DNA of 64,000 nt from Comamonadaceae bacterium (lineage in GTDB: Bacteria > Pseudomonadota > Gammaproteobacteria > Burkholderiales > Burkholderiaceae_C): NCBI GenBank assembly GCA_027486555.1, contig JAIXOX010000006.1:1-64000 (forward strand), given 5' to 3'. Shown one piece after another: positions 1 through 64,000 of this stretch. The position numbers were made by a program, and so were the translations under genes. The first letter of the stretch is position 1, and each line of letters opens with the position of its first letter. The notes under the pieces were generated by a model that was not told the origin of the DNA, ran no database searches, and worked only from the letters and a program-made list of their open reading frames with translations.

Positions 1-930
1 GACGACATCCAGATCGTCGGCATCAACGACCCCAAGCCCGCCGACTACCTCGCCTACATGCTCAAGTACGACAGCGTGCACGGCCGCTTTGATGGCACGG
101 TGGACTTCACCGAAGACACGCTGATTGTCAACGGCAAAAAAATCAAGCTCTCGCACGAGCGCGACGCACACAACCTCAAGTGGGGCCAGATGGGCGTGCA
201 CACCGTGCTGGAGTGCACCGGCCACTACCTGACCGAGCCCACCAGCCAGATGCACATCGCTGCCGGTGCCAAAAAGGTGGTGATTTCGGCCCCGTCCAAA
301 GACAGCATCCCCATGTTCGTCTATGGCGTGAACCACAAACAATACGCAGGCGAAGCCATCGTGTCGAATGCGTCATGCACCACCAACTGCCTGGCCCCAG
401 TGGTCAAGGTGCTCAACGACAAATGGGGCATCAAACGCGGCCTGATGACCACCGTGCACGCAGCCACCGCCAGCCAGATGACCGTGGACAGTTCCTCGCG
501 CAAAGACTGGCGCGGTGGCCGAGGCATCCTCGAAAACATCATCCCCAGCAGCACTGGCGCGGCCAAGGCCGTGGGCGTGGTGATCCCCGAGATCAAAGGC
601 AAGATCACCGGCATGGCGTTTCGCGTGCCCACGTCGGACGTGTCGGTCATTGACCTCACGGTGGAGCTGAACAGCGATGCCAGCTACGCCGAGATTTGCG
701 CCGAAATGAAAGCGCAAAGCGAAGGTGCGCTCAAAGGCGTGCTGGGTTACACCGACGAAAAAGTCGTCTCCACCGACTTCCGTGGCGAACCTTGTGCCAG
801 CGTGTTCGACGCGACTGCCGGCATTGCACTGGACAAAACCTTCGTCAAGATCGTGGCTTGGTACGACAACGAGTGGGGCTACGCCAAGCAGTGCCTGGAG
901 ATGGTGCGCGTCGTCAACAAGAAGAAGTGA
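1..930 (+). CDS. gap: Glyceraldehyde-3-phosphate dehydrogenase, 5' end cut off by window start
   Basis: Frame 1 is open from base 1 ([20 protein letters not shown]...); [12 protein letters not shown] catalytic motif; [17 protein letters not shown]-terminus. Confidence 0.94.
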
Positions 931-961
931 TTCGCGTCTGATCGGGCAAGTGCCTGCGGCA

Positions 962-1043
962 GACTCAGCTGCCGCTGCCCCGCCAGGGCTCGGAGGCGCT
1001 TCGCTTTGCCACATCGCCCCGGCGGGGCACCGGCAGCTGAGTC
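962..1043. repeat. Long inverted repeat (23-bp arms, one mismatch, 36-nt loop)
   Basis: gactcagctgccgctgccccgcc (962-984) pairs with ggcggggcaccggcagctgagtc (1021-1043). Confidence 0.85.
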
Positions 1044-1082
1044 GTGGGAATATCGGCGCTTGGGGTGAACCTGACTTTAAGT

Positions 1083-1352
1083 TCAGCGGTGCGTCGCAAC
1101 TTTAGGTGTCCGTTGTAAAGGCGCATGCGACGTCGTCGCCTCAAGGCGCTCGGCCAACCAGACCTTGATCACGGACTGCCTCGTCACTCCCAGTTTGCTG
1201 GCTTCGCGATCCAGCGAGTCAACCATCCATTTTGGAAAATCAACATTCACCCGCTGCTGCGCCTGCTGCACGCGCCTGGCTTTGGACAAGTCCAAAGAGG
1301 CCGTGATGTCGGCGCCATCATCAAACGCTTGCTCAAACTTTTTAGCTTTCAT
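1083..1352 (-). CDS. brnA: BrnA-like antitoxin
   Basis: 89 aa; NVDFPKWMVDSLDREASKLGVTRQSVIKVWLAERL ribbon-helix-helix-like; overlaps the 3' end of a BrnT-like ORF. Confidence 0.75.
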   Translation of the reverse strand: MKAKKFEQAFDDGADITASLDLSKARRVQQAQQRVNVDFPKWMVDSLDREASKLGVTRQSVIKVWLAERLEATTSHAPLQRTPKVATHR

Positions 1353-1644
1353 AAAGTGCCACCTCTTCTGTGCGTGCGCGACGCACTGATATCAAACGGA
1401 TATTGGCTTCTCGGTAGGTGATGACTGCCGACCAATGCTTCCCATCCATAACGCCAATCACCAAGTGCCGCGGTTCGTCATCTGTTTTTGCCGGAATTTC
1501 CAACAGCATCGGGTCGTTCCAGAGCGCCTGCGCTTGGACAAAATCTATGCCATGCTTGATGCGATTGGCATCACTCTTTGCGGCGTCAAACTGCAAGCCG
1601 ACGTGAGCTTCTGACGCCCAAGGTTTATCCGCTACCGTGTGCAT
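1342..1644 (-). CDS. brnT: BrnT family toxin
   Basis: 100 aa; QFDAAKSDANRIKHGIDFVQAQALWND...ITYREANIRLISVRRARTEE is typical of BrnT. Confidence 0.85.
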   Translation of the reverse strand: MHTVADKPWASEAHVGLQFDAAKSDANRIKHGIDFVQAQALWNDPMLLEIPAKTDDEPRHLVIGVMDGKHWSAVITYREANIRLISVRRARTEEVALYES

Positions 1645-1709
1645 CTGGCTTGAACACTTTGCGGTGTTGGCTTATAGACTTTGCGTGACCGCCTTTGCCC
1701 GCGTAAGAG

Positions 1710-1774
1710 GCCTAACGTTCTGGCTGAGGGGCCGCGGCCAGCTGGCGGAGGTCCACTCGAGCGCAGGGTTAGGC
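1710..1774 (-). repeat. attC: Integron attC recombination site
   Basis: GCCTAAC (1710-1716) ... GTTAGGC (1768-1774) match RYYYAAC/GTTRRRY, with internal imperfect dyad (ggctgag...ctcgagc); stop codon of the NUDIX ORF lies in the core site. Confidence 0.85.
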
Positions 1775-2182
1775 CTTAGCATGCCAAGCCTCAATGGAAG
1801 CGCGATACCCGAAAGGCAAACGAGTTGGAAGCGAATCTACGGCAAAAGTGCGAAGCTCTACATGTTCGTGGCTCAGCCGTGGCTCAAAGGGACCTTGCAG
1901 CTTGCAGCCGTAAGTGACGATGAAGACGTGCTTGCCAGAGATAACTTCGAACAGGTAGCTGTCAATGAGCTCTTCGGCAAATACTTTGACACCCAGTTCT
2001 TCTTCGAACTCTCGCTGAACACAGGTTTCTGGGTCTTCACCAACTTCGATTCTGCCGCCCGGAAGTTCCCATTCACCTCGGTCGTTCATTGCGAGGACAG
2101 CCTTGCCGTTATCGACGAGCAGAACACCTTTGATTGAGACAGGGAACATAGGCGTGAGTCCGGTGAGTTGTCGAGAGAACAT
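1769..2182 (-). CDS. NUDIX hydrolase (cassette gene)
   Basis: GGRIEVGEDPETCVQREFEEELGV Nudix box; the longer ORF N-terminus (to 2287) is translated attC, so the start is placed at MFSRQ (2182). Confidence 0.8.
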   Translation of the reverse strand: MFSRQLTGLTPMFPVSIKGVLLVDNGKAVLAMNDRGEWELPGGRIEVGEDPETCVQREFEEELGVKVFAEELIDSYLFEVISGKHVFIVTYGCKLQGPFEPRLSHEHVELRTFAVDSLPTRLPFGYRASIEAWHAKA

Positions 2183-2201
2183 TGGTGGCCGTTCGTCCGA
2201 G

Positions 2202-2273
2202 GCCAAACGATGAAATTCAGCTGACGGCAAAAAGCGCCGCTTTTTGACTGTTGGCTGGAATGACTCGTTATGC
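2202..2273 (-). repeat. attC: Integron attC site
   Basis: gccAAACgatgaaattcagc ... gctggaatgactcGTTATGC with imperfect dyad symmetry and central aaaaagcg/cgcttttt hairpin. Confidence 0.75.
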
Positions 2274-2279
2274 CGCAAT

Positions 2280-2672
2280 TTAGCCACCTACGGGCGAGCA
2301 TACTTCGACCAAAGTTCCGTCTGGACATCGGACGTAGGAGACAACTTGCCCCCATGGCTTGGTCTCAGGTTCTTTCAACTCGGTGGCTCCAGCTGCTAAG
2401 GCTTTAGCGTGCGCCTCGACAACAAACGGCGTCACCAACGCTATTTCGATGCCAAGTGGTTTGCTGGATTCACTTGCAGCGACAAAACCTGTTGGAAAGT
2501 ATGCATTTCCAAGCTCGTGCGATGCAAAGGCGAGTGTTGTTTCTCCCGTTTCAAGTTCGCCATAGTCGCCCGACTCATGCAAAAAACGGCGTGATAAGCC
2601 GAATGCGCTTTCAAAGAACGACAACGATTCAGCGACGTTGGGAACGTAGATTATTGTGTAGCCCAGTTTCAT
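2280..2672 (-). CDS. VOC/glyoxalase-bleomycin resistance superfamily protein
   Basis: 130 aa; MKLGYTIIYVPNVAESLSFFESAFGL...VSYVRCPDGTLVEVCSP. Confidence 0.85.
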   Translation of the reverse strand: MKLGYTIIYVPNVAESLSFFESAFGLSRRFLHESGDYGELETGETTLAFASHELGNAYFPTGFVAASESSKPLGIEIALVTPFVVEAHAKALAAGATELKEPETKPWGQVVSYVRCPDGTLVEVCSPVGG

Positions 2673-3034
2673 GAGTCTTCCTGTTTGGAGGCCTGCAAAG
2701 CAAGCGGTAAGTAGTGAGCCAACTTTTTGTCCTTGATCTGAGCGACAGACATCAACTTGACGTGCCGACGCCCCTTTCCCGACCCTTCAAGAAACCCGAA
2801 AGTGTCAGTGATCTTTGCGCCGTTCCCGAATTCGACGGTTACGTGCGTTTTGTAGGCGAAGACCCCACCAAATTGAACTCCCGACCGAAACAGGATGCCG
2901 CCGTACTTAACCTCTTCCAAAGTTGTTTCAAAAGTCTTTTGTACCAAGGCTCGAACGGCCTCGACGATCTCATGGTTTTGTTCGCTCACAAGACGGATGT
3001 CTTCAAGCAGCGCCTGAACAGATTGATTTTTCAT
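2669..3034 (-). CDS. DUF1801-like protein
   Basis: 121 aa; VKYGGILFRSGVQFGGVFAYKTHVTVEFGNGAKI...GKGRRHVKL; overlaps the VOC start by 4 nt (ATGA). Confidence 0.7.
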   Translation of the reverse strand: MKNQSVQALLEDIRLVSEQNHEIVEAVRALVQKTFETTLEEVKYGGILFRSGVQFGGVFAYKTHVTVEFGNGAKITDTFGFLEGSGKGRRHVKLMSVAQIKDKKLAHYLPLALQASKQEDS

Positions 3035-3070
3035 GTTGTGTCGAGTCCCTGGACGGCAGCGTGCTTTACG

Positions 3071-3181
3071 GCATAACGTTGAAGCTGAGCCGCGAGCAGC
3101 GGGTGGGCACGGCAGGCCCAGAATGAAATGGAGGCTTGGAGTGACCAGCCGTTGCGAGTCGGCTCGAACGCCCGGTTAAAG
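3071..3181 (-). repeat. attC: Probable integron attC site (long, ~111 bp)
   Basis: GCATAACgttgaagctgagc ... ggctcgaacgcccgGTTAAAG with terminal dyad; stop codon of the 3176-3595 ORF lies in the core. Confidence 0.65.
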
Positions 3182-3595
3182 CACATGAATGCCACCCCTG
3201 CGCATTACGACGCTTCGGAGTACCCGAACCTGAATGAAGAAAGCCACAATGAACGCTAGAAGTACCAGGGCCCAGTGGAGAAGTTCAAACCCATCTTGGG
3301 TGAAGCGAACCGGCAGGTTGGTTGCCTCAACCAACACTCCGACCTCTACCAACGATAGCAGCCCCGAAACCGCCAAGACCCAATGTGGCGTGCGTAATGC
3401 CGAAGGATCACCTGCTACCCTTCGACCGGAAATCCGAAGGAAGAAACCTAAAGCTAGGGCTCCGAGGACTACAGCGAGCAGCACTTTTCCGAAAACAGCT
3501 GCAGCGGTAGCCCCAGACAGAGATAAACCTATTCCGCCTAAGTCGGCAAGGAGTTCGATTCGCTTTGCTACGGCGGTGCGAAGAGTCACGAACAT
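3176..3595 (-). CDS. Hypothetical small membrane protein (cassette ORF)
   Basis: 139 aa with about three hydrophobic segments; terminates inside the attC core. Confidence 0.55.
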   Translation of the reverse strand: MFVTLRTAVAKRIELLADLGGIGLSLSGATAAAVFGKVLLAVVLGALALGFFLRISGRRVAGDPSALRTPHWVLAVSGLLSLVEVGVLVEATNLPVRFTQDGFELLHWALVLLAFIVAFFIQVRVLRSVVMRRGGIHVL

Positions 3596-3948
3596 GTTCG
3601 GTGTGCTCTAAAGTGATGTAAACCGCAAAACCCGGTTGATACACTAGGCCCGTGTCGATACATCTTTTTGTTGAACTCGTTGCAATCGACTTGTGCCATG
3701 GGTTTCAGACCAGTCACTGTATTTACATGCAGGTGTAAATAAACAGACCCAACCCGACAACCAAGCCCCCCGCAACTTCCCTCCCGCACCATCCAGCGCA
3801 GAAGGCGTGAAGCGCTCCACTATACCGAAATTAATACAAAAAATTAGCTACAAAATATTTTGGTGCGCTCAACTCTTTTCAGAAGCACGCCACGGCAAAG
3901 AACAACAGAAAACCCACTTCGCACCCACACACGGCCTCTTGAAAAGCA

Positions 3949-5538
3949 TCAAAGCTCTGCCCTAATCCAGTCAGCCGCCTTCTCTGCCATCATGATCGTC
4001 GGCGCATTGGTGTTGCCGCTCACGATGCGCGGCATGACCGAGGCGTCAACCACGCGCAGGCCCGGTACGCCGTGTACGCGCAGTTGCGCGTCCACCACCG
4101 CCATGTTGTCTTGCCCCATGCGGCAGGTGCCTACCGGGTGGTACACCGTGTCGGCGTTTTGCCGAATCCAATGGTCAAGTTGTTCGTCAGTGCGCGCATC
4201 GGCAGATGCTGCCCACTCTTTGCCATACGCCGCCAAGGCAGGTTGGGCCAAGATGTTTTGGGCTTGCCGAACACCGTCGCGCAAGCGCTGCAGGTCACGC
4301 GGATTGCTCAAAAACTGCGGGTCAATTAGCGGTGCGCTGTTCGGGTTGCGGTCGGCCAGTTGCACACGACCACGGCTGTCGGGTTGCAACAGACACACAT
4401 GCAGCGAATAGCCGTGCCCCAGCGTGAGTTGGCGGCCATGGTCCACCAGTTTGGCCACCACAAAGTGCAGTTGGATGTCGGGGTGCGTCTCGTCAGGTCG
4501 GCTTTTGTAAAAGGCACCGCCTTCTGCGAAATTGGTGGTGAGCGGCCCGTTGCGGTGTTGCCGCCAGGCCAACAGGGCTTGCAAGGTCTGCCATGTACCC
4601 CGCAGTGAAACCCCGATCAAATCGGTTTGCCCTGGCGCATCGGCCACCAGCACCGCGTCAGGGTGGTCGTGCAGGTTTTCGCCCACGCCGGGCAAGTCGC
4701 GCAGCACCTCGATCCCCAGTTTTTGCAAATGCGCGGCAGGCCCGATGCCCGAACGCATGAGGATGGCAGGCGATTGAAAAGCGCCTGCACTCAAAATGAT
4801 TTCGCGCCGGGCGGTCACGGTTTGCGTTTGACGGCCCTGCAAGGTGTGCACCTGCCGCGCCGCGCCATCGACCAGGCCAATGCGGTCCACTGTGACGCCG
4901 GTCATGACGTACAAATTGGGGCGGCCCAAGTTGGGCGTGAGGTAAGCCTTGGCCGCGCTGAAACGCTCGCCTGCCTTCTGCGTGACTTGGTACAGGCCCA
5001 CACCTTCTTGCGTCGGGCCATTGAAGTCGGTGGTGTGCGACAACCCCGCTTGCACACCCGCCTCCACAAAGCGTTTGGCGAACGCATTGGGGCTTTGCAG
5101 ATCGGCCACGTTCAGGGGGCCGTTTTGGCCATGCCATTCGTTGTGGATGCGCTCGTTGTGCTCGGCCTTCAAAAAGTAGGGGAAGACCTCGGCCCAAGAC
5201 CAACCTGCGCAACCTTGCTCAGCCCAGTGGTCGTAATCGGCCTGTTGACCACGGATATAGGCCATCGCATTGGTGGAGCTGGAGCCCCCCAAGGTGCGGC
5301 CTCGCGGCTGAAAACCGATGCGGCCGTTCAAGCCGGGCTGCGGCACGGTGTTCAGGCCTTGCGAGACGATTTCTGTGCGGGCCATGAGCGCGATGCCCGC
5401 CGGGCAATGGATCAGGGCGCTGGTGTCGGGTGGCCCGGCTTCGATCAGCGCGACCTGCACAGCAGGGTCTTCGCTCAAACGGGCTGCCAGCACACAACCT
5501 GCTGAGCCACCGCCCACGATCACGTAGTCAAAGTCCAT
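3949..5538 (-). CDS. GMC-family FAD alcohol/choline-type dehydrogenase
   Basis: [50 protein letters not shown]-terminal [12 protein letters not shown]...[18 protein letters not shown]. Confidence 0.93.
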
Positions 5539-5753
5539 GAATTCCCCCAGTCCAAATGTTTTGTGCGTCCAATATAAGGGCTCCAGCGTGTTGCAGCCTG
5601 TCTTGTGTGCATCAGGGTTTTTCCCAGCAAAACCCTCATCATGGCAACATCTTGTTGGCCCCAACACCCCTCACAATGGCACCACATTGGGAGACAGTTT
5701 ATGCGGACAGTCCTTGAGTTTTTTGGCCCGAAAAGGTTCAGCAGGTCACACCC

Positions 5754-6905
5754 ATGAACAACCCAACGCTCGACCTCGAAGAGGCTTGGCAAGACAAGCG
5801 TTGGTGGTGGCTGCTGAGCCCTGCCATTCCGTTGGCGTTCACGGGGTCTATGCTGGCCTTCGTCTGGACAGGGCAATGGTGGTGCATGATGCTGGCCCCA
5901 CTGGTCATCCATGCCTTATTGCCGGTGCTCGACCGCGTGTTGGGCGAGGACTTCAGCAACCCGCCTGAATCGGCGGTGGCGCAACTCGATGCCGATGTGA
6001 TTTACCGCGCCATGGTGTGGGCTTATGTGCCTGTGCAACTGATCGGCACGGTGTTGGGCGCCTGGATCGCGGTCACTCAAGAACTGCCTTGGTTTGGCTA
6101 TGCCGCCTTGGTGTTGACGGCGGGGGCCATCAACGGCGTGGGCATCGGTACTGCGCATGAATTGGGCCACAAAAAAGAGACCTTGGACCGGTGGCTGTCC
6201 AAGATCGCTTTGGCACCCAGTGCTTACGGCCATTTTTTTGTGGAGCACAACCGGGGCCACCACAAACGGGTGGCCACCCCGGAAGACTCGGCCAGCGCAC
6301 GCATGGGCGAAAGCTTTTGGGCCTTTTTGCCGCGCTCGGTGTGGGGCAGTTTGCAATCGGCTTGGGTGCTGGAGCAAGAGCGTTTGAACAAACAAGGCAT
6401 GAAGGTTTGGCACCCCCAAAACCACAACCTGCAGGCTTGGGGTCTGACGCTGGTGCTGTTTGGTGCTTTGGTGGCGTGGTTGGGCTGGATGGCGCTGCCC
6501 TTTTTGGTGCTGCAGGCCGTGTACGCGGCCTCGATGCTGGAGGTGGTGAATTACGTCGAGCATTACGGCTTGCTCCGGCAAAAAGACGCGGCCGGGCGCT
6601 ATGTGCGTTGCGAGCCCGAGCACTCTTGGAACAGCAACCACTTGGTGGGCAACCTTGTGTTGTACCAACTGCAAAGGCATTCGGACCACCACGCACACCC
6701 CAGTCGGCGCTATCAGGCGCTGCGGCATTTCCCCCACGCACCGCAACTGCCCGCAGGTTATGCCACCATGATTTCGGTGGCGTATTGTCCACCGCTGTGG
6801 TTTGCGTGGATGGACCATCGCGTGATGGCGCACTATGGCGGGGACCTGAGCTTGGTGAATGTGCAGGCATCGGCTCGGCATAGACTGATTCAGCGCTGGG
6901 CCTGA
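5754..6905 (+). CDS. alkB: Alkane 1-monooxygenase (AlkB family integral-membrane di-iron hydroxylase)
   Basis: Three His boxes: HELGHK, EHNRGHHKRV, LQRHSDHHAHP; multiple TM segments; 383 aa. Confidence 0.93.
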   Translation: MNNPTLDLEEAWQDKRWWWLLSPAIPLAFTGSMLAFVWTGQWWCMMLAPLVIHALLPVLDRVLGEDFSNPPESAVAQLDADVIYRAMVWAYVPVQLIGTVLGAWIAVTQELPWFGYAALVLTAGAINGVGIGTAHELGHKKETLDRWLSKIALAPSAYGHFFVEHNRGHHKRVATPEDSASARMGESFWAFLPRSVWGSLQSAWVLEQERLNKQGMKVWHPQNHNLQAWGLTLVLFGALVAWLGWMALPFLVLQAVYAASMLEVVNYVEHYGLLRQKDAAGRYVRCEPEHSWNSNHLVGNLVLYQLQRHSDHHAHPSRRYQALRHFPHAPQLPAGYATMISVAYCPPLWFAWMDHRVMAHYGGDLSLVNVQASARHRLIQRWA

Positions 6906-6915
6906 ATGCCATACC

Positions 6916-6955
6916 CCCTTGAAGGCTGTAACAACATTCAAGGGATGGCTTTTTT
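6916..6955 (+). terminator. Intrinsic terminator after alkB
   Basis: cccttgaa ... ttcaaggg stem followed by atggctttttt. Confidence 0.75.
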
Positions 6956-7028
6956 GTAGGGCCCCACCCCTGTGGGCGATGGGTCGTGGTCTGCGAGGGT
7001 TATCGCGACGGGGGCGTCGCTCCTACAA
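6956..7028. repeat. REP-type palindromic intergenic element
   Basis: gtagggccccacccctgtgggcgatgggtcgtggtctgcgagggttatcgcgacgggggcgtcgctcctacaa; related to the tandem array at 63.75-64.0 kb. Confidence 0.7.
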
Positions 7029-7088
7029 AGTCAAAAATAGCCGCAATGCCAACAAAAACAGGGGCCATTCAAAGTTGATCAAACTGGA

Positions 7089-7904
7089 TCAATGAGATTC
7101 GACAAACGCCAGCACGGCCTCCAGCATCTTGCGTACATGCGGTTGCACGCCTGCTGCCACCTCGGGCAGGTAATCAAAGGGCCAGCTTTCTTGCATGTAG
7201 CTGCTCTGCGTCATTTCCAGTTGCACCGCGTGAATGCTTTGGGCTGGGTTGCCGTATTCGCGGGTGATGTGCCCGCCCTTGAAGCGGCCGTTGAGCACCG
7301 CTGTGTAGCCAGTGGCGTGCTTGCCAATGGACAGCAGTTGCTCGGCTAATGAAGGGTCGCAGCTGGCACCGTTGGCGGTGCCCAGGTTCAGGTCGGGCAA
7401 CTTGCCTTCAAAAAACCGCGGCAACACCGAACGTATCGAGTGTGCGTCCCACAAGGCGGCCACGCCGTGCGCAGTTTTCAGGCGGGACAGCTCGTGCGAC
7501 AGTTGCGCGTGATAAGGCTGCCAGATAGCTTCACGGCGCTCGGCAATTTCAGCCTCGCTCGGCACATCGGCCGGATCGCGGTACAGCGGCTGGTCGTCAA
7601 ACAAATCCACCGGGCATAGACCGGTCACGCTTTGTCCAGGGTACAGACTGGCACCATCTGGCGGGCGGTTCAGGTCAATGACAAAGCGTGAATGCGTAGC
7701 CACCAGCACCGAGGCCCCCAGCGCATCGGCAAAGTCGTACAGACGCTCCAGATGCCAGTCGGTGTCGGGCACGCGCCGGGCTTCGTCGGTCAGGCGGGCG
7801 GCCAGCGCGGGTGGCACATGTGTGCCCACATGGGGCATTGAAATCAGCAAAGGGCGAGTGCCCTGGCGAAAACGAAAAGGCGGTTCGGTGGTGTGAAAAG
7901 TCAT
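7089..7904 (-). CDS. hutG: N-formylglutamate deformylase
   Basis: [31 protein letters not shown]...[29 protein letters not shown]; in a hut cluster; longer ORF extension to 8546 is antisense-frame noise over hutI. Confidence 0.92.
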
Positions 7905-9235
7905 GCTGGATGAGGTGACAGGGGTGGATGTTCGGGCATGGGGCTCATTCGGTGCAAGGCCATGCCATCGACCGCCAAACGACCTTGTCGCACAACGCTG
8001 CAGGCCGGGCGTTGGCCCAGCCAATAGGCAAGTTCTGCCACGTCGCCCAACGGCCAAAGCACAAAATTGGAGGGGCAGCCGACCGCAATGCGGCCGTGGG
8101 TGGCCTGCAAGCCCAGCGCTTGCGCGGCATGGCGTGTCACACCCGCCAGAGCTTCGGGCACCGTCATGCGAAACAAGGTGCACGCCATGTTGAACATGAG
8201 CAGCAAGCTCAAGGCAGGGGACGTGCCCGGGTTGTGGTCGGTGGACACGGCCATGGGCACGCCCGCTGCGCGCAGTGCGGCAATGGGCGGCAGGTGGGTG
8301 TCGCGCAAGGTGAAGTAAGCGCCGGGCAAGAGCACCGCCACGGTGTCCGCTTGCCGCATGGCGGCGATGCCTTCGGCGCTCAGGTGTTCGATGTGGTCGC
8401 ACGACAGCGCGCCGTAACGTGCCGCCAGCGCCGAGCCGCCCATGTCCGACAGCTGCTCGGCATGCAGCTTGACCGGCAAGCCCAGCGCTTGCGCCGCCTG
8501 GAACACCTGCTCGGTCTGCGCCAGGGTAAAGCCGATGGTTTCGCAAAACACATCCACCGCATCCACGAGGCCTTCGGCAGCGAGCGCGGGCATCATCTCT
8601 TCACACACGAGCCGGATGTAATCGTCGCTGCGCCCGGTGTATTCGGGCGGTAGCGCATGCGCGCCCAAAAACGTGGTGCGCACCGTGACGCCAAACACCT
8701 CGCCCAAGCGCCGGGCCACGCTCAGTTGTTTGCGCTCGTGCGCCAGGCTCAGGCCATAACCCGATTTGATCTCGATCGCGCAAACGCCTTCAGCCAGCAA
8801 AGCCTGCAAACGGGGCACTGCCGCGTCAAACAAGGCGTCTTCGCTGGCTTCGCGTGTGGCCTTGACGCTGGACACAATGCCGCCCCCGGCACGCGCCACC
8901 TCTTCGTAGCTGGCACCGGCCAGGCGCATGGCGAATTCGTTGGCGCGTTGGCCGCCGTACACCAGGTGCGTGTGGCAGTCCACCAGGCCGGGCGTGACCA
9001 ATGCACCTTGGCCGTTGTGTTGGGGCAGTTGCCGATATGCGTCTGGCAAATCGGCGTGTGCACCCACCCAGGCGATGGCCCCTTGCGCGACCACGATGGC
9101 CGCATCGGACACGCCCGAAGCGCCTGCTCCCAAGGCTTCGGGCGCCAGGTGCAGGTGGTGCCAAACACCGTCGGCGCTGGGCATGGCTGGTGAATCGGGC
9201 AGATCGAACCGGTTTAAGGTCATGGTGATTTCCAA
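7901..9235 (-). CDS. hutI: Imidazolonepropionase
   Basis: [50 protein letters not shown]; alternative start at 9223. Confidence 0.95.
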
Positions 9236-9287
9236 ATAAGCTTGGACACGAAACTGGTTTTTTGCAGGCGTGGTGACCTACCGCTAT

Positions 9288-9311
9288 CGCCCCGAGGGCG
9301 GGGCTCCTACA
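9288..9311. repeat. Partial REP-type element
   Basis: cgccccgagggcggggctcctaca shares its core with the end-of-window tandem array. Confidence 0.5.
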
Positions 9312-9333
9312 TCACATCGGGTCGCTGTGCACA

Positions 9334-11031
9334 TCACTTGACCATGGGCAGCTTCAACCCCTGCTTTTTGGCCGTGGCCACGGCCAGTTCATACCCGGCA
9401 TCGGCGTGGCGCATCACGCCCGAGCCGCTGTCGTTGACCAGCACACGCGCCAGGCGCTCGGCCGCCGCGTCGGTGCCGTCGGCCACGATGACCATTCCCG
9501 AATGTTGTGAATAACCCATGCCCACGCCACCGCCGTGGTGCAAGCTGACCCAGCTGGCACCGCCTGCGGTGTTGAGCAGGGCGTTCAGCAGCGGCCAGTC
9601 GCTCACGGCGTCGGTGCCGTCTTTCATGGCTTCGGTTTCCCGGTTCGGGCTGGCCACCGAGCCCGTGTCCAGGTGGTCGCGCCCGATCACGATGGGGGCT
9701 TTCAATTCACCGGTGCGCACCATTTCGTTGAAGGCCAAACCGGCCAGGTGCCGCTCGCCCAGGCCCAGCCAGCAAATGCGGGCGGGCAAGCCCTGAAAGC
9801 TGATGCGCTCTCGCGCCATGTCGAGCCAGCGGTGGGTGTGCGTGTTGTTCGGAAACAGCTCCTTGATCTTGGCGTCGGTTTTGTAGATGTCTTCGGGATC
9901 GCCCGACAAGGCCACCCAGCGGAACGGACCCTTGCCTTCGCAGAACATGGGGCGGATGTAGGCGGGCACAAAGCCGGGGAAATCAAAGGCGTTGCTCACG
10001 CCATGGTCAAACGCCACTTGGCGGATGTTGTTGCCGTAGTCCACCGTGGGGATGCCCATGGCCTGGAAGTCCAGCATGGCCTGCACCTGGGTGGCGCAGC
10101 CTTGCGAGGCTTCGGCCTTCAGGCGGACGTGTTGTGCGGGGTCGAGCTGTGCGTCTTTCCACTGCGCCACGGTCCACCCCGGGGGCAGGTAGCCGTTGAT
10201 CAGGTCGTGCGCCGAAGTTTGGTCGGTCACCAGATCGGGGCGCATGCCGCCCGCCTGGGCGCGGCGCACCAGCTCGGGCAAGATCTCTGCCGCGTTGCCC
10301 AGCAGGGCAATCGAAATCGCCTCTTTGGCGGCTGTGTGGTGTGCGATCAAGGCCAGGGCGTCGTCCAGGTCTTTGGCTTGTTTGTCCACATAGCGGGTGC
10401 GCAAACGGAAGTCGATGCTGCTTTGCTGGCATTCGATGTTGAGCGAGCAAGCCCCGGCCAAGGTGGCTGCCAAAGGCTGCGCACCGCCCATGCCGCCCAA
10501 ACCGGCCGTCAGAATCCAACGGCCTGTCCAGTCGTTGTTGTAATGCTGGCGTCCGGCTTCGACAAAGGTCTCGAACGTGCCTTGCACGATGCCTTGGGTG
10601 CCGATGTAAATCCACGAGCCTGCGGTCATCTGCCCGTACATGAACAGGCCTTTGCGGTCGAGTTCATGGAAGTGTTCCCAATTGGCCCACTTGGGCACGA
10701 GGTTGGAGTTGGCGATCAGCACACGCGGGGCGTTGGTGTGCGTCTTGAACACGCCCACTGGCTTGCCCGACTGGATCAGCAAAGACTCGTCTTCGTTCAG
10801 GTCCTTGAGCGAAGCCAAGATCTGGTCAAAGCACGCCCAGTCGCGCGCGGCGCGGCCAATGCCGCCGTACACCACCAGGCTCTGCGGGTTCTCGGCCACT
10901 TCGGGGTCGAGGTTGTTTTGCACCATGCGGTAAGCCGCTTCGGTGACCCAGTTCTTGCAGGTCAGCGTGCTGCCACGCGGGGCACGCACCACACGGGAGG
11001 GGTCCAGGCGGGGGTCGGTGGAGGGGGTCAT
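9334..11031 (-). CDS. hutU: Urocanate hydratase
   Basis: 565 aa; [45 protein letters not shown]. Confidence 0.97.
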
Positions 11032-11072
11032 GGGGTCTCCTTGAGGGTGAACAGTAAATCGGTCAAAGTCGT

Positions 11073-12611
11073 TCAGCGCACGCCGGGCAAATCAAGGCCC
11101 GAGCCGCTTTGCAGCAAGGCCCCGCTCTTGACCATGTCGATCGCCGCTTGCATGTCGGGCTGGATGTGGCGGTCGTCGTCGAGATGCGCCACGCGTGTGC
11201 GCAGCAAAGCCATGGCAGCAGCCAGGGGCGCACTGGTGTGCAGCGGCGCATGAAAATCGCAGCCTTGGGCGGCGGCCATCCATTCAATGCCGATCACGGC
11301 GATGGCGTTGTCGGCCATGGGCAGCAAGCGGCGTGCACCGTGCGCAGCCATGGACACATGGTCTTCCTGATTGGCCGAGGTGGGGATGGAATCAACACTG
11401 GCCGGGTAGGCGCGTTGCTTGTTTTCGGACACGAGCGCAGCGGCGGTGACTTGCGGGATCATGAAGCCCGAGTTGAGGCCCGGCTTGGGGGTTAAGAAAG
11501 CGGGCAGGCCCGACAGCGCCGGGTCCACCAGCATGGCGATGCGGCGCTCGGCCAAAGAGCCGATTTCGCAAATGGCCATGGCGATCATGTCGGCCGCAAA
11601 GGCCACGGGTTCGGCGTGGAAGTTGCCGCCCGACAAAGACTCGTCGGTGTCGCTGAAGATCAGCGGGTTGTCGGACACGCCATTGGCCTCGGTCTCCAGC
11701 AACTGGGCAGCGTTGTGCAGCACATCCAGGCAAGCGCCCATGACCTGGGGCTGACAGCGCAGGCAATAGGGGTCTTGCACGCGTTCGTCGCCTTGCAGGT
11801 GCGAGGCCCGGATGGCGCTGCCGCTGAGCAACTGGCGCAGGGCCTCGGCGGTGGCGATTTGCCCCCGGTGTTTGCGCAGGCGGTGGATGCGGGCGTCAAA
11901 AGGCGCGTCAGAACCCTTGGCCGCGTCGGTGGCCAAAGCACCCGTGAGCAGGGCCGACTGGAACAGGCGCTCGGCCTCGAACAAACCGGCCAAGGCGTTG
12001 GCGGTGGAAAACTGGGTGCCGTTCAGCAGGGCCAGCCCTTCTTTGGGCCCCAGCGTGACCGGGGCCAGGCCCGCGCTGGCCAGTGCCTGTTCGGCAGGCA
12101 GGCGGCCTTGGGGCGTGTCGGCTTCGCCCACCCCGATCATCACGGCGGTCATGTGCGCCAGCGGCGCCAGATCGCCCGAAGCGCCCACCGAGCCCTGACC
12201 GGGCACCACCGGGATGATGCCTTGGGCCAGCATGGCTTCGAGCAAGGCCAGCGTGGCCGGGCGAATGCCCGAAGCGCCTTGGGCCAAGCTGGCAATTTTG
12301 AGCGCCATCATCAAACGCGTGATGGCCACTGGCGTCGCCTCCCCCACACCTGCGGCGTGGGAGAGCACGATGTTGCGTTGCAAAGTCTCCAGGTCTTCGG
12401 CCGGAATGCGCACGCTGGCCAGCTTGCCAAAGCCGGTGTTGATGCCGTACACCGGCGCGCCCTTGGCCACGATGCGGGCCACGCTGTCGGCACTGGCTTG
12501 TACGGCGGCGCGGCAATCCGCGTCCAGCGTGGGCGTGGCACCTCGGTAGATGGCGCACCAGTCGGCCAAGGGCACTTGGCCGGGAATCAGTTTCAAAAAT
12601 GGGGGTGGCAT
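11073..12611 (-). CDS. hutH: Histidine ammonia-lyase
   Basis: [21 protein letters not shown] (MIO-forming ASG); 512 aa. Confidence 0.97.
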
Positions 12612-12659
12612 GTGCTGTGTCCGTTCATGGAAAAGGAGGGGCTACCCATTCGTGGGACA

Positions 12660-13475
12660 TCAGGTCGACATCGGGTTGCCGCTGGCGCTGTAGCGGCTGC
12701 CCAGTCGGTAGCGGCTGGCGGGGTGCAGGCAGCGCACCAGGGTCACCGGCACGCCCTGCGTCCAGGTGCGGCGGGTCAAGAGCAAGCAAGGCTCGGCCGC
12801 GTCCATTTGCAGGCGTTGGGCTTGGTCAGGCGTGGGCAGCACCGCATCGACCACATGCTCGATTTCGTCAAAGGGCACGGTGCGCACCAAAAACTCCGAG
12901 GGTTGTTGTTGCGAGAAATCTTGCTGGGCAAAGTCGGGCACCACTTTCGGGTTGACAAAGCGGTCTTCCAGCTGGATGGGCACACCGTCTTCAAAATGCA
13001 CACACACCGAATGGAACACCGACTCGCCCGTGCGCACGTTCAGCGCTGCCGCCACTTCCAGGGTGGCGGCGACACGCTCGACCACCAGCATCTCGCAGGC
13101 GTAGTCGTGGCCGCGTTGGCGAATCTCGCTGGCCAGGTTGACGATTTGCAGCAAGGTCGATTGCGGCTTTTGCTCGGCCACGAAACTGCCCACACCGGCC
13201 ACACGGACGATGCGCCCTTGGTCCACCAGTTCGCGCAAGGCCCGGTTCACGGTCATTCGAGACATGCCAAACTGCGCGACCAGCTCGTGCTCTGAAGGCA
13301 GGCGGTCACCTGCACGCAAGCTGCCGTCCTGGATTTTGTGGGCGATGTGGTCCTTCACCTGCTGGAACAGGGCCACGGGCTCGCCCGTCAGGGTTTGGGG
13401 CCTGCGGGCGGTGTGGTGTCGCTGATTGACGATGGACGTTGCAGTGCGGGTCATGGGGGGATCTTCAAAGCGCAA
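12660..13475 (-). CDS. hutC: GntR/HutC-family repressor
   Basis: wHTH LPSEHELVAQFGMSRMTVNRALRELVDQGRIVRVAGVGSFV plus UTRA-like C-terminus; adjacent to hutH. Confidence 0.9.
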   Translation of the reverse strand: MRFEDPPMTRTATSIVNQRHHTARRPQTLTGEPVALFQQVKDHIAHKIQDGSLRAGDRLPSEHELVAQFGMSRMTVNRALRELVDQGRIVRVAGVGSFVAEQKPQSTLLQIVNLASEIRQRGHDYACEMLVVERVAATLEVAAALNVRTGESVFHSVCVHFEDGVPIQLEDRFVNPKVVPDFAQQDFSQQQPSEFLVRTVPFDEIEHVVDAVLPTPDQAQRLQMDAAEPCLLLTRRTWTQGVPVTLVRCLHPASRYRLGSRYSASGNPMST

Positions 13476-13502
13476 GAACCGGGGTGTCGACGTGGCATGC
13501 GC

Positions 13503-14285
13503 TCAATGCGTGTCCGTGGCCATGGCTTCGGCCCGGATTTCTTCGGTCAGTTGCGCCTTCAAGGCCATGAACTCGGGCGAGGTCTTGATCGTGTAATGGC
13601 GGGGGTGTGGAAAATCCACCGCCAACTCGGTCTTGATGCGACCAGGGCGGGCGCTGAACACCGCCACGCGGTTGGCCATGAAAATCGCCTCGTCGATGTC
13701 GTGCGTGACAAAGAGCACGGTTTTTTGGGCGGATTCCCAGATGCCCAAGAGCAGCTCTTGCATCAGCACGCGGGTTTGGTTGTCCAAAGCGCCAAAGGGC
13801 TCGTCCATCAACAAGATTTTGGGGTCGTTGGCCAGTGCCCGCGCAATCGCGGTGCGCTGCTGCATACCGCCTGACAATTGTTTGGGAAAGTGCTGCTCAA
13901 ACCCGCGCAGGCCCACTTTGGCGATGAAGTCATCGGAGCGTTCTTTTTGTTCGCGCTCGGGCATGCCACGCTCGCGCAGGCCAAAGCGGATGTTTTGCTC
14001 AACGTTCAGCCAGGGGAACAGCGTATAACTCTGAAACACCATGCCCCGGTCGGCACCTGGGCCTTGCACCGGCACGCCGTCCAGCAGCACCTGGCCGGTG
14101 GAGGGCTGGTCCAACCCGGCCACGATGCGCAGCAAGGTGGATTTGCCACAACCCGAGGGGCCGAGGATGGTGACGAAATCGTTTTCGCGCACCTCAAAAT
14201 CCACCGGCGTGAGCGCCTGGGTTTTTTGACCTTTGGGCGAGGTGAAGACGCGCGAGACGCCTTGGATCGACAGTTGGCTGCTCAC
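13503..14285 (-). CDS. NitT/TauT-type ABC transporter ATP-binding protein
   Basis: GPSGCGKSTLLRIVAGL Walker A; LSGGMQQRTAIARAL; LLMDEPFGALDNQTR. Confidence 0.93.
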   Translation of the reverse strand: MSSQLSIQGVSRVFTSPKGQKTQALTPVDFEVRENDFVTILGPSGCGKSTLLRIVAGLDQPSTGQVLLDGVPVQGPGADRGMVFQSYTLFPWLNVEQNIRFGLRERGMPEREQKERSDDFIAKVGLRGFEQHFPKQLSGGMQQRTAIARALANDPKILLMDEPFGALDNQTRVLMQELLLGIWESAQKTVLFVTHDIDEAIFMANRVAVFSARPGRIKTELAVDFPHPRHYTIKTSPEFMALKAQLTEEIRAEAMATDTH

Positions 14286-15142
14286 AGTGAACTCCAGGCA
14301 AACAGGCGGCGGTTGAGCGCCTTGAAGGCAAAGTCAGACACCAAGCCAATCAGGCCGATGACGATGATGCCGAAGATGATCTGGCCGGTGTTGAGCAGCG
14401 CTTGGCTGTCGGTGATCATGTGGCCAATGCCCGAGGACGAGCCGATCAATTCGGCCACGATCACGTAGGTCCAGGCCCAGCCCAGCACCAATCGCAAAAT
14501 CTCGGCGATCTCGGGCGCGGCTCCGGGAATCAGTACACGTTTGACGATGCCCGACGGCGTGGCGCCGAGGGTGTAAGCGGCTTCGACCAGGTCACGCCGG
14601 GCCGCGCCCACACACACCGCCACCATCAGCACAATCTGGAACACCGAGCCGATGAATATCACCAGCACTTTTTGCAGCTCGCCAATACCGGCCCACAAAA
14701 TCAGCAGAGGAATGAAAGCCGAGGCAGGCAAATAGCGGCAAAAAGACACAAAGGGTTCCAGAAAAGCCTCGACCCCTTTGTGCGCGCCCATGGCAATGCC
14801 CAGCGGCACGGCGATCAGGGTGGCCAAAATGAACCCGGCCAGCACGCGCCAGATGGTCATGCCGATGTCGAAGTGAAAATTGAATTCGGTGAACAAGAGG
14901 ATCGCCTCTTGCACCATGGTCACCGGGCTGGCCAAAAAGGTGGGCGACACATAACCGCCCAGCGTGAAGAACGCCCAGACGGCAAAAAACAAAATGAAAA
15001 ATCCAATGCCCAACAGCCAGCGGGCTTGGCCGCTCACTGGCTCCAAAGGAGCCAGTGCGCGCCGAGCGCGGCGCACAGCGTTCGCAGGGGCCGAAGCCGT
15101 GTGTGCGTTTGTCATCGTTTTACTTGATGAAGCTGGTGTCAA
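14282..15142 (-). CDS. NitT/TauT-type ABC transporter permease
   Basis: 286 aa with several TM segments; EAAYTLGATPSGIVKRVLIPGAAPEI EAA loop. Confidence 0.9.
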   Translation of the reverse strand: MTPASSSKTMTNAHTASAPANAVRRARRALAPLEPVSGQARWLLGIGFFILFFAVWAFFTLGGYVSPTFLASPVTMVQEAILLFTEFNFHFDIGMTIWRVLAGFILATLIAVPLGIAMGAHKGVEAFLEPFVSFCRYLPASAFIPLLILWAGIGELQKVLVIFIGSVFQIVLMVAVCVGAARRDLVEAAYTLGATPSGIVKRVLIPGAAPEIAEILRLVLGWAWTYVIVAELIGSSSGIGHMITDSQALLNTGQIIFGIIVIGLIGLVSDFAFKALNRRLFAWSSL

Positions 15143-16085
15143 ACATCACCGAAAAGTCGGTCGGTGCTCTGCGGATCACGCCCGCTTCGAGCAAGATGGC
15201 CGATGCGTCTTTCATGAAGCTTTGCAGTTCGCCGGCAAAGAACTTCTGGTTGGCCGCTTTGTCTTGCCAGCGCAGGAAGGCCGATGACTTGGCAAAGGCC
15301 TCGCCGGTTTGCTTGACGGCCGCGCCCATGATCTCGTTGGATTTGGCCGGTTCGGCCTTGATCATCTCCAGCGCGTCAAAGTAGGCATTGGCCAGGGACT
15401 GCGCGGCCTTGGGGTTGGCCTTGAGCCAGTCCGGCGCGCAACCCACGGTGTCCATCACCATCGGGTAGTCGAGCGTGGTGGCCAAAATCTTGCCGGCCTG
15501 CGGGTTGCTGCGCACGGTGGACAAATAGGGCTCGTAGGTCATGGCCGCGTCGTTTTGACCCACCACAAAAGCTTGGGCCGCCGCTTGGGGCGACATGGTG
15601 GTGATCTTGACGTCTTTCAGGCTCATGCCGTTTTTGCTCAGCATCCAGGCCAGGCCAAAGAAAGGCGCAGTACCGGGGGCATCCACGCCAATGGTCTTGC
15701 CCTTGAGGTCGGCAAAGTTGTTGATGTTGCCGCGCACCGCGATGCCGTCTGCGCCAAAGGACTTGTCCATCTGGAAAATCTGCACGATGGGCACGCCGTT
15801 GGTGTTCCAGGCCACATGCGTTTCCACCGTGGTGGCAGCGCACTGAATGGCCTTGGAGGCCAGGGCCAGGTGGCGGTCTTTCTGGGGAATCATTTTCAGG
15901 TCCACATCCAGCCCGTGCTTTTTGAACAAACCGGCCTTGTCGGCCAGGGTCAGCGGGGCAAAGCCGGTCCAGCCGGACATGCCCAAAGCGAGCTTGACCT
16001 CTTGGGCTTGCGTTGAAAAGGCCAGGGTGGCCGCGGTCGCACCGGCCAAGAGCAGCGAGGCGAATTTGACGTTTGACTTGCGCAT
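15120..16085 (-). CDS. NitT/TauT-type ABC transporter substrate-binding protein
   Basis: MRKSNVKFASLLLAGATAATLAFSTQAQEVKLALGMSGWTGFAPLTLADKAGLFKKHGLDVDLKMI; signal peptide start at 16085. Confidence 0.9.
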   Translation of the reverse strand: MRKSNVKFASLLLAGATAATLAFSTQAQEVKLALGMSGWTGFAPLTLADKAGLFKKHGLDVDLKMIPQKDRHLALASKAIQCAATTVETHVAWNTNGVPIVQIFQMDKSFGADGIAVRGNINNFADLKGKTIGVDAPGTAPFFGLAWMLSKNGMSLKDVKITTMSPQAAAQAFVVGQNDAAMTYEPYLSTVRSNPQAGKILATTLDYPMVMDTVGCAPDWLKANPKAAQSLANAYFDALEMIKAEPAKSNEIMGAAVKQTGEAFAKSSAFLRWQDKAANQKFFAGELQSFMKDASAILLEAGVIRRAPTDFSVMFDTSFIK

Positions 16086-16414
16086 GAAGGAACTCCTAGT
16101 TGTTGATCCAGCCCGCTTTGCATGGCCGTCAACGGCACCGCCAAGCAGGCACAAAGCCACCACCAACACCCTGTGCAACTTGTATAGACAGGATGGGGCC
16201 AAAAGAAAAAGCTGCCCGCGTGCAGGAAACAACATCTTCCCCAACATCCGCACCAGCTGGGTGCATGATCAGGCCCTTGGCCCCAAAAGACATCGGGAAT
16301 TGCACCATCTTGCTGTCTATACAAATAGGTGTTAAAGGCGGCCATGACACCCAGCAAGGCCTGTGCCAGCTCAGGTCGTCAAGCGGGTGGGCTCTCACAA
16401 AAACCCGCCATGGG

Positions 16415-17266
16415 TCACACGGCATACCCGGGCGACACCTTGTCGGCCAAACGCAGCATGGCCGGCCATTCTTTCCAACCCAGCGGGCTGCGCCCCTCGG
16501 GGTATTCGCGCAACGCGGCCTTGTTGAAGCCCAAACGGCTGATTTGTTCGGCCACGCCATCTGGCGGAAAGTTCAACTCTTGCCCACAGGCCATGGCGTC
16601 CAGCTGGGCCTGGCAGGCTTTTTCCAAGTGCCACATGCTGCTGAAGGCTTCGGCCACGGTGTAGCCCACCACCAAGGTGCCGTGGTTGCGCAAGACCATG
16701 ACCATGTGGTTGCCCAAGTCCTGGGCCAGGCGCTCGCGCTCTTGCAGGTTCACAGCCAGGCCTTCGGACTCGTGGTAGGCCACCTTGCCGTGGAACATCA
16801 TGGCGTGCTGGCTCAGCGGCAGCAGGCCGCACTTGAGCATGGAGATCGCCATGCCCGCCCGGGTGTGCAAATGCAGCACGCAGTGGGCATCTTCGCGTGC
16901 GGTGTGGATGGCGCTGTGGATCACAAAGCCGGCGCGGTGCACGTCGTGTGGGCTGTCGTCCACCTTGTTGCCATCGCTGTCGATTTTGACCAAGCTCGAC
17001 GCCGTGATTTCGTCAAAAGACCAGCCAAAGGGGTTGATCAAAAAATGCTCGGTGCCTGGCACGCGCAAGGAAATGTGGGTGTAAATCAGGTCGGTCCAGC
17101 CGTGGTGCGCCACCAGTCGGTAGCAAGCGGCCAAGTCGATGCGGGCCTGCCACTCTTGTTCAGACATGTGGGTCGGCGCAGGGCTGCGGGTGGCTTGCAG
17201 ATCGGTCTGTGGGGTCACGTTGGGGCTCCGGAAAAAACGCGGGCTGCGCTGTGGCAAAAAAGACAT
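16415..17266 (-). CDS. Class II aldolase/adducin family protein
   Basis: ACYRLVAHHGWTDLIYTHISLRVPGTEHFLINPFGW...LHLHTRAGMAIS...VLRNHGTLVVG. Confidence 0.88.
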   Translation of the reverse strand: MSFLPQRSPRFFRSPNVTPQTDLQATRSPAPTHMSEQEWQARIDLAACYRLVAHHGWTDLIYTHISLRVPGTEHFLINPFGWSFDEITASSLVKIDSDGNKVDDSPHDVHRAGFVIHSAIHTAREDAHCVLHLHTRAGMAISMLKCGLLPLSQHAMMFHGKVAYHESEGLAVNLQERERLAQDLGNHMVMVLRNHGTLVVGYTVAEAFSSMWHLEKACQAQLDAMACGQELNFPPDGVAEQISRLGFNKAALREYPEGRSPLGWKEWPAMLRLADKVSPGYAV

Positions 17267-17328
17267 TTCACTGTATCAGGCAAGGCAGTGAAAGTGCAGT
17301 CGCAGGTGACCCCTGCGGCAAAGGGCAT

Positions 17329-18072
17329 TCAGCGCAGTGGGGCCTTGCGCAGCAAAACGATGTTGCGGTAGCCCAACCGTATCAAGCCTTGCTCTTGGAA
17401 GTGACGCAGCTGCTGATTGACGCGCTGGCGTGATGCGGAGGCCGCTTGGGCCAGGTCGGACTGGCTCACGCGCAGCATCACGCCGTCGGGCACGGCCACG
17501 CTGTTGAATTTGGCAATGCGCTCGAGCGCGGCCCACACCCGCTGCTCCAGGCTGTGCATGCCTCGGTCGGCCAGGGTGTCAAACAGTTGGTTGATGCGCA
17601 GGCCCAGGATGCGCAGCAGGTCCACGGAGACGGCGGGATCATGGCTGATCAGATCAACCAAGCGGGCTCGCTCAATGTGCAGCACCTGGGTGGCGCCCAC
17701 AGCCACCAAATCAGCGGGGTAGGTGGACTCGGCAAACACCGAACTCAGGCCCGAGATTTCGCCAGGCAGCATCCAGCGCAGCAATTGCTCTTCCCCTTCG
17801 GGGGTGGTCACGCTCACCCGCAAGCGCCCCTTGACCAGCAGCAAGGCCGTCGAGGTGGATTGCCCCCGGCTGAGCACCACTTGCCCTTCTGTCCAGTGGC
17901 GCAATACGCCCACGCTGTGCAAGGCTTTGGCTGAACGCTCTGTCAGGGCCGAGTTTTTAGCCCACACCTTGGTGAACACGTCGGCATCGAGCGCTTTGTG
18001 GGCAAGCTGGAGCGCTGTGCTTTGCTTGGATTTGACAGAACGGGTGGGCGGCAAAGGCATGGTGTCTTCCAT
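17329..18072 (-). CDS. Crp/Fnr-family transcriptional regulator
   Basis: cNMP-binding-like N-terminus (FTKVWAKN...LLLVKGRLRVSVTTPEGEEQLLRWMLPGEISGLSSVF) and C-terminal HTH (VSQSDLAQAASASRQRVNQQLRHFQEQGLI); divergent from the BMC operon. Confidence 0.88.
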   Translation of the reverse strand: MEDTMPLPPTRSVKSKQSTALQLAHKALDADVFTKVWAKNSALTERSAKALHSVGVLRHWTEGQVVLSRGQSTSTALLLVKGRLRVSVTTPEGEEQLLRWMLPGEISGLSSVFAESTYPADLVAVGATQVLHIERARLVDLISHDPAVSVDLLRILGLRINQLFDTLADRGMHSLEQRVWAALERIAKFNSVAVPDGVMLRVSQSDLAQAASASRQRVNQQLRHFQEQGLIRLGYRNIVLLRKAPLR

Positions 18073-18121
18073 GTTGATGAGAAATGTTTTTTGAGTGCTT
18101 TCCCCTAAATTGTCACATCAG

Positions 18122-18141
18122 AAACAATTCGCCGATTGTTT
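18122..18141. promoter_or_regulatory. Inverted repeat AAACAAT-N6-ATTGTTT, candidate operator
   Basis: Perfect 7-6-7 dyad in the divergent Crp/Fnr - ABC/BMC intergenic region. Confidence 0.5.
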
Positions 18142-18206
18142 GCGGATTCAAATTCACATCGCCGAGCTTGACGGTGATCAAGTCAAAGAACCACATTGGA
18201 GACGAC

Positions 18207-19205
18207 ATGAAAATTTCTGCCCCTGCATTTGTACGCACCGCCCTCGGTGCCATCGCTCTGACTTTAGGCGCCAGCGCCATGGCGCAGTCCGTGGTGCGCT
18301 TCCAGGACTATCCTGGCACCGGCAATCTGTTGGTGCGTGTGGCCCAAGAACAAGGCTTCTGCCAGCAAGCGGGCATTCGCTGCGAACTGCGCACCATCCC
18401 GGCAGCGCCATTGGGCATGCAGACCATGCTCTCCGGTGACATCGAAGTGTTTTTTGGCCCGACCGAAGTGGCGGCTGCAGCCGTGGCCCGCAAGGCCCCC
18501 ATTTCCATCATTGCCGCAGGCTTCGTTGACCCGGTGTTTTTCATGGCCGCAGGTGCCAAAACCGAATTGGCGACCGAAAAAGAAGGCTACCCCGGTGTGG
18601 TCAAGTCCTTCAAGGGCAAGAAAATCGGCGTGACCCAACGTGGCTCAGGCGCTGAATTCCAGGTCATCGACATGCTGGCAGATGTGGGCCTGACCGCGAA
18701 CGATGTGACCTTTGTGGCCGTGGGTGCGCCCGACACCGCTTTCCCTGCCCTCACACGCGGCCAAGTTGATCTGATCATGACCTTCCCGCCCACCGATGGC
18801 ATGTGCGAGGTGCTGAAAGCCTGCCGCCTGGTGGTCGATCCCCGCAAAGGCCAAGGCCCCAAGAGCATGCTGGCCACCCGTGGCGGCGCTGGCACCATGG
18901 CGGTGAAGTCCGACTGGGCAGCCGCCAATCCGCAAACGGTGGCCGGTATCCGCAAGATGCTGGACATGTCGGATGCTTTCATCGCCAACCCGGCCAACTT
19001 CGGCAAGACACTGGAGATCCTGCGCAAGACCTTTGCCCTGCAATTGCCTAACGCAGACCAGATCGCTGAGGTCAGCCTGCGCAACTCCATCGGCAACTTC
19101 AAGGCCCGTGGCACCGTGCCCGCCATGCAGGCGGTGGCCGATTCCATGACCGAAAACAAGTTGCTGCCCGGCAGAGTGGACATGGCCCCAGCAGTCTTGC
19201 CTTGA
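18207..19205 (+). CDS. NitT/TauT-type ABC transporter substrate-binding protein
   Basis: MKISAPAFVRTALGAIALTLGASAMAQ signal peptide; VRFQDYPGTGNLLVRVAQEQGFCQQAGI...VKSFKGKKIGVTQRGSGAEFQ. Confidence 0.88.
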   Translation: MKISAPAFVRTALGAIALTLGASAMAQSVVRFQDYPGTGNLLVRVAQEQGFCQQAGIRCELRTIPAAPLGMQTMLSGDIEVFFGPTEVAAAAVARKAPISIIAAGFVDPVFFMAAGAKTELATEKEGYPGVVKSFKGKKIGVTQRGSGAEFQVIDMLADVGLTANDVTFVAVGAPDTAFPALTRGQVDLIMTFPPTDGMCEVLKACRLVVDPRKGQGPKSMLATRGGAGTMAVKSDWAAANPQTVAGIRKMLDMSDAFIANPANFGKTLEILRKTFALQLPNADQIAEVSLRNSIGNFKARGTVPAMQAVADSMTENKLLPGRVDMAPAVLP

Positions 19206-19239
19206 ACCTCGGCCATCGCGATATTTCCAGGGAGTGTTC

Positions 19240-20004
19240 ATGATCGACGCACAGCGCATCGACCTCAGTTTTGACGGCACCAATCTGGTGTTGCAGGGTG
19301 TAGACCTGCACGTCAAGGCGGGGGAGTTTGTCGCGCTCGCAGGCCCGAGTGGCTGCGGCAAAACCACCTTGCTCAACCTCTGCGCGGGGCTGGTGGATTT
19401 GCCTGCAGGGCAGCATCTGCGGGTGGCGGGCGAAAAGCCGGCGCTGGGCGGTCACAACGTGGCTTACATGTTGGCGCGCGACAGCCTGTTTCCCTGGCTC
19501 AACGCGCTGGACAATGCCGCATTCGGTCTGAAAGTGCGTGGTGTGCCCATCGCAGAGGCCCGTGAACGGGCCGCTGCGATGCTCAAGCAAGTCGGGCTCG
19601 GTGGTTCTGAGTACCGACTGCCCAAGGCCTTGTCGCACGGCATGCGCCAACGCGTGGCACTGGCCCGCACCTTTGCCATGCCCTCGCCCCTGTTGTTGAT
19701 GGACGAGCCCTTCGGGGCGCTGGATGCGCAAACCAAGCTGCAGTTGCAAGATCTGCTGCTGCAGCTGTGCCAAGACGGCAACCGTACGGTGCTGTTCGTG
19801 ACCCACGATTTGTCTGAAGCGGTGGCCCTGGCCGACCGGGTGATGGTGATGTCCTCCAGGCCCGGCCGCATCGTGGCCGATGTGCAAGTGCCGCTGGCGC
19901 GTCCGCGCTCCATCCGTGAGCTGCAAACCAGCGATGACTTCCACCACACCTATACCCAGGTGTGGAAACATCTCGAAGCAGGATGGGTGCACCATGAAGG
20001 CTGA
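19240..20004 (+). CDS. ABC transporter ATP-binding protein (NitT/TauT type)
   Basis: GPSGCGKTTLLNLCAGL; LSHGMRQRVALART; LLMDEPFGALDAQTK. Confidence 0.93.
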   Translation: MIDAQRIDLSFDGTNLVLQGVDLHVKAGEFVALAGPSGCGKTTLLNLCAGLVDLPAGQHLRVAGEKPALGGHNVAYMLARDSLFPWLNALDNAAFGLKVRGVPIAEARERAAAMLKQVGLGGSEYRLPKALSHGMRQRVALARTFAMPSPLLLMDEPFGALDAQTKLQLQDLLLQLCQDGNRTVLFVTHDLSEAVALADRVMVMSSRPGRIVADVQVPLARPRSIRELQTSDDFHHTYTQVWKHLEAGWVHHEG

Positions 20005-20749
20005 AACATTGCGCACGCTGGCACAACATGCCTTGTTTGTCTGCGTTTTTCTGGGTCTGTGGGAGTGGGGTGCCCGAGCCGGTTGGGTAGATCCGAGTTT
20101 CATGGGCAGTCCGCTGGGCATCATCACCTTCACGCTGGAAAACTTAACCAATGCCCGCTTGTGGGGCGATCTGGGCTACACCCTGTTGGCCGTGTTCGCG
20201 TCTTTTGTCATTGGCTCGGTTGCCGCCATGGTCACAGGCTTGGCCTTTGTGACCTGGCCCAAGTTCGAGGCCTTTTGCGACCCCTACATCTCGGCCTTCA
20301 ATGTGCTGCCGCGCATTGCCTTGGTGCCGCTGTTCATTTTGTGGTTTGGTTTGGGCATTGGCTCCAAGATTGCACTGGGCGTGTCGCTCACGTTCTTCAT
20401 CGTGCTGTCCAGCACGGTGGCCGGTATTCGCGGTGTCAGCCAAGACCATGTGACGCTCACCCGCACCCTGGGTGCCAGCAGTCGGCAGATGTTTTTCTCG
20501 GTCACCTTGCCCGGCGCTGTTCCGGTGCTTTTCTCAGGATTGCGCCTGGGCGTGATCTATGCCCTGCTGGGCGTGGTCGGTGCCGAAGTCATCGCTTCCG
20601 AGCGTGGCCTCGGGCAACAACTCGCTTATTTGGGCTCCACATTCAACGTCAACGGCGTGTGGTCACTGCTGTTTGATCTGGCCGTCATCGGGGTGCTCAT
20701 CATGAAGCTCATGAACTGGATCGAACGCCGTTTGCTGCACTGGCAATGA
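19994..20749 (+). CDS. ABC transporter permease (NitT/TauT type)
   Basis: MKAETLRTLAQHALFVCVFLGLWEWGARAG; hydrophobic; LTRTLGASSRQMFFSVTLPGAVPVLFSGLRLG EAA loop; overlaps the ATPase stop. Confidence 0.9.
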   Translation: MKAETLRTLAQHALFVCVFLGLWEWGARAGWVDPSFMGSPLGIITFTLENLTNARLWGDLGYTLLAVFASFVIGSVAAMVTGLAFVTWPKFEAFCDPYISAFNVLPRIALVPLFILWFGLGIGSKIALGVSLTFFIVLSSTVAGIRGVSQDHVTLTRTLGASSRQMFFSVTLPGAVPVLFSGLRLGVIYALLGVVGAEVIASERGLGQQLAYLGSTFNVNGVWSLLFDLAVIGVLIMKLMNWIERRLLHWQ

Positions 20750-20784
20750 GCCAGGCTGATTTGTCAAATCAAGGAGATACAACC

Positions 20785-21837
20785 ATGAAATTCCGTCACA
20801 TCCAAGTCGACCCCATGACGCCCACCATCGGCGGCATGATCAGCGGCGTTGATCTGAACACCACCCGATCAGAAGACGTTTACGAAGAGATCAAGCAAGC
20901 GCTGTGGCAACACGGTGTGGTGTTCTTCCGCAAGCAGGCCCTGAAGCCCGAGGCCTACATTCGTCTGGGCCAAAACTTTGGCGAGATGGAAAAGCACGAG
21001 TTCTTTCCTCACATAGAGGGCCATCCACACATTCAGTTGATTTCGAATGAGGGCAACGAAGCCCCTGAGACCGACCGCTGGCACACTGACGTGACCTTCC
21101 GCAAGAAGCCCAACATGGTCTCGATCTTGCGTATCACCGACTTGCCTCCATCGGGCGGCGACACGATGTGGATGCATGCGGGGGCAGCGTATGACGCGCT
21201 CAACCCCGGCATGCAACAAATGCTGGAGGGCCTGCAGGCCGACCATGATTTGCCTTGGCACTTTCGCCGCATCAATGCCAACGAGCGCTTGGCAAAGCGT
21301 GCCTCGGCCAAGAGCGGCATGATGGTGCAGGCCAGTGCCCAAGAGTGCAAGATGATCGAGAACACGCCCACGGTGACGCACCCGGCCGTGATCACACACC
21401 CCTACAACGGCCGCAAGATTTTGTTTGTCAACTCGATCTGGACCAAACGCCTGCTGGGCATGCACATGGACCTGTCCGAGTCGGTGCTGAACATGCTGTA
21501 CGAATGGGTCAAAAAGCCCGAATTCATGGTGCGTTTTCGCTGGGAAAAAGATTCGGTGGCGATGTGGGACAACTGCGCCACACAGCACTACGCCGTGTTC
21601 GACTACGCGCCACACTACCGCGCAGGCCAGCGCATGACCTGCGGCAGCTTTGTACCCACGCTGAACCCCGGTACCGGTGCTGCGGCAAGCGGTCAGCCTT
21701 CGGTCATGCGCCAGTTGCTCGACACCACCCGCATGCAAGCGGCCAGCCCAAGTGAGCAGAAGGCGGTGGAAGCGATCTTCAGCGCCCTCGAAAGCGTGGA
21801 CCTGAACGCCGTGGCCAACGCCGCGCAACGTCGTTGA
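20785..21837 (+). CDS. TauD/TfdA-family Fe(II)/2-oxoglutarate-dependent dioxygenase with C-terminal extension
   Basis: aaggagatacaaccATG; WHTDVTF (HxD) and QHYAVFDYAPHYRAGQRMTC distal His; ~350 aa with an extra C-terminal segment. Confidence 0.9.
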   Translation: MKFRHIQVDPMTPTIGGMISGVDLNTTRSEDVYEEIKQALWQHGVVFFRKQALKPEAYIRLGQNFGEMEKHEFFPHIEGHPHIQLISNEGNEAPETDRWHTDVTFRKKPNMVSILRITDLPPSGGDTMWMHAGAAYDALNPGMQQMLEGLQADHDLPWHFRRINANERLAKRASAKSGMMVQASAQECKMIENTPTVTHPAVITHPYNGRKILFVNSIWTKRLLGMHMDLSESVLNMLYEWVKKPEFMVRFRWEKDSVAMWDNCATQHYAVFDYAPHYRAGQRMTCGSFVPTLNPGTGAAASGQPSVMRQLLDTTRMQAASPSEQKAVEAIFSALESVDLNAVANAAQRR

Positions 21838-23370
21838 ATGCCTTTGAATGCCGTTACACCCGGAACACACCCTGTCATGAGTTCATTGAACCCCATCCAT
21901 CTGGCCGACCACGACCTGGCTGCCTTGCAGGAGGCCCGCGACTTGCTGGGCCGCGCCCGGCAAGCCGCTGCCACGCTGGCGCTTTGGACGCCTGAAGAAG
22001 CCAAACGCGTGGCCAAAGAAGTGGCTGCCGCTTTGCTGCCGCGCGCCGAGTTTTATGCCGAGTGGGCCGTGCGCGAAAGCCGCATCGGCAAAGTGGCCGA
22101 CAAGATCGCCAAGAACCAGATTGCCTGCACGCTGACGCCGACCGCTTGGGACAAGGTCGCTCTGGGTGGTGTGCGCCGCAACGACGCGTTGCGCATCGTT
22201 GAGATCGGTCGCCCTGCCGGTGTGGTGGTGGGCTTGTCCAACTCCACCTCGCCAGTAGCCACCATCATTTTCAAAACCATCTTGTGCCTGATGACGCGCA
22301 ACGCGCTGGTCATCTCGCCGCACCCGGTGGCCCTGGGTTGCTGCACCGCCGTGACCCACGAGTTGCAAGCAGCCATCGAAAAAGCCGGGGGTCCGGCACA
22401 TGCCTTGCAGATTCTGACCCGACCCACCGTTGAGGCCACAGGCGCGCTGATGCGCGACGCCCGCACCGACGTGATTTTGGCCACCGGCGGTACGCCCATG
22501 GTGCGCGCCGCCTACGGCTCGGGCAACCCCGCCATTGGCGTGGGCTCAGGCAATGTGCCGATTTATGTGGACGCCAGCGCCGACATCGAGGCGGTAGCCA
22601 AAACCATTGTGGTGGACAAGAACTTTGACCACGGCAGCCCCTGCTCGGCCCCTTCAGTGCTGATGCTGCACGCCAGCATTGCGCCGGAGATGCAGCAAGC
22701 GCTGGGCCGTCAGGGTGCGCATGTGTGCACCGAAGACGAGGCGCAGAAGATTCAAAACCACGCCTTTCCTGGCGGCAAGTTCAACGGCAAGGTGGTCGGC
22801 CGCCCCGCGTTTGAAATTGCACAAGCCGCAGGCGTGCAGGTGCCGCAAGATTGCCAGGCGCTGGTCTGCCCCATCGCCAACCCGCAAGCGGGCCATGTGA
22901 TGTTCAAGGAAAAGCTCTCGCCCATATTGGGCTGCGTCGTGGTGCCGAGCATGGACCAGGCCATTGAGGTGGCGCGCCTCATGCTGCAGCACAGCGGCGC
23001 AGGACACACCTCGGGCGTGCACACCGCCAACGCCGAGCAGGCGGTGGTCTGGGGCGCGGCCCTTGACTATTACCGCGTGGTCGTCAACGGCTCCACGGTG
23101 CACGACAGCACCGGTGCCAACACCGGCTTGCCCTACACCTTCACCATCGGCACGGGTTACGCGGGCAAAAGCTCGGTGGACTGCAACGTCGGCCCCGAGT
23201 TGTTGGTCAACTGGAAGCGCGTGGCCTTTCCGCTGCCAGGCGGCTGGGCCGGGGCCATGGCTTCGGGCGCAGCTTTGCCTGCGGCCTCAGGCCAACTGTC
23301 CACCCTCACGCCTGAACTTCAGGCCATGGTCCTGCGCATCGTGCAGGAAGAACTCGAACACCTTCGCTGA
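21838..23370 (+). CDS. CoA-acylating-type (BMC-type) aldehyde dehydrogenase with C-terminal encapsulation-peptide-like helix
   Basis: GLSNSTSPVATIIFKTILCLMTRNALVISPHP; VDKNFDHGSPCSAPSVL catalytic Cys; tail TPELQAMVLRIVQEELEHLR after a small-residue linker. Confidence 0.9.
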   Translation: MPLNAVTPGTHPVMSSLNPIHLADHDLAALQEARDLLGRARQAAATLALWTPEEAKRVAKEVAAALLPRAEFYAEWAVRESRIGKVADKIAKNQIACTLTPTAWDKVALGGVRRNDALRIVEIGRPAGVVVGLSNSTSPVATIIFKTILCLMTRNALVISPHPVALGCCTAVTHELQAAIEKAGGPAHALQILTRPTVEATGALMRDARTDVILATGGTPMVRAAYGSGNPAIGVGSGNVPIYVDASADIEAVAKTIVVDKNFDHGSPCSAPSVLMLHASIAPEMQQALGRQGAHVCTEDEAQKIQNHAFPGGKFNGKVVGRPAFEIAQAAGVQVPQDCQALVCPIANPQAGHVMFKEKLSPILGCVVVPSMDQAIEVARLMLQHSGAGHTSGVHTANAEQAVVWGAALDYYRVVVNGSTVHDSTGANTGLPYTFTIGTGYAGKSSVDCNVGPELLVNWKRVAFPLPGGWAGAMASGAALPAASGQLSTLTPELQAMVLRIVQEELEHLR

Positions 23371-23379
23371 AAGCCCTTC

Positions 23380-23994
23380 ATGTCCACTTTGCGCAGCTAT
23401 ATTTTTCTGGACCGCTTACAGCCACAGCTGATGTGTTTGCTGGGCTCCACCGCCCGTGGCTTTTTGCCGCGTCACAACGACGCCGCCATGGTCATCGAAG
23501 TGGCCCCTGGCATGGACATCGAGTGGTTGACCGACATCGCCTTGAAGCATGACAACGTCAAGCCCGGTAATTTGGTGGTCGAGCGTCAGTTCGGCTATCT
23601 GGAGTTCCACGGTCAGTCTTCTTCGTCGGTCAAGTCAGCCGGTGCGGCGGTGCTCGAAGCCATGGGTGTGAGCGAAAAAAGCGTGCTCAAGCCTGAAATT
23701 TTGGCCTCCAAAGTGATTGACCGGGTCGATGGTTACCACGCGTTTTTGATCAACCGCAGCAAGTCCGGCAGCATGCTTTTGCCCGGCGAGTCGCTCTACA
23801 TCATGGAGATGACCACATCTTCGTATGCGCTGCTGGTGGCCAACGAGGCCGAGAAAGCCGCCAACGTGAAGCTGATCGACTGCCGTTTCATGGGGCCAGC
23901 CGGTCGCCTGTACCTGTCGGGCAATGCGTCCGACGTGCGGGCCGCAGCCGCCGTGGCTGAAGCCGTGATCCGCGATGCAGGAGGTGCCGCATGA
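23380..23994 (+). CDS. Tandem-domain (BMC-T) microcompartment shell protein
   Basis: 204 aa; homologous to the 25623 BMC-T (RSYIFLDRLQPQ...VIEVAPGMDIEWLTDIALKHDNVKPGNLVVERQFGYLEFHG). Confidence 0.88.
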   Translation: MSTLRSYIFLDRLQPQLMCLLGSTARGFLPRHNDAAMVIEVAPGMDIEWLTDIALKHDNVKPGNLVVERQFGYLEFHGQSSSSVKSAGAAVLEAMGVSEKSVLKPEILASKVIDRVDGYHAFLINRSKSGSMLLPGESLYIMEMTTSSYALLVANEAEKAANVKLIDCRFMGPAGRLYLSGNASDVRAAAAVAEAVIRDAGGAA

Positions 23995-24971
23995 GCACAG
24001 ACGCCTTGCGCGAACAAATCCGGGCGCAGGTGCGCACGGCTTTGGGAGCAGGCCGAGCCAAGGATGACCCCGCTTCGGTGGCGGCCTTGATGCGCCGCTT
24101 CGAACAAGGTTACGAGTTGGTCAGTGCAGAAGCCATCGTGGCCTGCTTTGCGCCCGATGTGGTGTGGACCTTGCCCGACTCGCGCGTGCTCCGTGGCCGC
24201 GAAGCCTGTCTGGTGTTCTTGAAGGAGCGCTTTGCCAGCCCCACGGGCCCCAAGTTCTCGGATTCGCACATGAAGGTGCTGGGTCAGACCGTGGTGCAAA
24301 ACTACAAGGTGAGCGTGCCCCTGCCGGGTGGCCAATTGGTCACGCTGGACGGCACTGACGTGTACCAGATTCGCGATGGCCTTATCGCCCGCAAAGACGC
24401 TTATTGGAAGCAAATTGGCGCGCCCAAGCCTGCTGCTACTGCACCTGCACCTTCGCCTGCTGCCCCGGCGGCAGCGTCAGCGAATACACCTGCGACTGGG
24501 CCTCAGGGCGTGGTGGTGCCCTTGCGTGTGGGCACAGCGGCCCATGCACAAGCCCTGACCGATTTGTTCAAGCGTTTGGCCGCCAGTCCAGCTTTGCTGC
24601 AGGCAGCGCAATCGGGCTTGCTGCGTTTTGACATGAGTGTGGACGAAGCGGCTGTGAAAGCCGTGGCGGCCTCTGCTGGTACATCCGGTGGTGCCTCGGC
24701 CATGGCCGCCACCACCGCCGCCGACCCGGCGGCTTGCTGTTCGTCGTGCAAGGCAGGCAAGGCCTGCGAGTGCAAGGGCGACACCTGCGACATGCACGAT
24801 CACAAAGAAGACATGCCCGAACTCAAGGGCGTGATTGGCGAGAAACTGCTTAAAACCCTGCCAGCGAGCGTGAAAACCGTTCGCATCCACCCCAAAGCGG
24901 TATTGACCCCTTTGGGCAAAGAAGCCCTGCGCAAGCGGGGCATCACCATTGACCGAGGAACTGCCCCATGA
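23991..24971 (+). CDS. BMC-associated protein: NTF2/SnoaL-like domain, Cys-rich linker, TPLGKEALRKRGI C-terminal motif
   Basis: 326 aa; ALMRRFEQGYELVSAEAIVACFAPDVVWTLPDSRVLRGREACLVFLKERF...DGTDVYQIRDGLIARKDAYW; CCSSCKAGKACECKGDTCDMHDH; N-terminal TDALREQIRAQVRTAL amphipathic; ATGA overlap with the BMC-T stop. Confidence 0.75.
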   Translation: MSTDALREQIRAQVRTALGAGRAKDDPASVAALMRRFEQGYELVSAEAIVACFAPDVVWTLPDSRVLRGREACLVFLKERFASPTGPKFSDSHMKVLGQTVVQNYKVSVPLPGGQLVTLDGTDVYQIRDGLIARKDAYWKQIGAPKPAATAPAPSPAAPAAASANTPATGPQGVVVPLRVGTAAHAQALTDLFKRLAASPALLQAAQSGLLRFDMSVDEAAVKAVAASAGTSGGASAMAATTAADPAACCSSCKAGKACECKGDTCDMHDHKEDMPELKGVIGEKLLKTLPASVKTVRIHPKAVLTPLGKEALRKRGITIDRGTAP

Positions 24972-25237
24972 AAACAGGAACCGTGATCGGCCGCATCGTG
25001 GCCAGTAAACGTCTGCCCGAGTTGCCCGCTGGCGCATTGCTGGAGGTGCAACTGGACTACCCCAAGGACGTGGTGGTCTGCTACGACCCCATGGGCTGCG
25101 GCATTGGCGAGCGCGTGATGATCACCATCGGCGCACCCGCCGCCTGGTGGTTTGCCCCGGCCCACCCGCGTGTGGTGGCCGATGCGCTCATCATCGCCTC
25201 GCTGGACGACTACGACACCCCAACGCCCATGCGTTGA
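24968..25237 (+). CDS. BMC-P pentameric vertex protein (EutN/CcmL family)
   Basis: 89 aa; MKTGTVIGRIVASKRLPELPAGALLEVQL...DPMGCGIGERVMITIGAPAAWWF. Confidence 0.87.
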   Translation: MKTGTVIGRIVASKRLPELPAGALLEVQLDYPKDVVVCYDPMGCGIGERVMITIGAPAAWWFAPAHPRVVADALIIASLDDYDTPTPMR

Positions 25238-25320
25238 CCTCATGACGGTCGATGCGTTGAACTTTTTCCCCTCACCCTTTCCCTCAACCCTTTCTTTTTT
25301 AACCCCTCAAGGAGACTCTC

Positions 25321-25593
25321 ATGTCACAAGCCATCGGAATGATCGAAACCAAAGGTTATGTAGCTGCTTTCGCTGCCGCTGACGCCATGGTCAAAGCCGC
25401 CAACGTCAACATCGTTGGCAAAAAAGAAGTCGGTGGCGGTCTCGTCGCCATCATCGTTTCGGGCGACGTGGGTGCCGTCAAGGCCGCCACCGAAGCCGGT
25501 GCTGAAGCCGCAGGTGCGATCGGTGAAGTGGTGTCCTGCCACGTCATCCCACGTCCACACGCCGACGTGTCCAAAGCCTTCGACGGCAAGTGA
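25321..25593 (+). CDS. BMC-H hexameric shell protein (PduA/EutM-like)
   Basis: 90 aa; [64 protein letters not shown]. Confidence 0.97.
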
Positions 25594-25622
25594 TCGCAGG
25601 CTGTTGCAGATAAGGAGGCCGC

Positions 25623-26288
25623 ATGGCCACAACTAAAAAAGCCGCAGCGCCCACGAAACCGGCCGCTGAGCTTCGGGTTTACCTGACGCTCACCGACCTG
25701 CAGCCCCAGTTCTCCTCGTGGATGAGTTCGCCCCTGGGCGCACGCGGCTACGTGGCGATGCAAGGCACCAACGCGCTGCTGGTGGAGATCGCCCCCGGGC
25801 TGTCCATCCAGCGCGTGATTGACTTGGCCCTGAAAGCCGAGCCCACGCTGGAGCCGGGCATCCTGGCCGTCGAGCGGCAGTTTGGCGTGTTGGAGTTGCA
25901 CAGCAACGACAGCGCCGCCCTGCAGCGCGCAGGCCAGGTCATCCTGGACTGGATGGGGGCCAAGGCCCAAGACCAGCTGCGCCCGCATCTGCTGTACAGC
26001 GACATTCTGGAAGACGTGACCGATCAGCACGCAGTGCTGATGAACCGGACACGCCAAGCCAGCATGGTGTTGCCCGGACAGAACATGCTGCTGATGGAAG
26101 TGGCCCCGGCCCTGTTTGGTGCCCACATGGCCAACGAAGCCGAAAAAGTGGCACCCGACTTGACCTTGGTCGAGTGCAGCATGATCGGTGCCAGCGGCCG
26201 CATGTACCTGACCGGCAGCATGGCCTCGCTCGAAAAAGCCAAGGCGCATGTGGAGCAACTGCTCTCGGAGATTCCGGGCAGAGGCTGA
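25623..26288 (+). CDS. BMC-T tandem-domain shell protein
   Basis: 221 aa; paralog of 23380-23994; taaggaggccgcATG RBS. Confidence 0.9.
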   Translation: MATTKKAAAPTKPAAELRVYLTLTDLQPQFSSWMSSPLGARGYVAMQGTNALLVEIAPGLSIQRVIDLALKAEPTLEPGILAVERQFGVLELHSNDSAALQRAGQVILDWMGAKAQDQLRPHLLYSDILEDVTDQHAVLMNRTRQASMVLPGQNMLLMEVAPALFGAHMANEAEKVAPDLTLVECSMIGASGRMYLTGSMASLEKAKAHVEQLLSEIPGRG

Positions 26289-26350
26289 CCAAACGCGACG
26301 TTTGATCCGGTTTTTGAACTCTTGTACAAAGGGCTGATAGGGCCTGTTGG

Positions 26351-26382
26351 TGTAGGAGCAGCACCCTGTGCGCGATTTTGCG
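26351..26382. repeat. REP-like fragment downstream of the BMC operon
   Basis: tgtaggagcagcaccctgtgcgcgattttgcg resembles the gtaggagcgacgcccccgtcgcga core. Confidence 0.4.
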
Positions 26383-26487
26383 CCAACCTCATACCACTTC
26401 ATGCAAGGGGCTCGGCTCACACACCTGGACCCGTGCAAAGCCTTTCACTCAAGACTTCAAAGGCCGCATCCATCATGGGGCACTCTT

Positions 26488-27372
26488 TCAGGCCGTGAAT
26501 GATTGGCTGGCCCGGAACTGTCCAGGCGTCATTCCGACCTCGCGTTTGAAGAATTTCACAAAATTGGTGGGGTCATCAAAACTCAAATCGATGGCAATGG
26601 CCTGAACAGCCAAAGTCGTGTGTGCCAGCAAACGCTTGGCTTCTAGAGCAATGCGTTGATTGATGCAGCTTTTGGTGGACAGTCCCGTCGCTTCCAAGCA
26701 AGCACGGTTCAGGCTTTTGACACTCAGCCCCAAAGTGGCACTGAAATGCTGCACCTGGTGGTGGTTTGCGAAGTCTTTTTCCAACTGCTTTTTGAATCGT
26801 TCGTGATGTGCCAAGGCCCGCGAAGGCGATTGACCTGGATGAAGCCCTGACGCTTGAACCAGGCACAGACGCATCAGCAGATAACTCAATTGCAGCTGAA
26901 GAAGGCTCTGCCGGGTCGGTATATCGACGACTTCTGCGCTGTCACGCTGCATGTTGCTCAGGCCGACTACAACATATTGCAGTACAGACGAGGCCAGTGA
27001 GCAATGGTCTGGCAAGGTGTCGATTTGATAAGCCAACGCTTGCCCATTTCCAATGAAATGTAATCGCTCTGGGCGAAAAACAACCATCCAACCCTGCCAT
27101 GTTTGTGCGAAGTCATGCCGAAACACTTGACCTGGTTTGATCAACAGGTAGTCGTTTGCCTGGGCTGATACGGGATGGAAATCAATCCATGGCTTGGTTT
27201 GGCCGGATGTGATCACTACCAAGCGAAAAAAGTCGGCCCGCGTGATGCGCGACAAGGCGGTCAGTGACGCGCGTTGGCGAAGTTGCGCAATCGAGAGGAC
27301 TTCAATGCCTATTCGGTCATCCTCAGGGTGTCTGAACGAAAGCGGAGCAATGGGCGGGGGTTGATGGGGCAT
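26488..27372 (-). CDS. AraC-family transcriptional regulator
   Basis: C-terminal HTH: FSATLGLSVKSLNRACLEATGLSTKSCINQRIALEAKRLLAHTTLAVQAIAIDLSFDDPTNFVKFFKREVGMTPGQFR. Confidence 0.92.
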   Translation of the reverse strand: MPHQPPPIAPLSFRHPEDDRIGIEVLSIAQLRQRASLTALSRITRADFFRLVVITSGQTKPWIDFHPVSAQANDYLLIKPGQVFRHDFAQTWQGWMVVFRPERLHFIGNGQALAYQIDTLPDHCSLASSVLQYVVVGLSNMQRDSAEVVDIPTRQSLLQLQLSYLLMRLCLVQASGLHPGQSPSRALAHHERFKKQLEKDFANHHQVQHFSATLGLSVKSLNRACLEATGLSTKSCINQRIALEAKRLLAHTTLAVQAIAIDLSFDDPTNFVKFFKREVGMTPGQFRASQSFTA

Positions 27373-27483
27373 GAATGTCTGTTTTTTACCATTTTATGGA
27401 CGATCCTGATCTTTCGCAAAGGCGTCATTGGCAAGACACTGTCTCCACGTCTGAACAGTGGACGGATTAACAAAGGAAAGCCC

Positions 27484-27990
27484 ATGAACACTTCACAACT
27501 CACCACCAAAACACTCAGCGCAGCTGCCTTGGCTGTGGCCATGGTTAGCACCCCAGCGCTGGCACAAACTGCATTGACATCCGACGCCGCCCGTCAACTG
27601 GTGGAGCCTTTTTACAGCATGCTCACCCAGCCAGGGACAAAGGACGTGCGCGCCATCGCTGAGAAATTCTTGGCGCCCGAATGGAAGTCCTACTCCGATG
27701 ACACGAACTTCAAGGGGCGCGAAGCCTTTATCAACCAAGTCATGGGCTTTGGCAAACTGATTCCTGACTTGAAATGGGAAATCCGTGAAGTCATCGTCGC
27801 TGGCGACCGCGTCGTGGTGCGCTCGAATTATTCTGGAACACCCCAGGGGCCCATGTTTGGCATGCCGACCAATGGCAAAAGCTTTCAAGCCATGGCCATT
27901 GACATCCACACCCTTCAAAATGGCAAGAGTGTCACGGTCTACCACATCGAAGATTGGGCCAGCGCACTGCGACAACTGTCGGTCAAATAG
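27484..27990 (+). CDS. Exported SnoaL-like (ester cyclase) domain protein
   Basis: Signal peptide MNTSQLTTKTLSAAALAVAMVSTPALAQ; KFLAPEWKSYSDDTNFKGREAFINQVMGFGKLIPDLKWEIREVIVAGDRVVVR. Confidence 0.85.
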   Translation: MNTSQLTTKTLSAAALAVAMVSTPALAQTALTSDAARQLVEPFYSMLTQPGTKDVRAIAEKFLAPEWKSYSDDTNFKGREAFINQVMGFGKLIPDLKWEIREVIVAGDRVVVRSNYSGTPQGPMFGMPTNGKSFQAMAIDIHTLQNGKSVTVYHIEDWASALRQLSVK

Positions 27991-28053
27991 GATGGCGTCA
28001 AGGGCTTGAGCCGCTTGTCGCTGAGGTGAATGTTTTCAAGGCGTGCATTTTCT

Positions 28054-28197
28054 ATGCACGACTGGCAAGAGCATCACCCCCAACCCGAGGATCAGATCGA
28101 CTGCACCGTGCGCGGTGCAGTCCTTCAGATTTGCATCAACCGCCCCGCCAAACGCAATGGCTTCACGCCCAAGGCGATTACCCTAGCCCGGGCTTAG
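28054..28197 (+). pseudogene. Truncated enoyl-CoA hydratase/isomerase N-terminus
   Basis: MHDWQEHHPQPEDQIDCTVRGAVLQICINRPAKRNGFTPKAITLARA*: canonical GAVL-I-INRP-KRN start, then an early stop. Confidence 0.65.
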
Positions 28198-28254
28198 GCT
28201 GCGGTGCTCCATCAGATTTCAACCGTTTTCACCCCCCATCCTGATCACTCCACC

Positions 28255-28806
28255 ATGACCACACCCAACTCTTCTACCCCAGTTCAACGCTACCACCCCG
28301 CGCTGATGGCCCTGCATTGGCTTATGGCCCTGATGATCATTGCCCTTCTACTGGGTGGCAGCCTGGTGACGGCGCCCACGCCCAACACCGACCCGGAAAA
28401 GATCGGCCATATCAAAGGACACATGATCGTCGCCCTGAGTGTGGGTGTGCTGCTGATTGTGCGTCTGCTGGTGCGCCTGCGCACCAGCCACCCCGCTCCC
28501 GCGCGCTCCGGCATGGCCTGGGCCGACCGGTTGGCACCGTGGACCCACTGGGCCTTTTATGTTCTGGTGTTCACCATGCTGGTCAGTGGCATGACCATGG
28601 CAGCGATGACCGGTCTACCCGACATCGTTTTCAATGGCAAAGGCAGCCTGCCATCTGACTTCTGGCATTTGCCGCCACGTGTTGTGCATGGCATTGTTGC
28701 CAAAGCGCTGTTCGCTTTGATTGCCCTGCACATTGGCGCCGCGGTTTACCACCAGGTGATTCGCAAGGATGGTTTGCTGTCACGCATGTGGTTTGGCAAA
28801 CGATAA
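28255..28806 (+). CDS. Cytochrome b561-type membrane protein
   Basis: YHPALMALHWLMALMIIALLLGG; GHMIVALSVGVLLIVRLLVRL; conserved His in TM helices. Confidence 0.88.
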   Translation: MTTPNSSTPVQRYHPALMALHWLMALMIIALLLGGSLVTAPTPNTDPEKIGHIKGHMIVALSVGVLLIVRLLVRLRTSHPAPARSGMAWADRLAPWTHWAFYVLVFTMLVSGMTMAAMTGLPDIVFNGKGSLPSDFWHLPPRVVHGIVAKALFALIALHIGAAVYHQVIRKDGLLSRMWFGKR

Positions 28807-28822
28807 CGCCACGGTGATCACC

Positions 28823-29617
28823 ATGACTACCCCACGTCAGCCTTCCATTTACATCCCCCATGGGGGCGGTCCGGCGTTCTTCATGCAGGGACCCATGCAG
28901 CGCATGTTTGCGCCCATGCAGGAGTTTCTCGCCACGGTGCACCAGACGCTGCCAGCCACGCCCACCGCCATTTTGCTGGTAACTGCCCATTGGGAGTCGC
29001 TGGTGGTGCGCTTAACGGGCAACCCCAAGCCCGAGCTGGTGTACGACTACTACGGTTTCCCTCCGGAGATGTACAACCTGCGCTATGACGCCCCCGGTGC
29101 ACCGGGCCTGGCCGCGCAAAGTGCTGCGCTGCTGAAAGCCGCAGACATCCAGGCGCAGGTTGACCCGGACTATGGCTGGGACCATGGTGTATTCATTCCA
29201 CTGAAGGTAATGTTTGCGCAAGCCAACATCCCGGTGGTCGCCATGTCGCTGCAAGCCGGGCTCGACCCCCTCGCCCACATCGCCATGGGCCAGGCCTTGC
29301 GATCCCTACGCGATGAGGGTGTACTCATCGTTGGTAGCGGCATGAGCTACCACAACCTCGGCGGCTCGCCCCATGCAGCCGCCGAGTCGCACGCATTCGA
29401 CGCATGGCTGGACACCGCCTTGCAGGGAGACAGCGCCCACCGCAAAACCCAACTCACCCAATGGGCAACAGCACCCACCGCCCGGCAGTCTCATCCCCGG
29501 GAGGAGCATCTGCTGCCACTTATGGTGGCCAGTGGTGCGGGCAGTGATGCACCGGCGCAGAAAATCTGGAAGGGCGCTGTCGGCCAGACCTCCGTGTCGG
29601 CCTGGGCGTTCGATTGA
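28823..29617 (+). CDS. LigB/DODA-type extradiol ring-cleavage dioxygenase
   Basis: IYIPHGGGPAFF; ILLVTAHWES; YGWDHGVFIPLKVMFAQANIPVVAMSL; GSGMSYHNL. Confidence 0.9.
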   Translation: MTTPRQPSIYIPHGGGPAFFMQGPMQRMFAPMQEFLATVHQTLPATPTAILLVTAHWESLVVRLTGNPKPELVYDYYGFPPEMYNLRYDAPGAPGLAAQSAALLKAADIQAQVDPDYGWDHGVFIPLKVMFAQANIPVVAMSLQAGLDPLAHIAMGQALRSLRDEGVLIVGSGMSYHNLGGSPHAAAESHAFDAWLDTALQGDSAHRKTQLTQWATAPTARQSHPREEHLLPLMVASGAGSDAPAQKIWKGAVGQTSVSAWAFD

Positions 29618-29787
29618 GCGACCGCGATCTCAGTTTGTTGGCTCGTCTCGCCCTGCTCGGTCGTGCGCTGCTATGCACACGCTGGTGTCTACCGAGAAGC
29701 CACTGTGGCGGTAGCCCAGCATTTCCTTGGCCTCGAAACTCTCCCGCAGACCCCGCCCGACAAAACGCAAGTTTCAGTGGAGACTAA

Positions 29788-30131
29788 CTAACTAACTTGC
29801 TTGCAAGTTATGTCGGAACTAAAGGCGCGCAGGATGCGTCGGCGCAAGGTGGCCTGCACTTTGAACACGGTATCCCCATCAATGCCACTGGCCGTGTGGA
29901 AGACGACACCCGGCGCTGCGACTTGGACATCGGCATCCCCTGCCACTTCTTCAAACACCCCATCGACCACGCAAACGAGGAAGTGCACATGCTTGTTCAG
30001 GCTGGAGCCGAACCGATGAATGAAGGCGACTGCGCCGATGTGCAGCGCTGCCTTGTCTGCATTGGCCGCACCGGAGCTGTTGGATTGCAGGCCTTGCGCA
30101 ATGACCCGCAAGAAGATGCGCAGCACCATGG
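29788..30131 (-). mobile_element. IS91-family transposase internal fragment
   Basis: [14 protein letters not shown]...IGAVAFIHRFGSSLNKHVHFLVCVVDGVFEEV...FKVQATLRRRILRAF; no catalytic C-terminal half; ends at the duplicated BMC-H gene. Confidence 0.8.
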
Positions 30132-30146
30132 TCACAAGCCATCGGA

Positions 30147-30401
30147 ATGATCGAAACCAAAGGTTATGTTGCTGCTTTCGCTGCCGCTGACGCCATGGTC
30201 AAAGCCGCCAACGTCAACATCGTTGGCAAAAAAGAAGTCGGTGGCGGTCTCGTTGCCATCATCGTTTCGGGCGACGTGGGTGCCGTCAAGGCCGCCACCG
30301 AAGCCGGTGCTGAAGCCGCAGGCGCGATCGGTGAAGTGGTGTCTTGCCACGTCATCCCACGTCCACACGCTGACGTGTCCAAAGCTTTTGACGGCAACTG
30401 A
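30147..30401 (+). CDS. Second BMC-H copy, lacking the original start codon (first ATG is internal)
   Basis: Nucleotide homology to copy 1 runs from 30132 (codon 2); frame upstream reads TGG TCA CAA GCC ATC GGA ATG with a stop at 30102. Confidence 0.85.
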
Positions 30402-30430
30402 TCGCAGGCTGTTGCAGACAAGGAGGCCGC

Positions 30431-31096
30431 ATGGCCACTACTAAAAAAACAGCAGCGCCTGCCAAGCCGGCCGCTGAGCTTCGGGTTTACCTGACACTCA
30501 CCGACCTGCAGCCCCAGTTCTCTTCGTGGATGAGTTCGCCCCTGGGCGCTCGCGGCTACGTGGCGATGCAAGGCACCCATGCGCTGCTGGTGGAGATCGC
30601 CCCCGGGCTGTCCATCCAGCGCGTGATTGACTTGGCCCTGAAGGCTGAACCCACGCTGGAGCCGGGCATCTTGGCCGTCGAGCGGCAATTTGGCGTGCTG
30701 GAGTTGCACAGCAACGATGGCGCGGCGCTACACCGTGCAGGCCAGGTCATTTTGGACTGGATGGGCGCGAAGGCCGAAGACCAGTTGCGCCCGCATCTGC
30801 TGTACAGCGACATTCTGGAAAACGTGACCGATCAGCACGCCGTGTTGATGAACCGCACACGCCAAGCCAGCATGGTGCTGCCCGGCGACCACATGCTGCT
30901 GATGGAAGTGGCCCCGGCCCTGTTTGGTGCCCACATGGCCAACGAAGCCGAAAAAGTGGCACCCGACCTGACCCTGGTCGAGTGCAGCATGATCGGTGCC
31001 AGCGGCCGCATGTACCTGACCGGCAGCATGGCCTCGCTTGAAAAAGCCAAGGCGCATGTGGAGCAACTGCTCGCGGAGATTCCGGGCAGGGGCTGA
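30431..31096 (+). CDS. Second BMC-T copy
   Basis: 221 aa, about 10 substitutions relative to 25623-26288; same aaggaggccgcATG RBS. Confidence 0.92.
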   Translation: MATTKKTAAPAKPAAELRVYLTLTDLQPQFSSWMSSPLGARGYVAMQGTHALLVEIAPGLSIQRVIDLALKAEPTLEPGILAVERQFGVLELHSNDGAALHRAGQVILDWMGAKAEDQLRPHLLYSDILENVTDQHAVLMNRTRQASMVLPGDHMLLMEVAPALFGAHMANEAEKVAPDLTLVECSMIGASGRMYLTGSMASLEKAKAHVEQLLAEIPGRG

Positions 31097-31220
31097 TGGC
31101 CCTCAGCTGTCCGAACACTTGCCCTCTGCAGGAGCAAGGACCACGGCATTTGCAAGTCACGCAGACCACTGCCCATTGACCCGAGGTGGCTCCACCAAAG
31201 GGCTTCCTTGGTGCTGCAAA

Positions 31221-31257
31221 AAAAGCCGCCTGCCCTTGTGGGGCAGGCGGCTTTTTT
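31221..31257. terminator. Intrinsic terminator (bidirectional)
   Basis: aaaaagccgcctgcccttgtggggcaggcggctttttt. Confidence 0.9.
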
Positions 31258-31273
31258 ACCGGTTAAAAACCGA

Positions 31274-31522
31274 TCACTTGGCCGCGGGCATGGCCTTTTT
31301 GGCCGCTTCTGCGTGGGTTTGAGCATGGGTCATGTGCTCTTGGGCCACTTTGACGTGGGTTTGTGCGCCGGTGTGGTCGTTTGCCACGATGAGTTTGGCC
31401 ACTTCTTTGTGTGATTTGGCGGCCAATTCGTGGTGTTCTGCGGCTTTGCTGTGGTGTTGCTCTGGCTTGAGCATGGCAGGGGCTGGTGTGCTGGTGGCGG
31501 GTGTTTTGGTGTCGAATGACAT
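31274..31522 (-). CDS. Small Ala/His/Lys-rich helical protein
   Basis: 82 aa; SKAAEHHELAAKSHKEVAKLIVANDHTGAQTHVKVAQEHMTHAQTHAEAAKKA. Confidence 0.65.
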   Translation of the reverse strand: MSFDTKTPATSTPAPAMLKPEQHHSKAAEHHELAAKSHKEVAKLIVANDHTGAQTHVKVAQEHMTHAQTHAEAAKKAMPAAK

Positions 31523-31716
31523 GTGAAGTTCTTTCAAAAATAGGGAGAAGAAACCAAGGTGTGAACCAAGTGCACCTGGTTCACCCTGCCATCTTTGGGC
31601 ATTCAGGTTTGGGGGTCTGTCTGTTGGCACACCTTGGTCAGTGCTACTTGAGTCTGCGCTCCAGTCACGATTACAAAACCAGAACAACTCGGTACTGAAG
31701 GGATGTTGTGTAATAA

Positions 31717-32811
<1,095 letters not shown>

Positions 32812-32914
32812 GCTGAGCTTGCCTTAGGACGAGGGGCACCGGGAAAACGTGGTCTTGACAGGCCACGCGGGTCCACCCAAAGTGGGCGGCTGTTCTTTAA
32901 AAACGGGCCTGCCC

Positions 32915-34825
32915 ATGAACACCTCCCAGCACGCGCACATCGCCACCGTGGTCAGCGTGGCCACGCAGGGCGCGGCTTTGGCCACAACGGGCCACGAGCA
33001 GCTGATCCGTGACTCCTGGTTTCGCTGCGTGCATGAGCACCAGCTCGACCCCACGCGCATGCAAGAAGCCATCATCTTGCCGCACACGCGTTTGCGCGAG
33101 CACCAGGACCAGATGGAGGCGTTTTTGCACATCGCGCGGCATGGTCTGGAGTCGCTCTATGCCAAAGTCGCTGGGCTCGGTTATGTGGTGTTGCTCACCG
33201 ATGCCAAGGGGGTGACGGTGGATTTTCTGGGCGATCTGGTGTTCGAGCCCAGTTTGCGCAAGGCGGGTTTGTATCTGGGGGCCGACTGGAGCGAGCAACA
33301 TGCAGGCACTTGTGGTGTAGGCACTTGCATCAGCACCGGCCAGGCGCTCACGGTGCATTTGGACGACCATTTCGATGCCACGCACATTCCCTTGACCTGC
33401 ACCTCGGCACCGGTTTATGACAGCCGAGGCCAGCTCAGCGCCGTGCTGGACATCTCGCAACTGAGCTCGGCTCAGCCCAAGACGAGCCAGCATTTGGCGC
33501 TGCAGCTGGTGCAGATGTACGCACACGACATTGAAAACGCCGCCTTTTTGTACCGGCACCGGCGCGATTGGATTTTGCGTTTGTCCAGTGCGCCGCAATT
33601 TCTGGATGTGCAACCGGATTACCTGCTCGCGCTGGACAGCAACGGGCGGGTGGTGGGTCACAACCGCCGCGCCCAACTGGGACTGCAGACCGATCCCGCA
33701 CAGCCCCTACTGGGCACACGCTTTGAACGGCTGTTCGACCTGCCATTTGCCGACCTCGGCCGTTATGTTCAAACTCGGCCTTCAGACCAACGCGCGGTCC
33801 TGCATGCGGGCGGGCGGCAATTGTTGTTTTTGTCGGCCACCCCCCCGCCCAAATTGCCCACCAGCCAGCGCCAAAGCGATGTGGCGGTGCCGCCTGCGCT
33901 GGCGGCTCTGTCGGCGGGCGACCCACCTTTGGAGCGGCAGATCGAGCGTGTGGCGCGGCTGGTCAATTCGCCCATCAGTTTGTTGATCACGGGTGAAACC
34001 GGCTCGGGCAAGGAATACTTTGCCAAGGCGGTGCACGCCAGCAGCGAGCGCAGGCAGCAGCCCTTTGTGGCGGTCAATTGCGCGGCCATTCCTGAAGCCC
34101 TGATCGAGAGCGAGCTGTTCGGGCATTTGCCCGGCAGCTTTTCGGGGGCGTCTCCGAAAGGCAAGCGTGGCCTGATTCCCGAAGCCGATGGGGGCACCTT
34201 GTTTCTGGACGAAATCGGCGACATGCCATTGGCCTTGCAAGCCCGGCTGCTGCGTGTGTTGTCCGAGCGAGAGGTCTTGCCGGTAGGCGCCACCCGGGCC
34301 GTACCAGTCAATGTGCGGGTGATCGCGGCCACCCACGCGCCGCTGGAGACCTGGGTGCGCGCCGGGCGTTTTCGGGACGACCTGTATTACCGCTTGAACG
34401 GGGCGCACATCATGCTGCCGCCCTTGCGTGAGCGATCCGATCTGAGCGCCATGATCGACCGTCTGCTGCCAGGGCGCACGCTGGCCCCCGAAGCGAGGCA
34501 GCGACTCTTGCAGCACCGCTGGCCCGGCAATTTGCGGGAGCTGCGCAATGTGCTCGATTACGCCTGCAGCATGTGCCAGCAGGGCCCCATAGGTTTGGAC
34601 GATTTGCCCGAACTGCTGGGCAGCCACGAGGCCCCATGCACGGACCCCGAACACAACACCCAAGACAGCGTGCCACACCGCAGCGATGACGATTTGTTGC
34701 AAGCGCTTCGCTTGTCGCAATGGAATGTGAGTGCCGTCGCCCGCAGCCTGAACGTCTCGCGCATGACGCTGTACCGGCGCATGAAACGGGCGGGCATTGT
34801 GGCCCCGCACCGACAGGCGGTGTGA
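32915..34825 (+). CDS. Sigma54-dependent activator (AcoR-like: GAF, AAA+, Fis-type HTH)
   Basis: GETGSGKEYFAKAVHASS; GSFSGA; GGTLFLDEIGDMPLALQARLLRVL; HRWPGNLRELRNVL; C-terminal NVSAVARSLNVSRMTLYRRMKR. Confidence 0.92.
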   Translation: MNTSQHAHIATVVSVATQGAALATTGHEQLIRDSWFRCVHEHQLDPTRMQEAIILPHTRLREHQDQMEAFLHIARHGLESLYAKVAGLGYVVLLTDAKGVTVDFLGDLVFEPSLRKAGLYLGADWSEQHAGTCGVGTCISTGQALTVHLDDHFDATHIPLTCTSAPVYDSRGQLSAVLDISQLSSAQPKTSQHLALQLVQMYAHDIENAAFLYRHRRDWILRLSSAPQFLDVQPDYLLALDSNGRVVGHNRRAQLGLQTDPAQPLLGTRFERLFDLPFADLGRYVQTRPSDQRAVLHAGGRQLLFLSATPPPKLPTSQRQSDVAVPPALAALSAGDPPLERQIERVARLVNSPISLLITGETGSGKEYFAKAVHASSERRQQPFVAVNCAAIPEALIESELFGHLPGSFSGASPKGKRGLIPEADGGTLFLDEIGDMPLALQARLLRVLSEREVLPVGATRAVPVNVRVIAATHAPLETWVRAGRFRDDLYYRLNGAHIMLPPLRERSDLSAMIDRLLPGRTLAPEARQRLLQHRWPGNLRELRNVLDYACSMCQQGPIGLDDLPELLGSHEAPCTDPEHNTQDSVPHRSDDDLLQALRLSQWNVSAVARSLNVSRMTLYRRMKRAGIVAPHRQAV

Positions 34826-34833
34826 ATGCGGCG

Positions 34834-34881
34834 TGTGACACCTGTCACAGGTTCAGGTGTCACAGGTGATGCGCTGTGACA
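34834..34881. promoter_or_regulatory. Array of TGTGACA inverted repeats (candidate activator-binding sites)
   Basis: TGTGACA-CC-TGTCACA (34834-34849) and TGTCACAG-N8-CTGTGACA (34858-34881). Confidence 0.75.
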
Positions 34882-34949
34882 TCCGGGTAGACCCCGGGTA
34901 GGTTTTGATTTCTTGTGGTCTGACAAGGACTTGCAAGTGGCGACCGATC

Positions 34950-34965
34950 TGGCACGGCACTTGAT
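34950..34965 (+). promoter_or_regulatory. Sigma54 -24/-12 promoter
   Basis: TGGCACGgcacTTGAT vs consensus TGGCACG-N4-TTGCW; 53 bp upstream of the monooxygenase start. Confidence 0.75.
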
Positions 34966-35017
34966 TGTTTCCCTGCACCGCACCATGTCGGGTGCGGCAC
35001 TACCAGGAGAGAAACCC

Positions 35018-36826
35018 ATGAGTGACAAGTCCCCCTCACAGAGGGCTCAGGCGTGGCTGGAGAGCTTTGAGCAAGCCATGCGCCAAGGTCAGGCCGCACA
35101 AGCTGCGGCCCTGTTTGACACCGACTGCTATTGGCGTGATCTGGTGTCTTTTACCTGGAACATTGGCACCCAGGAAGGCCACAGCGCCATCGAAGCCATG
35201 CTGCAAGCACGACTGGCCGATGTGCAGCCCTCCAACTTGGCGCTCGAAGGCGAAGCCACCGAGGCCGATGGCGTGGTCGACGCCTGGTTCACGTTTGAAA
35301 CCGGTGTGGCGCGCGGGCGCGGGCACCTGCGCCTCAAGGCCACGGCCCAAGGCGATAAGGCCTGGACGCTGTTGACCACCATGACTGAGCTGAAAGGCTT
35401 TGAGGAAAAAAAGGGCAACCGACGCGTCAAAGGGGCCGAACACGGGGCGCAAGTGGGCCGCAAAAGCTGGCTGGAGCGTCGCCAGGACGAAGAGGCCCGC
35501 CTGGGCTACGACGAGCAGCCGCATGTGCTGATCGTGGGCGGCGGTCAGGGCGGCATCATGCTGGCGGCCCGGCTACGGCGACTGGGTGTGCCCACCATCG
35601 TGGTCGAGCGCAATGAAAAAGCAGGGGACAGCTGGCGCAAACGCTACAAAAGCCTGTGCCTGCACGACCCGGTCTGGTACGACCACTTGCCCTACATGCC
35701 TTTCCCCGATGACTGGCCCGTGTTTGCCCCCAAGGACAAGATCGGCGACTGGCTGGAGATGTACACCAAGGTCATGGAGATCAACTACTGGGGATCGACC
35801 ACCGCCAAAAAGGCCACGTTCAACGAGGCCCAAGACGAGTGGGAAGTTGTGGTGGACCGGGCTGGCCAAGAGGTGGTGTTGCGCCCCAAAGAGCTGGTGT
35901 TTGCGCTGGGCGTGTCGGGCTACGCCAACGTGCCCAAAATTGCGGGTGCCGAAACCTTTATGGGCGATCAACACCATTCCAGCAAGCACCCTGGCCCCGA
36001 GGCCTACAAAGGCAAAAAAGCGGTGGTGCTGGGCTCCAACAATTCGGCGCACGACATCTGCGCGGCCCTGTGGGAAAACGGCGTCGATGTGACCATGGTG
36101 CAGCGCAGCAGCACGCACATTGCGCCATCGGAATCGCTGATGGAGCTGGCTTTGGGCGGGCTTTACAGCGAAGAGGCGGTGCAAAGCGGCATTGACCACC
36201 ACAAGGCCGATCTGGTGTTTGCCAGCGTGCCTTATCAGATCATGCACACCTTCCACATACCGGTGTACGACGAAATGAAAAAGCGCGATGCCGACCTGTA
36301 CGGTCGGCTGGAGAAGGCGGGCTTCATGTTGGACTTTGGCGACGATGGCTCGGGCTTGTTCATGAAGTACCTGCGCCGGGGCTCAGGTTATTACATCGAC
36401 GTGGGCGCGAGCGAGCTGGTGGCCAATGGCAGTGTCAAGCTCAAAAGCCACAACAACATCGAGCGCATCAACCCCAAAAGTGTGACCTTGACCGATGGCA
36501 CCGAGCTGGAGGCCGACTTGCTGGTGTATGCCACCGGCTACGGCTCGATGAACCACTGGCTGGCCGACCTGATCTCGCCCGAAGTGGCAGACCGCGTGGG
36601 CAAGGTCTGGGGCTTGGGATCGGGCACCACCAAAGACCCCGGCCCTTGGGAAGGTGAACTGCGCAACATGTGGAAACCCACGCAACAAAAGCAGCTGTGG
36701 ATCCATGGCGGCAACCTTCACCAAAGCCGCCACTACTCGCAGTTCCTGTCGCTGCAACTGAAAGCGCGTTACGAAGGCCTGGACACCCCCGTGTACAAGC
36801 CTGCACCGGTGCACCACTTGCGCTGA
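35018..36826 (+). CDS. Flavin-containing monooxygenase with N-terminal NTF2-like domain
   Basis: VLIVGGGQGGIMLAARLRRLGVPTIVVERNEKAGDSWRKRYKSLCLHDP; VVLGSNNSAHDICAAL; LLVYATGYGSM. Confidence 0.92.
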   Translation: MSDKSPSQRAQAWLESFEQAMRQGQAAQAAALFDTDCYWRDLVSFTWNIGTQEGHSAIEAMLQARLADVQPSNLALEGEATEADGVVDAWFTFETGVARGRGHLRLKATAQGDKAWTLLTTMTELKGFEEKKGNRRVKGAEHGAQVGRKSWLERRQDEEARLGYDEQPHVLIVGGGQGGIMLAARLRRLGVPTIVVERNEKAGDSWRKRYKSLCLHDPVWYDHLPYMPFPDDWPVFAPKDKIGDWLEMYTKVMEINYWGSTTAKKATFNEAQDEWEVVVDRAGQEVVLRPKELVFALGVSGYANVPKIAGAETFMGDQHHSSKHPGPEAYKGKKAVVLGSNNSAHDICAALWENGVDVTMVQRSSTHIAPSESLMELALGGLYSEEAVQSGIDHHKADLVFASVPYQIMHTFHIPVYDEMKKRDADLYGRLEKAGFMLDFGDDGSGLFMKYLRRGSGYYIDVGASELVANGSVKLKSHNNIERINPKSVTLTDGTELEADLLVYATGYGSMNHWLADLISPEVADRVGKVWGLGSGTTKDPGPWEGELRNMWKPTQQKQLWIHGGNLHQSRHYSQFLSLQLKARYEGLDTPVYKPAPVHHLR

Positions 36827-36962
36827 AACGGGTGTCGCAAAAAGTGAAGATCAGTCCGTGATCTCCGCCACCATCGACACACTTTCGGGAGTGTCGATGG
36901 GAGGGCCATGGATTGCACCCCAGTGAACGCAAGGAGGCGGTGGGGCGTTATGCTCAGCGCCC

Positions 36963-38369
36963 ATGCACACCCTTGAACAACTGCGCAGCGGCGCACTGGC
37001 GGGCACGCGCCGCCTCGACCTGTCTTGTGGCCTGACCGAACTGCCCCACGAGGTTTTTGCCTTGGCCGACACACTGGAGGTGCTCAACCTGAGCGGCAAC
37101 CGTCTGCGCGATTTGCCATACCAGCTGCCGCGCCTGCACAAGTTGCAGGTGCTGTTTGCCTCAGACAACGACTTCACCGCGCTGCCCGAAGTGCTGGGCG
37201 ACTGCCCGGCTTTGTACATGGTCGGCTTCAAGGCCAACCGCATTGCCCATGTGCCTGCCGCCGCGCTGCCGCCCGCCTTGCGCTGGCTGACGCTCACGGA
37301 CAACGCCATCGGCCATTTGCCCACCGAACTGGGCCAGCGCCCGGCTTTGCAAAAGCTGATGCTGGCGGGCAACCAACTCAGCGCTCTGCCCGACAGCCTG
37401 CAGGCGGCACACCAACTGGAATTGCTGCGCATCTCTGCCAACCGCCTGGAGCGCTTGCCCGGCTGGCTGACCGAGCTGCCGCGCCTGGCCTGGTTGGCGC
37501 TGGCGGGCAATGCCCTGGGCTGGGCTTTTGCAGAAGGTTTTGCAAAAGATTTTGCAGAAAATGTTGTGGAAGATGTGCCGCTGCCCGAAGTGCCATGGGC
37601 TTTACTCACGCTGGGCCCATTGCTGGGCGAGGGCGCTTCGGGTCACATCCACCGCGTGCAGGCAGCTGGCTGGCCGCAGCCGCTGGCGCTCAAACTGTTC
37701 AAAGGCGCAGTGACCAGCGATGGTTTGCCCCAAGACGAACTGGCCGCTTGCCTGGCCGCAGGCCAACACCCCACGCTGACCACGCCCGTGGCGCGGTTGA
37801 GCCAACACCCCGCTCAGGCCCAGGGCTTGATGATGCCCCTCATCCCGTCCGCACACATCAACCTGGCGGGGCCGCCCAGTTTGCAAAGCTGCACGCGTGA
37901 CGTGTACCCGAGCGGCTTTCGTTTGAGCACCGATCTGGCGTTGAGCATTGCCTGCGATGTGGCCGATGCGCTGGCGCATTTGCACCAGCGTGGCGTGATG
38001 CACGGCGACCTGTATGCGCACAACATCCTGATTGACCCGGTGCACGGTCAGGTCCGGCTGGGTGACTTTGGCGCGGCCACACGGCTGCCCACCCAGCCAA
38101 GCAATGTGTGCCGTGGGTTGTTGGCGCTGGAGGTGCGGGCCTTGGGTTGTTTGCTGGAGGAGTTGGGCGCGGCCGCTTCGAGTGGCACGGCCGACAAGGC
38201 CGACATGCCACCGGCTGCGCACAAACACAGCCATGCCCAAGCGATTGACCCGACTGTCCAGGCCCTGTTGGACTTGGCCGTTGCCTGCTTGTCAGAACGG
38301 CCACCCGAGCGCCCCGTTGTGGCCGAGGTCGCTCAGGCACTTCAGGCCCTCAGGCTGGGCCGATCTTGA
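36963..38369 (+). CDS. Leucine-rich-repeat / protein-kinase fusion
   Basis: ~7 LRRs (LEVLNLSGNRLRDLPYQL, LQKLMLAGNQLSALPDSL ...), then LGPLLGEGASGHIHRV, MHGDLYAHNILID, VRLGDFGAA. Confidence 0.9.
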   Translation: MHTLEQLRSGALAGTRRLDLSCGLTELPHEVFALADTLEVLNLSGNRLRDLPYQLPRLHKLQVLFASDNDFTALPEVLGDCPALYMVGFKANRIAHVPAAALPPALRWLTLTDNAIGHLPTELGQRPALQKLMLAGNQLSALPDSLQAAHQLELLRISANRLERLPGWLTELPRLAWLALAGNALGWAFAEGFAKDFAENVVEDVPLPEVPWALLTLGPLLGEGASGHIHRVQAAGWPQPLALKLFKGAVTSDGLPQDELAACLAAGQHPTLTTPVARLSQHPAQAQGLMMPLIPSAHINLAGPPSLQSCTRDVYPSGFRLSTDLALSIACDVADALAHLHQRGVMHGDLYAHNILIDPVHGQVRLGDFGAATRLPTQPSNVCRGLLALEVRALGCLLEELGAAASSGTADKADMPPAAHKHSHAQAIDPTVQALLDLAVACLSERPPERPVVAEVAQALQALRLGRS

Positions 38370-39243
38370 CCTGATTCAGCTTGGCCTGCGCCTTGACCAG
38401 CGAGGGCACCATCTCGCTGCCGTAGCCCAAAGCCACGGCCGTGTTCAGCGCCTGGTGCACGCTGGTGCCAATCATGGAGGGCACTTTCACGCTCTCGGTC
38501 AGGTGCGAGTAGTAACGCAAATCCTTGGCCGCGTTGTTCAACTCGAACTTCATCGCGCCGTAGTCGCCCTGCAAGCTTTTGCTCATCAGCTGGAACAAGC
38601 CCGAATTCACGCCTCCGGCCGAGATGACCTGCACCAGTTTGTCCAGGTCCACCCCTGCCTTGGCCCCCACCGCAAAGGCCTCGGCTGTGGCCGTGCAAAT
38701 GGCCTGCGCCACAAAGTTGTTGAGCAGCTTGATGACGTGGCCAGAGCCCATTTCGCCGACGTGGAACACGTTTTCGCTGTAAGCGCGAATCACGGGCTCG
38801 ATGCGGGTGAACAATTCAGGCGATGCGCCCACCATGGAGTTGAGTTTGCCCGCCTCGGCCTCAATGGGCGTGCGCGTGAGCGGCGCGTCCGCATAAATCA
38901 CGCCCTGCTCGGCGCACAGCGCGGCCAGGCGGCGGGTGGACTCGGGCTCGCTGGTGGAGGTGTCGATAACGATCAGGCCCGCGCGCGCCTTGGATAGCAG
39001 GCCGCCAGGACCGGCCACCACCGCCTCCACCTGCGGCGAGCCGGTCACGCAAATGATCACCGCGTCGCAAGCTGCCAGGTCGGCATAGCTGCTAACCTGC
39101 AGCGCCCCCGCCGCGAGCAAATCCTGAACGGGCGCGGTGCGTTGGTGCACCGTGATCGACAAATCAAAACCCTTGGCCTGGATGTTCTTGGCCATGCCAT
39201 GGCCCATCAATCCCGAAGCGCCGATAAATCCGATGTGTTGCAT
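38350..39243 (-). CDS. 3-hydroxyisobutyrate dehydrogenase-family NAD(P)-binding oxidoreductase
   Basis: IGFIGASGLMGHGMAKNIQAKGFDLSITV; GSGHVIKLLNNFVAQAICTATAEAFAVG. Confidence 0.9.
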   Translation of the reverse strand: MQHIGFIGASGLMGHGMAKNIQAKGFDLSITVHQRTAPVQDLLAAGALQVSSYADLAACDAVIICVTGSPQVEAVVAGPGGLLSKARAGLIVIDTSTSEPESTRRLAALCAEQGVIYADAPLTRTPIEAEAGKLNSMVGASPELFTRIEPVIRAYSENVFHVGEMGSGHVIKLLNNFVAQAICTATAEAFAVGAKAGVDLDKLVQVISAGGVNSGLFQLMSKSLQGDYGAMKFELNNAAKDLRYYSHLTESVKVPSMIGTSVHQALNTAVALGYGSEMVPSLVKAQAKLNQVKIGPA

Positions 39244-39390
39244 GGTGTCTCTGCTGTGTGGTGAAAGGAACAGCCATTCTGGAAGATCGCGCGGGGCGGG
39301 GGTGTCGCCTGTGCAATTTCAAACGCAAATTTCACGGCCTTTTCAGATGGGCATGCGGCTCAAGTGATCCAGCCAGATGAAGTTTGCATG

Positions 39391-39500
39391 ATCGTTTTTT
39401 TGTGGGAGCGGCGCCCTCGCCGGTATGAAGCCTCGCAAACCACCACCCATCGCTTGGGCGACGAAGCTCCAAGGCCCGCTAATGGGCGGGCGTGCAGGCT
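39391..39500. repeat. Degenerate REP-type element
   Basis: tttgtgggagcggcgccctcgcc ... caaaccaccacccatcgcttgggcgacgaagctcc; diverged relative of the 63.75 kb unit. Confidence 0.5.
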
Positions 39501-39886
39501 GCGAGTAAAACCGGATGCAGACCTGAGCGCTGTCCAGCTGATGATGCTGAAACTTTGACGTCTAAAAAATCACCAAGAGGCTGTTTTTAAGATACTTTGG
39601 CTCAATAAATTGAAGCCTATGCAGTCCACCCCTTCCCACTATTGACCGCACCCACATCCGCTGGTTTGCCTTGACCGACACGGTGCAGCTGTTGCAGCGG
39701 GCGGGTTGGGTGCTTGAAAAAGTCGTACCCCGCGTTTTCAAGTCCGAAAACGGACACACCTTGTTGCAAGCACTGCAACCGGCGGCGCACTTGCTGGGGG
39801 TGGACCCTCAACAGTTCATGCAGCGCAGTCTGCCCTTGCAATACGTTTTGGTGGGGCGTCAACCTGTGGTCTGAGGGCTTGAGTGT

Positions 39887-40858
39887 TTAACCCTGCGCGA
39901 TCAACTGTGCAAAGCGGGCCAAGTCCACATTCCCACCGCTGACGATGATGCCCACGCGTTGCCCCTGGAGTTGCTTGGCCGCTTGCCATGCTGCAGCCAA
40001 CGACAAACAACCCGTGGGCTCGACCACCATCTTCATGCGTTCGGCATAAAAGCGCATGGCCTCGATCAGCTGCGCATCGGTGACGGTGTGCACGTCGTCG
40101 ACCAGACGGCGAATGATCTCGAAGGTGATCTCGCCCACCATGGGGGTTTGCGCACCGTCGGCAATGGTGACCGGGGTGGCAATGCGCACGCGTTGGCCTT
40201 GGCGCAAGGATTGCTGGACGTCATTGCCCGCTTCGGGCTCCACGCCGTAGATTTTGCAGGCGGGGGACAGGGCTTTGGCCGACAAGGCGCTGCCACTGAG
40301 CAAGCCACCGCCGCCCAGACACACAAACAAGGCATCCAGCTCGCCCACCTCCTGGAACAACTCCAAGGCAGCGGTGCCTTGGCCACTCAACACATCGGGG
40401 TGGTCAAACGGCGGGATGAAGCGGCGTCCTTGTGCGGCAGCGATGCCTTGCGCGATGGCCAAGGCATCGTCTTTGTAGCGGTCATAGCCCACAACCTGCG
40501 CCCCATAGCCACGCGTGGCGGCCAGCTTGGCAGGTGAGGCGTCGTGCGGCATGACGATGGTGGCGGGGATGTCCAGAATTTGCGCCGACAAAGCCACGGC
40601 TTGTGCGTGGTTGCCCGACGAGTACGCCACGACCCCAGCTCGGCGCTCAGCCGGTGAGAGCCGAGACAAGGCGTTATAGCCGCCCCGAAACTTGAAGGCC
40701 CCCATGCGCTGGAAGTTTTCGCATTTGATGAAAGCCTGCGCTCCCAACTGGGCATTGAGCGTGCGAGATTGCAGCACAGGCGTGCGGTGGGCGTGACCCT
40801 GCAGCCGAGCGGCAGCCGCCAGAACATCGTCAAAAGTGGGCAAGGTCATGGCGTCCAT
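39887..40858 (-). CDS. Threonine/serine dehydratase (PLP, fold type II)
   Basis: FIKCENFQRMGAFKFRGGYNAL; SSGNHAQAVALSA; CLGGGGLLSGSALSAK. Confidence 0.92.
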   Translation of the reverse strand: MDAMTLPTFDDVLAAAARLQGHAHRTPVLQSRTLNAQLGAQAFIKCENFQRMGAFKFRGGYNALSRLSPAERRAGVVAYSSGNHAQAVALSAQILDIPATIVMPHDASPAKLAATRGYGAQVVGYDRYKDDALAIAQGIAAAQGRRFIPPFDHPDVLSGQGTAALELFQEVGELDALFVCLGGGGLLSGSALSAKALSPACKIYGVEPEAGNDVQQSLRQGQRVRIATPVTIADGAQTPMVGEITFEIIRRLVDDVHTVTDAQLIEAMRFYAERMKMVVEPTGCLSLAAAWQAAKQLQGQRVGIIVSGGNVDLARFAQLIAQG

Positions 40859-40939
40859 CGCGGGGCTTTCTGAGTGGGGGTGACAATAGCGCGCATGTTG
40901 ACACGGTCGCTGGCTGTGCGCAAACCTGCGCGCTGGCCA

Positions 40940-41806
40940 TCACCCACCTACGCGCAACAGCTGTTGGGCCTGAAATCGAAGTTGCTCGTTTTTATGGGCG
41001 TAGCCCAGTGGGTTGGCCACCACGCGGCAGCCATTGTGGGTGTAGTCACTTGGGCAATGCAAATGGCCGTGCAACCACAGTTGCGCTTGCGGCAGCCAAT
41101 GGTCCAGCGCATTGCAAAACCCCGCAGTGCCCGGCACTCGGCCGTAGCGCGGGTCGGCGCTGTGCAGACTCGGGGCAAAGTGCGTCACGACCACTGTGGA
41201 GCCGTCAAATGGGGTGGCCAGCGCCTGGCTCAGCCAGTCTTGGCACTGCAGGGCTTGCGCGCGCAGTTCTTCGGCCAACCAAGGCACGCCATGGCGTGTG
41301 GTCTGGGCTTTGCGCAGGTAATAGTTGGCCGCACGAAATGCTTTGTCGCGGGCCTTCAGTTGGCGTGTGTACTGGCTGTTGGGGTGGCTGAAATGCGCGG
41401 GTATTTTGTCGGGCAAGGTCTGCCCCGCCAAGGGTCCCAGGGCGTCAAAGTCGGTCCACAGCGTGGTGCCCACAAAGCGAACGCCGCCCATTTGGATCAC
41501 TTGGCGCTCCAACCAAGTGATGCCCAGCCGTGCGCAGGTCTCTTGCAGGCGCTCGTGGGCCTCGTCGAAGTCCAGCCCGTCGTATTCGTGGTTGCCCGGC
41601 ACAAACAGCACCGGGGTGGGCCAGCCATGCAAGGGGGAAAAGCGTTGCAGCCCAAAGTCGGCATCGCCCGCGCTGCTCAATGCCGAATGCGCCTGGTAAG
41701 AACCAATGTCACCGGCCAAGACCAGGACATCTGCCAATGGGGCCGGGCTGGGCATGAAGTCGAGGTTGGATTCGAGGTGCAGGTCAGACAGCAGCTGAAT
41801 GTTCAT
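40940..41806 (-). CDS. Calcineurin-like metallophosphoesterase
   Basis: MNIQLLSDLHLESN...DVLVLAGDIGS; LFVPGNHEYDG; VVVTHFAPS; LWLHGHLH. Confidence 0.9.
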   Translation of the reverse strand: MNIQLLSDLHLESNLDFMPSPAPLADVLVLAGDIGSYQAHSALSSAGDADFGLQRFSPLHGWPTPVLFVPGNHEYDGLDFDEAHERLQETCARLGITWLERQVIQMGGVRFVGTTLWTDFDALGPLAGQTLPDKIPAHFSHPNSQYTRQLKARDKAFRAANYYLRKAQTTRHGVPWLAEELRAQALQCQDWLSQALATPFDGSTVVVTHFAPSLHSADPRYGRVPGTAGFCNALDHWLPQAQLWLHGHLHCPSDYTHNGCRVVANPLGYAHKNEQLRFQAQQLLRVGG

Positions 41807-42780
41807 GACAGATCCTTGGCCGAGAATGCGGCCTGAGCCACTTGCAGCAGTTGTCCGCGCAACCATTGGTGCGCACTGTCGTGTTGCAGCCGGCGATGCC
41901 ACAGTGCCTCCACATGCACCGGCGGCACATCCAGCGGCAACTCTCGCAGCACCAGTTTGTCGGCCATGCCCGTGGTGGGTACAAAGTGACGTGGCAAGAC
42001 CGCGAGCAAGTCGGAATTGACCACCACTTGGCCGGCGGTGAAAAACTGGTTCACTGTGAGCACGATGCGCCGCTGCCGTCCGATGGAGGCCAAGGCTTCG
42101 TCGACAAAACCATAAGGCCGACCTGAAAAGCTGACCAACAAATGGCGCGCACTGCAGTAAGCGTCGAGCGTCATGGCATGGTCGGCCATGGGGTGGCCTT
42201 GGCGCATCACGCAGACGTATTCACCCGTGTACAGGCGCTGGTGTTCAAAAGACACCGCTTCTCCGGCTTGTGCGCGTCCCGTCAAATCGGTCAACACGGC
42301 AGGAAAATAGCCCAGCGCCATGTCGGCTACCCCATCACCGAGCAGGCTTCGGGGGTCGCGTGTGTTCAGAGGCACCACCCTGAGTGATATGCCGGGCGCA
42401 TGCTTTTGCAGTTGACGGGCCAGGCCGCCCATCAACTCGGCAGCTGTGGCGTCGGCCATGGCCAAGATGAACGTGCTGGCGGCCTCATGTGGCACAAACG
42501 GGCTGGGCACGATGGCCTCTTGAAGCTGGCGCAGGGCCTCGCGCACGCTGGGCCAAAGTGCCAGCGCCCGGGGGGTGGGCTCGATGCCATGGCCTTGACG
42601 TTTGACCAATTCATCGTCCAGCGCATGGCGCAAGCGGCGCAAAGCATTGCTCACCGCCGGTTGAGACAGCGAGAGATTTCGTGCCGCCCGGGTCAGGCTG
42701 CGCTCGGCCATGACTTCGTCAAAAACCCGAAGCAAGTTGAGGTCGAGGGTGCGAAAAGAGGCCGGAATGTGGGTGTTCAT
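41803..42780 (-). CDS. LysR-family transcriptional regulator
   Basis: DLNLLRVFDEVMAERSLTRAARNLSLSQPAVSNALRRLRHALDDELVKRQGHG. Confidence 0.95.
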   Translation of the reverse strand: MNTHIPASFRTLDLNLLRVFDEVMAERSLTRAARNLSLSQPAVSNALRRLRHALDDELVKRQGHGIEPTPRALALWPSVREALRQLQEAIVPSPFVPHEAASTFILAMADATAAELMGGLARQLQKHAPGISLRVVPLNTRDPRSLLGDGVADMALGYFPAVLTDLTGRAQAGEAVSFEHQRLYTGEYVCVMRQGHPMADHAMTLDAYCSARHLLVSFSGRPYGFVDEALASIGRQRRIVLTVNQFFTAGQVVVNSDLLAVLPRHFVPTTGMADKLVLRELPLDVPPVHVEALWHRRLQHDSAHQWLRGQLLQVAQAAFSAKDLS

Positions 42781-42926
42781 GCGGGGGCAGATAACTTATC
42801 ACCATTATGAATCTCAAACATCATGAATATAAAGTTGAACAACACTGGTAAAAACCCTATGATCCAAGCATCGATTTTGATGTTTTGAATATCAAAGAAA
42901 GCAAAATCGAATCAAGGGAACTAAAA

Positions 42927-43400
42927 ATGAACACCACCACCATCAAATCCGTCTTGGCTCAGATCAGCACCGTCCGTGCCAAGCGCCCTGTGCTGAGCGC
43001 ATCCACCAAAGCCCTGTCGACATGGATGTCCACGGCAGGCGTTGCAGCTTTGCTGGTCTTGGCCAACCACCTCATGGACGATTGGGCCGAAACACACCTC
43101 ATGGCCGCATGGTTGGCCTTATGGGCCTTGGCCATTGTCGCCATCGTTGTCTTGCGCGGACTGAGCCGAATGCTGGCACAAAACATGATCACGGGACTGA
43201 ACCAGTGGTCTGCACATTTGGCGCGCAGCCGAGCTGATCAACGCCTGTGGAGCATGGCGCAAACCGACAGCCGTTTGATGGGCGAGCTGCAAACAGCGAT
43301 GGACCGCGCCGATGAAAATGCGGCCCCAACACCCAACTTGACCACCTACATGACCCGTCGGGCGGCCCGCTTGGTCAAAAACCGCCTGTATTACATCTGA
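42927..43400 (+). CDS. Hypothetical membrane protein
   Basis: 157 aa, two TM segments (WMSTAGVAALLVLANHLM; LMAAWLALWALAIVAIVVL). Confidence 0.65.
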   Translation: MNTTTIKSVLAQISTVRAKRPVLSASTKALSTWMSTAGVAALLVLANHLMDDWAETHLMAAWLALWALAIVAIVVLRGLSRMLAQNMITGLNQWSAHLARSRADQRLWSMAQTDSRLMGELQTAMDRADENAAPTPNLTTYMTRRAARLVKNRLYYI

Positions 43401-43482
43401 GCGCTTGGCCTGCATGGGGTGCTTGATGCAGGGTGTTTGAGCGCCATCGCCAGCAGGTCAACGACTTTGGCGTCGTCCTGAC

Positions 43483-44430
43483 TTACGCCCCTTTCGCCAC
43501 CGGTTTTTGTTCAAGGGACGGTTTGGGGCGCGAGGCCAAGTAGATCCCCGGCAAGATCAACGCAGCCCCCATCACATGGTGCCAGCCCAAGGACTCTCCC
43601 AACACAGCCCAAGCGGTCAGCCCGCCATACAAGGGGCTGAGGTACAAACTGGCGGCCACACGACTGGCCCCCAATGCTTTCTGGCAAAAACCATAAGCCC
43701 AATAAGCCCCAATGCCGGGAACCAGTCCCGCCAGCACGACCAAGAGTGTGGCCTGCATCCCCCAAGCGGGTGTGCTGTCCAGCTGCGCTTCCCAAATTGC
43801 AAAAGGCGTCAACACCAACACCCCGCCTGCACAAATGGCCGCCAAACGTGCCGTGGCACCCAAGGGACTGGGCCATTTCTTTTGCAACAAGGCAAAGCCC
43901 GCCCACGCGACCATGGCCAGCACAATCCAGCCATCGCCGGCCACCCAGTTCACCTGTCCAAGCGCCCCCCACTGGCCTTTCACCACCACATGAAAAACGC
44001 CAGACAAAGCCACCAACACCCCCAGGCCTTGCCGCCACGAAAAACGCTCACCCAGCCACAACACCGCCCCCAAGGTGATCAGCACCGGTGATGCGGCGTA
44101 AATCAGCGCGATGTTCATGGCGGTGGTGGTTTGTGCGCCCTTGTAAACCCAGGCCCCGCAAACCAGCATGCCCAAGGCCCCCAAGACCAGATAACGCCAT
44201 GTTTCTTGCAAGGTGCTGCGCCTCTCACGCCACAGTTCGCGGCGGGCCACCACACCCAAAATCAAACCGGCCAGAGCCCAGCGCCCCCAGGCCAGCATGT
44301 GCGGCTCGACCACCCCTGGCGCGGTGCGGGCCACGATGTAATTGACGGACCACAGGGCGGGGGTGATCCAAAGCAGGGTCAACGCCATGCGCTGTCGATC
44401 CATCCCCATGAATTTGAAATGACTGTTCAT
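43483..44430 (-). CDS. EamA/DMT-superfamily permease
   Basis: ~10 TM segments; NYIVARTAPGVVEPHMLAWGRWALAGLIL; GASRVAASLYLSPLYGGLTAWAVLGESLGWHHVMGAALILPGIYLA. Confidence 0.9.
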   Translation of the reverse strand: MNSHFKFMGMDRQRMALTLLWITPALWSVNYIVARTAPGVVEPHMLAWGRWALAGLILGVVARRELWRERRSTLQETWRYLVLGALGMLVCGAWVYKGAQTTTAMNIALIYAASPVLITLGAVLWLGERFSWRQGLGVLVALSGVFHVVVKGQWGALGQVNWVAGDGWIVLAMVAWAGFALLQKKWPSPLGATARLAAICAGGVLVLTPFAIWEAQLDSTPAWGMQATLLVVLAGLVPGIGAYWAYGFCQKALGASRVAASLYLSPLYGGLTAWAVLGESLGWHHVMGAALILPGIYLASRPKPSLEQKPVAKGA

Positions 44431-44499
44431 TAAATTGGCATTTTTGTATTCATTTCAAAAGCATTCACAGTTTGTTTTTGTATCTTCTAAAGGACTGAC

Positions 44500-45038
44500 A
44501 TGCTGCTCAAAACTGGGGTCTGCTTGCTTTCGCTGGGCTTGTTGGCCGGATGTTCGACTGCATCCAAAACCACAGTCTCCAATTACATTTCCCCCCAACA
44601 GTACTCATCTTACGACTGTGCCCAGTTGGCTCAAGAATTCCAGCGCATCTTGGTGCGTGTCAAACAACTGGGGTTCAATTGGACCAGGCCGCTATTGCGA
44701 AAAAATGTGCCTCAGTTTCGGCAGCACCCGCTGCAAAAATTTCACCCGACGTGCCACAGGTTGACTTGGATGAGGACTTTGCAAAGGATTCAGATGTGTA
44801 GGCGGTTCCGTTCTTGAATGATTGGGGACGAGAAGGTGACCGCCATTGGCTGAACCAAAAGTCTCCCAAGGCCTTTGTTCTTGCACCCAACGGAACCTGG
44901 AACGCCACTTGGGGCATGACCACAGGCAATGGCGACGAAAGCCCCGAGCCCTTGCCTCGGGCCATGGCCCGCTGTGAAAAGCGAGCGCAAGGGTGCAGGG
45001 CATACGCGGTGGATCAACGCGTGGAGTGGGTGCCCTGA
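44500..45038 (+). pseudogene. Degenerate small lipoprotein gene (one frameshift plus one in-frame TAG)
   Basis: Lipobox LLSLGLLAGCST in frame 1; continuation QTTGVQLDQAAIAKKCAS... in frame 3 up to TAG at 44799-44801; then AVPFLNDWGREGDRHW...CRAYAVDQRVEWVP in the same frame. Confidence 0.5.
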
Positions 45039-45071
45039 AAAAAAACCGCTCCGACTCGAGGTCGAAGCGGT
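45037..45071 (-). terminator. Intrinsic terminator for pckG (minus strand)
   Basis: aaaaaaaaccgctccgactcgaggtcgaagcggt; T-tract on the minus strand. Confidence 0.8.
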
Positions 45072-45127
45072 GGTTCAGGCCGCCAGTGCCAATGGGAGAC
45101 AGTGCCGCAGCGCTGCGGTGCTAAATC

Positions 45128-47020
45128 TCAAGCGGCCAGTTTCGCCTGCAAAGCCGACTTGGTGTCCAGCAAGGCCTGGGGCAAGTGGTAGCTCAGCTGT
45201 GCAAAGTGCTCGTCGTGCAGTTTGAATTCGGCTTGCCAAGCGGCGGGGTCGATGCTGGTCACGGCTTTGAACTGCTCGGCGCTGAAGTCGATGCCACTCC
45301 AGTTGATTTCAGCGTAAGTGGGGGCCACGCCGAACATGGTCTGCTCGCCCTGAGCATTGCCTTCAAGGCGGTCGATCATCCACTTGAGCACGCGCATGTT
45401 GTCGCCGTAGCCGGGCCAGACGAACGAGCCGTCTTCGCCTTTGCGGAACCAGTTGACACAGTACATGGCGGGCAGCTTGTGGCCAGCGGCCTGGGCCTTG
45501 GCACCCGTGTCCAGCCAGTGCTGGAAGTAGTCGCTCATGTTGTAGCCGCAAAACGGCAACATGGCGAAGGGGTCACGGCGCACCACGCCTTGCGCACCAA
45601 AGGCGGCGGCAGTCGTCTCCGAGCCCATGGTCGCGGCCATGTACACACCTTCGGTCCAGCTGCGCGCTTCGGTGACCAAAGGCACGGTGGTCGAGCGGCG
45701 GCCGCCAAACATGAAGGCGTCGATCGGAACGCCTGCAGCATCGTCCCAAGCGGGGTCGAGTGCGGGGTTGTTGGTCGCGGCCACGGTGAAGCGGGCGTTG
45801 GGGTGAGCGGCTTTGGCGCCGGTTTCCTTGGCGATTTGGGGGGTCCAGTCCTTGCCTTGCCAGTCGATCAGGTGGTCTGGCAACTTGCCGGTGTCTTTTT
45901 CCATGCCTTCCCACCACACGTCGCCGTCGTCCGTGAGGGCCACGTTGGTGAAGATCACGTCCTTGTGCAGGCTCAGCATGCAGTTGGGGTTGGTCTTCAT
46001 GTTGGTGCCAGGGGCGACGCCAAAGTAACCGGCTTCGGGGTTGATGGCGTACATCTTGCCGTCGGTGTGGGGCTTGACCCAGGCGATGTCGTCGCCAATG
46101 GTGGTGACTTTCCAGCCGTCAAACGCAGCAGGCGGCACCAGCATCGAGAAGTTGGTCTTGCCACAGGCGCTGGGGAATGCGGCTGCGACGTGGTACTTTT
46201 TACCTTCGGGGTTGGTCACGCCCAAGATCAGCATGTGCTCGGCCAACCAGCCTTGGCCGCCAGACGGGCCATTGGCAGCCTGTTTGCCCATGTTCGAGGC
46301 GATGCGCAGCGCAAAGCATTTCTTGCCCAGCAGCGCGTTGCCGCCGTAGCCCGAACCATAAGACCAGATTTCGCGGGTCTCGGGGTAGTGCACGATGTAC
46401 TTGGTGCTGGGGTTGCAGGGCCAGCTGGTGGTGTCTTTTTCTCCAGCAGCCAAAGGCGCGCCCACGGTGTGCATGCAAGGCACAAATTCGCCATCGGTGC
46501 CCAGCACGTCGTAAACGGCTTTGCCCATGCGGGTCATGATCTTTTGGTTGACGGCCACGTAGGCGCTGTCGCTCAGCTCAATGCCGATGTGGCTGATGTG
46601 CGAGCCCAAGGGGCCCATTGAGAACGGCACCACGTACAGGGTGCGACCAGCCATGCAGCCGTCAAACAAGGGGTTCAGGGTGGCGCGCATTTGCGCGGGT
46701 TCCATCCAGTTGTTGGTGGGGCCGGCGTCTTCTTTTTTGGCCGAGCAGATGTAGGTGCGGTCTTCCACGCGGGCCACGTCCGACGGGTCGGAGCAAGCCA
46801 GGAACGAGTTGGCGCGCTTGGCCGGGTTGAGCTTTTTGAAGGTGCCTGCAGCCACCAGCTCCGCGCACAGGCGGTCGTATTCTTCTTGTGAGCCGTCACA
46901 CCAGTAGACATTGGCGGGCTTGCACAGGGCGGCCATTTCGGCGACCCAGGCGATCAGCTTGGCGTTTTTGACGTACGCGGGCGTGTTGAGGTTCAGGCCC
47001 TGCATCGCGGGTGAATTCAT
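45128..47020 (-). CDS. pckG: Phosphoenolpyruvate carboxykinase (GTP)
   Basis: [19 protein letters not shown] kinase motif; [46 protein letters not shown]. Confidence 0.96.
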
Positions 47021-47231
47021 GGGAAGTGCTCCAAGTTTAAAAATCGTTTTTTCAAAACCTCTGGACAGGGACTTTGAAAAAACGGCTGTTTGGCTGAGAT
47101 ACTGAAGTCTTTGGCCGCTTGGAAAAGCGGGTGTAAAAGCGGCTGTCACAGCGTTGTAACCAACGGGCCTCGATTTTAGGGAGACCGCTTGTGTTGTGCC
47201 TGTTGGTCGGGCTGAAAACCTCTTTTAAACT

Positions 47232-48056
47232 ATGCAAAAGAAGCATGAAGTTATGCGGGGCCCTGTGGGGTCGGGTTTCAAGCCCCTGCGGCGCTTTGGG
47301 CTGTTGACGCTCTTGGCGGCCGCGTGGTTCGCCCCTTGGGCGGCACTGGCACAAAGCCCGGCTCGCATCAAGATCGCCGCTGCGAGCAATCTCAAGTTCG
47401 TGCTGGCTGACTTGACGAGTCAGTACAAACAACAAACCGGCGTTCAGGTGGATGTGAATCTGGGTGCCTCCGGCAACCTGGCGCGTCAAATTTTGCAGGG
47501 CTTGCCGGTGGAACAATTCATCTCGGCCGACGAGGTGTGGGTGGCCGAACTGGCCAAAGCTGGCCACACGCAGGACGCCGGGCAGCGCTACGCCACGGGT
47601 CGACTGGCGCTGATCGTGCCTAAAAGTTCAACACTGCCGCTGGCCCAAGGTTTGGCAGCCGTGGTGCGTGCGATGAAACCGGGCGACAAATTCGCCATCG
47701 CCAACCCGGCGCTGGCCCCGTATGGCGTGGCGGCTGTGGTGGCTTTGCAGCGTTCAGGCGTTGGGGCGCTGCCTGCAAACCAGAAAGTGCAGGGCGACAA
47801 CATCGGCCAGGCCACCCAGTTTGTCGCCACGGGCGCAGCGCAAGCGGGCATCACGGCCTTGGCCCTCGCCCAAGCCCCCGAGATCGCTCAGAGCGTGCAG
47901 GTCTTGCCCCTGCCTACCGACTTGCACGCCCCCTTGCACCAGCGCATGGTGCTGCTCAAGGGTGCGGGTGGGGCGGCGGCAGACTGGCACCGGTTTTTGC
48001 TCAGCCCGCCCGCCCAGGCGGTGTTTGTGCGGCACGGTTACGCCTTGCCGCAATAA
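47232..48056 (+). CDS. modA: Molybdate ABC transporter substrate-binding protein
   Basis: IKIAAASNLKFVLADLTSQYKQQTGVQVDVNLGASGNLARQILQGLPVEQFISADE. Confidence 0.93.
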   Translation: MQKKHEVMRGPVGSGFKPLRRFGLLTLLAAAWFAPWAALAQSPARIKIAAASNLKFVLADLTSQYKQQTGVQVDVNLGASGNLARQILQGLPVEQFISADEVWVAELAKAGHTQDAGQRYATGRLALIVPKSSTLPLAQGLAAVVRAMKPGDKFAIANPALAPYGVAAVVALQRSGVGALPANQKVQGDNIGQATQFVATGAAQAGITALALAQAPEIAQSVQVLPLPTDLHAPLHQRMVLLKGAGGAAADWHRFLLSPPAQAVFVRHGYALPQ

Positions 48057-48137
48057 TCGGGTTGCGCGTTGTACGACCCCACGGGTGGGCAGCGCTTCAC
48101 ACACACCTGTCTTGTCCCCGTCATCACACCCCACCCC

Positions 48138-48815
48138 ATGGATTGGTCCGCCCTTCACGTTTCGCTGACCTTGGCAGCGCTCACCACCTTGGCCCTGCTG
48201 CCAGTGGGCTTGGCGCTGGCCCGCTGGCTGGCCGTGACCGCCTGGGCCGGGCGGCCGGTGGTCGAGGCTTTGCTGCTGCTGCCCTTGCTGCTGCCCCCCA
48301 CCGTGATCGGGTTTTACTTTTTGGTGGCCTTGGGTCAGGGCAGCGCCTTGGGCGCTTGGCTCGCGACATCGGGCATTCGCTTGGTGTTCACCCTCGAAGG
48401 CCTGCTGTTGGTGAGCGTGCTGGTCAATTTGCCTTTCATGGTGCAACCCATCCAACGCGCTTTTGCGGCGGTGCCGCACAGCCTGCGCGAGGCGGCTTGG
48501 GTGTCGGGCTTGTCCACCTGGCAGACGTTTTGGCGCATCGAATTGCCACTGGCCTGGCCCGGTTTGCTGGCCGGCATGGCGCTCACCGTGGCGCATACCT
48601 TGGGCGAATTTGGCGTGGTGCTCATGGTGGGCGGCAATATCGAAGGCGAGACGCGCACCTTGTCGGTGTCGCTGTACGACAAGGTGCAGGGCATGGATTT
48701 GCAGTCGGCCCATGTGATGGCGCTGGCGCTGGTGGGCGTGTCTTTGCTGGCGCTCACGCTGGTGTTGGCCTTTGACCGGGTGGGCCAACGTGGCCGCGCC
48801 CTGCAGGAGCGCTGA
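48138..48815 (+). CDS. modB: Molybdate ABC transporter permease
   Basis: LTLAALTTLALLPVGLALARWLA; LPLLLPPTVIGFYFLVALG; AHTLGEFGVVLMVGGNIEGETRTLSVSLYD. Confidence 0.93.
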   Translation: MDWSALHVSLTLAALTTLALLPVGLALARWLAVTAWAGRPVVEALLLLPLLLPPTVIGFYFLVALGQGSALGAWLATSGIRLVFTLEGLLLVSVLVNLPFMVQPIQRAFAAVPHSLREAAWVSGLSTWQTFWRIELPLAWPGLLAGMALTVAHTLGEFGVVLMVGGNIEGETRTLSVSLYDKVQGMDLQSAHVMALALVGVSLLALTLVLAFDRVGQRGRALQER

Positions 48816-49984
48816 TGCCAGGCTTGCAAGTGCAACTGCGCTCGGCCAGCCCGATCCGGCTGGAAGCTGAGTTTGACTGCGGCGCGGGCGAGTTGGTGGC
48901 CCTGGTCGGGCCGTCGGGCAGTGGCAAAACCAGCATGCTGCGCGCCATTGCCGGGCTGTGGACGCCAGCCGATGTGCAGGGCCACATCCGGGTGGCAGGC
49001 CAGGCTTGGTTGGACACGGCAGCGGGCGTGCAGCTCAGCCCGCAGCAGCGCAGGGCGGGTCTGGTGTTCCAGCATTACGCGCTGTTTCCGCACATGACGG
49101 CGCAAGCCAATGTGGCCCTGGCCGCTGGGCCGGGTTGGTCGAGCGCCGACGTGCAGACTTTGCTGGCCCGCTTGGGGCTGGCCACGCTGACTCAGCGCAG
49201 GCCCTCGCAATTGTCGGGCGGTCAGCAGCAGCGCGTGGCGTTGGCGCGGGCGCTGGTGCGTGTCATGCCCAAGCCCACAGCGGACGACACCCCAACACCC
49301 CAAGCCTTGCCCGGCGTCTTGCTGCTGGACGAGCCGTTTTCTGCGGTGGATGCACCCACACGCCAGACGCTGTACCGCGAGCTGGCCGCATTGCGCCAAA
49401 AGGTGTCGGTGCCCATGCTGCTGGTGACACACGACCTGGCAGAAGCCCGCCGCTTGGCCGACCGGGTGGTGATCGTGGACGCAGGCCAGACTTTGCAAAC
49501 CGGCGAGCCCGCACGGGTGTTTGCCAGCCCGCGCAACGCCCGGGTGGCCGAACTGGTGGGCATTCAAAACCATTTTGAGGGGCGCTTTTACAAGGACCAC
49601 GCCGACTGGGGCCGCCTGCGCTGGACCGATGCGGCAGCCTCAGACACCGGTCTGGACTTGGCGGTGTTCGACAAAAACAAGATCGATGACGGCACCCCCG
49701 TGACTTGGGTGCTGAACGGGGAACAGGTGGACGTGATGTCCGATGGCGAGGTGCCCAGTTTGGCGCTGCAAGGCCATACCCGATTGCGCTGCCAGTTGCT
49801 GGAGGTCTTGTCGCTGGGAGAGATCAGTTTGTGCACGCTCAGGCCCGAAGCCTTGCCCAGCCAAACCATCACCTTGAACCTGACCAGCCGCCTGCTGCAG
49901 CGTTTGCAGGTTGGCTCGGGAGCCTGGGTTCAACTGCAGATCGCGCCAGAGGCGCTGCACATCATGCCGGTGCGCACAAAATAA
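48815..49984 (+). CDS. modC: Molybdate ABC transporter ATP-binding protein
   Basis: GPSGSGKTSMLRAIAGL; LSGGQQQRVALARAL; LLLDEPFSAVDAPTR; ATGA overlap with modB. Confidence 0.93.
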   Translation: MPGLQVQLRSASPIRLEAEFDCGAGELVALVGPSGSGKTSMLRAIAGLWTPADVQGHIRVAGQAWLDTAAGVQLSPQQRRAGLVFQHYALFPHMTAQANVALAAGPGWSSADVQTLLARLGLATLTQRRPSQLSGGQQQRVALARALVRVMPKPTADDTPTPQALPGVLLLDEPFSAVDAPTRQTLYRELAALRQKVSVPMLLVTHDLAEARRLADRVVIVDAGQTLQTGEPARVFASPRNARVAELVGIQNHFEGRFYKDHADWGRLRWTDAAASDTGLDLAVFDKNKIDDGTPVTWVLNGEQVDVMSDGEVPSLALQGHTRLRCQLLEVLSLGEISLCTLRPEALPSQTITLNLTSRLLQRLQVGSGAWVQLQIAPEALHIMPVRTK

Positions 49985-49985
49985 A

Positions 49986-50012
49986 ACCCGCAAAGCGCTT
50001 GCTGTTGCGGGT
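49986..50012. terminator. Hairpin after modC (possible terminator, no clear T-tract)
   Basis: acccgcaa ... ttgcgggt. Confidence 0.45.
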
Positions 50013-50056
50013 GGCTGGGGTGCTGCCTGAGCGGCGCACCGGGGGGCGGCAAAGCC

Positions 50057-50191
50057 TCAGGCCATGAACACGGCGATGAAGGCCAGCAGGAAAATCAGCA
50101 CGGCACCAGCGGCTGGAATGACCACGGGAATGTGCTTGACCACGTTTTCCACGGGGTCGTCAGAAGTGTGTGCGTCGTTGTGATTGGACAT
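50057..50191 (-). CDS. Small single-TM protein (44 aa)
   Basis: MSNHNDAHTSDDPVENVVKHIPVVIPAAGAVLIFLLAFIAVFMA. Confidence 0.55.
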   Translation of the reverse strand: MSNHNDAHTSDDPVENVVKHIPVVIPAAGAVLIFLLAFIAVFMA

Positions 50192-50259
50192 GGGGGGCCT
50201 CAGAACAAGAATGGCGGTATTGTAGCCACGCCCGGCTGGCGGGCCGCTGACAACCCGGC

Positions 50260-50685
50260 TCACACCAGGGCATAGGTGGTGCTGGCCCGAAAAACGCTCT
50301 TGCCGTCATCGGCCCCGGTCAGGTCGATCTCGCCAAAGGCCATGGCTTTGCCAGCGCGCAGCACCCGGGCGGTGACCAGCGCGTCCTGGCCCGACAGGGG
50401 TTTCATAAAGCTGCTGGACAGCTGCACCGTGCTGCAGGGCCGGAACTGCCCAAAGTGGCTGATCAGCGCCAGCACCATGGCCGTGTCGGCCGCCGCCATC
50501 ATGGCCTGCCCGCACAACATGCCGCCCACCCGCGACAACTGATCACTTTGCGGCAAGCGCAGGGTCACGCTATTGGCATCGAAATGCTCCACATGCAGGT
50601 ACAGCGCCTGCACCCAGGGGGCAAACAATTCGCCCAAGGCTTGTTGCAAGGTGTCGCGGCTTACTGGGGGTTGGGAAGGTGTCAT
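50260..50685 (-). CDS. PaaI-type hotdog thioesterase
   Basis: GGMLCGQAMMAAADTAMVLALISHFGQFRPCSTVQLSSSFMKPL. Confidence 0.88.
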   Translation of the reverse strand: MTPSQPPVSRDTLQQALGELFAPWVQALYLHVEHFDANSVTLRLPQSDQLSRVGGMLCGQAMMAAADTAMVLALISHFGQFRPCSTVQLSSSFMKPLSGQDALVTARVLRAGKAMAFGEIDLTGADDGKSVFRASTTYALV

Positions 50686-50888
50686 GGCTGGCTTGGGGCG
50701 AGGTGCTGGTCGGGGCAGGCCCAGCGGGTTGAGGGGCGCCTGGGATTATCCCGCGCGATGGCGACGGTCATGGCGATACCGGGCAAGCTGCATTTTCCGG
50801 GCGGGACCCAGCTATCGCCCAGGGCACAGGCAGGGCGCACCTGCCGACATAAACTGAAAGGCCCCATCCACCGACCAGCAGGCACGGC

Positions 50889-52094
50889 ATGAACCGCTTT
50901 TCTCCGTCGACTCCCCGCATCCCCGGCATCCGTTTTGTCCACTCACCCGGCCCGACCCATGTGCCCGACGAGGTCATGCACGCCATGCAGCGGCCCATGA
51001 CCGACTTGTCGGACCCCCGGGTGGCGGCCATGATTGCGGCATGTGAAAGCGGCATGAAGCGGCTCTTGCACAGCCCAAACGCTGATGTGTTCTTGTTTGC
51101 CAGCAACGGGCACGGCATGTGGGAGTCGGCGGCGGCCAACCTGGCCTCGCCGCAGCACACTATGCTGCTGGCGGGCTCGGGTCATTTTTCGGACCAGTGG
51201 GCGATCCAGATCGAGGGCATGGGCATCGCCTTGCAGCGCACCCCATATCAAGAGGGCCATCCGTTTGATGTGGCTGCCATCGAGCAAGCCCTGCGCGAGG
51301 ACACCAGCCATCGCATCAGCGCCGTGCTGGTGGTGCACACCGACACGGCCAGCGGCGTGACCAGCGATTTGGCAGCGGTACGCCGCGCCATGGATTCAAC
51401 AGGACACCCAGCGCTGTATGTGGTGGACGTGGTGGCCTCGCTGGCCGCCAGCCCTTTTGACATGGACGCGCTGGGCGTGGACGTGGCCTTGGGCAGTTCA
51501 CAAAAAGGTCTGATGATGCCGCCCGGTCTGGGCTTTGTGGCCGTGAACGCCAAAGCCATGGCTTGGTCAGCCCGCCATGCCGAGCCACGTTTTTACTGGG
51601 ACTGGCAACGCCGCGACAGCGACAACCAGTCGGCCAAGTTTTGCGGCACGCCGCCGCTGGCCCACATCGCCGGGCTGGAGACGGCCATCGCCTTGCTCGA
51701 AGAAGAAGGATTGCCCCATGTGTGGGCGCGCCACCAACGTCTGGCGGGCGCGGTGCATGCAGCGGTCGAGCGCTGGGCGGTGCCGGGGGCCATGCGTTTT
51801 CATGCGCGCCAGCCCGAGACACGTTCGGCCTCGGTCACCGCCATCGAGGTAGCCCCGGGCATCGACCCCGAGGCCTTGCGCACGGTGGCGCGCGAGCGCT
51901 TTCAGGTCGCCATGGCGGGCGGCTTGGGGCCTTTGGCCGGAAGGGTGTTCCGCATTGGCCATCTGGGTGACATGAACGAGCCCATGATTTTGGGCGCGCT
52001 GGCCGGCATTGAGGCGGCCATGACGGTGCAAAAAATCCCGTTTGGTACCGATGGTGTGGCTGCTGCTGTTGCTTACTTGGCAGCGCAGGCCTGA
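50889..52094 (+). CDS. Class V aminotransferase (alanine/serine-glyoxylate aminotransferase-like)
   Basis: FVHSPGPTHVPDEVMHAMQRP; DVVASLAASPFDMDALGVDVALGSSQKGLMMPPGLGF (PLP Lys). Confidence 0.92.
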   Translation: MNRFSPSTPRIPGIRFVHSPGPTHVPDEVMHAMQRPMTDLSDPRVAAMIAACESGMKRLLHSPNADVFLFASNGHGMWESAAANLASPQHTMLLAGSGHFSDQWAIQIEGMGIALQRTPYQEGHPFDVAAIEQALREDTSHRISAVLVVHTDTASGVTSDLAAVRRAMDSTGHPALYVVDVVASLAASPFDMDALGVDVALGSSQKGLMMPPGLGFVAVNAKAMAWSARHAEPRFYWDWQRRDSDNQSAKFCGTPPLAHIAGLETAIALLEEEGLPHVWARHQRLAGAVHAAVERWAVPGAMRFHARQPETRSASVTAIEVAPGIDPEALRTVARERFQVAMAGGLGPLAGRVFRIGHLGDMNEPMILGALAGIEAAMTVQKIPFGTDGVAAAVAYLAAQA

Positions 52095-52241
52095 ACCTGC
52101 GTTGCCGCGGCTCAGGGCGCAGGCGGATTTTTGGGGCGTGCAACTTTTCAGCGACGAGTCCGAAATTGTGAGCATGTGACAAGAAACCGAAATAACAAGG
52201 GATAGACGAGCCCCCGGGAGCTGCTGCATGATGCGCAACTT

Positions 52242-53480
52242 ATGACCACATCGATTCTTGTTTTGGGCGCGGGCATGGTGGGCACCTGCACCGCCTTGCA
52301 TTTGCAGCAGCGCGGCTATGACGTGACGCTGGTGGACCGGCGTGCACCGGGCCAGGAAACGTCCATGGGCAACGCCGGCTTGATCCAGCGCGAAGCGGTC
52401 GAGCCTTATGCCTTCCCGCGCGACCCCGGCTTTTTGCTGAACGTGGCCTTGGGGCGTGGTGCCCAAGTGCATTGGCACGCCAAAGGGTTGTGGCAAATGG
52501 GCAGAGCACTGATGAGTTACCTGCACCACTCGCACCCCCAGCGACACGCCAAGGCGACACAAGCCTACAGCGGCCTGATCGCCCACGCCACGGCTGAGCA
52601 TGACCCGCTGATCGCGGCGGCGGGGGCGCAAGATTTGGTGTCACGGCAAGGTTTTCGCTTTGTGTTTCGCACGGCCCAGGCCTTGGATGAGGCGGCGCAG
52701 CGGGCCGAAAATTTGCACACGCGTTTTGGTGTGCACTCTCAAGCGGAAAACACCGCCCAGCTGGCGCTGGCCGAACCGGCCTTGCAAAAACCCTTGGCCG
52801 GTGCCGTGCATTGGCTGGACCCGTGGGCAGTCAACGACCCGGGGGCTTTGGTGCAACGCTATGCCGACTTGTTTGTAGCGCGTGGCGGCCGTTTGCTGGT
52901 GGGCGACGCGGCCAGTTTGCAGGCGCAAGGCGCGGGCTGGTCGGTACAGACCACCGAAGGCACGGTGCACGCCCAGCAAGCGGTGCTGGCGCTGGGGCCT
53001 TGGTCCGACGGCTTGATCCGCACGCTGGGTTACAACTACCCGCTGTTCATCAAACGCGGCTACCACCAGCACTACGCACCGCCTGTCCCCGTGCGGCAAC
53101 CCATGCTGGACGCCGAGTCCGGTTATGTGCTGGCCCCCATGCAACGCGGCTTGCGCCTGACCACCGGAGCCGAGTTTGCCCCCATCGATGCCCCGCCTAC
53201 GCCGGTGCAATTGGCCAAGGCCGAAGCGCTGGCGCGTGAATTGGTGGACTTGGGCCAGACTTTGCCAGAGCCGCCCTGGCTCGGCGCACGCCCTTGTACG
53301 GCCGACATGCTGCCCGTGATGGGCCCAGCGCCCCACCACAAAGGGCTGTGGTTCAACTTTGGCCACGCGCACCAAGGCTTCACGATGGGTCCAGTGGCGG
53401 GCCGTTTGCTGGCCGAAATGGTCCAAGGCGAGCCGCCATGTGTCGATCCGATGCCCTATTCGCCATGTCGGTTTGGGTGA
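52242..53480 (+). CDS. FAD-dependent D-amino acid dehydrogenase-like oxidoreductase
   Basis: TSILVLGAGMVGTCTALHLQQRGYDVTLVDRRAPGQETSMGNAG; C-terminal GLWFNFGHAHQGFTMGPVAGRLLAEM. Confidence 0.9.
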   Translation: MTTSILVLGAGMVGTCTALHLQQRGYDVTLVDRRAPGQETSMGNAGLIQREAVEPYAFPRDPGFLLNVALGRGAQVHWHAKGLWQMGRALMSYLHHSHPQRHAKATQAYSGLIAHATAEHDPLIAAAGAQDLVSRQGFRFVFRTAQALDEAAQRAENLHTRFGVHSQAENTAQLALAEPALQKPLAGAVHWLDPWAVNDPGALVQRYADLFVARGGRLLVGDAASLQAQGAGWSVQTTEGTVHAQQAVLALGPWSDGLIRTLGYNYPLFIKRGYHQHYAPPVPVRQPMLDAESGYVLAPMQRGLRLTTGAEFAPIDAPPTPVQLAKAEALARELVDLGQTLPEPPWLGARPCTADMLPVMGPAPHHKGLWFNFGHAHQGFTMGPVAGRLLAEMVQGEPPCVDPMPYSPCRFG

Positions 53481-53538
53481 TCAGGTCTGCTGCGCGGGCC
53501 ACCACCAATTGAACTTCGGTGACGCCTCAGGCAAAGAT

Positions 53539-54012
53539 TCAGCACACCCGGTAAAAGCTCAAAAACACTCCATCGGGCGCACGCTGCCCGCTGCCGATGA
53601 ACTGGCTTTCGCTGAGCCAGGCCCATTGCGGCGCGGTGGCTTCGAGCTTGGGCTGGCAGCGAAAGTAAACCTCGTCCGGGTTGACCGGCTGGCCGTTCAT
53701 GATGCGCTGTGAGTTCTCGAGGGAGGCCACGCGCAAAGCGGTGTTTTGCACAAACACCCGGCTGCCATCGTCCAGCTCGATCACATAGCGCGCGTCCAGG
53801 TGGGCTTGTGTGCCGCCTTCCAGAATCAGCTGAAAGTCGGCACCCCCGGCCAACACTTTACCGTTCACGCGGGTGCCAGTGACGGTGCCCCCGGTGATGG
53901 GGATCATGCGGCGCAAACCGGCGGGCGTGTGGCCCACTTCCACAGGCGCAGCGATGGTCACGGCCAGGTCGCACAGGTGTTCGAGTCGGGGAGCAGGGAG
54001 GGTTTCGGTCAT
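53539..54012 (-). CDS. DUF3237-family protein
   Basis: GLRRMIPITGGTVTGTRVNGKVLAGGADFQLILEGGTQAHLDARYVIELDDGSRVFVQNTALR. Confidence 0.88.
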   Translation of the reverse strand: MTETLPAPRLEHLCDLAVTIAAPVEVGHTPAGLRRMIPITGGTVTGTRVNGKVLAGGADFQLILEGGTQAHLDARYVIELDDGSRVFVQNTALRVASLENSQRIMNGQPVNPDEVYFRCQPKLEATAPQWAWLSESQFIGSGQRAPDGVFLSFYRVC

Positions 54013-54053
54013 GGGCTGCCTTTACACATGGCGCTGATTATCAGCGCACCTCC

Positions 54054-54212
54054 ATGCTCTCCATCCAAGACAAAACCCGCATCGACGACACCCGCATTGC
54101 CTCGGTGCGCCCGCTCATCAAAATAAGCGATGAGGCGTCCCCTGTCGTCACGGGGCAAGGCGTCAAAGAAGAACAGATTGAATACGGCCTCGTAGGCAAG
54201 TCGGTGGTTTGA
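54054..54212 (+). pseudogene. Possible remnant of a DAHP synthase (AroF/G/H-type) N-terminus fused to unrelated sequence
   Basis: MLSIQDKTRIDDTRIASVRPLIK resembles the DAHP synthase N-terminal segment; homology stops after ~23 aa. Confidence 0.4.
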
Positions 54213-54230
54213 AAACGACCTTGGCCCGCA

Positions 54231-55367
54231 TCACAGCTTGAATTCGCACACCTCTCGTGTCCAAGCCCGGGCCTGCTCGCTCAGGCTCACGCCCAGGCCA
54301 GTGCGGGTGGGCACCAACATGCGGCCCTTGTGGATCTCGATGCGTTCGTTGAACAAAGGCTCCAGCCATTCAAAGTGTTCGACCCAGGGCTCGGTTTTGT
54401 AAGCGGCGGCCAGGTGCACATGCAGTTCCATGGCGAAGTGCGGGGCCAGCATCACGCCCGCGTGTTCGGCCAGCGCGGCCACTTTCAAAAACGGTGTGAT
54501 GCCGCCCACGCGGGGTGCATCGGGCATCAGGTAATCGGCCGCCCGGTGGCGAATCAGGTCCCAGTGCTCGCCCGCACTGGTCAGCATTTCGCCCGTGGCA
54601 ATGGGGGTGTCGAACTGCGCGGCCAAGGCGGCATGGCCTTCATGGTCGTACGCGTCCAGCGGTTCCTCGATCCAGACCAGCTTGAAGGCCTCCAGGGTGC
54701 GGCACATGCGCTGTGCCGTGGGGCGGTCCCATTGCTGGTTGGCGTCCACCATGATCGGCACCTGGTCGCCCAGGTGTTGCCGCACCGCCGCCACCCGCTG
54801 GATGTCAAGCGCGCAGTCGGGTTGGCCCACCTTGAGTTTGATGCCGCCAATGCCTTTGGCGATTGACGCGCTGGCGTTGACCAGCAGTTGGTCCAGCGGC
54901 GTGTGCAAAAAACCGCCCGAGGTGTTGTAGCAGCGCACCGAGTCGCGCTGAGCGCCCAGCAGCTTGGCCAATGACAAGCCTGCACGTTTGGCTTTCAGGT
55001 CCCACAGCGCCACGTCGAATGCGCCAATGGCCTGCGTGCTCACGCCGCTGCGGCCCACCGATGCACCGGCCCAGCACAGCTTGTCCCACAGCTTGGCGAT
55101 GTCGTTGGGGTCTTCGCCCAGCACAGCCGGTGCGATTTCGCGCGCGTGGGCAAACTGGGCCGGACCGCCTGCCCGTTTGGAATAACTCAAGCCCAAACCC
55201 TGGTGGCCGCTGGCGGTTTCGATCTCGACAAACAGCATGGCGATTTCGGTCATCGGTTTTTGTCGACCGGTCAGCACCTTGGCGTCGCTGATGGGGTTGG
55301 CCAGTGGCAAATAGCACGAAGACACGCGGGCCCAAGTGATGGCGTCAGGAGTGGTAGGTGTGGTCAT
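54231..55367 (-). CDS. Enolase-superfamily (MR/MLE) sugar-acid dehydratase
   Basis: GIKLKVGQPD; MVDANQQWD; WIEEPLDAYDHEGHAALAAQFDTPIATGEMLTSAGE; PHFAMELHVHL. Confidence 0.9.
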   Translation of the reverse strand: MTTPTTPDAITWARVSSCYLPLANPISDAKVLTGRQKPMTEIAMLFVEIETASGHQGLGLSYSKRAGGPAQFAHAREIAPAVLGEDPNDIAKLWDKLCWAGASVGRSGVSTQAIGAFDVALWDLKAKRAGLSLAKLLGAQRDSVRCYNTSGGFLHTPLDQLLVNASASIAKGIGGIKLKVGQPDCALDIQRVAAVRQHLGDQVPIMVDANQQWDRPTAQRMCRTLEAFKLVWIEEPLDAYDHEGHAALAAQFDTPIATGEMLTSAGEHWDLIRHRAADYLMPDAPRVGGITPFLKVAALAEHAGVMLAPHFAMELHVHLAAAYKTEPWVEHFEWLEPLFNERIEIHKGRMLVPTRTGLGVSLSEQARAWTREVCEFKL

Positions 55368-55401
55368 GGAAGGCTTTGCAGGTTGGAAGGGGGTGCAAAT
55401 G

Positions 55402-56955
55402 TCAGGTCACAGGGGCTGGGTTGAACAACACCAGGGCGTTGTGCAGCTGCCATTTTTCGGCCCAGGTTTTGTGGCGGCCACTGGCCACTTCCAGCATCAG
55501 GTGAAACAGTTCCCAGCCCACGTCTTCGATGCTGGCGGTGCCATCGGCGATCTTGCCGGCGTTGATGTCCATCAGGTCATGCCAGCGGCGCGCCAGGTCG
55601 CTGCGCGTGGCCACTTTGATGACGGGCACTTGCGCCAGGCCGTAGGGCGTGCCCCGGCCCGTGGTGAAGACATGCAGGTTCATGCCGGCGGCCAGTTGCA
55701 AGGTGCCGCAGATGAAGTCGCTGGCCGGCGTGGCGGCATAGATCAAGCCTTTTTGGCGCAGTTTTTCGCCCGGAGCCAGCACGCCGCTGATCGGGGCCGA
55801 GCCCGACTTGACGATGGAGCCCATGGCTTTTTCCACGATGTTGGACAAGCCCCCTTTTTTGTTGCCGGGGGTTGTGTTGGCGCTGCGGTCGACTTTGCCA
55901 CGGGCCAGGTAAGCGTCGTACCAGGCCATCTCGCGCAACATGGCTTCGGCCACTTCGGGGGTGGAGGCGCGCGAGGTGAGTTGGTCAATGCCGTCGCGCA
56001 CCTCGGTGACTTCAGAAAACATCACGCTGGCCCCGGCGCGCACCAGCAAATCGGTGCAAAAACCCACCGCCGGGTTGGCCGTGATCCCCGAAAACGCGTC
56101 GCTGCCGCCGCACTGCACACCCACCACCAGTTCGCTGGCGGGCACCGTCTCGCGTCGGCGCTGGTTCAAGCGGCTCAGGTGATGGCGGGCGGTGGCCATG
56201 ATCGCGTCGATCATGGACATGAAGCCCACATGCGCATCGTCTTGCAGGCATACCACATCGAGCGCAGCGGGCTCGCCCCGGGTGTCCGTGATCGGGATGC
56301 TGCCCGGGGGCATCAGGCGTTCGGGTTGCAGCTTTTCGCAGCCCAGGCTGACCACCATCACCTCGCCCCCAAAATTGGGATTCAGGCTGATGTGGCGCAG
56401 GGTGCGGATCGGGATGTCGGCCCCCTCGGCGTCGATGGCCACGCCGCAGCCGTAGCTGTGCTCCAGCCCCACCACGTCGTCCACGTTGGGGTACTGCGGC
56501 AACAACTCGTTTTTGATGCGCGTGACCGCAAACTCGACCACGCCCGAAACACATTGCACCGTGGTGGTGATGGCCAGGATGTTGCGGGTGCCCACCGAGC
56601 CGTCGGCGTTGCGAAAGCCTTCGAAGGTGTAGCCCTCCAGCGCGGGCAGCGCAGGGGGTTTGACGGTGGCCATGGGCAGGTGCTCCAGCGCGCGGGCACC
56701 GGGCATGTCGAGCAAACGCTCGTGCACCCAGCTGCCCGCGGCAATGTCTTGCAGCGCATGGCCAATCGGGATGCCGTAGCGCAGCACCGCGCTGCGGGCG
56801 GGCAGGTCAACCAGCGCAACTTTGTGGCCCTGGGGCACTTTGTCACGCAGCACTAGACCGCCCGGCAGCACAGTGCCTGCGGGCAAGCCCCCGTCGTTGG
56901 CCACGATGGCGACGTTGTCGCTGGCGTGCATGCGGATGGTCAGAGGCGGGGCCAT
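55402..56955 (-). CDS. UxaA/GarD-family (galactarate/altronate) dehydratase
   Basis: SAF-like N-terminus plus [73 protein letters not shown]. Confidence 0.9.
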
Positions 56956-57010
56956 GGGATCTCCTGTGATCAGAACAGCGCCGTGCCTTGACCGCGCCCA
57001 ATGTTGATGC

Positions 57011-57028
57011 AATGATAGCGCTACCATT
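57011..57028. promoter_or_regulatory. LacI-family operator (imperfect)
   Basis: AATGATAGCGCTACCATT, one mismatched pair; in the divergent dehydratase-lacI intergenic region. Confidence 0.75.
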
Positions 57029-57049
57029 GCAAGCCTGCAAGAAACCCGA

Positions 57050-58078
57050 ATGCCCGAAAAAGACCTTCCCAAAAAATCCCGGCGCAGCACCGGGGCGATG
57101 ACTTTGCGCGATGTCGCCAAGCTGGCGGGCGTTGCGCCGATCACCGCATCGAGGGCCATCAACACCCCCGATCAGGTGTCGGCCGAGGTCTTGCGCAAGG
57201 TCCAAGAGGCGGTGGTGCGCACCGGTTATGTGCCCAACCGCATGGCGGGCGGGCTGGCCTCTTCGCGCAGCCGTTTGATCGCGGCGGTGACCCCCAGCAC
57301 GGTGATGTCGGTGTTCATGGGCACCATCGAGGCGCTCAACGGCACCCTGTTTGATGCGGGCTACCAGCTCATGCTGGGGCAGACCAGCTACTCGGCCGAG
57401 CGCGAAGAGGCTTTGCTCGAAGCCATCATCGGCCGGCGTCCGGACGGTATTTTTCTGACCGGCCTGCTGCCCCCCGGCAAAAGCCGCACGCTGCTGATGG
57501 CCTCGGGCATCCCGGTGGTCGAATCCTGGGACTTGACGCCCACCCCGATCGACATGCTGATCGGGTTTTCGCACGCGGACATTGGCCGTGAGGTGGCGCG
57601 CTACCTGGCCGGCAAAGGCCACCGCAAGATGGCCGTGGTGCGGGCCAGCGACGAGCGCGCAGAGCAACGCGCCAGGGCGTTCAGTGAAGAGGTGCAGCAG
57701 CTGGGCTTGACGCCGGTGGTCGAGGTGAACGTGGGCAGCTCGCGTTCGATCACGAGCGGGCGCGACGCCCTGACACAGTTGCTCAAGGCTTGCCCCGATG
57801 TGGAGGCGGTGTTTTGCAGCTCAGACTTGTTGGCGCTGGGGGTGCTGACGCAGGCCCGTGTGCTGAACATCGACGTGCCGGGGCGACTGGCCATCATGGG
57901 TTTTGGCGACACGCCACTGGCCAGTGACATGGTGCCGGCCTTGTCCTCGGTGCGCATCAATGGCGAAGAAATTGGCCAATTGGCCGCTCGCTGTCTGATG
58001 GACCGCGCCGAAGGCCGCGAGGTGATGCGGCCGATGGTCGATGTGGGCTTTTCAGTCATCGAACGCGACAGCGCCTGA
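57050..58078 (+). CDS. LacI/GntR-type transcriptional regulator
   Basis: [55 protein letters not shown]. Confidence 0.95.
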
Positions 58079-58148
58079 CCCGCGTAAACCCTGAGACGCA
58101 AAGCATTGACGCCACACAGGCGTGTGGCTAATATGCATTTGAGCACAT

Positions 58149-58164
58149 TTGGTAGCGCTACCAA
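58149..58164. promoter_or_regulatory. LacI-family operator (perfect 16-bp palindrome)
   Basis: TTGGTAGCGCTACCAA upstream of the tctC-like gene. Confidence 0.85.
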
Positions 58165-58254
58165 TTCAGTCTTGGGCCACTTCCCGCGGTGACCCACTTG
58201 GGCGACAAGGCTGTTCGGGGGCGTGAATCCACCACCTTCATCAGGAGACAAGAC

Positions 58255-59241
58255 ATGCACAGCAAACGCAATTGGATGGGCCAGCTGTTGGCCTTGACCG
58301 TGGGCCTGACGTGCCTGGTGGGCACCAACGCCCTGGCGCAATCGGACTACCCGAGCAAGCCCGTCAAAATCATCGTGACCTTTCCGCCCGGGGGGACCAG
58401 CGATGTGATGGCGCGCATGGTGGCCGACGAGATGGGCAAACTGCTCAAACAGCCCTTCATCGTTGAAAACATCGGCGGTGCCGGAGGCACCATTGGCACC
58501 GAACGCGCGCTCAAAATGCCCGCCGATGGCTACACCCTGATCCAGACCGGTGTGGGCCAAAACGCTGTGGCGCATGGCCTGGACCCGAGCCTCAAATACA
58601 ACTCGATGACCGATTTCATCCACCTGTCGCAGGTGCATTCCGGCCCCAATGTGCTGGTGGTGCACCCGTCAACCCCCTTCAAAACGGTCAAGGACATCGT
58701 GGATTTCGCCAAGAAAAGCCCCGGCAAGCTGGACTACGGCTACACCCACGCCGCGTCGGGCCACATGGCGATGGAACTGTTCAAACAAACCACCGGCATT
58801 TTCATGACCGGTATTCCCTACCGGGGTGGCGGTCCCATGCTCACCGACTTGCTGGCCGGCACCATCCCCATGATGTTCATCAACCAGGACGCCGCATTGC
58901 CTCACGTCAAGGCGGGCAAGTTGCGCGCTGTGGCCGTGACCAGTGTGCAGCGCAATCCGCTCTACCCCGATGTGCCCACCATTGCCGAAGCCGGTTACAA
59001 AGGTTTTGAGGCCTTGTCCTGGTCCGGCATGTCGGTGGCCAAGGGGACGCCGCAGCCGGTGGTGGCCAAGCTGGAAAGCGCGCTGGCGCAAGTCATGCAG
59101 TCCGAGAACATCAAGCAACGCATGGGCTCGGTCGGTTTCATCATTCCCGCGCAAGGCAGCAAGCCTTACACCGCATTCGTGCAAAGCGAACTCGACACCT
59201 GGACACGGGTCATCAAGACCGCCGGCATCAAACCCCAGTGA
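58255..59241 (+). CDS. Tripartite tricarboxylate transporter (TctC/Bug) substrate-binding protein
   Basis: SDYPSKPVKIIVTFPPGGTSDVMARMVADEMGKLLKQPFIVENIGGAGGTIGTERA. Confidence 0.93.
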   Translation: MHSKRNWMGQLLALTVGLTCLVGTNALAQSDYPSKPVKIIVTFPPGGTSDVMARMVADEMGKLLKQPFIVENIGGAGGTIGTERALKMPADGYTLIQTGVGQNAVAHGLDPSLKYNSMTDFIHLSQVHSGPNVLVVHPSTPFKTVKDIVDFAKKSPGKLDYGYTHAASGHMAMELFKQTTGIFMTGIPYRGGGPMLTDLLAGTIPMMFINQDAALPHVKAGKLRAVAVTSVQRNPLYPDVPTIAEAGYKGFEALSWSGMSVAKGTPQPVVAKLESALAQVMQSENIKQRMGSVGFIIPAQGSKPYTAFVQSELDTWTRVIKTAGIKPQ

Positions 59242-59261
59242 GCCTTTTCAAGAAATCCCAA

Positions 59262-61013
59262 ATGACCGCGAAGAAAAAAACCTACGAAGAACTGCGCAGC
59301 GCCCGCTGGTTTGCGCCTGACGATTTCCGGTCTTTTGGCCACCGCTCACGCGCCATGCAAATGGGTTACGACCATGTGGACTGGGCGGGCAAACCGGTCA
59401 TTGCCATCGTCAACACCTGGAGCGACATCAACAACTGCCACTCGCACTTCAAGCAGCGGGTGGAAGACGTCAAGCGCGGCATTTTCCAGGCCGGGGGCTT
59501 TCCCATCGAGTTGCCCGCCATCTCGCTGGCCGAAAACTTCGTCAAGCCCACCACCATGATGTACCGCAACTTGCTGGCCATCGAAACCGAGGAGTTGCTG
59601 CGCTCGCACCCGGTGGACGGTGCGGTGCTGATGGGTGGCTGCGACAAGACCACGCCCGGCTTGCTGATGGGCGCGCTCAGCATGAACATGCCCTGCATTT
59701 ATTTGCCCGCCGGCCCCATGTTGCGCGGCAACTGGAAAGGTAAAACCCTGGGCTCGGGCTCGGACGCGTTCAAGTACTGGGACGAGCGCCGGGCGGGCAA
59801 CATCACACAAACCCAATGGCTGGAAGTCGAAGGCGGCATTGCCCGCAGCCACGGCACCTGCATGGTCATGGGCACGGCTGCCACCATGATGGGCATTGCC
59901 GAGGCCATGGGCATGACGCTGCCCGGCGCGTCCAGCATTCCCGCCCCTGATGCCAACCACCCGCGCATGTCGGCCGCCTGTGGCCGGCGCATCGTGGACA
60001 TGGTGTGGGAAGACCAAAAACCCTCTGACATTCTGACGCGCCAGAGCTTTGAAAACGCCATCACCGTGGCCATGGCCGAAGGCTGCTCGACCAATGCCAT
60101 CATCCACCTGGTGGCCATGTCGCGCCGCGCCGGTGCGCACTGCGCCGTGACGCTGGACGACTTCGATGCCTTCAGCCGCAAGGTGCCGGTGATCGCCAAC
60201 ATCCGCCCCAGCGGTGACCAGTACCTGATGGAAGATTTTTATTACGCCGGGGGCATGAAAGGCCTGATGAGCCGCCTGCGCGATGGCGGTTTGCTGCATC
60301 TGGACGCGATGACCGTGTCGGGCAAAACCGTGCGCGAGAACATCGCCGATGCAGAGGTTTACAACGACGACGTGATCCGGCCGCTGAGCAACGCGATTTA
60401 CGACGAAGGCGCATTGGCCGTGCTGCGCGGCAACCTCGCGCCCGATGGTTGTGTGATCAAGCCCAGCGCTTGCTCGGCCAAGTTCCAACAGCACACCGGC
60501 CCGGCCTTGGTGTTTGACGATTACCCCAGCCTGAAAGTCGCCATCGACGACCCCGATCTGGACGTGACCGAAGACCACGTCATCATCTTGCGCAACGCAG
60601 GCCCCAAGGGCGGCCCCGGCATGCCCGAATGGGGCATGGTGCCGATCCCGACCAAGCTGGTCAAGCAAGGCGTGCGCGATATGCTGCGCATCAGCGATGC
60701 CCGCATGAGCGGCACCAGCTATGGCGCTTGTGTCTTGCATGTCTCGCCCGAGGCCTATGTGGGCGGCAACCTGGCCTTGGTGCAAAACGGCGACCTGATC
60801 ACGGTGGACATTCCCCAGCGCCGCATCCACTTGCAGGTGAGTGACCAAGAGTTGGCGACACGCCGCGCTGCCTGGAAGCCGCTGCCCAAGCGCTTTGAGC
60901 GCGGCTACGGCCACATGTTCACGCAACACATTTTGCAGGCCGACCAGGGCTGCGACTTCGATTACCTGGAAACCTCATTTGGTGCCCCGGTGAGCGAGCC
61001 GGTGATTTACTGA
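59262..61013 (+). CDS. IlvD/Edd-family sugar-acid dehydratase
   Basis: GYDHVDWAGKPVIAIVNTWSDINNCHSHF; LMGGCDKTTPGLLMGALSMNMPCIYLPAGPM; SDARMSGTSYGACVLHVSPEA. Confidence 0.93.
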   Translation: MTAKKKTYEELRSARWFAPDDFRSFGHRSRAMQMGYDHVDWAGKPVIAIVNTWSDINNCHSHFKQRVEDVKRGIFQAGGFPIELPAISLAENFVKPTTMMYRNLLAIETEELLRSHPVDGAVLMGGCDKTTPGLLMGALSMNMPCIYLPAGPMLRGNWKGKTLGSGSDAFKYWDERRAGNITQTQWLEVEGGIARSHGTCMVMGTAATMMGIAEAMGMTLPGASSIPAPDANHPRMSAACGRRIVDMVWEDQKPSDILTRQSFENAITVAMAEGCSTNAIIHLVAMSRRAGAHCAVTLDDFDAFSRKVPVIANIRPSGDQYLMEDFYYAGGMKGLMSRLRDGGLLHLDAMTVSGKTVRENIADAEVYNDDVIRPLSNAIYDEGALAVLRGNLAPDGCVIKPSACSAKFQQHTGPALVFDDYPSLKVAIDDPDLDVTEDHVIILRNAGPKGGPGMPEWGMVPIPTKLVKQGVRDMLRISDARMSGTSYGACVLHVSPEAYVGGNLALVQNGDLITVDIPQRRIHLQVSDQELATRRAAWKPLPKRFERGYGHMFTQHILQADQGCDFDYLETSFGAPVSEPVIY

Positions 61014-61049
61014 GCGCCTTGCGCGCATGTCCACTCTCAGGAAACGCAC

Positions 61050-62051
61050 ATGTCCAAATCCTCTTTTGCCTTTGTCCTGCGTCGCGTCATCACCTGGGGG
61101 GTGGCGGGGGCGTGCCTGCACCTGTCTGGGATGGGCAGCGCCCACGCACAAGCCTGGCCCACAAAAACCGTGACCATCGTGGTGCCGTTTGCACCGGGTG
61201 GTGGCACCGACATCGGCACCCGCATCGTGGCGCAAAAACTCTCGCTGCTGTGGGGCCAGTCGGTGGTCATCGACAACAAAGGGGGGGCGGGTGGCAATCT
61301 GGGCCTGGAAGTGGTCTCGCGCGCCAAACCCGACGGCTACACCTTGCTCACGGGCAATGTGGGCACACAGTCGATCAACCCCACCTTGTACAAGAAGCTC
61401 AACTACAACCCCGACACCGCCTTCACCCCCATAGGCCTGTTTGCCGAGTTGCCTTTTGTGCTGGCGGTGACCACCTCGCTGCCGGCCAACAATGTGCGTG
61501 AACTGGTGGCGCTGGCCAAGGCCCACCCTGACAAGTACACCTATGCCAGCTCGGGCAACGGGGGCTCGCCCCACCTGTCTGGCGAGACCTTCAAAATCGC
61601 CACCGGCACACAAATGTTGCATGTGCCCTACAAAGGCGGTGGCGCGGCCATGACCGATTTGATCTCTGGCAATGTGCACATGCTGTTTGCCTCGGTGCTG
61701 GAGACCTCGGCCCACATCAAGGCCGGCAAACTCAAGGCGCTGGCCATCACCAGCAAGAGCCGCGTCCCGGCTTTGCCCGATGTGCCCACGCTCGAAGAAA
61801 GTGGCGTCACCGGTGCCGAATCGGGCTCCTGGCTGGGCCTGTTGGCCCCCGCAGGCACACCACAAAACATCGTCGACAAAATCACGCAGGGCTTGCAGCA
61901 GGTGGTCGCCATGCCCGATGTGCAGCAGCAGTTGCTGGGCCAAGGCGCGGTGGCCAAAGGTGGCACCACCGCCGACTTTGTGAACCTGATTGCGGCCGAC
62001 CGCAAGAAATACGCCCGCATCATCAACGACAACAAGTTGTCGGCTGATTGA
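61050..62051 (+). CDS. Second TctC/Bug substrate-binding protein
   Basis: AWPTKTVTIVVPFAPGGGTDIGTRIVAQKLSLLWGQSVVIDNKGGAGGNLGLEVVSRAKPDGYTLL. Confidence 0.93.
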   Translation: MSKSSFAFVLRRVITWGVAGACLHLSGMGSAHAQAWPTKTVTIVVPFAPGGGTDIGTRIVAQKLSLLWGQSVVIDNKGGAGGNLGLEVVSRAKPDGYTLLTGNVGTQSINPTLYKKLNYNPDTAFTPIGLFAELPFVLAVTTSLPANNVRELVALAKAHPDKYTYASSGNGGSPHLSGETFKIATGTQMLHVPYKGGGAAMTDLISGNVHMLFASVLETSAHIKAGKLKALAITSKSRVPALPDVPTLEESGVTGAESGSWLGLLAPAGTPQNIVDKITQGLQQVVAMPDVQQQLLGQGAVAKGGTTADFVNLIAADRKKYARIINDNKLSAD

Positions 62052-62074
62052 GCCTCCACTTCAGAGAAAAACCC

Positions 62075-62806
62075 ATGGCTTTGAAACCCGAAACCCGCGA
62101 GAAACTCAAAACCGTCAGCACCGCCACCTTGTGCACGGCGCTGTTCAAGCGCGGCCTGCGCAACCAGTTCATCCAGGACGTGCGGCCGGTCAATGCCGAC
62201 CTGCAGCGCGACATGCCCAACATGGTGGGCGAAGCTTTTACGCTGCGCTACATTCCGGCGCGCGAAGACCTCAACCCCATCAGCGTGTTCCTGGACCGCA
62301 GCCATCCGCAGCGCGTGGCGGTGGAAACCTGCCCGCCCGGCGCGGTCATGGTGTTTGACAGCCGCAAGGACGCCCGCGCCGCATCGGCCGGGGGCATTTT
62401 GGTGTCGCGCCTCATGGTGCGCGGCTGCGCCGGTGTGGTGACCGATGGCGGTTTTCGCGACTCACCCGAAATTGCCGCACTGAATTTTCCGGCCTACCAC
62501 CACCGCCCCAGCGCGCCAACCAACTTGACGCTGCACCAGGCACTCGACATCAACGTGCCCATTGGTTGTGGCGATGTGGCCGTTTGGCCTGGCGATGTGA
62601 TGGTGGGTGACAAGGAAGGCGTGGTCGTCATTCCCGCGCACTTGGCCGAAGACATGGCCGATGAAGCGGTAGAGATGACGGTGTTCGAAGACTTTGTGAT
62701 CGACCAAGTACAAAACCAGGGCCGCAGCATTTTGGGCTTGTACCCGCCGACCGATCCCCAGTCCAAGGACGACTTCGCGGCTTGGCGGCAGGCCAAGGGC
62801 CGCTGA
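62075..62806 (+). CDS. RraA-family (demethylmenaquinone methyltransferase-like) protein
   Basis: TVSTATLCTALFKRGLRNQFIQDVRPV; ASAGGILVSRLMVRGCAGVVTDGGFRDSPEI; PIGCGDVAVWPGDVMVGDKEGVVVIPAHLAEDMADEA. Confidence 0.9.
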   Translation: MALKPETREKLKTVSTATLCTALFKRGLRNQFIQDVRPVNADLQRDMPNMVGEAFTLRYIPAREDLNPISVFLDRSHPQRVAVETCPPGAVMVFDSRKDARAASAGGILVSRLMVRGCAGVVTDGGFRDSPEIAALNFPAYHHRPSAPTNLTLHQALDINVPIGCGDVAVWPGDVMVGDKEGVVVIPAHLAEDMADEAVEMTVFEDFVIDQVQNQGRSILGLYPPTDPQSKDDFAAWRQAKGR

Positions 62807-62913
62807 CAGGCGATTGCACCGGTTTCAACCCCGTCCATGTTGCAAGCTTGCCGAGGGTTGCGCATCCACCTTTGCAACAGCGGTTTGATTTCATTGTTAA
62901 AGTTAACCCAAAT

Positions 62914-62930
62914 ACGCCATCCGATGGCGT
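62914..62930. promoter_or_regulatory. 17-bp perfect inverted repeat upstream of the PAS-LytTR gene
   Basis: ACGCCATC-C-GATGGCGT. Confidence 0.45.
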
Positions 62931-62991
62931 CAAATGCTGTACTTTGAACCGCTTGGCTCTGCCAACCCGAAGCCGCTTGTCAGTCGCATCA

Positions 62992-63747
62992 ATGCACCTT
63001 GCCATGGACGCCAAAACCACCGCCAACTCCAGCCTGTATTTGTTTGAAAAGTTCGAAGCTGGGGTCATTCATCTGGATGCCCAGCGCAACGTGCTGGCCA
63101 TGAACGACTTTGCACGTCGGGTTTTGCCTGTGGACGAGAAACAGCCGTTTAACAAACTCGTCACCTCTTTCCACCCCGAGCGCTCCAAACCCAAGGTCAA
63201 TTTTTTGCTCGACGAAGCCTCGGGTTGCCCCATGGCCAACGCGGTCCCGATGACCATGATCATCAACATCCCCGAACAGGTGCTGCTGATCAAGGTCAGC
63301 CGTCTGGGCGATGTCAATGGCGACACCACTGGTTTTGCCTTGGTGTTTTACGACGTGACCCAAGTGGTCAGCCAAGAACTTCCCCTTGCTGAGCCGCCCG
63401 CCAAAAACATGCGCCTGTCGCGCATCCCGATGGTGGCCGATCAAAAAGTTTCGTTTGTGGACACCGCCGATGTGCTCAGCCTGGAGTCTCAAGCCCACTA
63501 CACCCGGGTGCTCACGCGTGAGGGTTACCACTTTTGCAACCTGAGCATCGGCGATCTGGCGCTGCGCCTGGACCCGGCGCTGTTCATGCGGGTACACCGC
63601 TGTTTTATTGTCAATTTGCAGGCCGTGCAGTCATTGGGGCGCGAAGGCAGCAAAACCCACATCGTGCTCAAAGGCAAAAACACCCAAGCCGTGCCCGTGT
63701 CACGCAGCGAAGTCGCCCGATTGCGCGAGGCGCTGGGCTTGGGCTGA
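62992..63747 (+). CDS. PAS-LytTR one-component regulator, RcoM-like (putative heme/CO sensor)
   Basis: N-terminal PAS (LYLFEKFEAGVIHLDAQRNVLAMND...SFHPERSKPKVNFLLDEASGCPMANAVPMTMIINIPEQVLLIKVSRL) plus LytTR (YHFCNLSIGDLALRLDPALFMRVHRCFIVNLQAV...VPVSRSEVARLREAL); alternative start at 63004. Confidence 0.82.
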   Translation: MHLAMDAKTTANSSLYLFEKFEAGVIHLDAQRNVLAMNDFARRVLPVDEKQPFNKLVTSFHPERSKPKVNFLLDEASGCPMANAVPMTMIINIPEQVLLIKVSRLGDVNGDTTGFALVFYDVTQVVSQELPLAEPPAKNMRLSRIPMVADQKVSFVDTADVLSLESQAHYTRVLTREGYHFCNLSIGDLALRLDPALFMRVHRCFIVNLQAVQSLGREGSKTHIVLKGKNTQAVPVSRSEVARLREALGLG

Positions 63748-63753
63748 GCCTCA

Positions 63754-64000
63754 CAGACCACCACCCATCGCCCCGGGGGCGGGGCTCCTACAAAAAGCAG
63801 GCTTGCCCCTGTGGGAGCGACGCCCCCGTCGCGAAAAGCCCCGCAGACCACCACCCATCGCCCCGGGGGGCGGGGCTCCTACAAGAAGCAGGCTTGCCCC
63901 TGTAGGAGCGACGCCCCCGTCGCGAAAAGCCCCGCAGACCACCACCCATCGCCCCGGGGGCGGGGCTCCTACAAAAAGCAGGCTTGCCCCTGTGGGAGCG
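63754..64000. repeat. Tandem array of REP-type units (~90-bp period, nearly 3 copies, runs off the window)
   Basis: cagaccaccacccatcgccccgggggcggggctcctacaaaaagcaggcttgcccctgtgggagcgacgcccccgtcgcgaaaagccccg repeated at 63754, 63844, 63935. Confidence 0.95.

Follow-up and report, generated by a model that had tools for sequence, protein, structure and literature searches.

A conserved microcompartment locus of Limnohabitans-type freshwater bacteria with a TauD-family dioxygenase as its likely signature enzyme

Gene content and conservation of the locus

Within the window, the whole 64,000-nucleotide stretch of Comamonadaceae DNA that was analysed, ten plus-strand genes with open frames lie overlapping or closely spaced at 18207-26288, encoding an importer, a TauD-family dioxygenase, an acyl-CoA-type aldehyde dehydrogenase (ALDH), two BMC-T proteins, an accessory protein, BMC-P and BMC-H. 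All ten had been placed in the initial annotation and were borne out by an ORF check together with Pfam or phmmer matches, the profile search it had suggested returning NMT1, ABC_tran, BPD_transp_1, TauD, Aldedh, BMC, SnoaL_2 and EutN_CcmL. Three features had gone unmentioned there: a Crp-family regulator with its palindrome, a second BMC-H/BMC-T2 pair, and the optional status of an NTF2 domain. The features are:

17329-18072, minus strand: Crp-family transcription regulator, divergent from the operon (Pfam cNMP_binding and HTH_Crp_2)
18107-18130, no strand: putative operator, palindrome AAATTGT-N10-ACAATTC, conserved between the Crp-family gene and the operon
18207-19205, plus: substrate-binding protein of a NitT/TauT/SsuA-type importer (PF09084, NMT1)
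19234-20004, plus: importer ATPase (PF00005, ABC_tran)
19994-20749, plus: importer permease (PF00528, BPD_transp_1)
20782-21837, plus: TauD-family Fe(II)/2-oxoglutarate dioxygenase, proposed signature enzyme (PF02668, 3.5e-59)
21706-21834, plus: conserved 43-residue C-terminal tail of TauD behind a variable linker, a proposed encapsulation tail (sequence comparison)
21877-23370, plus: CoA-acylating-type ALDH (Pfam Aldedh, 1e-22)
23305-23367, plus: near-invariant C-terminal encapsulation-peptide-like helix of ALDH (LTPELQAMVLRIVQEELEHLR)
23380-23994, plus: BMC-T1, double-stacked type, MSM0275-like (Pfam BMC; PDB 5l39, 1.3e-70)
23991-24971, plus: accessory protein with N-terminal helix, optional NTF2/SnoaL domain (PF12680, SnoaL_2), Cys-rich stretch and C-terminal TPLGKEALRKRGI motif
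24735-24788, plus: Cys-rich stretch of the accessory protein (CCSSCKAGKACECKGDTC; alignment)
24968-25237, plus: BMC-P, EutN/CcmL pentamer (PF03319, 9e-13)
25321-25593, plus: BMC-H, hexamer (PF00936, 1.5e-26)
25623-26288, plus: BMC-T2, double-stacked type, MSM0271-like (PDB 5suh, 8e-71 by phmmer)
30147-30401, plus: second BMC-H copy, lacking the native first six residues (duplication; PF00936)
30431-31096, plus: second BMC-T2 copy, full length (ORF; duplication)

The ten-gene order is more than chance, because it recurs in 35 other loci from Limnohabitans, Hydrogenophaga, Rhodoferax and Rubrivivax, intact in 26 and consistent in the nine that are truncated by contig ends; conservation elsewhere, proposed as a check in the initial annotation, is thus amply seen. 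Another genus of the family, represented by genome G071, carries a diverged form of the locus, which keeps the order TauD-ALDH-BMC-T-accessory-BMC-P-BMC-H-BMC-T even though its TauD and ALDH are each only about 47% identical. Of 90 genomes of the genus, 29 have a TauD orthologue and 30 have the shell (BMC-T), all of the 29 being among the 30. Since no TauD orthologue lacks a shell (0/29), the independent conservation of TauD that would have spoken against the earlier proposal is not seen for this gene, and TauD and shell form one conserved unit. The importer, which had been included in that unit, does belong to the ten-gene order, but it is less tightly tied to the shell set than TauD is, because it comes in two divergent forms among the loci, lies on the opposite strand in G071, and is also found in a Crp/importer/TauD cassette devoid of shell and ALDH (locus L075).

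The Crp-family gene adjoins the operon in every locus long enough to show that position; close relatives show 73-93% identity, Hydrogenophaga/Rubrivivax-type loci 30-37%. The palindrome at 18107-18130 is conserved across 31 loci whose intergenic regions otherwise diverge, and the 3.83 Mb genome has a single copy of its exact form, AATTGT-N10-ACAATT; a similar palindrome is present in locus L074 and a degenerate version in L075. This dedicated regulator would control the operon by binding a single palindrome. A second perfect palindrome, AAACAAT-N6-ATTGTTT (18122-18141), was dropped, as it is not conserved, and a scan for sigma-70 promoters found none.

The dioxygenase, its substrate and its tail

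The start codon of TauD kept among relatives is at 20782, with a further in-frame ATG upstream at 20746. The protein matches E. coli TauD at 1.6e-61, with AtsK and RdpA as further significant PDB matches, and shares with these enzymes the fold family and the Fe and 2-oxoglutarate ligands: equivalents of H99, D101 and H255 (the HxD...H iron triad) and of R266 (the 2-oxoglutarate arginine) are all in place, as are H70 and R270, which contact the sulfonate in E. coli TauD. Unlike E. coli TauD, it has an added 43-residue C-terminal tail and altered amine-pocket residues, D94, N95, S158 and F206 being replaced by E, T, H and W. Taurine, named among the possible substrates in the initial annotation, is unlikely because these residues are replaced, and the taurine dioxygenase equivalog NF007104 scores 254 bits against a cut-off of 313. 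The enzyme probably cleaves a different sulfonate or a sulfate ester.

The weak match of the importer's binding protein to sulfonate families speaks against such a substrate. This protein shows a weak SsuA subfamily match below the cut-off, besides PDB matches to 3qsl (1.2e-14) and 3e4r (1.6e-5); the best NCBIfam matches of the ATPase, below cut-off, include ATPases of the taurine/sulfonate type. NMT1-type binding proteins accept many different ligands, and it is a credible, if lesser, possibility that the same machinery acts on a different bond, whether in an alkyl sulfate ester, in an aryloxy acid or at another activated C-H, and releases sulfate, a phenol or another group in place of sulfite. 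The matches to AtsK and RdpA are consistent with this, but the retained H70 argues for the sulfonate or sulfate reading, the corresponding column being Val in RdpA (by alignment) and Gly in other Comamonadaceae TauDs. The locus contains no dedicated sulfite gene. The sulfite-oxidase family PF03404 was rejected as a co-occurring marker (23/30 shell-positive versus 39/60 shell-negative genomes, p=0.34; many matches may be Sox proteins), and AlphaFold models were too poor to use (mean pLDDT 36 for TauD and 53 for the accessory protein).

Every complete TauD associated with a shell carries a homologous C-terminal tail, even at identities as low as 47%; the tail is absent from 30 non-BMC TauD homologues of the family, including the closest (58%). 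It is probably an encapsulation tail, judging from these comparisons. In a hydrophobic-moment test its amphipathicity was not above that of shuffled sequence, and the same held for the accepted-type ALDH helix. Were TauD cytosolic, ALDH alone would be enclosed and the shell would import aldehyde made outside. The shell-free cassette of L075 fits such an arrangement, as does the fact that the tail is a candidate targeting element; its conservation behind a variable linker, its restriction to shell-linked TauDs and the strict co-occurrence of TauD with the shell nevertheless make a cytosolic TauD unlikely.

Relationship to the RMM type

The locus combines BMC-H and BMC-P with BMC-T, the shell set of a metabolosome. 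BMC-T2 has no Pfam match, its BMC-T identity being clear by phmmer (MSM0271). The ALDH, with its start corrected to 21877, matches PDB 5j78 at 2.1e-88 and TIGR02518 at 343 bits (below its cut-off), and its C-terminal helix (LTPELQAMVLRIVQEELEHLR) follows a linker that varies in both length and sequence. The earlier assignment as an acylating ALDH of the BMC type thus agrees with family matches, tree and helix alike, which together predict this activity.

The core order ALDH-BMC-T-accessory-BMC-P-BMC-H-BMC-T and the shell set are those of the RMM/aminoacetone utilization type (Mycobacterium smegmatis MSM0271-0275; Rhodococcus jostii RHA1 plasmid pRHL2), with an order identical to that in R. jostii and in G732. 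Identities are 59% for BMC-T1 and 53% for BMC-T2 against R. jostii, and 75% for BMC-H and 41% for ALDH against RMM. In a midpoint-rooted tree of only 14 ALDH sequences, the TauD-locus clade is monophyletic (99/98) and stands not inside but as sister to the RMM clade (97/97; both together 100/99). The accessory protein occupies the same position as its RMM counterparts and aligns with them at the N-terminal helix and the C-terminal motif; it differs from them in its Cys-rich stretch, in which C249, C250, C253, C259 and C261 are invariant among 13 aligned proteins, and in its NTF2 domain. Described before as NTF2-like, it does contain a SnoaL_2 domain, but this is missing in five relatives; by alignment, the protein is an RMM accessory protein into which the domain is optionally inserted.

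The earlier proposal of an oxygenase-fed architecture therefore stands for the conserved TauD-shell unit, but sequence comparison identifies the shell and ALDH core as that of RMM with a different predicted aldehyde maker rather than a new architecture. What is new is the front end, in which TauD and the ABC importer replace the RMM kinase, aminotransferase and permease on a sister-lineage core, and the regulator is of the Crp family instead of the GntR family. The RMM-like shell, ALDH and gene order would also suit a compartment for amino alcohols whose kinase and aminotransferase lie elsewhere, with TauD as an add-on for another substrate. This is improbable: the amino-alcohol kinase and aminotransferase are absent from the locus; no RMM kinase homologue was found in the genome at E<=0.01, an absence not final at 92% completeness, although the same query recovers one across phyla in G732 (39%); and aminotransferase matches stay at the general class III level (28-32%).

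The second BMC-H/BMC-T2 pair (30131-31096) is a duplication, 94.4% identical over 966 bp, that begins at the original start codon. Its BMC-H copy lacks a native start, but in relatives other than Rubrivivax the BMC-T1 and BMC-H of the locus are 95-100% and 97-100% identical, in contrast to the drifting accessory protein, so that a chance neighbourhood or a remnant operon without shell function is barely conceivable.

Proposed pathway and precedents

We consider it likely that the locus is a real metabolosome operon with the TauD-family enzyme as its signature enzyme. In the proposed scheme, the ABC importer would take up an anionic substrate, and TauD would use O2 and 2-oxoglutarate to hydroxylate the carbon beside the leaving group, the product collapsing to an aldehyde and, most likely, sulfite or sulfate. 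The aldehyde would be handed over to the CoA-acylating ALDH for conversion to acyl-CoA, with the C-terminal helix presumably fixing ALDH, and the conserved tail probably fixing TauD, to a predicted RMM/aminoacetone-type shell of BMC-H, BMC-P and two double-stacked BMC-T proteins.

A precedent for oxygen-dependent metabolosomes is the ARO microcompartment of Actinobacteria, in which the aldehyde likewise stems from an O2-dependent dioxygenase (PMC10470539). The 2-aminophenol-type ring-cleaving dioxygenase and non-CoA ALDH of ARO are not found at our locus, and ARO differs further in that its ALDH lacks an encapsulation peptide and its shell is simpler, with BMC-H and BMC-P (PMC10470539). IslAB of Bilophila wadsworthia provides an anaerobic precedent for desulfonation of isethionate in a microcompartment, its C-S cleavage to aldehyde and sulfite, followed by an acylating ALDH, resembling the chemistry proposed here; it relies, however, on a strictly anaerobic glycyl-radical enzyme, PTAC and other partners, and a different shell set (PMC8667426).

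The locus contains no PTAC, alcohol dehydrogenase or kinase, as previously noted. A published description of RMM also lacks PTAC, and an ALDH in a locus that lacks PTAC and/or alcohol dehydrogenase defines the MIC types (PMC4207490), a catch-all (Axen 2014; Sutter 2021) into which our locus falls; MIC1 differs from it in having, according to Axen, dehydrogenases, a hydrolase, a phosphatase and an MreB-like protein. Such gene sets sharpen the question of how NAD+ and CoA are recycled in shells without PTAC or alcohol dehydrogenase.

In many catalogued metabolosomes the ALDH is present and the aldehyde maker is not known (PMC8217296). Here, conservation points to the aldehyde maker, which bears a candidate tail for targeting, in freshwater bacteria that can be cultured: Limnohabitans-type bacteria possess a conserved gene set for an organelle pairing a TauD-type enzyme, probably the source of the aldehyde, with an aldehyde-consuming enzyme. 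Searches of the literature for TauD or dioxygenases with BMC, and for Limnohabitans with BMC, returned no description, the supplements of the main catalogue aside. It is quite possible, though we put this forward tentatively, that the locus encodes an aerobic desulfonation organelle and the first example of a microcompartment driven by an Fe(II)/2-oxoglutarate dioxygenase. It would have arisen by the joining of a Crp/importer/TauD cassette to a shell core of the RMM type, with TauD acquiring a tail that directs it to the shell. If true, O2- and 2-oxoglutarate-dependent chemistry would be newly added to enclosed metabolism, the anaerobic isethionate organelle would have an aerobic counterpart, and the shell-plus-ALDH module would be re-usable with a new front end. 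Four other Burkholderiales genomes contain BMC-T matches of 42-45%, which are possibly CsoS1D-like carboxysome proteins and were set aside.

A ten-gene operon and its conservation

Searches of Pfam, NCBIfam and the PDB bore out the composition proposed in the initial annotation, with all components on one strand:

18207-26288, + strand: ten-gene operon

Its upstream part encodes a NitT/TauT-type ABC importer (SBP, ATPase, Perm), followed by a TauD-family dioxygenase, an acylating-type aldehyde dehydrogenase (ALDH), and shell genes for BMC-T, BMC-P, BMC-H and a second BMC-T, among which lies that of a SnoaL/NTF2-containing protein. The last protein, the second BMC-T, had no Pfam match and matched MSM0271 at 8e-71 in the PDB search. 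A profile search of the whole genome placed PF00936 at three positions, all inside the window. Between BMC-P and BMC-H, a stem-loop of eleven pairs followed by T-rich sequence (25229-25257) possibly sets relative shell-protein levels; the scan behind it gave a total count near the shuffled expectation.

Scanning GTDB genomes with the ALDH yielded 38 loci, onto which the window proteins were then mapped back; the nearest are Limnohabitans records, at 96% ALDH identity, and these relatives point to a Limnohabitans-type betaproteobacterium as the source of the window. The TauD-ALDH-BMC-T-NTF2-BMC-P-BMC-H-BMC-T order recurred, with the full series Crp(-), SBP, ATPase, Perm, TauD, ALDH, BMC-T1, accessory, BMC-P, BMC-H, BMC-T2 intact in 26 loci and agreeing as far as the sequence reaches in nine that end at contig ends; three (L038, L040, L041) are other things. 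Among the 35 agreeing loci are Hydrogenophaga, Rhodoferax and Rubrivivax records, the Rubrivivax ALDH being 65% identical to that of the window. Nor was TauD conserved without the shell, which would have spoken for independent genes: in 90 genus genomes, BMC-T1 is present in 30 and a TauD orthologue (91-100% identity) in 29, all of which also carry BMC-T1. The sole genome with BMC-T1 and no TauD orthologue is G697, whose assembly is fragmented and has BMC-T1 close to the start of a contig. The Fisher value of 9e-23 merely describes this table, since co-occurrence is not independent of ancestry. The operon is conserved as one unit. In another genus of the family, G071 keeps the module TauD-ALDH-BMCT1-accessory-BMCP-BMCH-BMCT2 (identities: TauD 47%, ALDH 47%, BMC-T1 about 65%), with the importer on the opposite strand and a LysR-type regulator between importer and module.

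Judged by their identities, two importer variants occupy one position in the operon. In eight loci (L007, L015, L016, L020, L021, L023, L025, L026), SBP is 47-51%, ATPase 67-70% and permease 63-65% identical, and TauD, ALDH and shell are near 90% or more.

Relationship to the RMM compartment

Both BMC-T proteins find their best PDB matches in the two BMC-T proteins of the M. smegmatis amino-alcohol/aminoacetone microcompartment (RMM). The RMM locus on the Rhodococcus jostii plasmid runs ALDH, BMC-T, hypothetical, EutN, BMC-H, BMC-T, an order identical to the window core, with identities of 41% (ALDH), 59% and 53% (BMC-T), 75% (BMC-H) and 41% (BMC-P). G732, a genome with an RMM-type core, shares this core, but there it is preceded by a kinase and an aminotransferase; a search of the source genome did not find the RMM kinase elsewhere. 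In a maximum-likelihood ALDH tree of 14 sequences, rooted at the midpoint and with some long branches, the TauD-type loci form one group (support 99/98) next to that of RMM (97/97); a node at 100/99 unites both and sets them apart from EUT and others. Core order, identities and tree thus place the locus as a sister type to RMM, its aldehyde maker being a different one.

The accessory protein lacks the NTF2 domain in five relatives, which retain an N-terminal helix, a middle segment, a Cys-rich stretch (CCxxCxxGxxCxC) and a C-terminal TPLGKEALRKRGI motif. RMM accessory proteins, encoded at the same locus position, align with it at both the N-terminal helix and the C-terminal motif. With weak pairwise E-values (0.002-0.02), this match rests as much on locus position as on sequence. 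The Cys stretch, which may bind a metal, is present in the window protein, but absent from the G071 and RMM proteins.

On a Colwellia contig (L038), an RMM-like aminotransferase, kinase, MFS transporter and ALDH adjoin one another; no shell gene was detected within about 10 kb on each side.

The dioxygenase, its substrate and its tail

The window TauD keeps the iron triad H99/D101/H255 and the 2OG arginine R266. Equivalents of H70 and R270, through which E. coli TauD contacts the sulfonate of taurine, are also present; RdpA has Val in the H70 column. D94, N95, S158 and F206, which shape the amine pocket of the E. coli enzyme, are replaced by E, T, H and W, which speaks against taurine. Sulfonates or sulfate esters are left as the likeliest substrate class. 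Since H70 and R270 are kept, the amine pocket is changed and the likeness of the SBP to sulfonate binders is weak (NCBIfam, PDB), we regard a sulfonate as about an even call.

In shell-linked TauDs, a linker of 14 to 45 residues leads to a terminal stretch of 43 residues, with column-wise conservation of 92% in the tail and 83% in the linker (30 rows, mostly close relatives). The tail is still recognisable in the G071 TauD at 47% identity (GMGMLDDSRMQRLSDTERRAVKAVFEAISSLDLADIARRSANV). The nearest non-BMC homologue, L072, stops two residues past the core, although its core (58% identical) is nearer the window TauD than the tailed G071 enzyme. The 29 further family TauDs in the comparison all lack a homologous tail: the majority finish within two residues, and two bear unrelated extensions of 39-45 residues. 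The ALDH of the operon shows a like pattern of variable linker and conserved terminal helix. The pattern resembles encapsulation peptides, and by this analogy we infer a putative encapsulation function; in a helical-moment test, neither tail was separable from shuffled sequence.

Front end, known systems and neighbouring genes

The gap between the Crp-family gene and SBP has diverged except for a block with AAATTGT-N10-ACAATTT, which almost all of 31 loci retain and which can still be recognised in those of Hydrogenophaga and Rubrivivax; in its exact form, the inner palindrome has a single occurrence in the genome, in this gap. In G113 (locus L074), the corresponding gap holds a similar palindrome; that of L075, a locus with Crp, importer and TauD but no shell, has a degenerate version. 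These arrangements suggest that a ready-made Crp/importer/TauD cassette was added to a core of RMM type, though the sequence of steps is conjectural, the L075 TauD being just 39% identical.

Many Limnohabitans genomes are older than the 2021 microcompartment catalogue. A literature search found one published oxygenase-fed compartment, the actinobacterial ARO (PMC10470539), and one published desulfonation case, IslAB (PMC8667426). The main text of the catalogue mentions no dioxygenase type besides ARO and reports RMM2 with only two phylum outliers (PMC8217296). Given so few outliers and the age of the genomes, the locus may sit there under an unnamed MIC label (metabolosome with incomplete core); on this main text, the chance that it is uncatalogued is about half. 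A further Burkholderiales BMC locus, on Methylibium petroleiphilum plasmid RPME01 (L094), has ALDH, EutJ, and malate and alcohol dehydrogenases, resembles the MIC1 description and lies close to a pyruvate phosphate dikinase gene.

Downstream of the operon, 34913-36826 encodes a flavin monooxygenase fused to a SnoaL-like domain, with an AcoR-like sigma-54 regulator upstream; the fusion sits past the shell genes in L020 too, though not at most of the other loci examined. A LigB-family ring-opening dioxygenase gene (28823-29617) between both shell-gene pairs is not conserved with the shell in the mapped loci of relatives. The second pair, BMC-H/BMC-T2, lies 4.8 kb downstream in a 966-bp duplication (30131-31096 versus 25323-26288, 94.4% identity). 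The breakpoint is the BMC-H start codon, so the second BMC-H has its in-frame start six codons later. The second BMC-T2 copy is intact, and the single BMC-T2 gene of several relatives matches it better.
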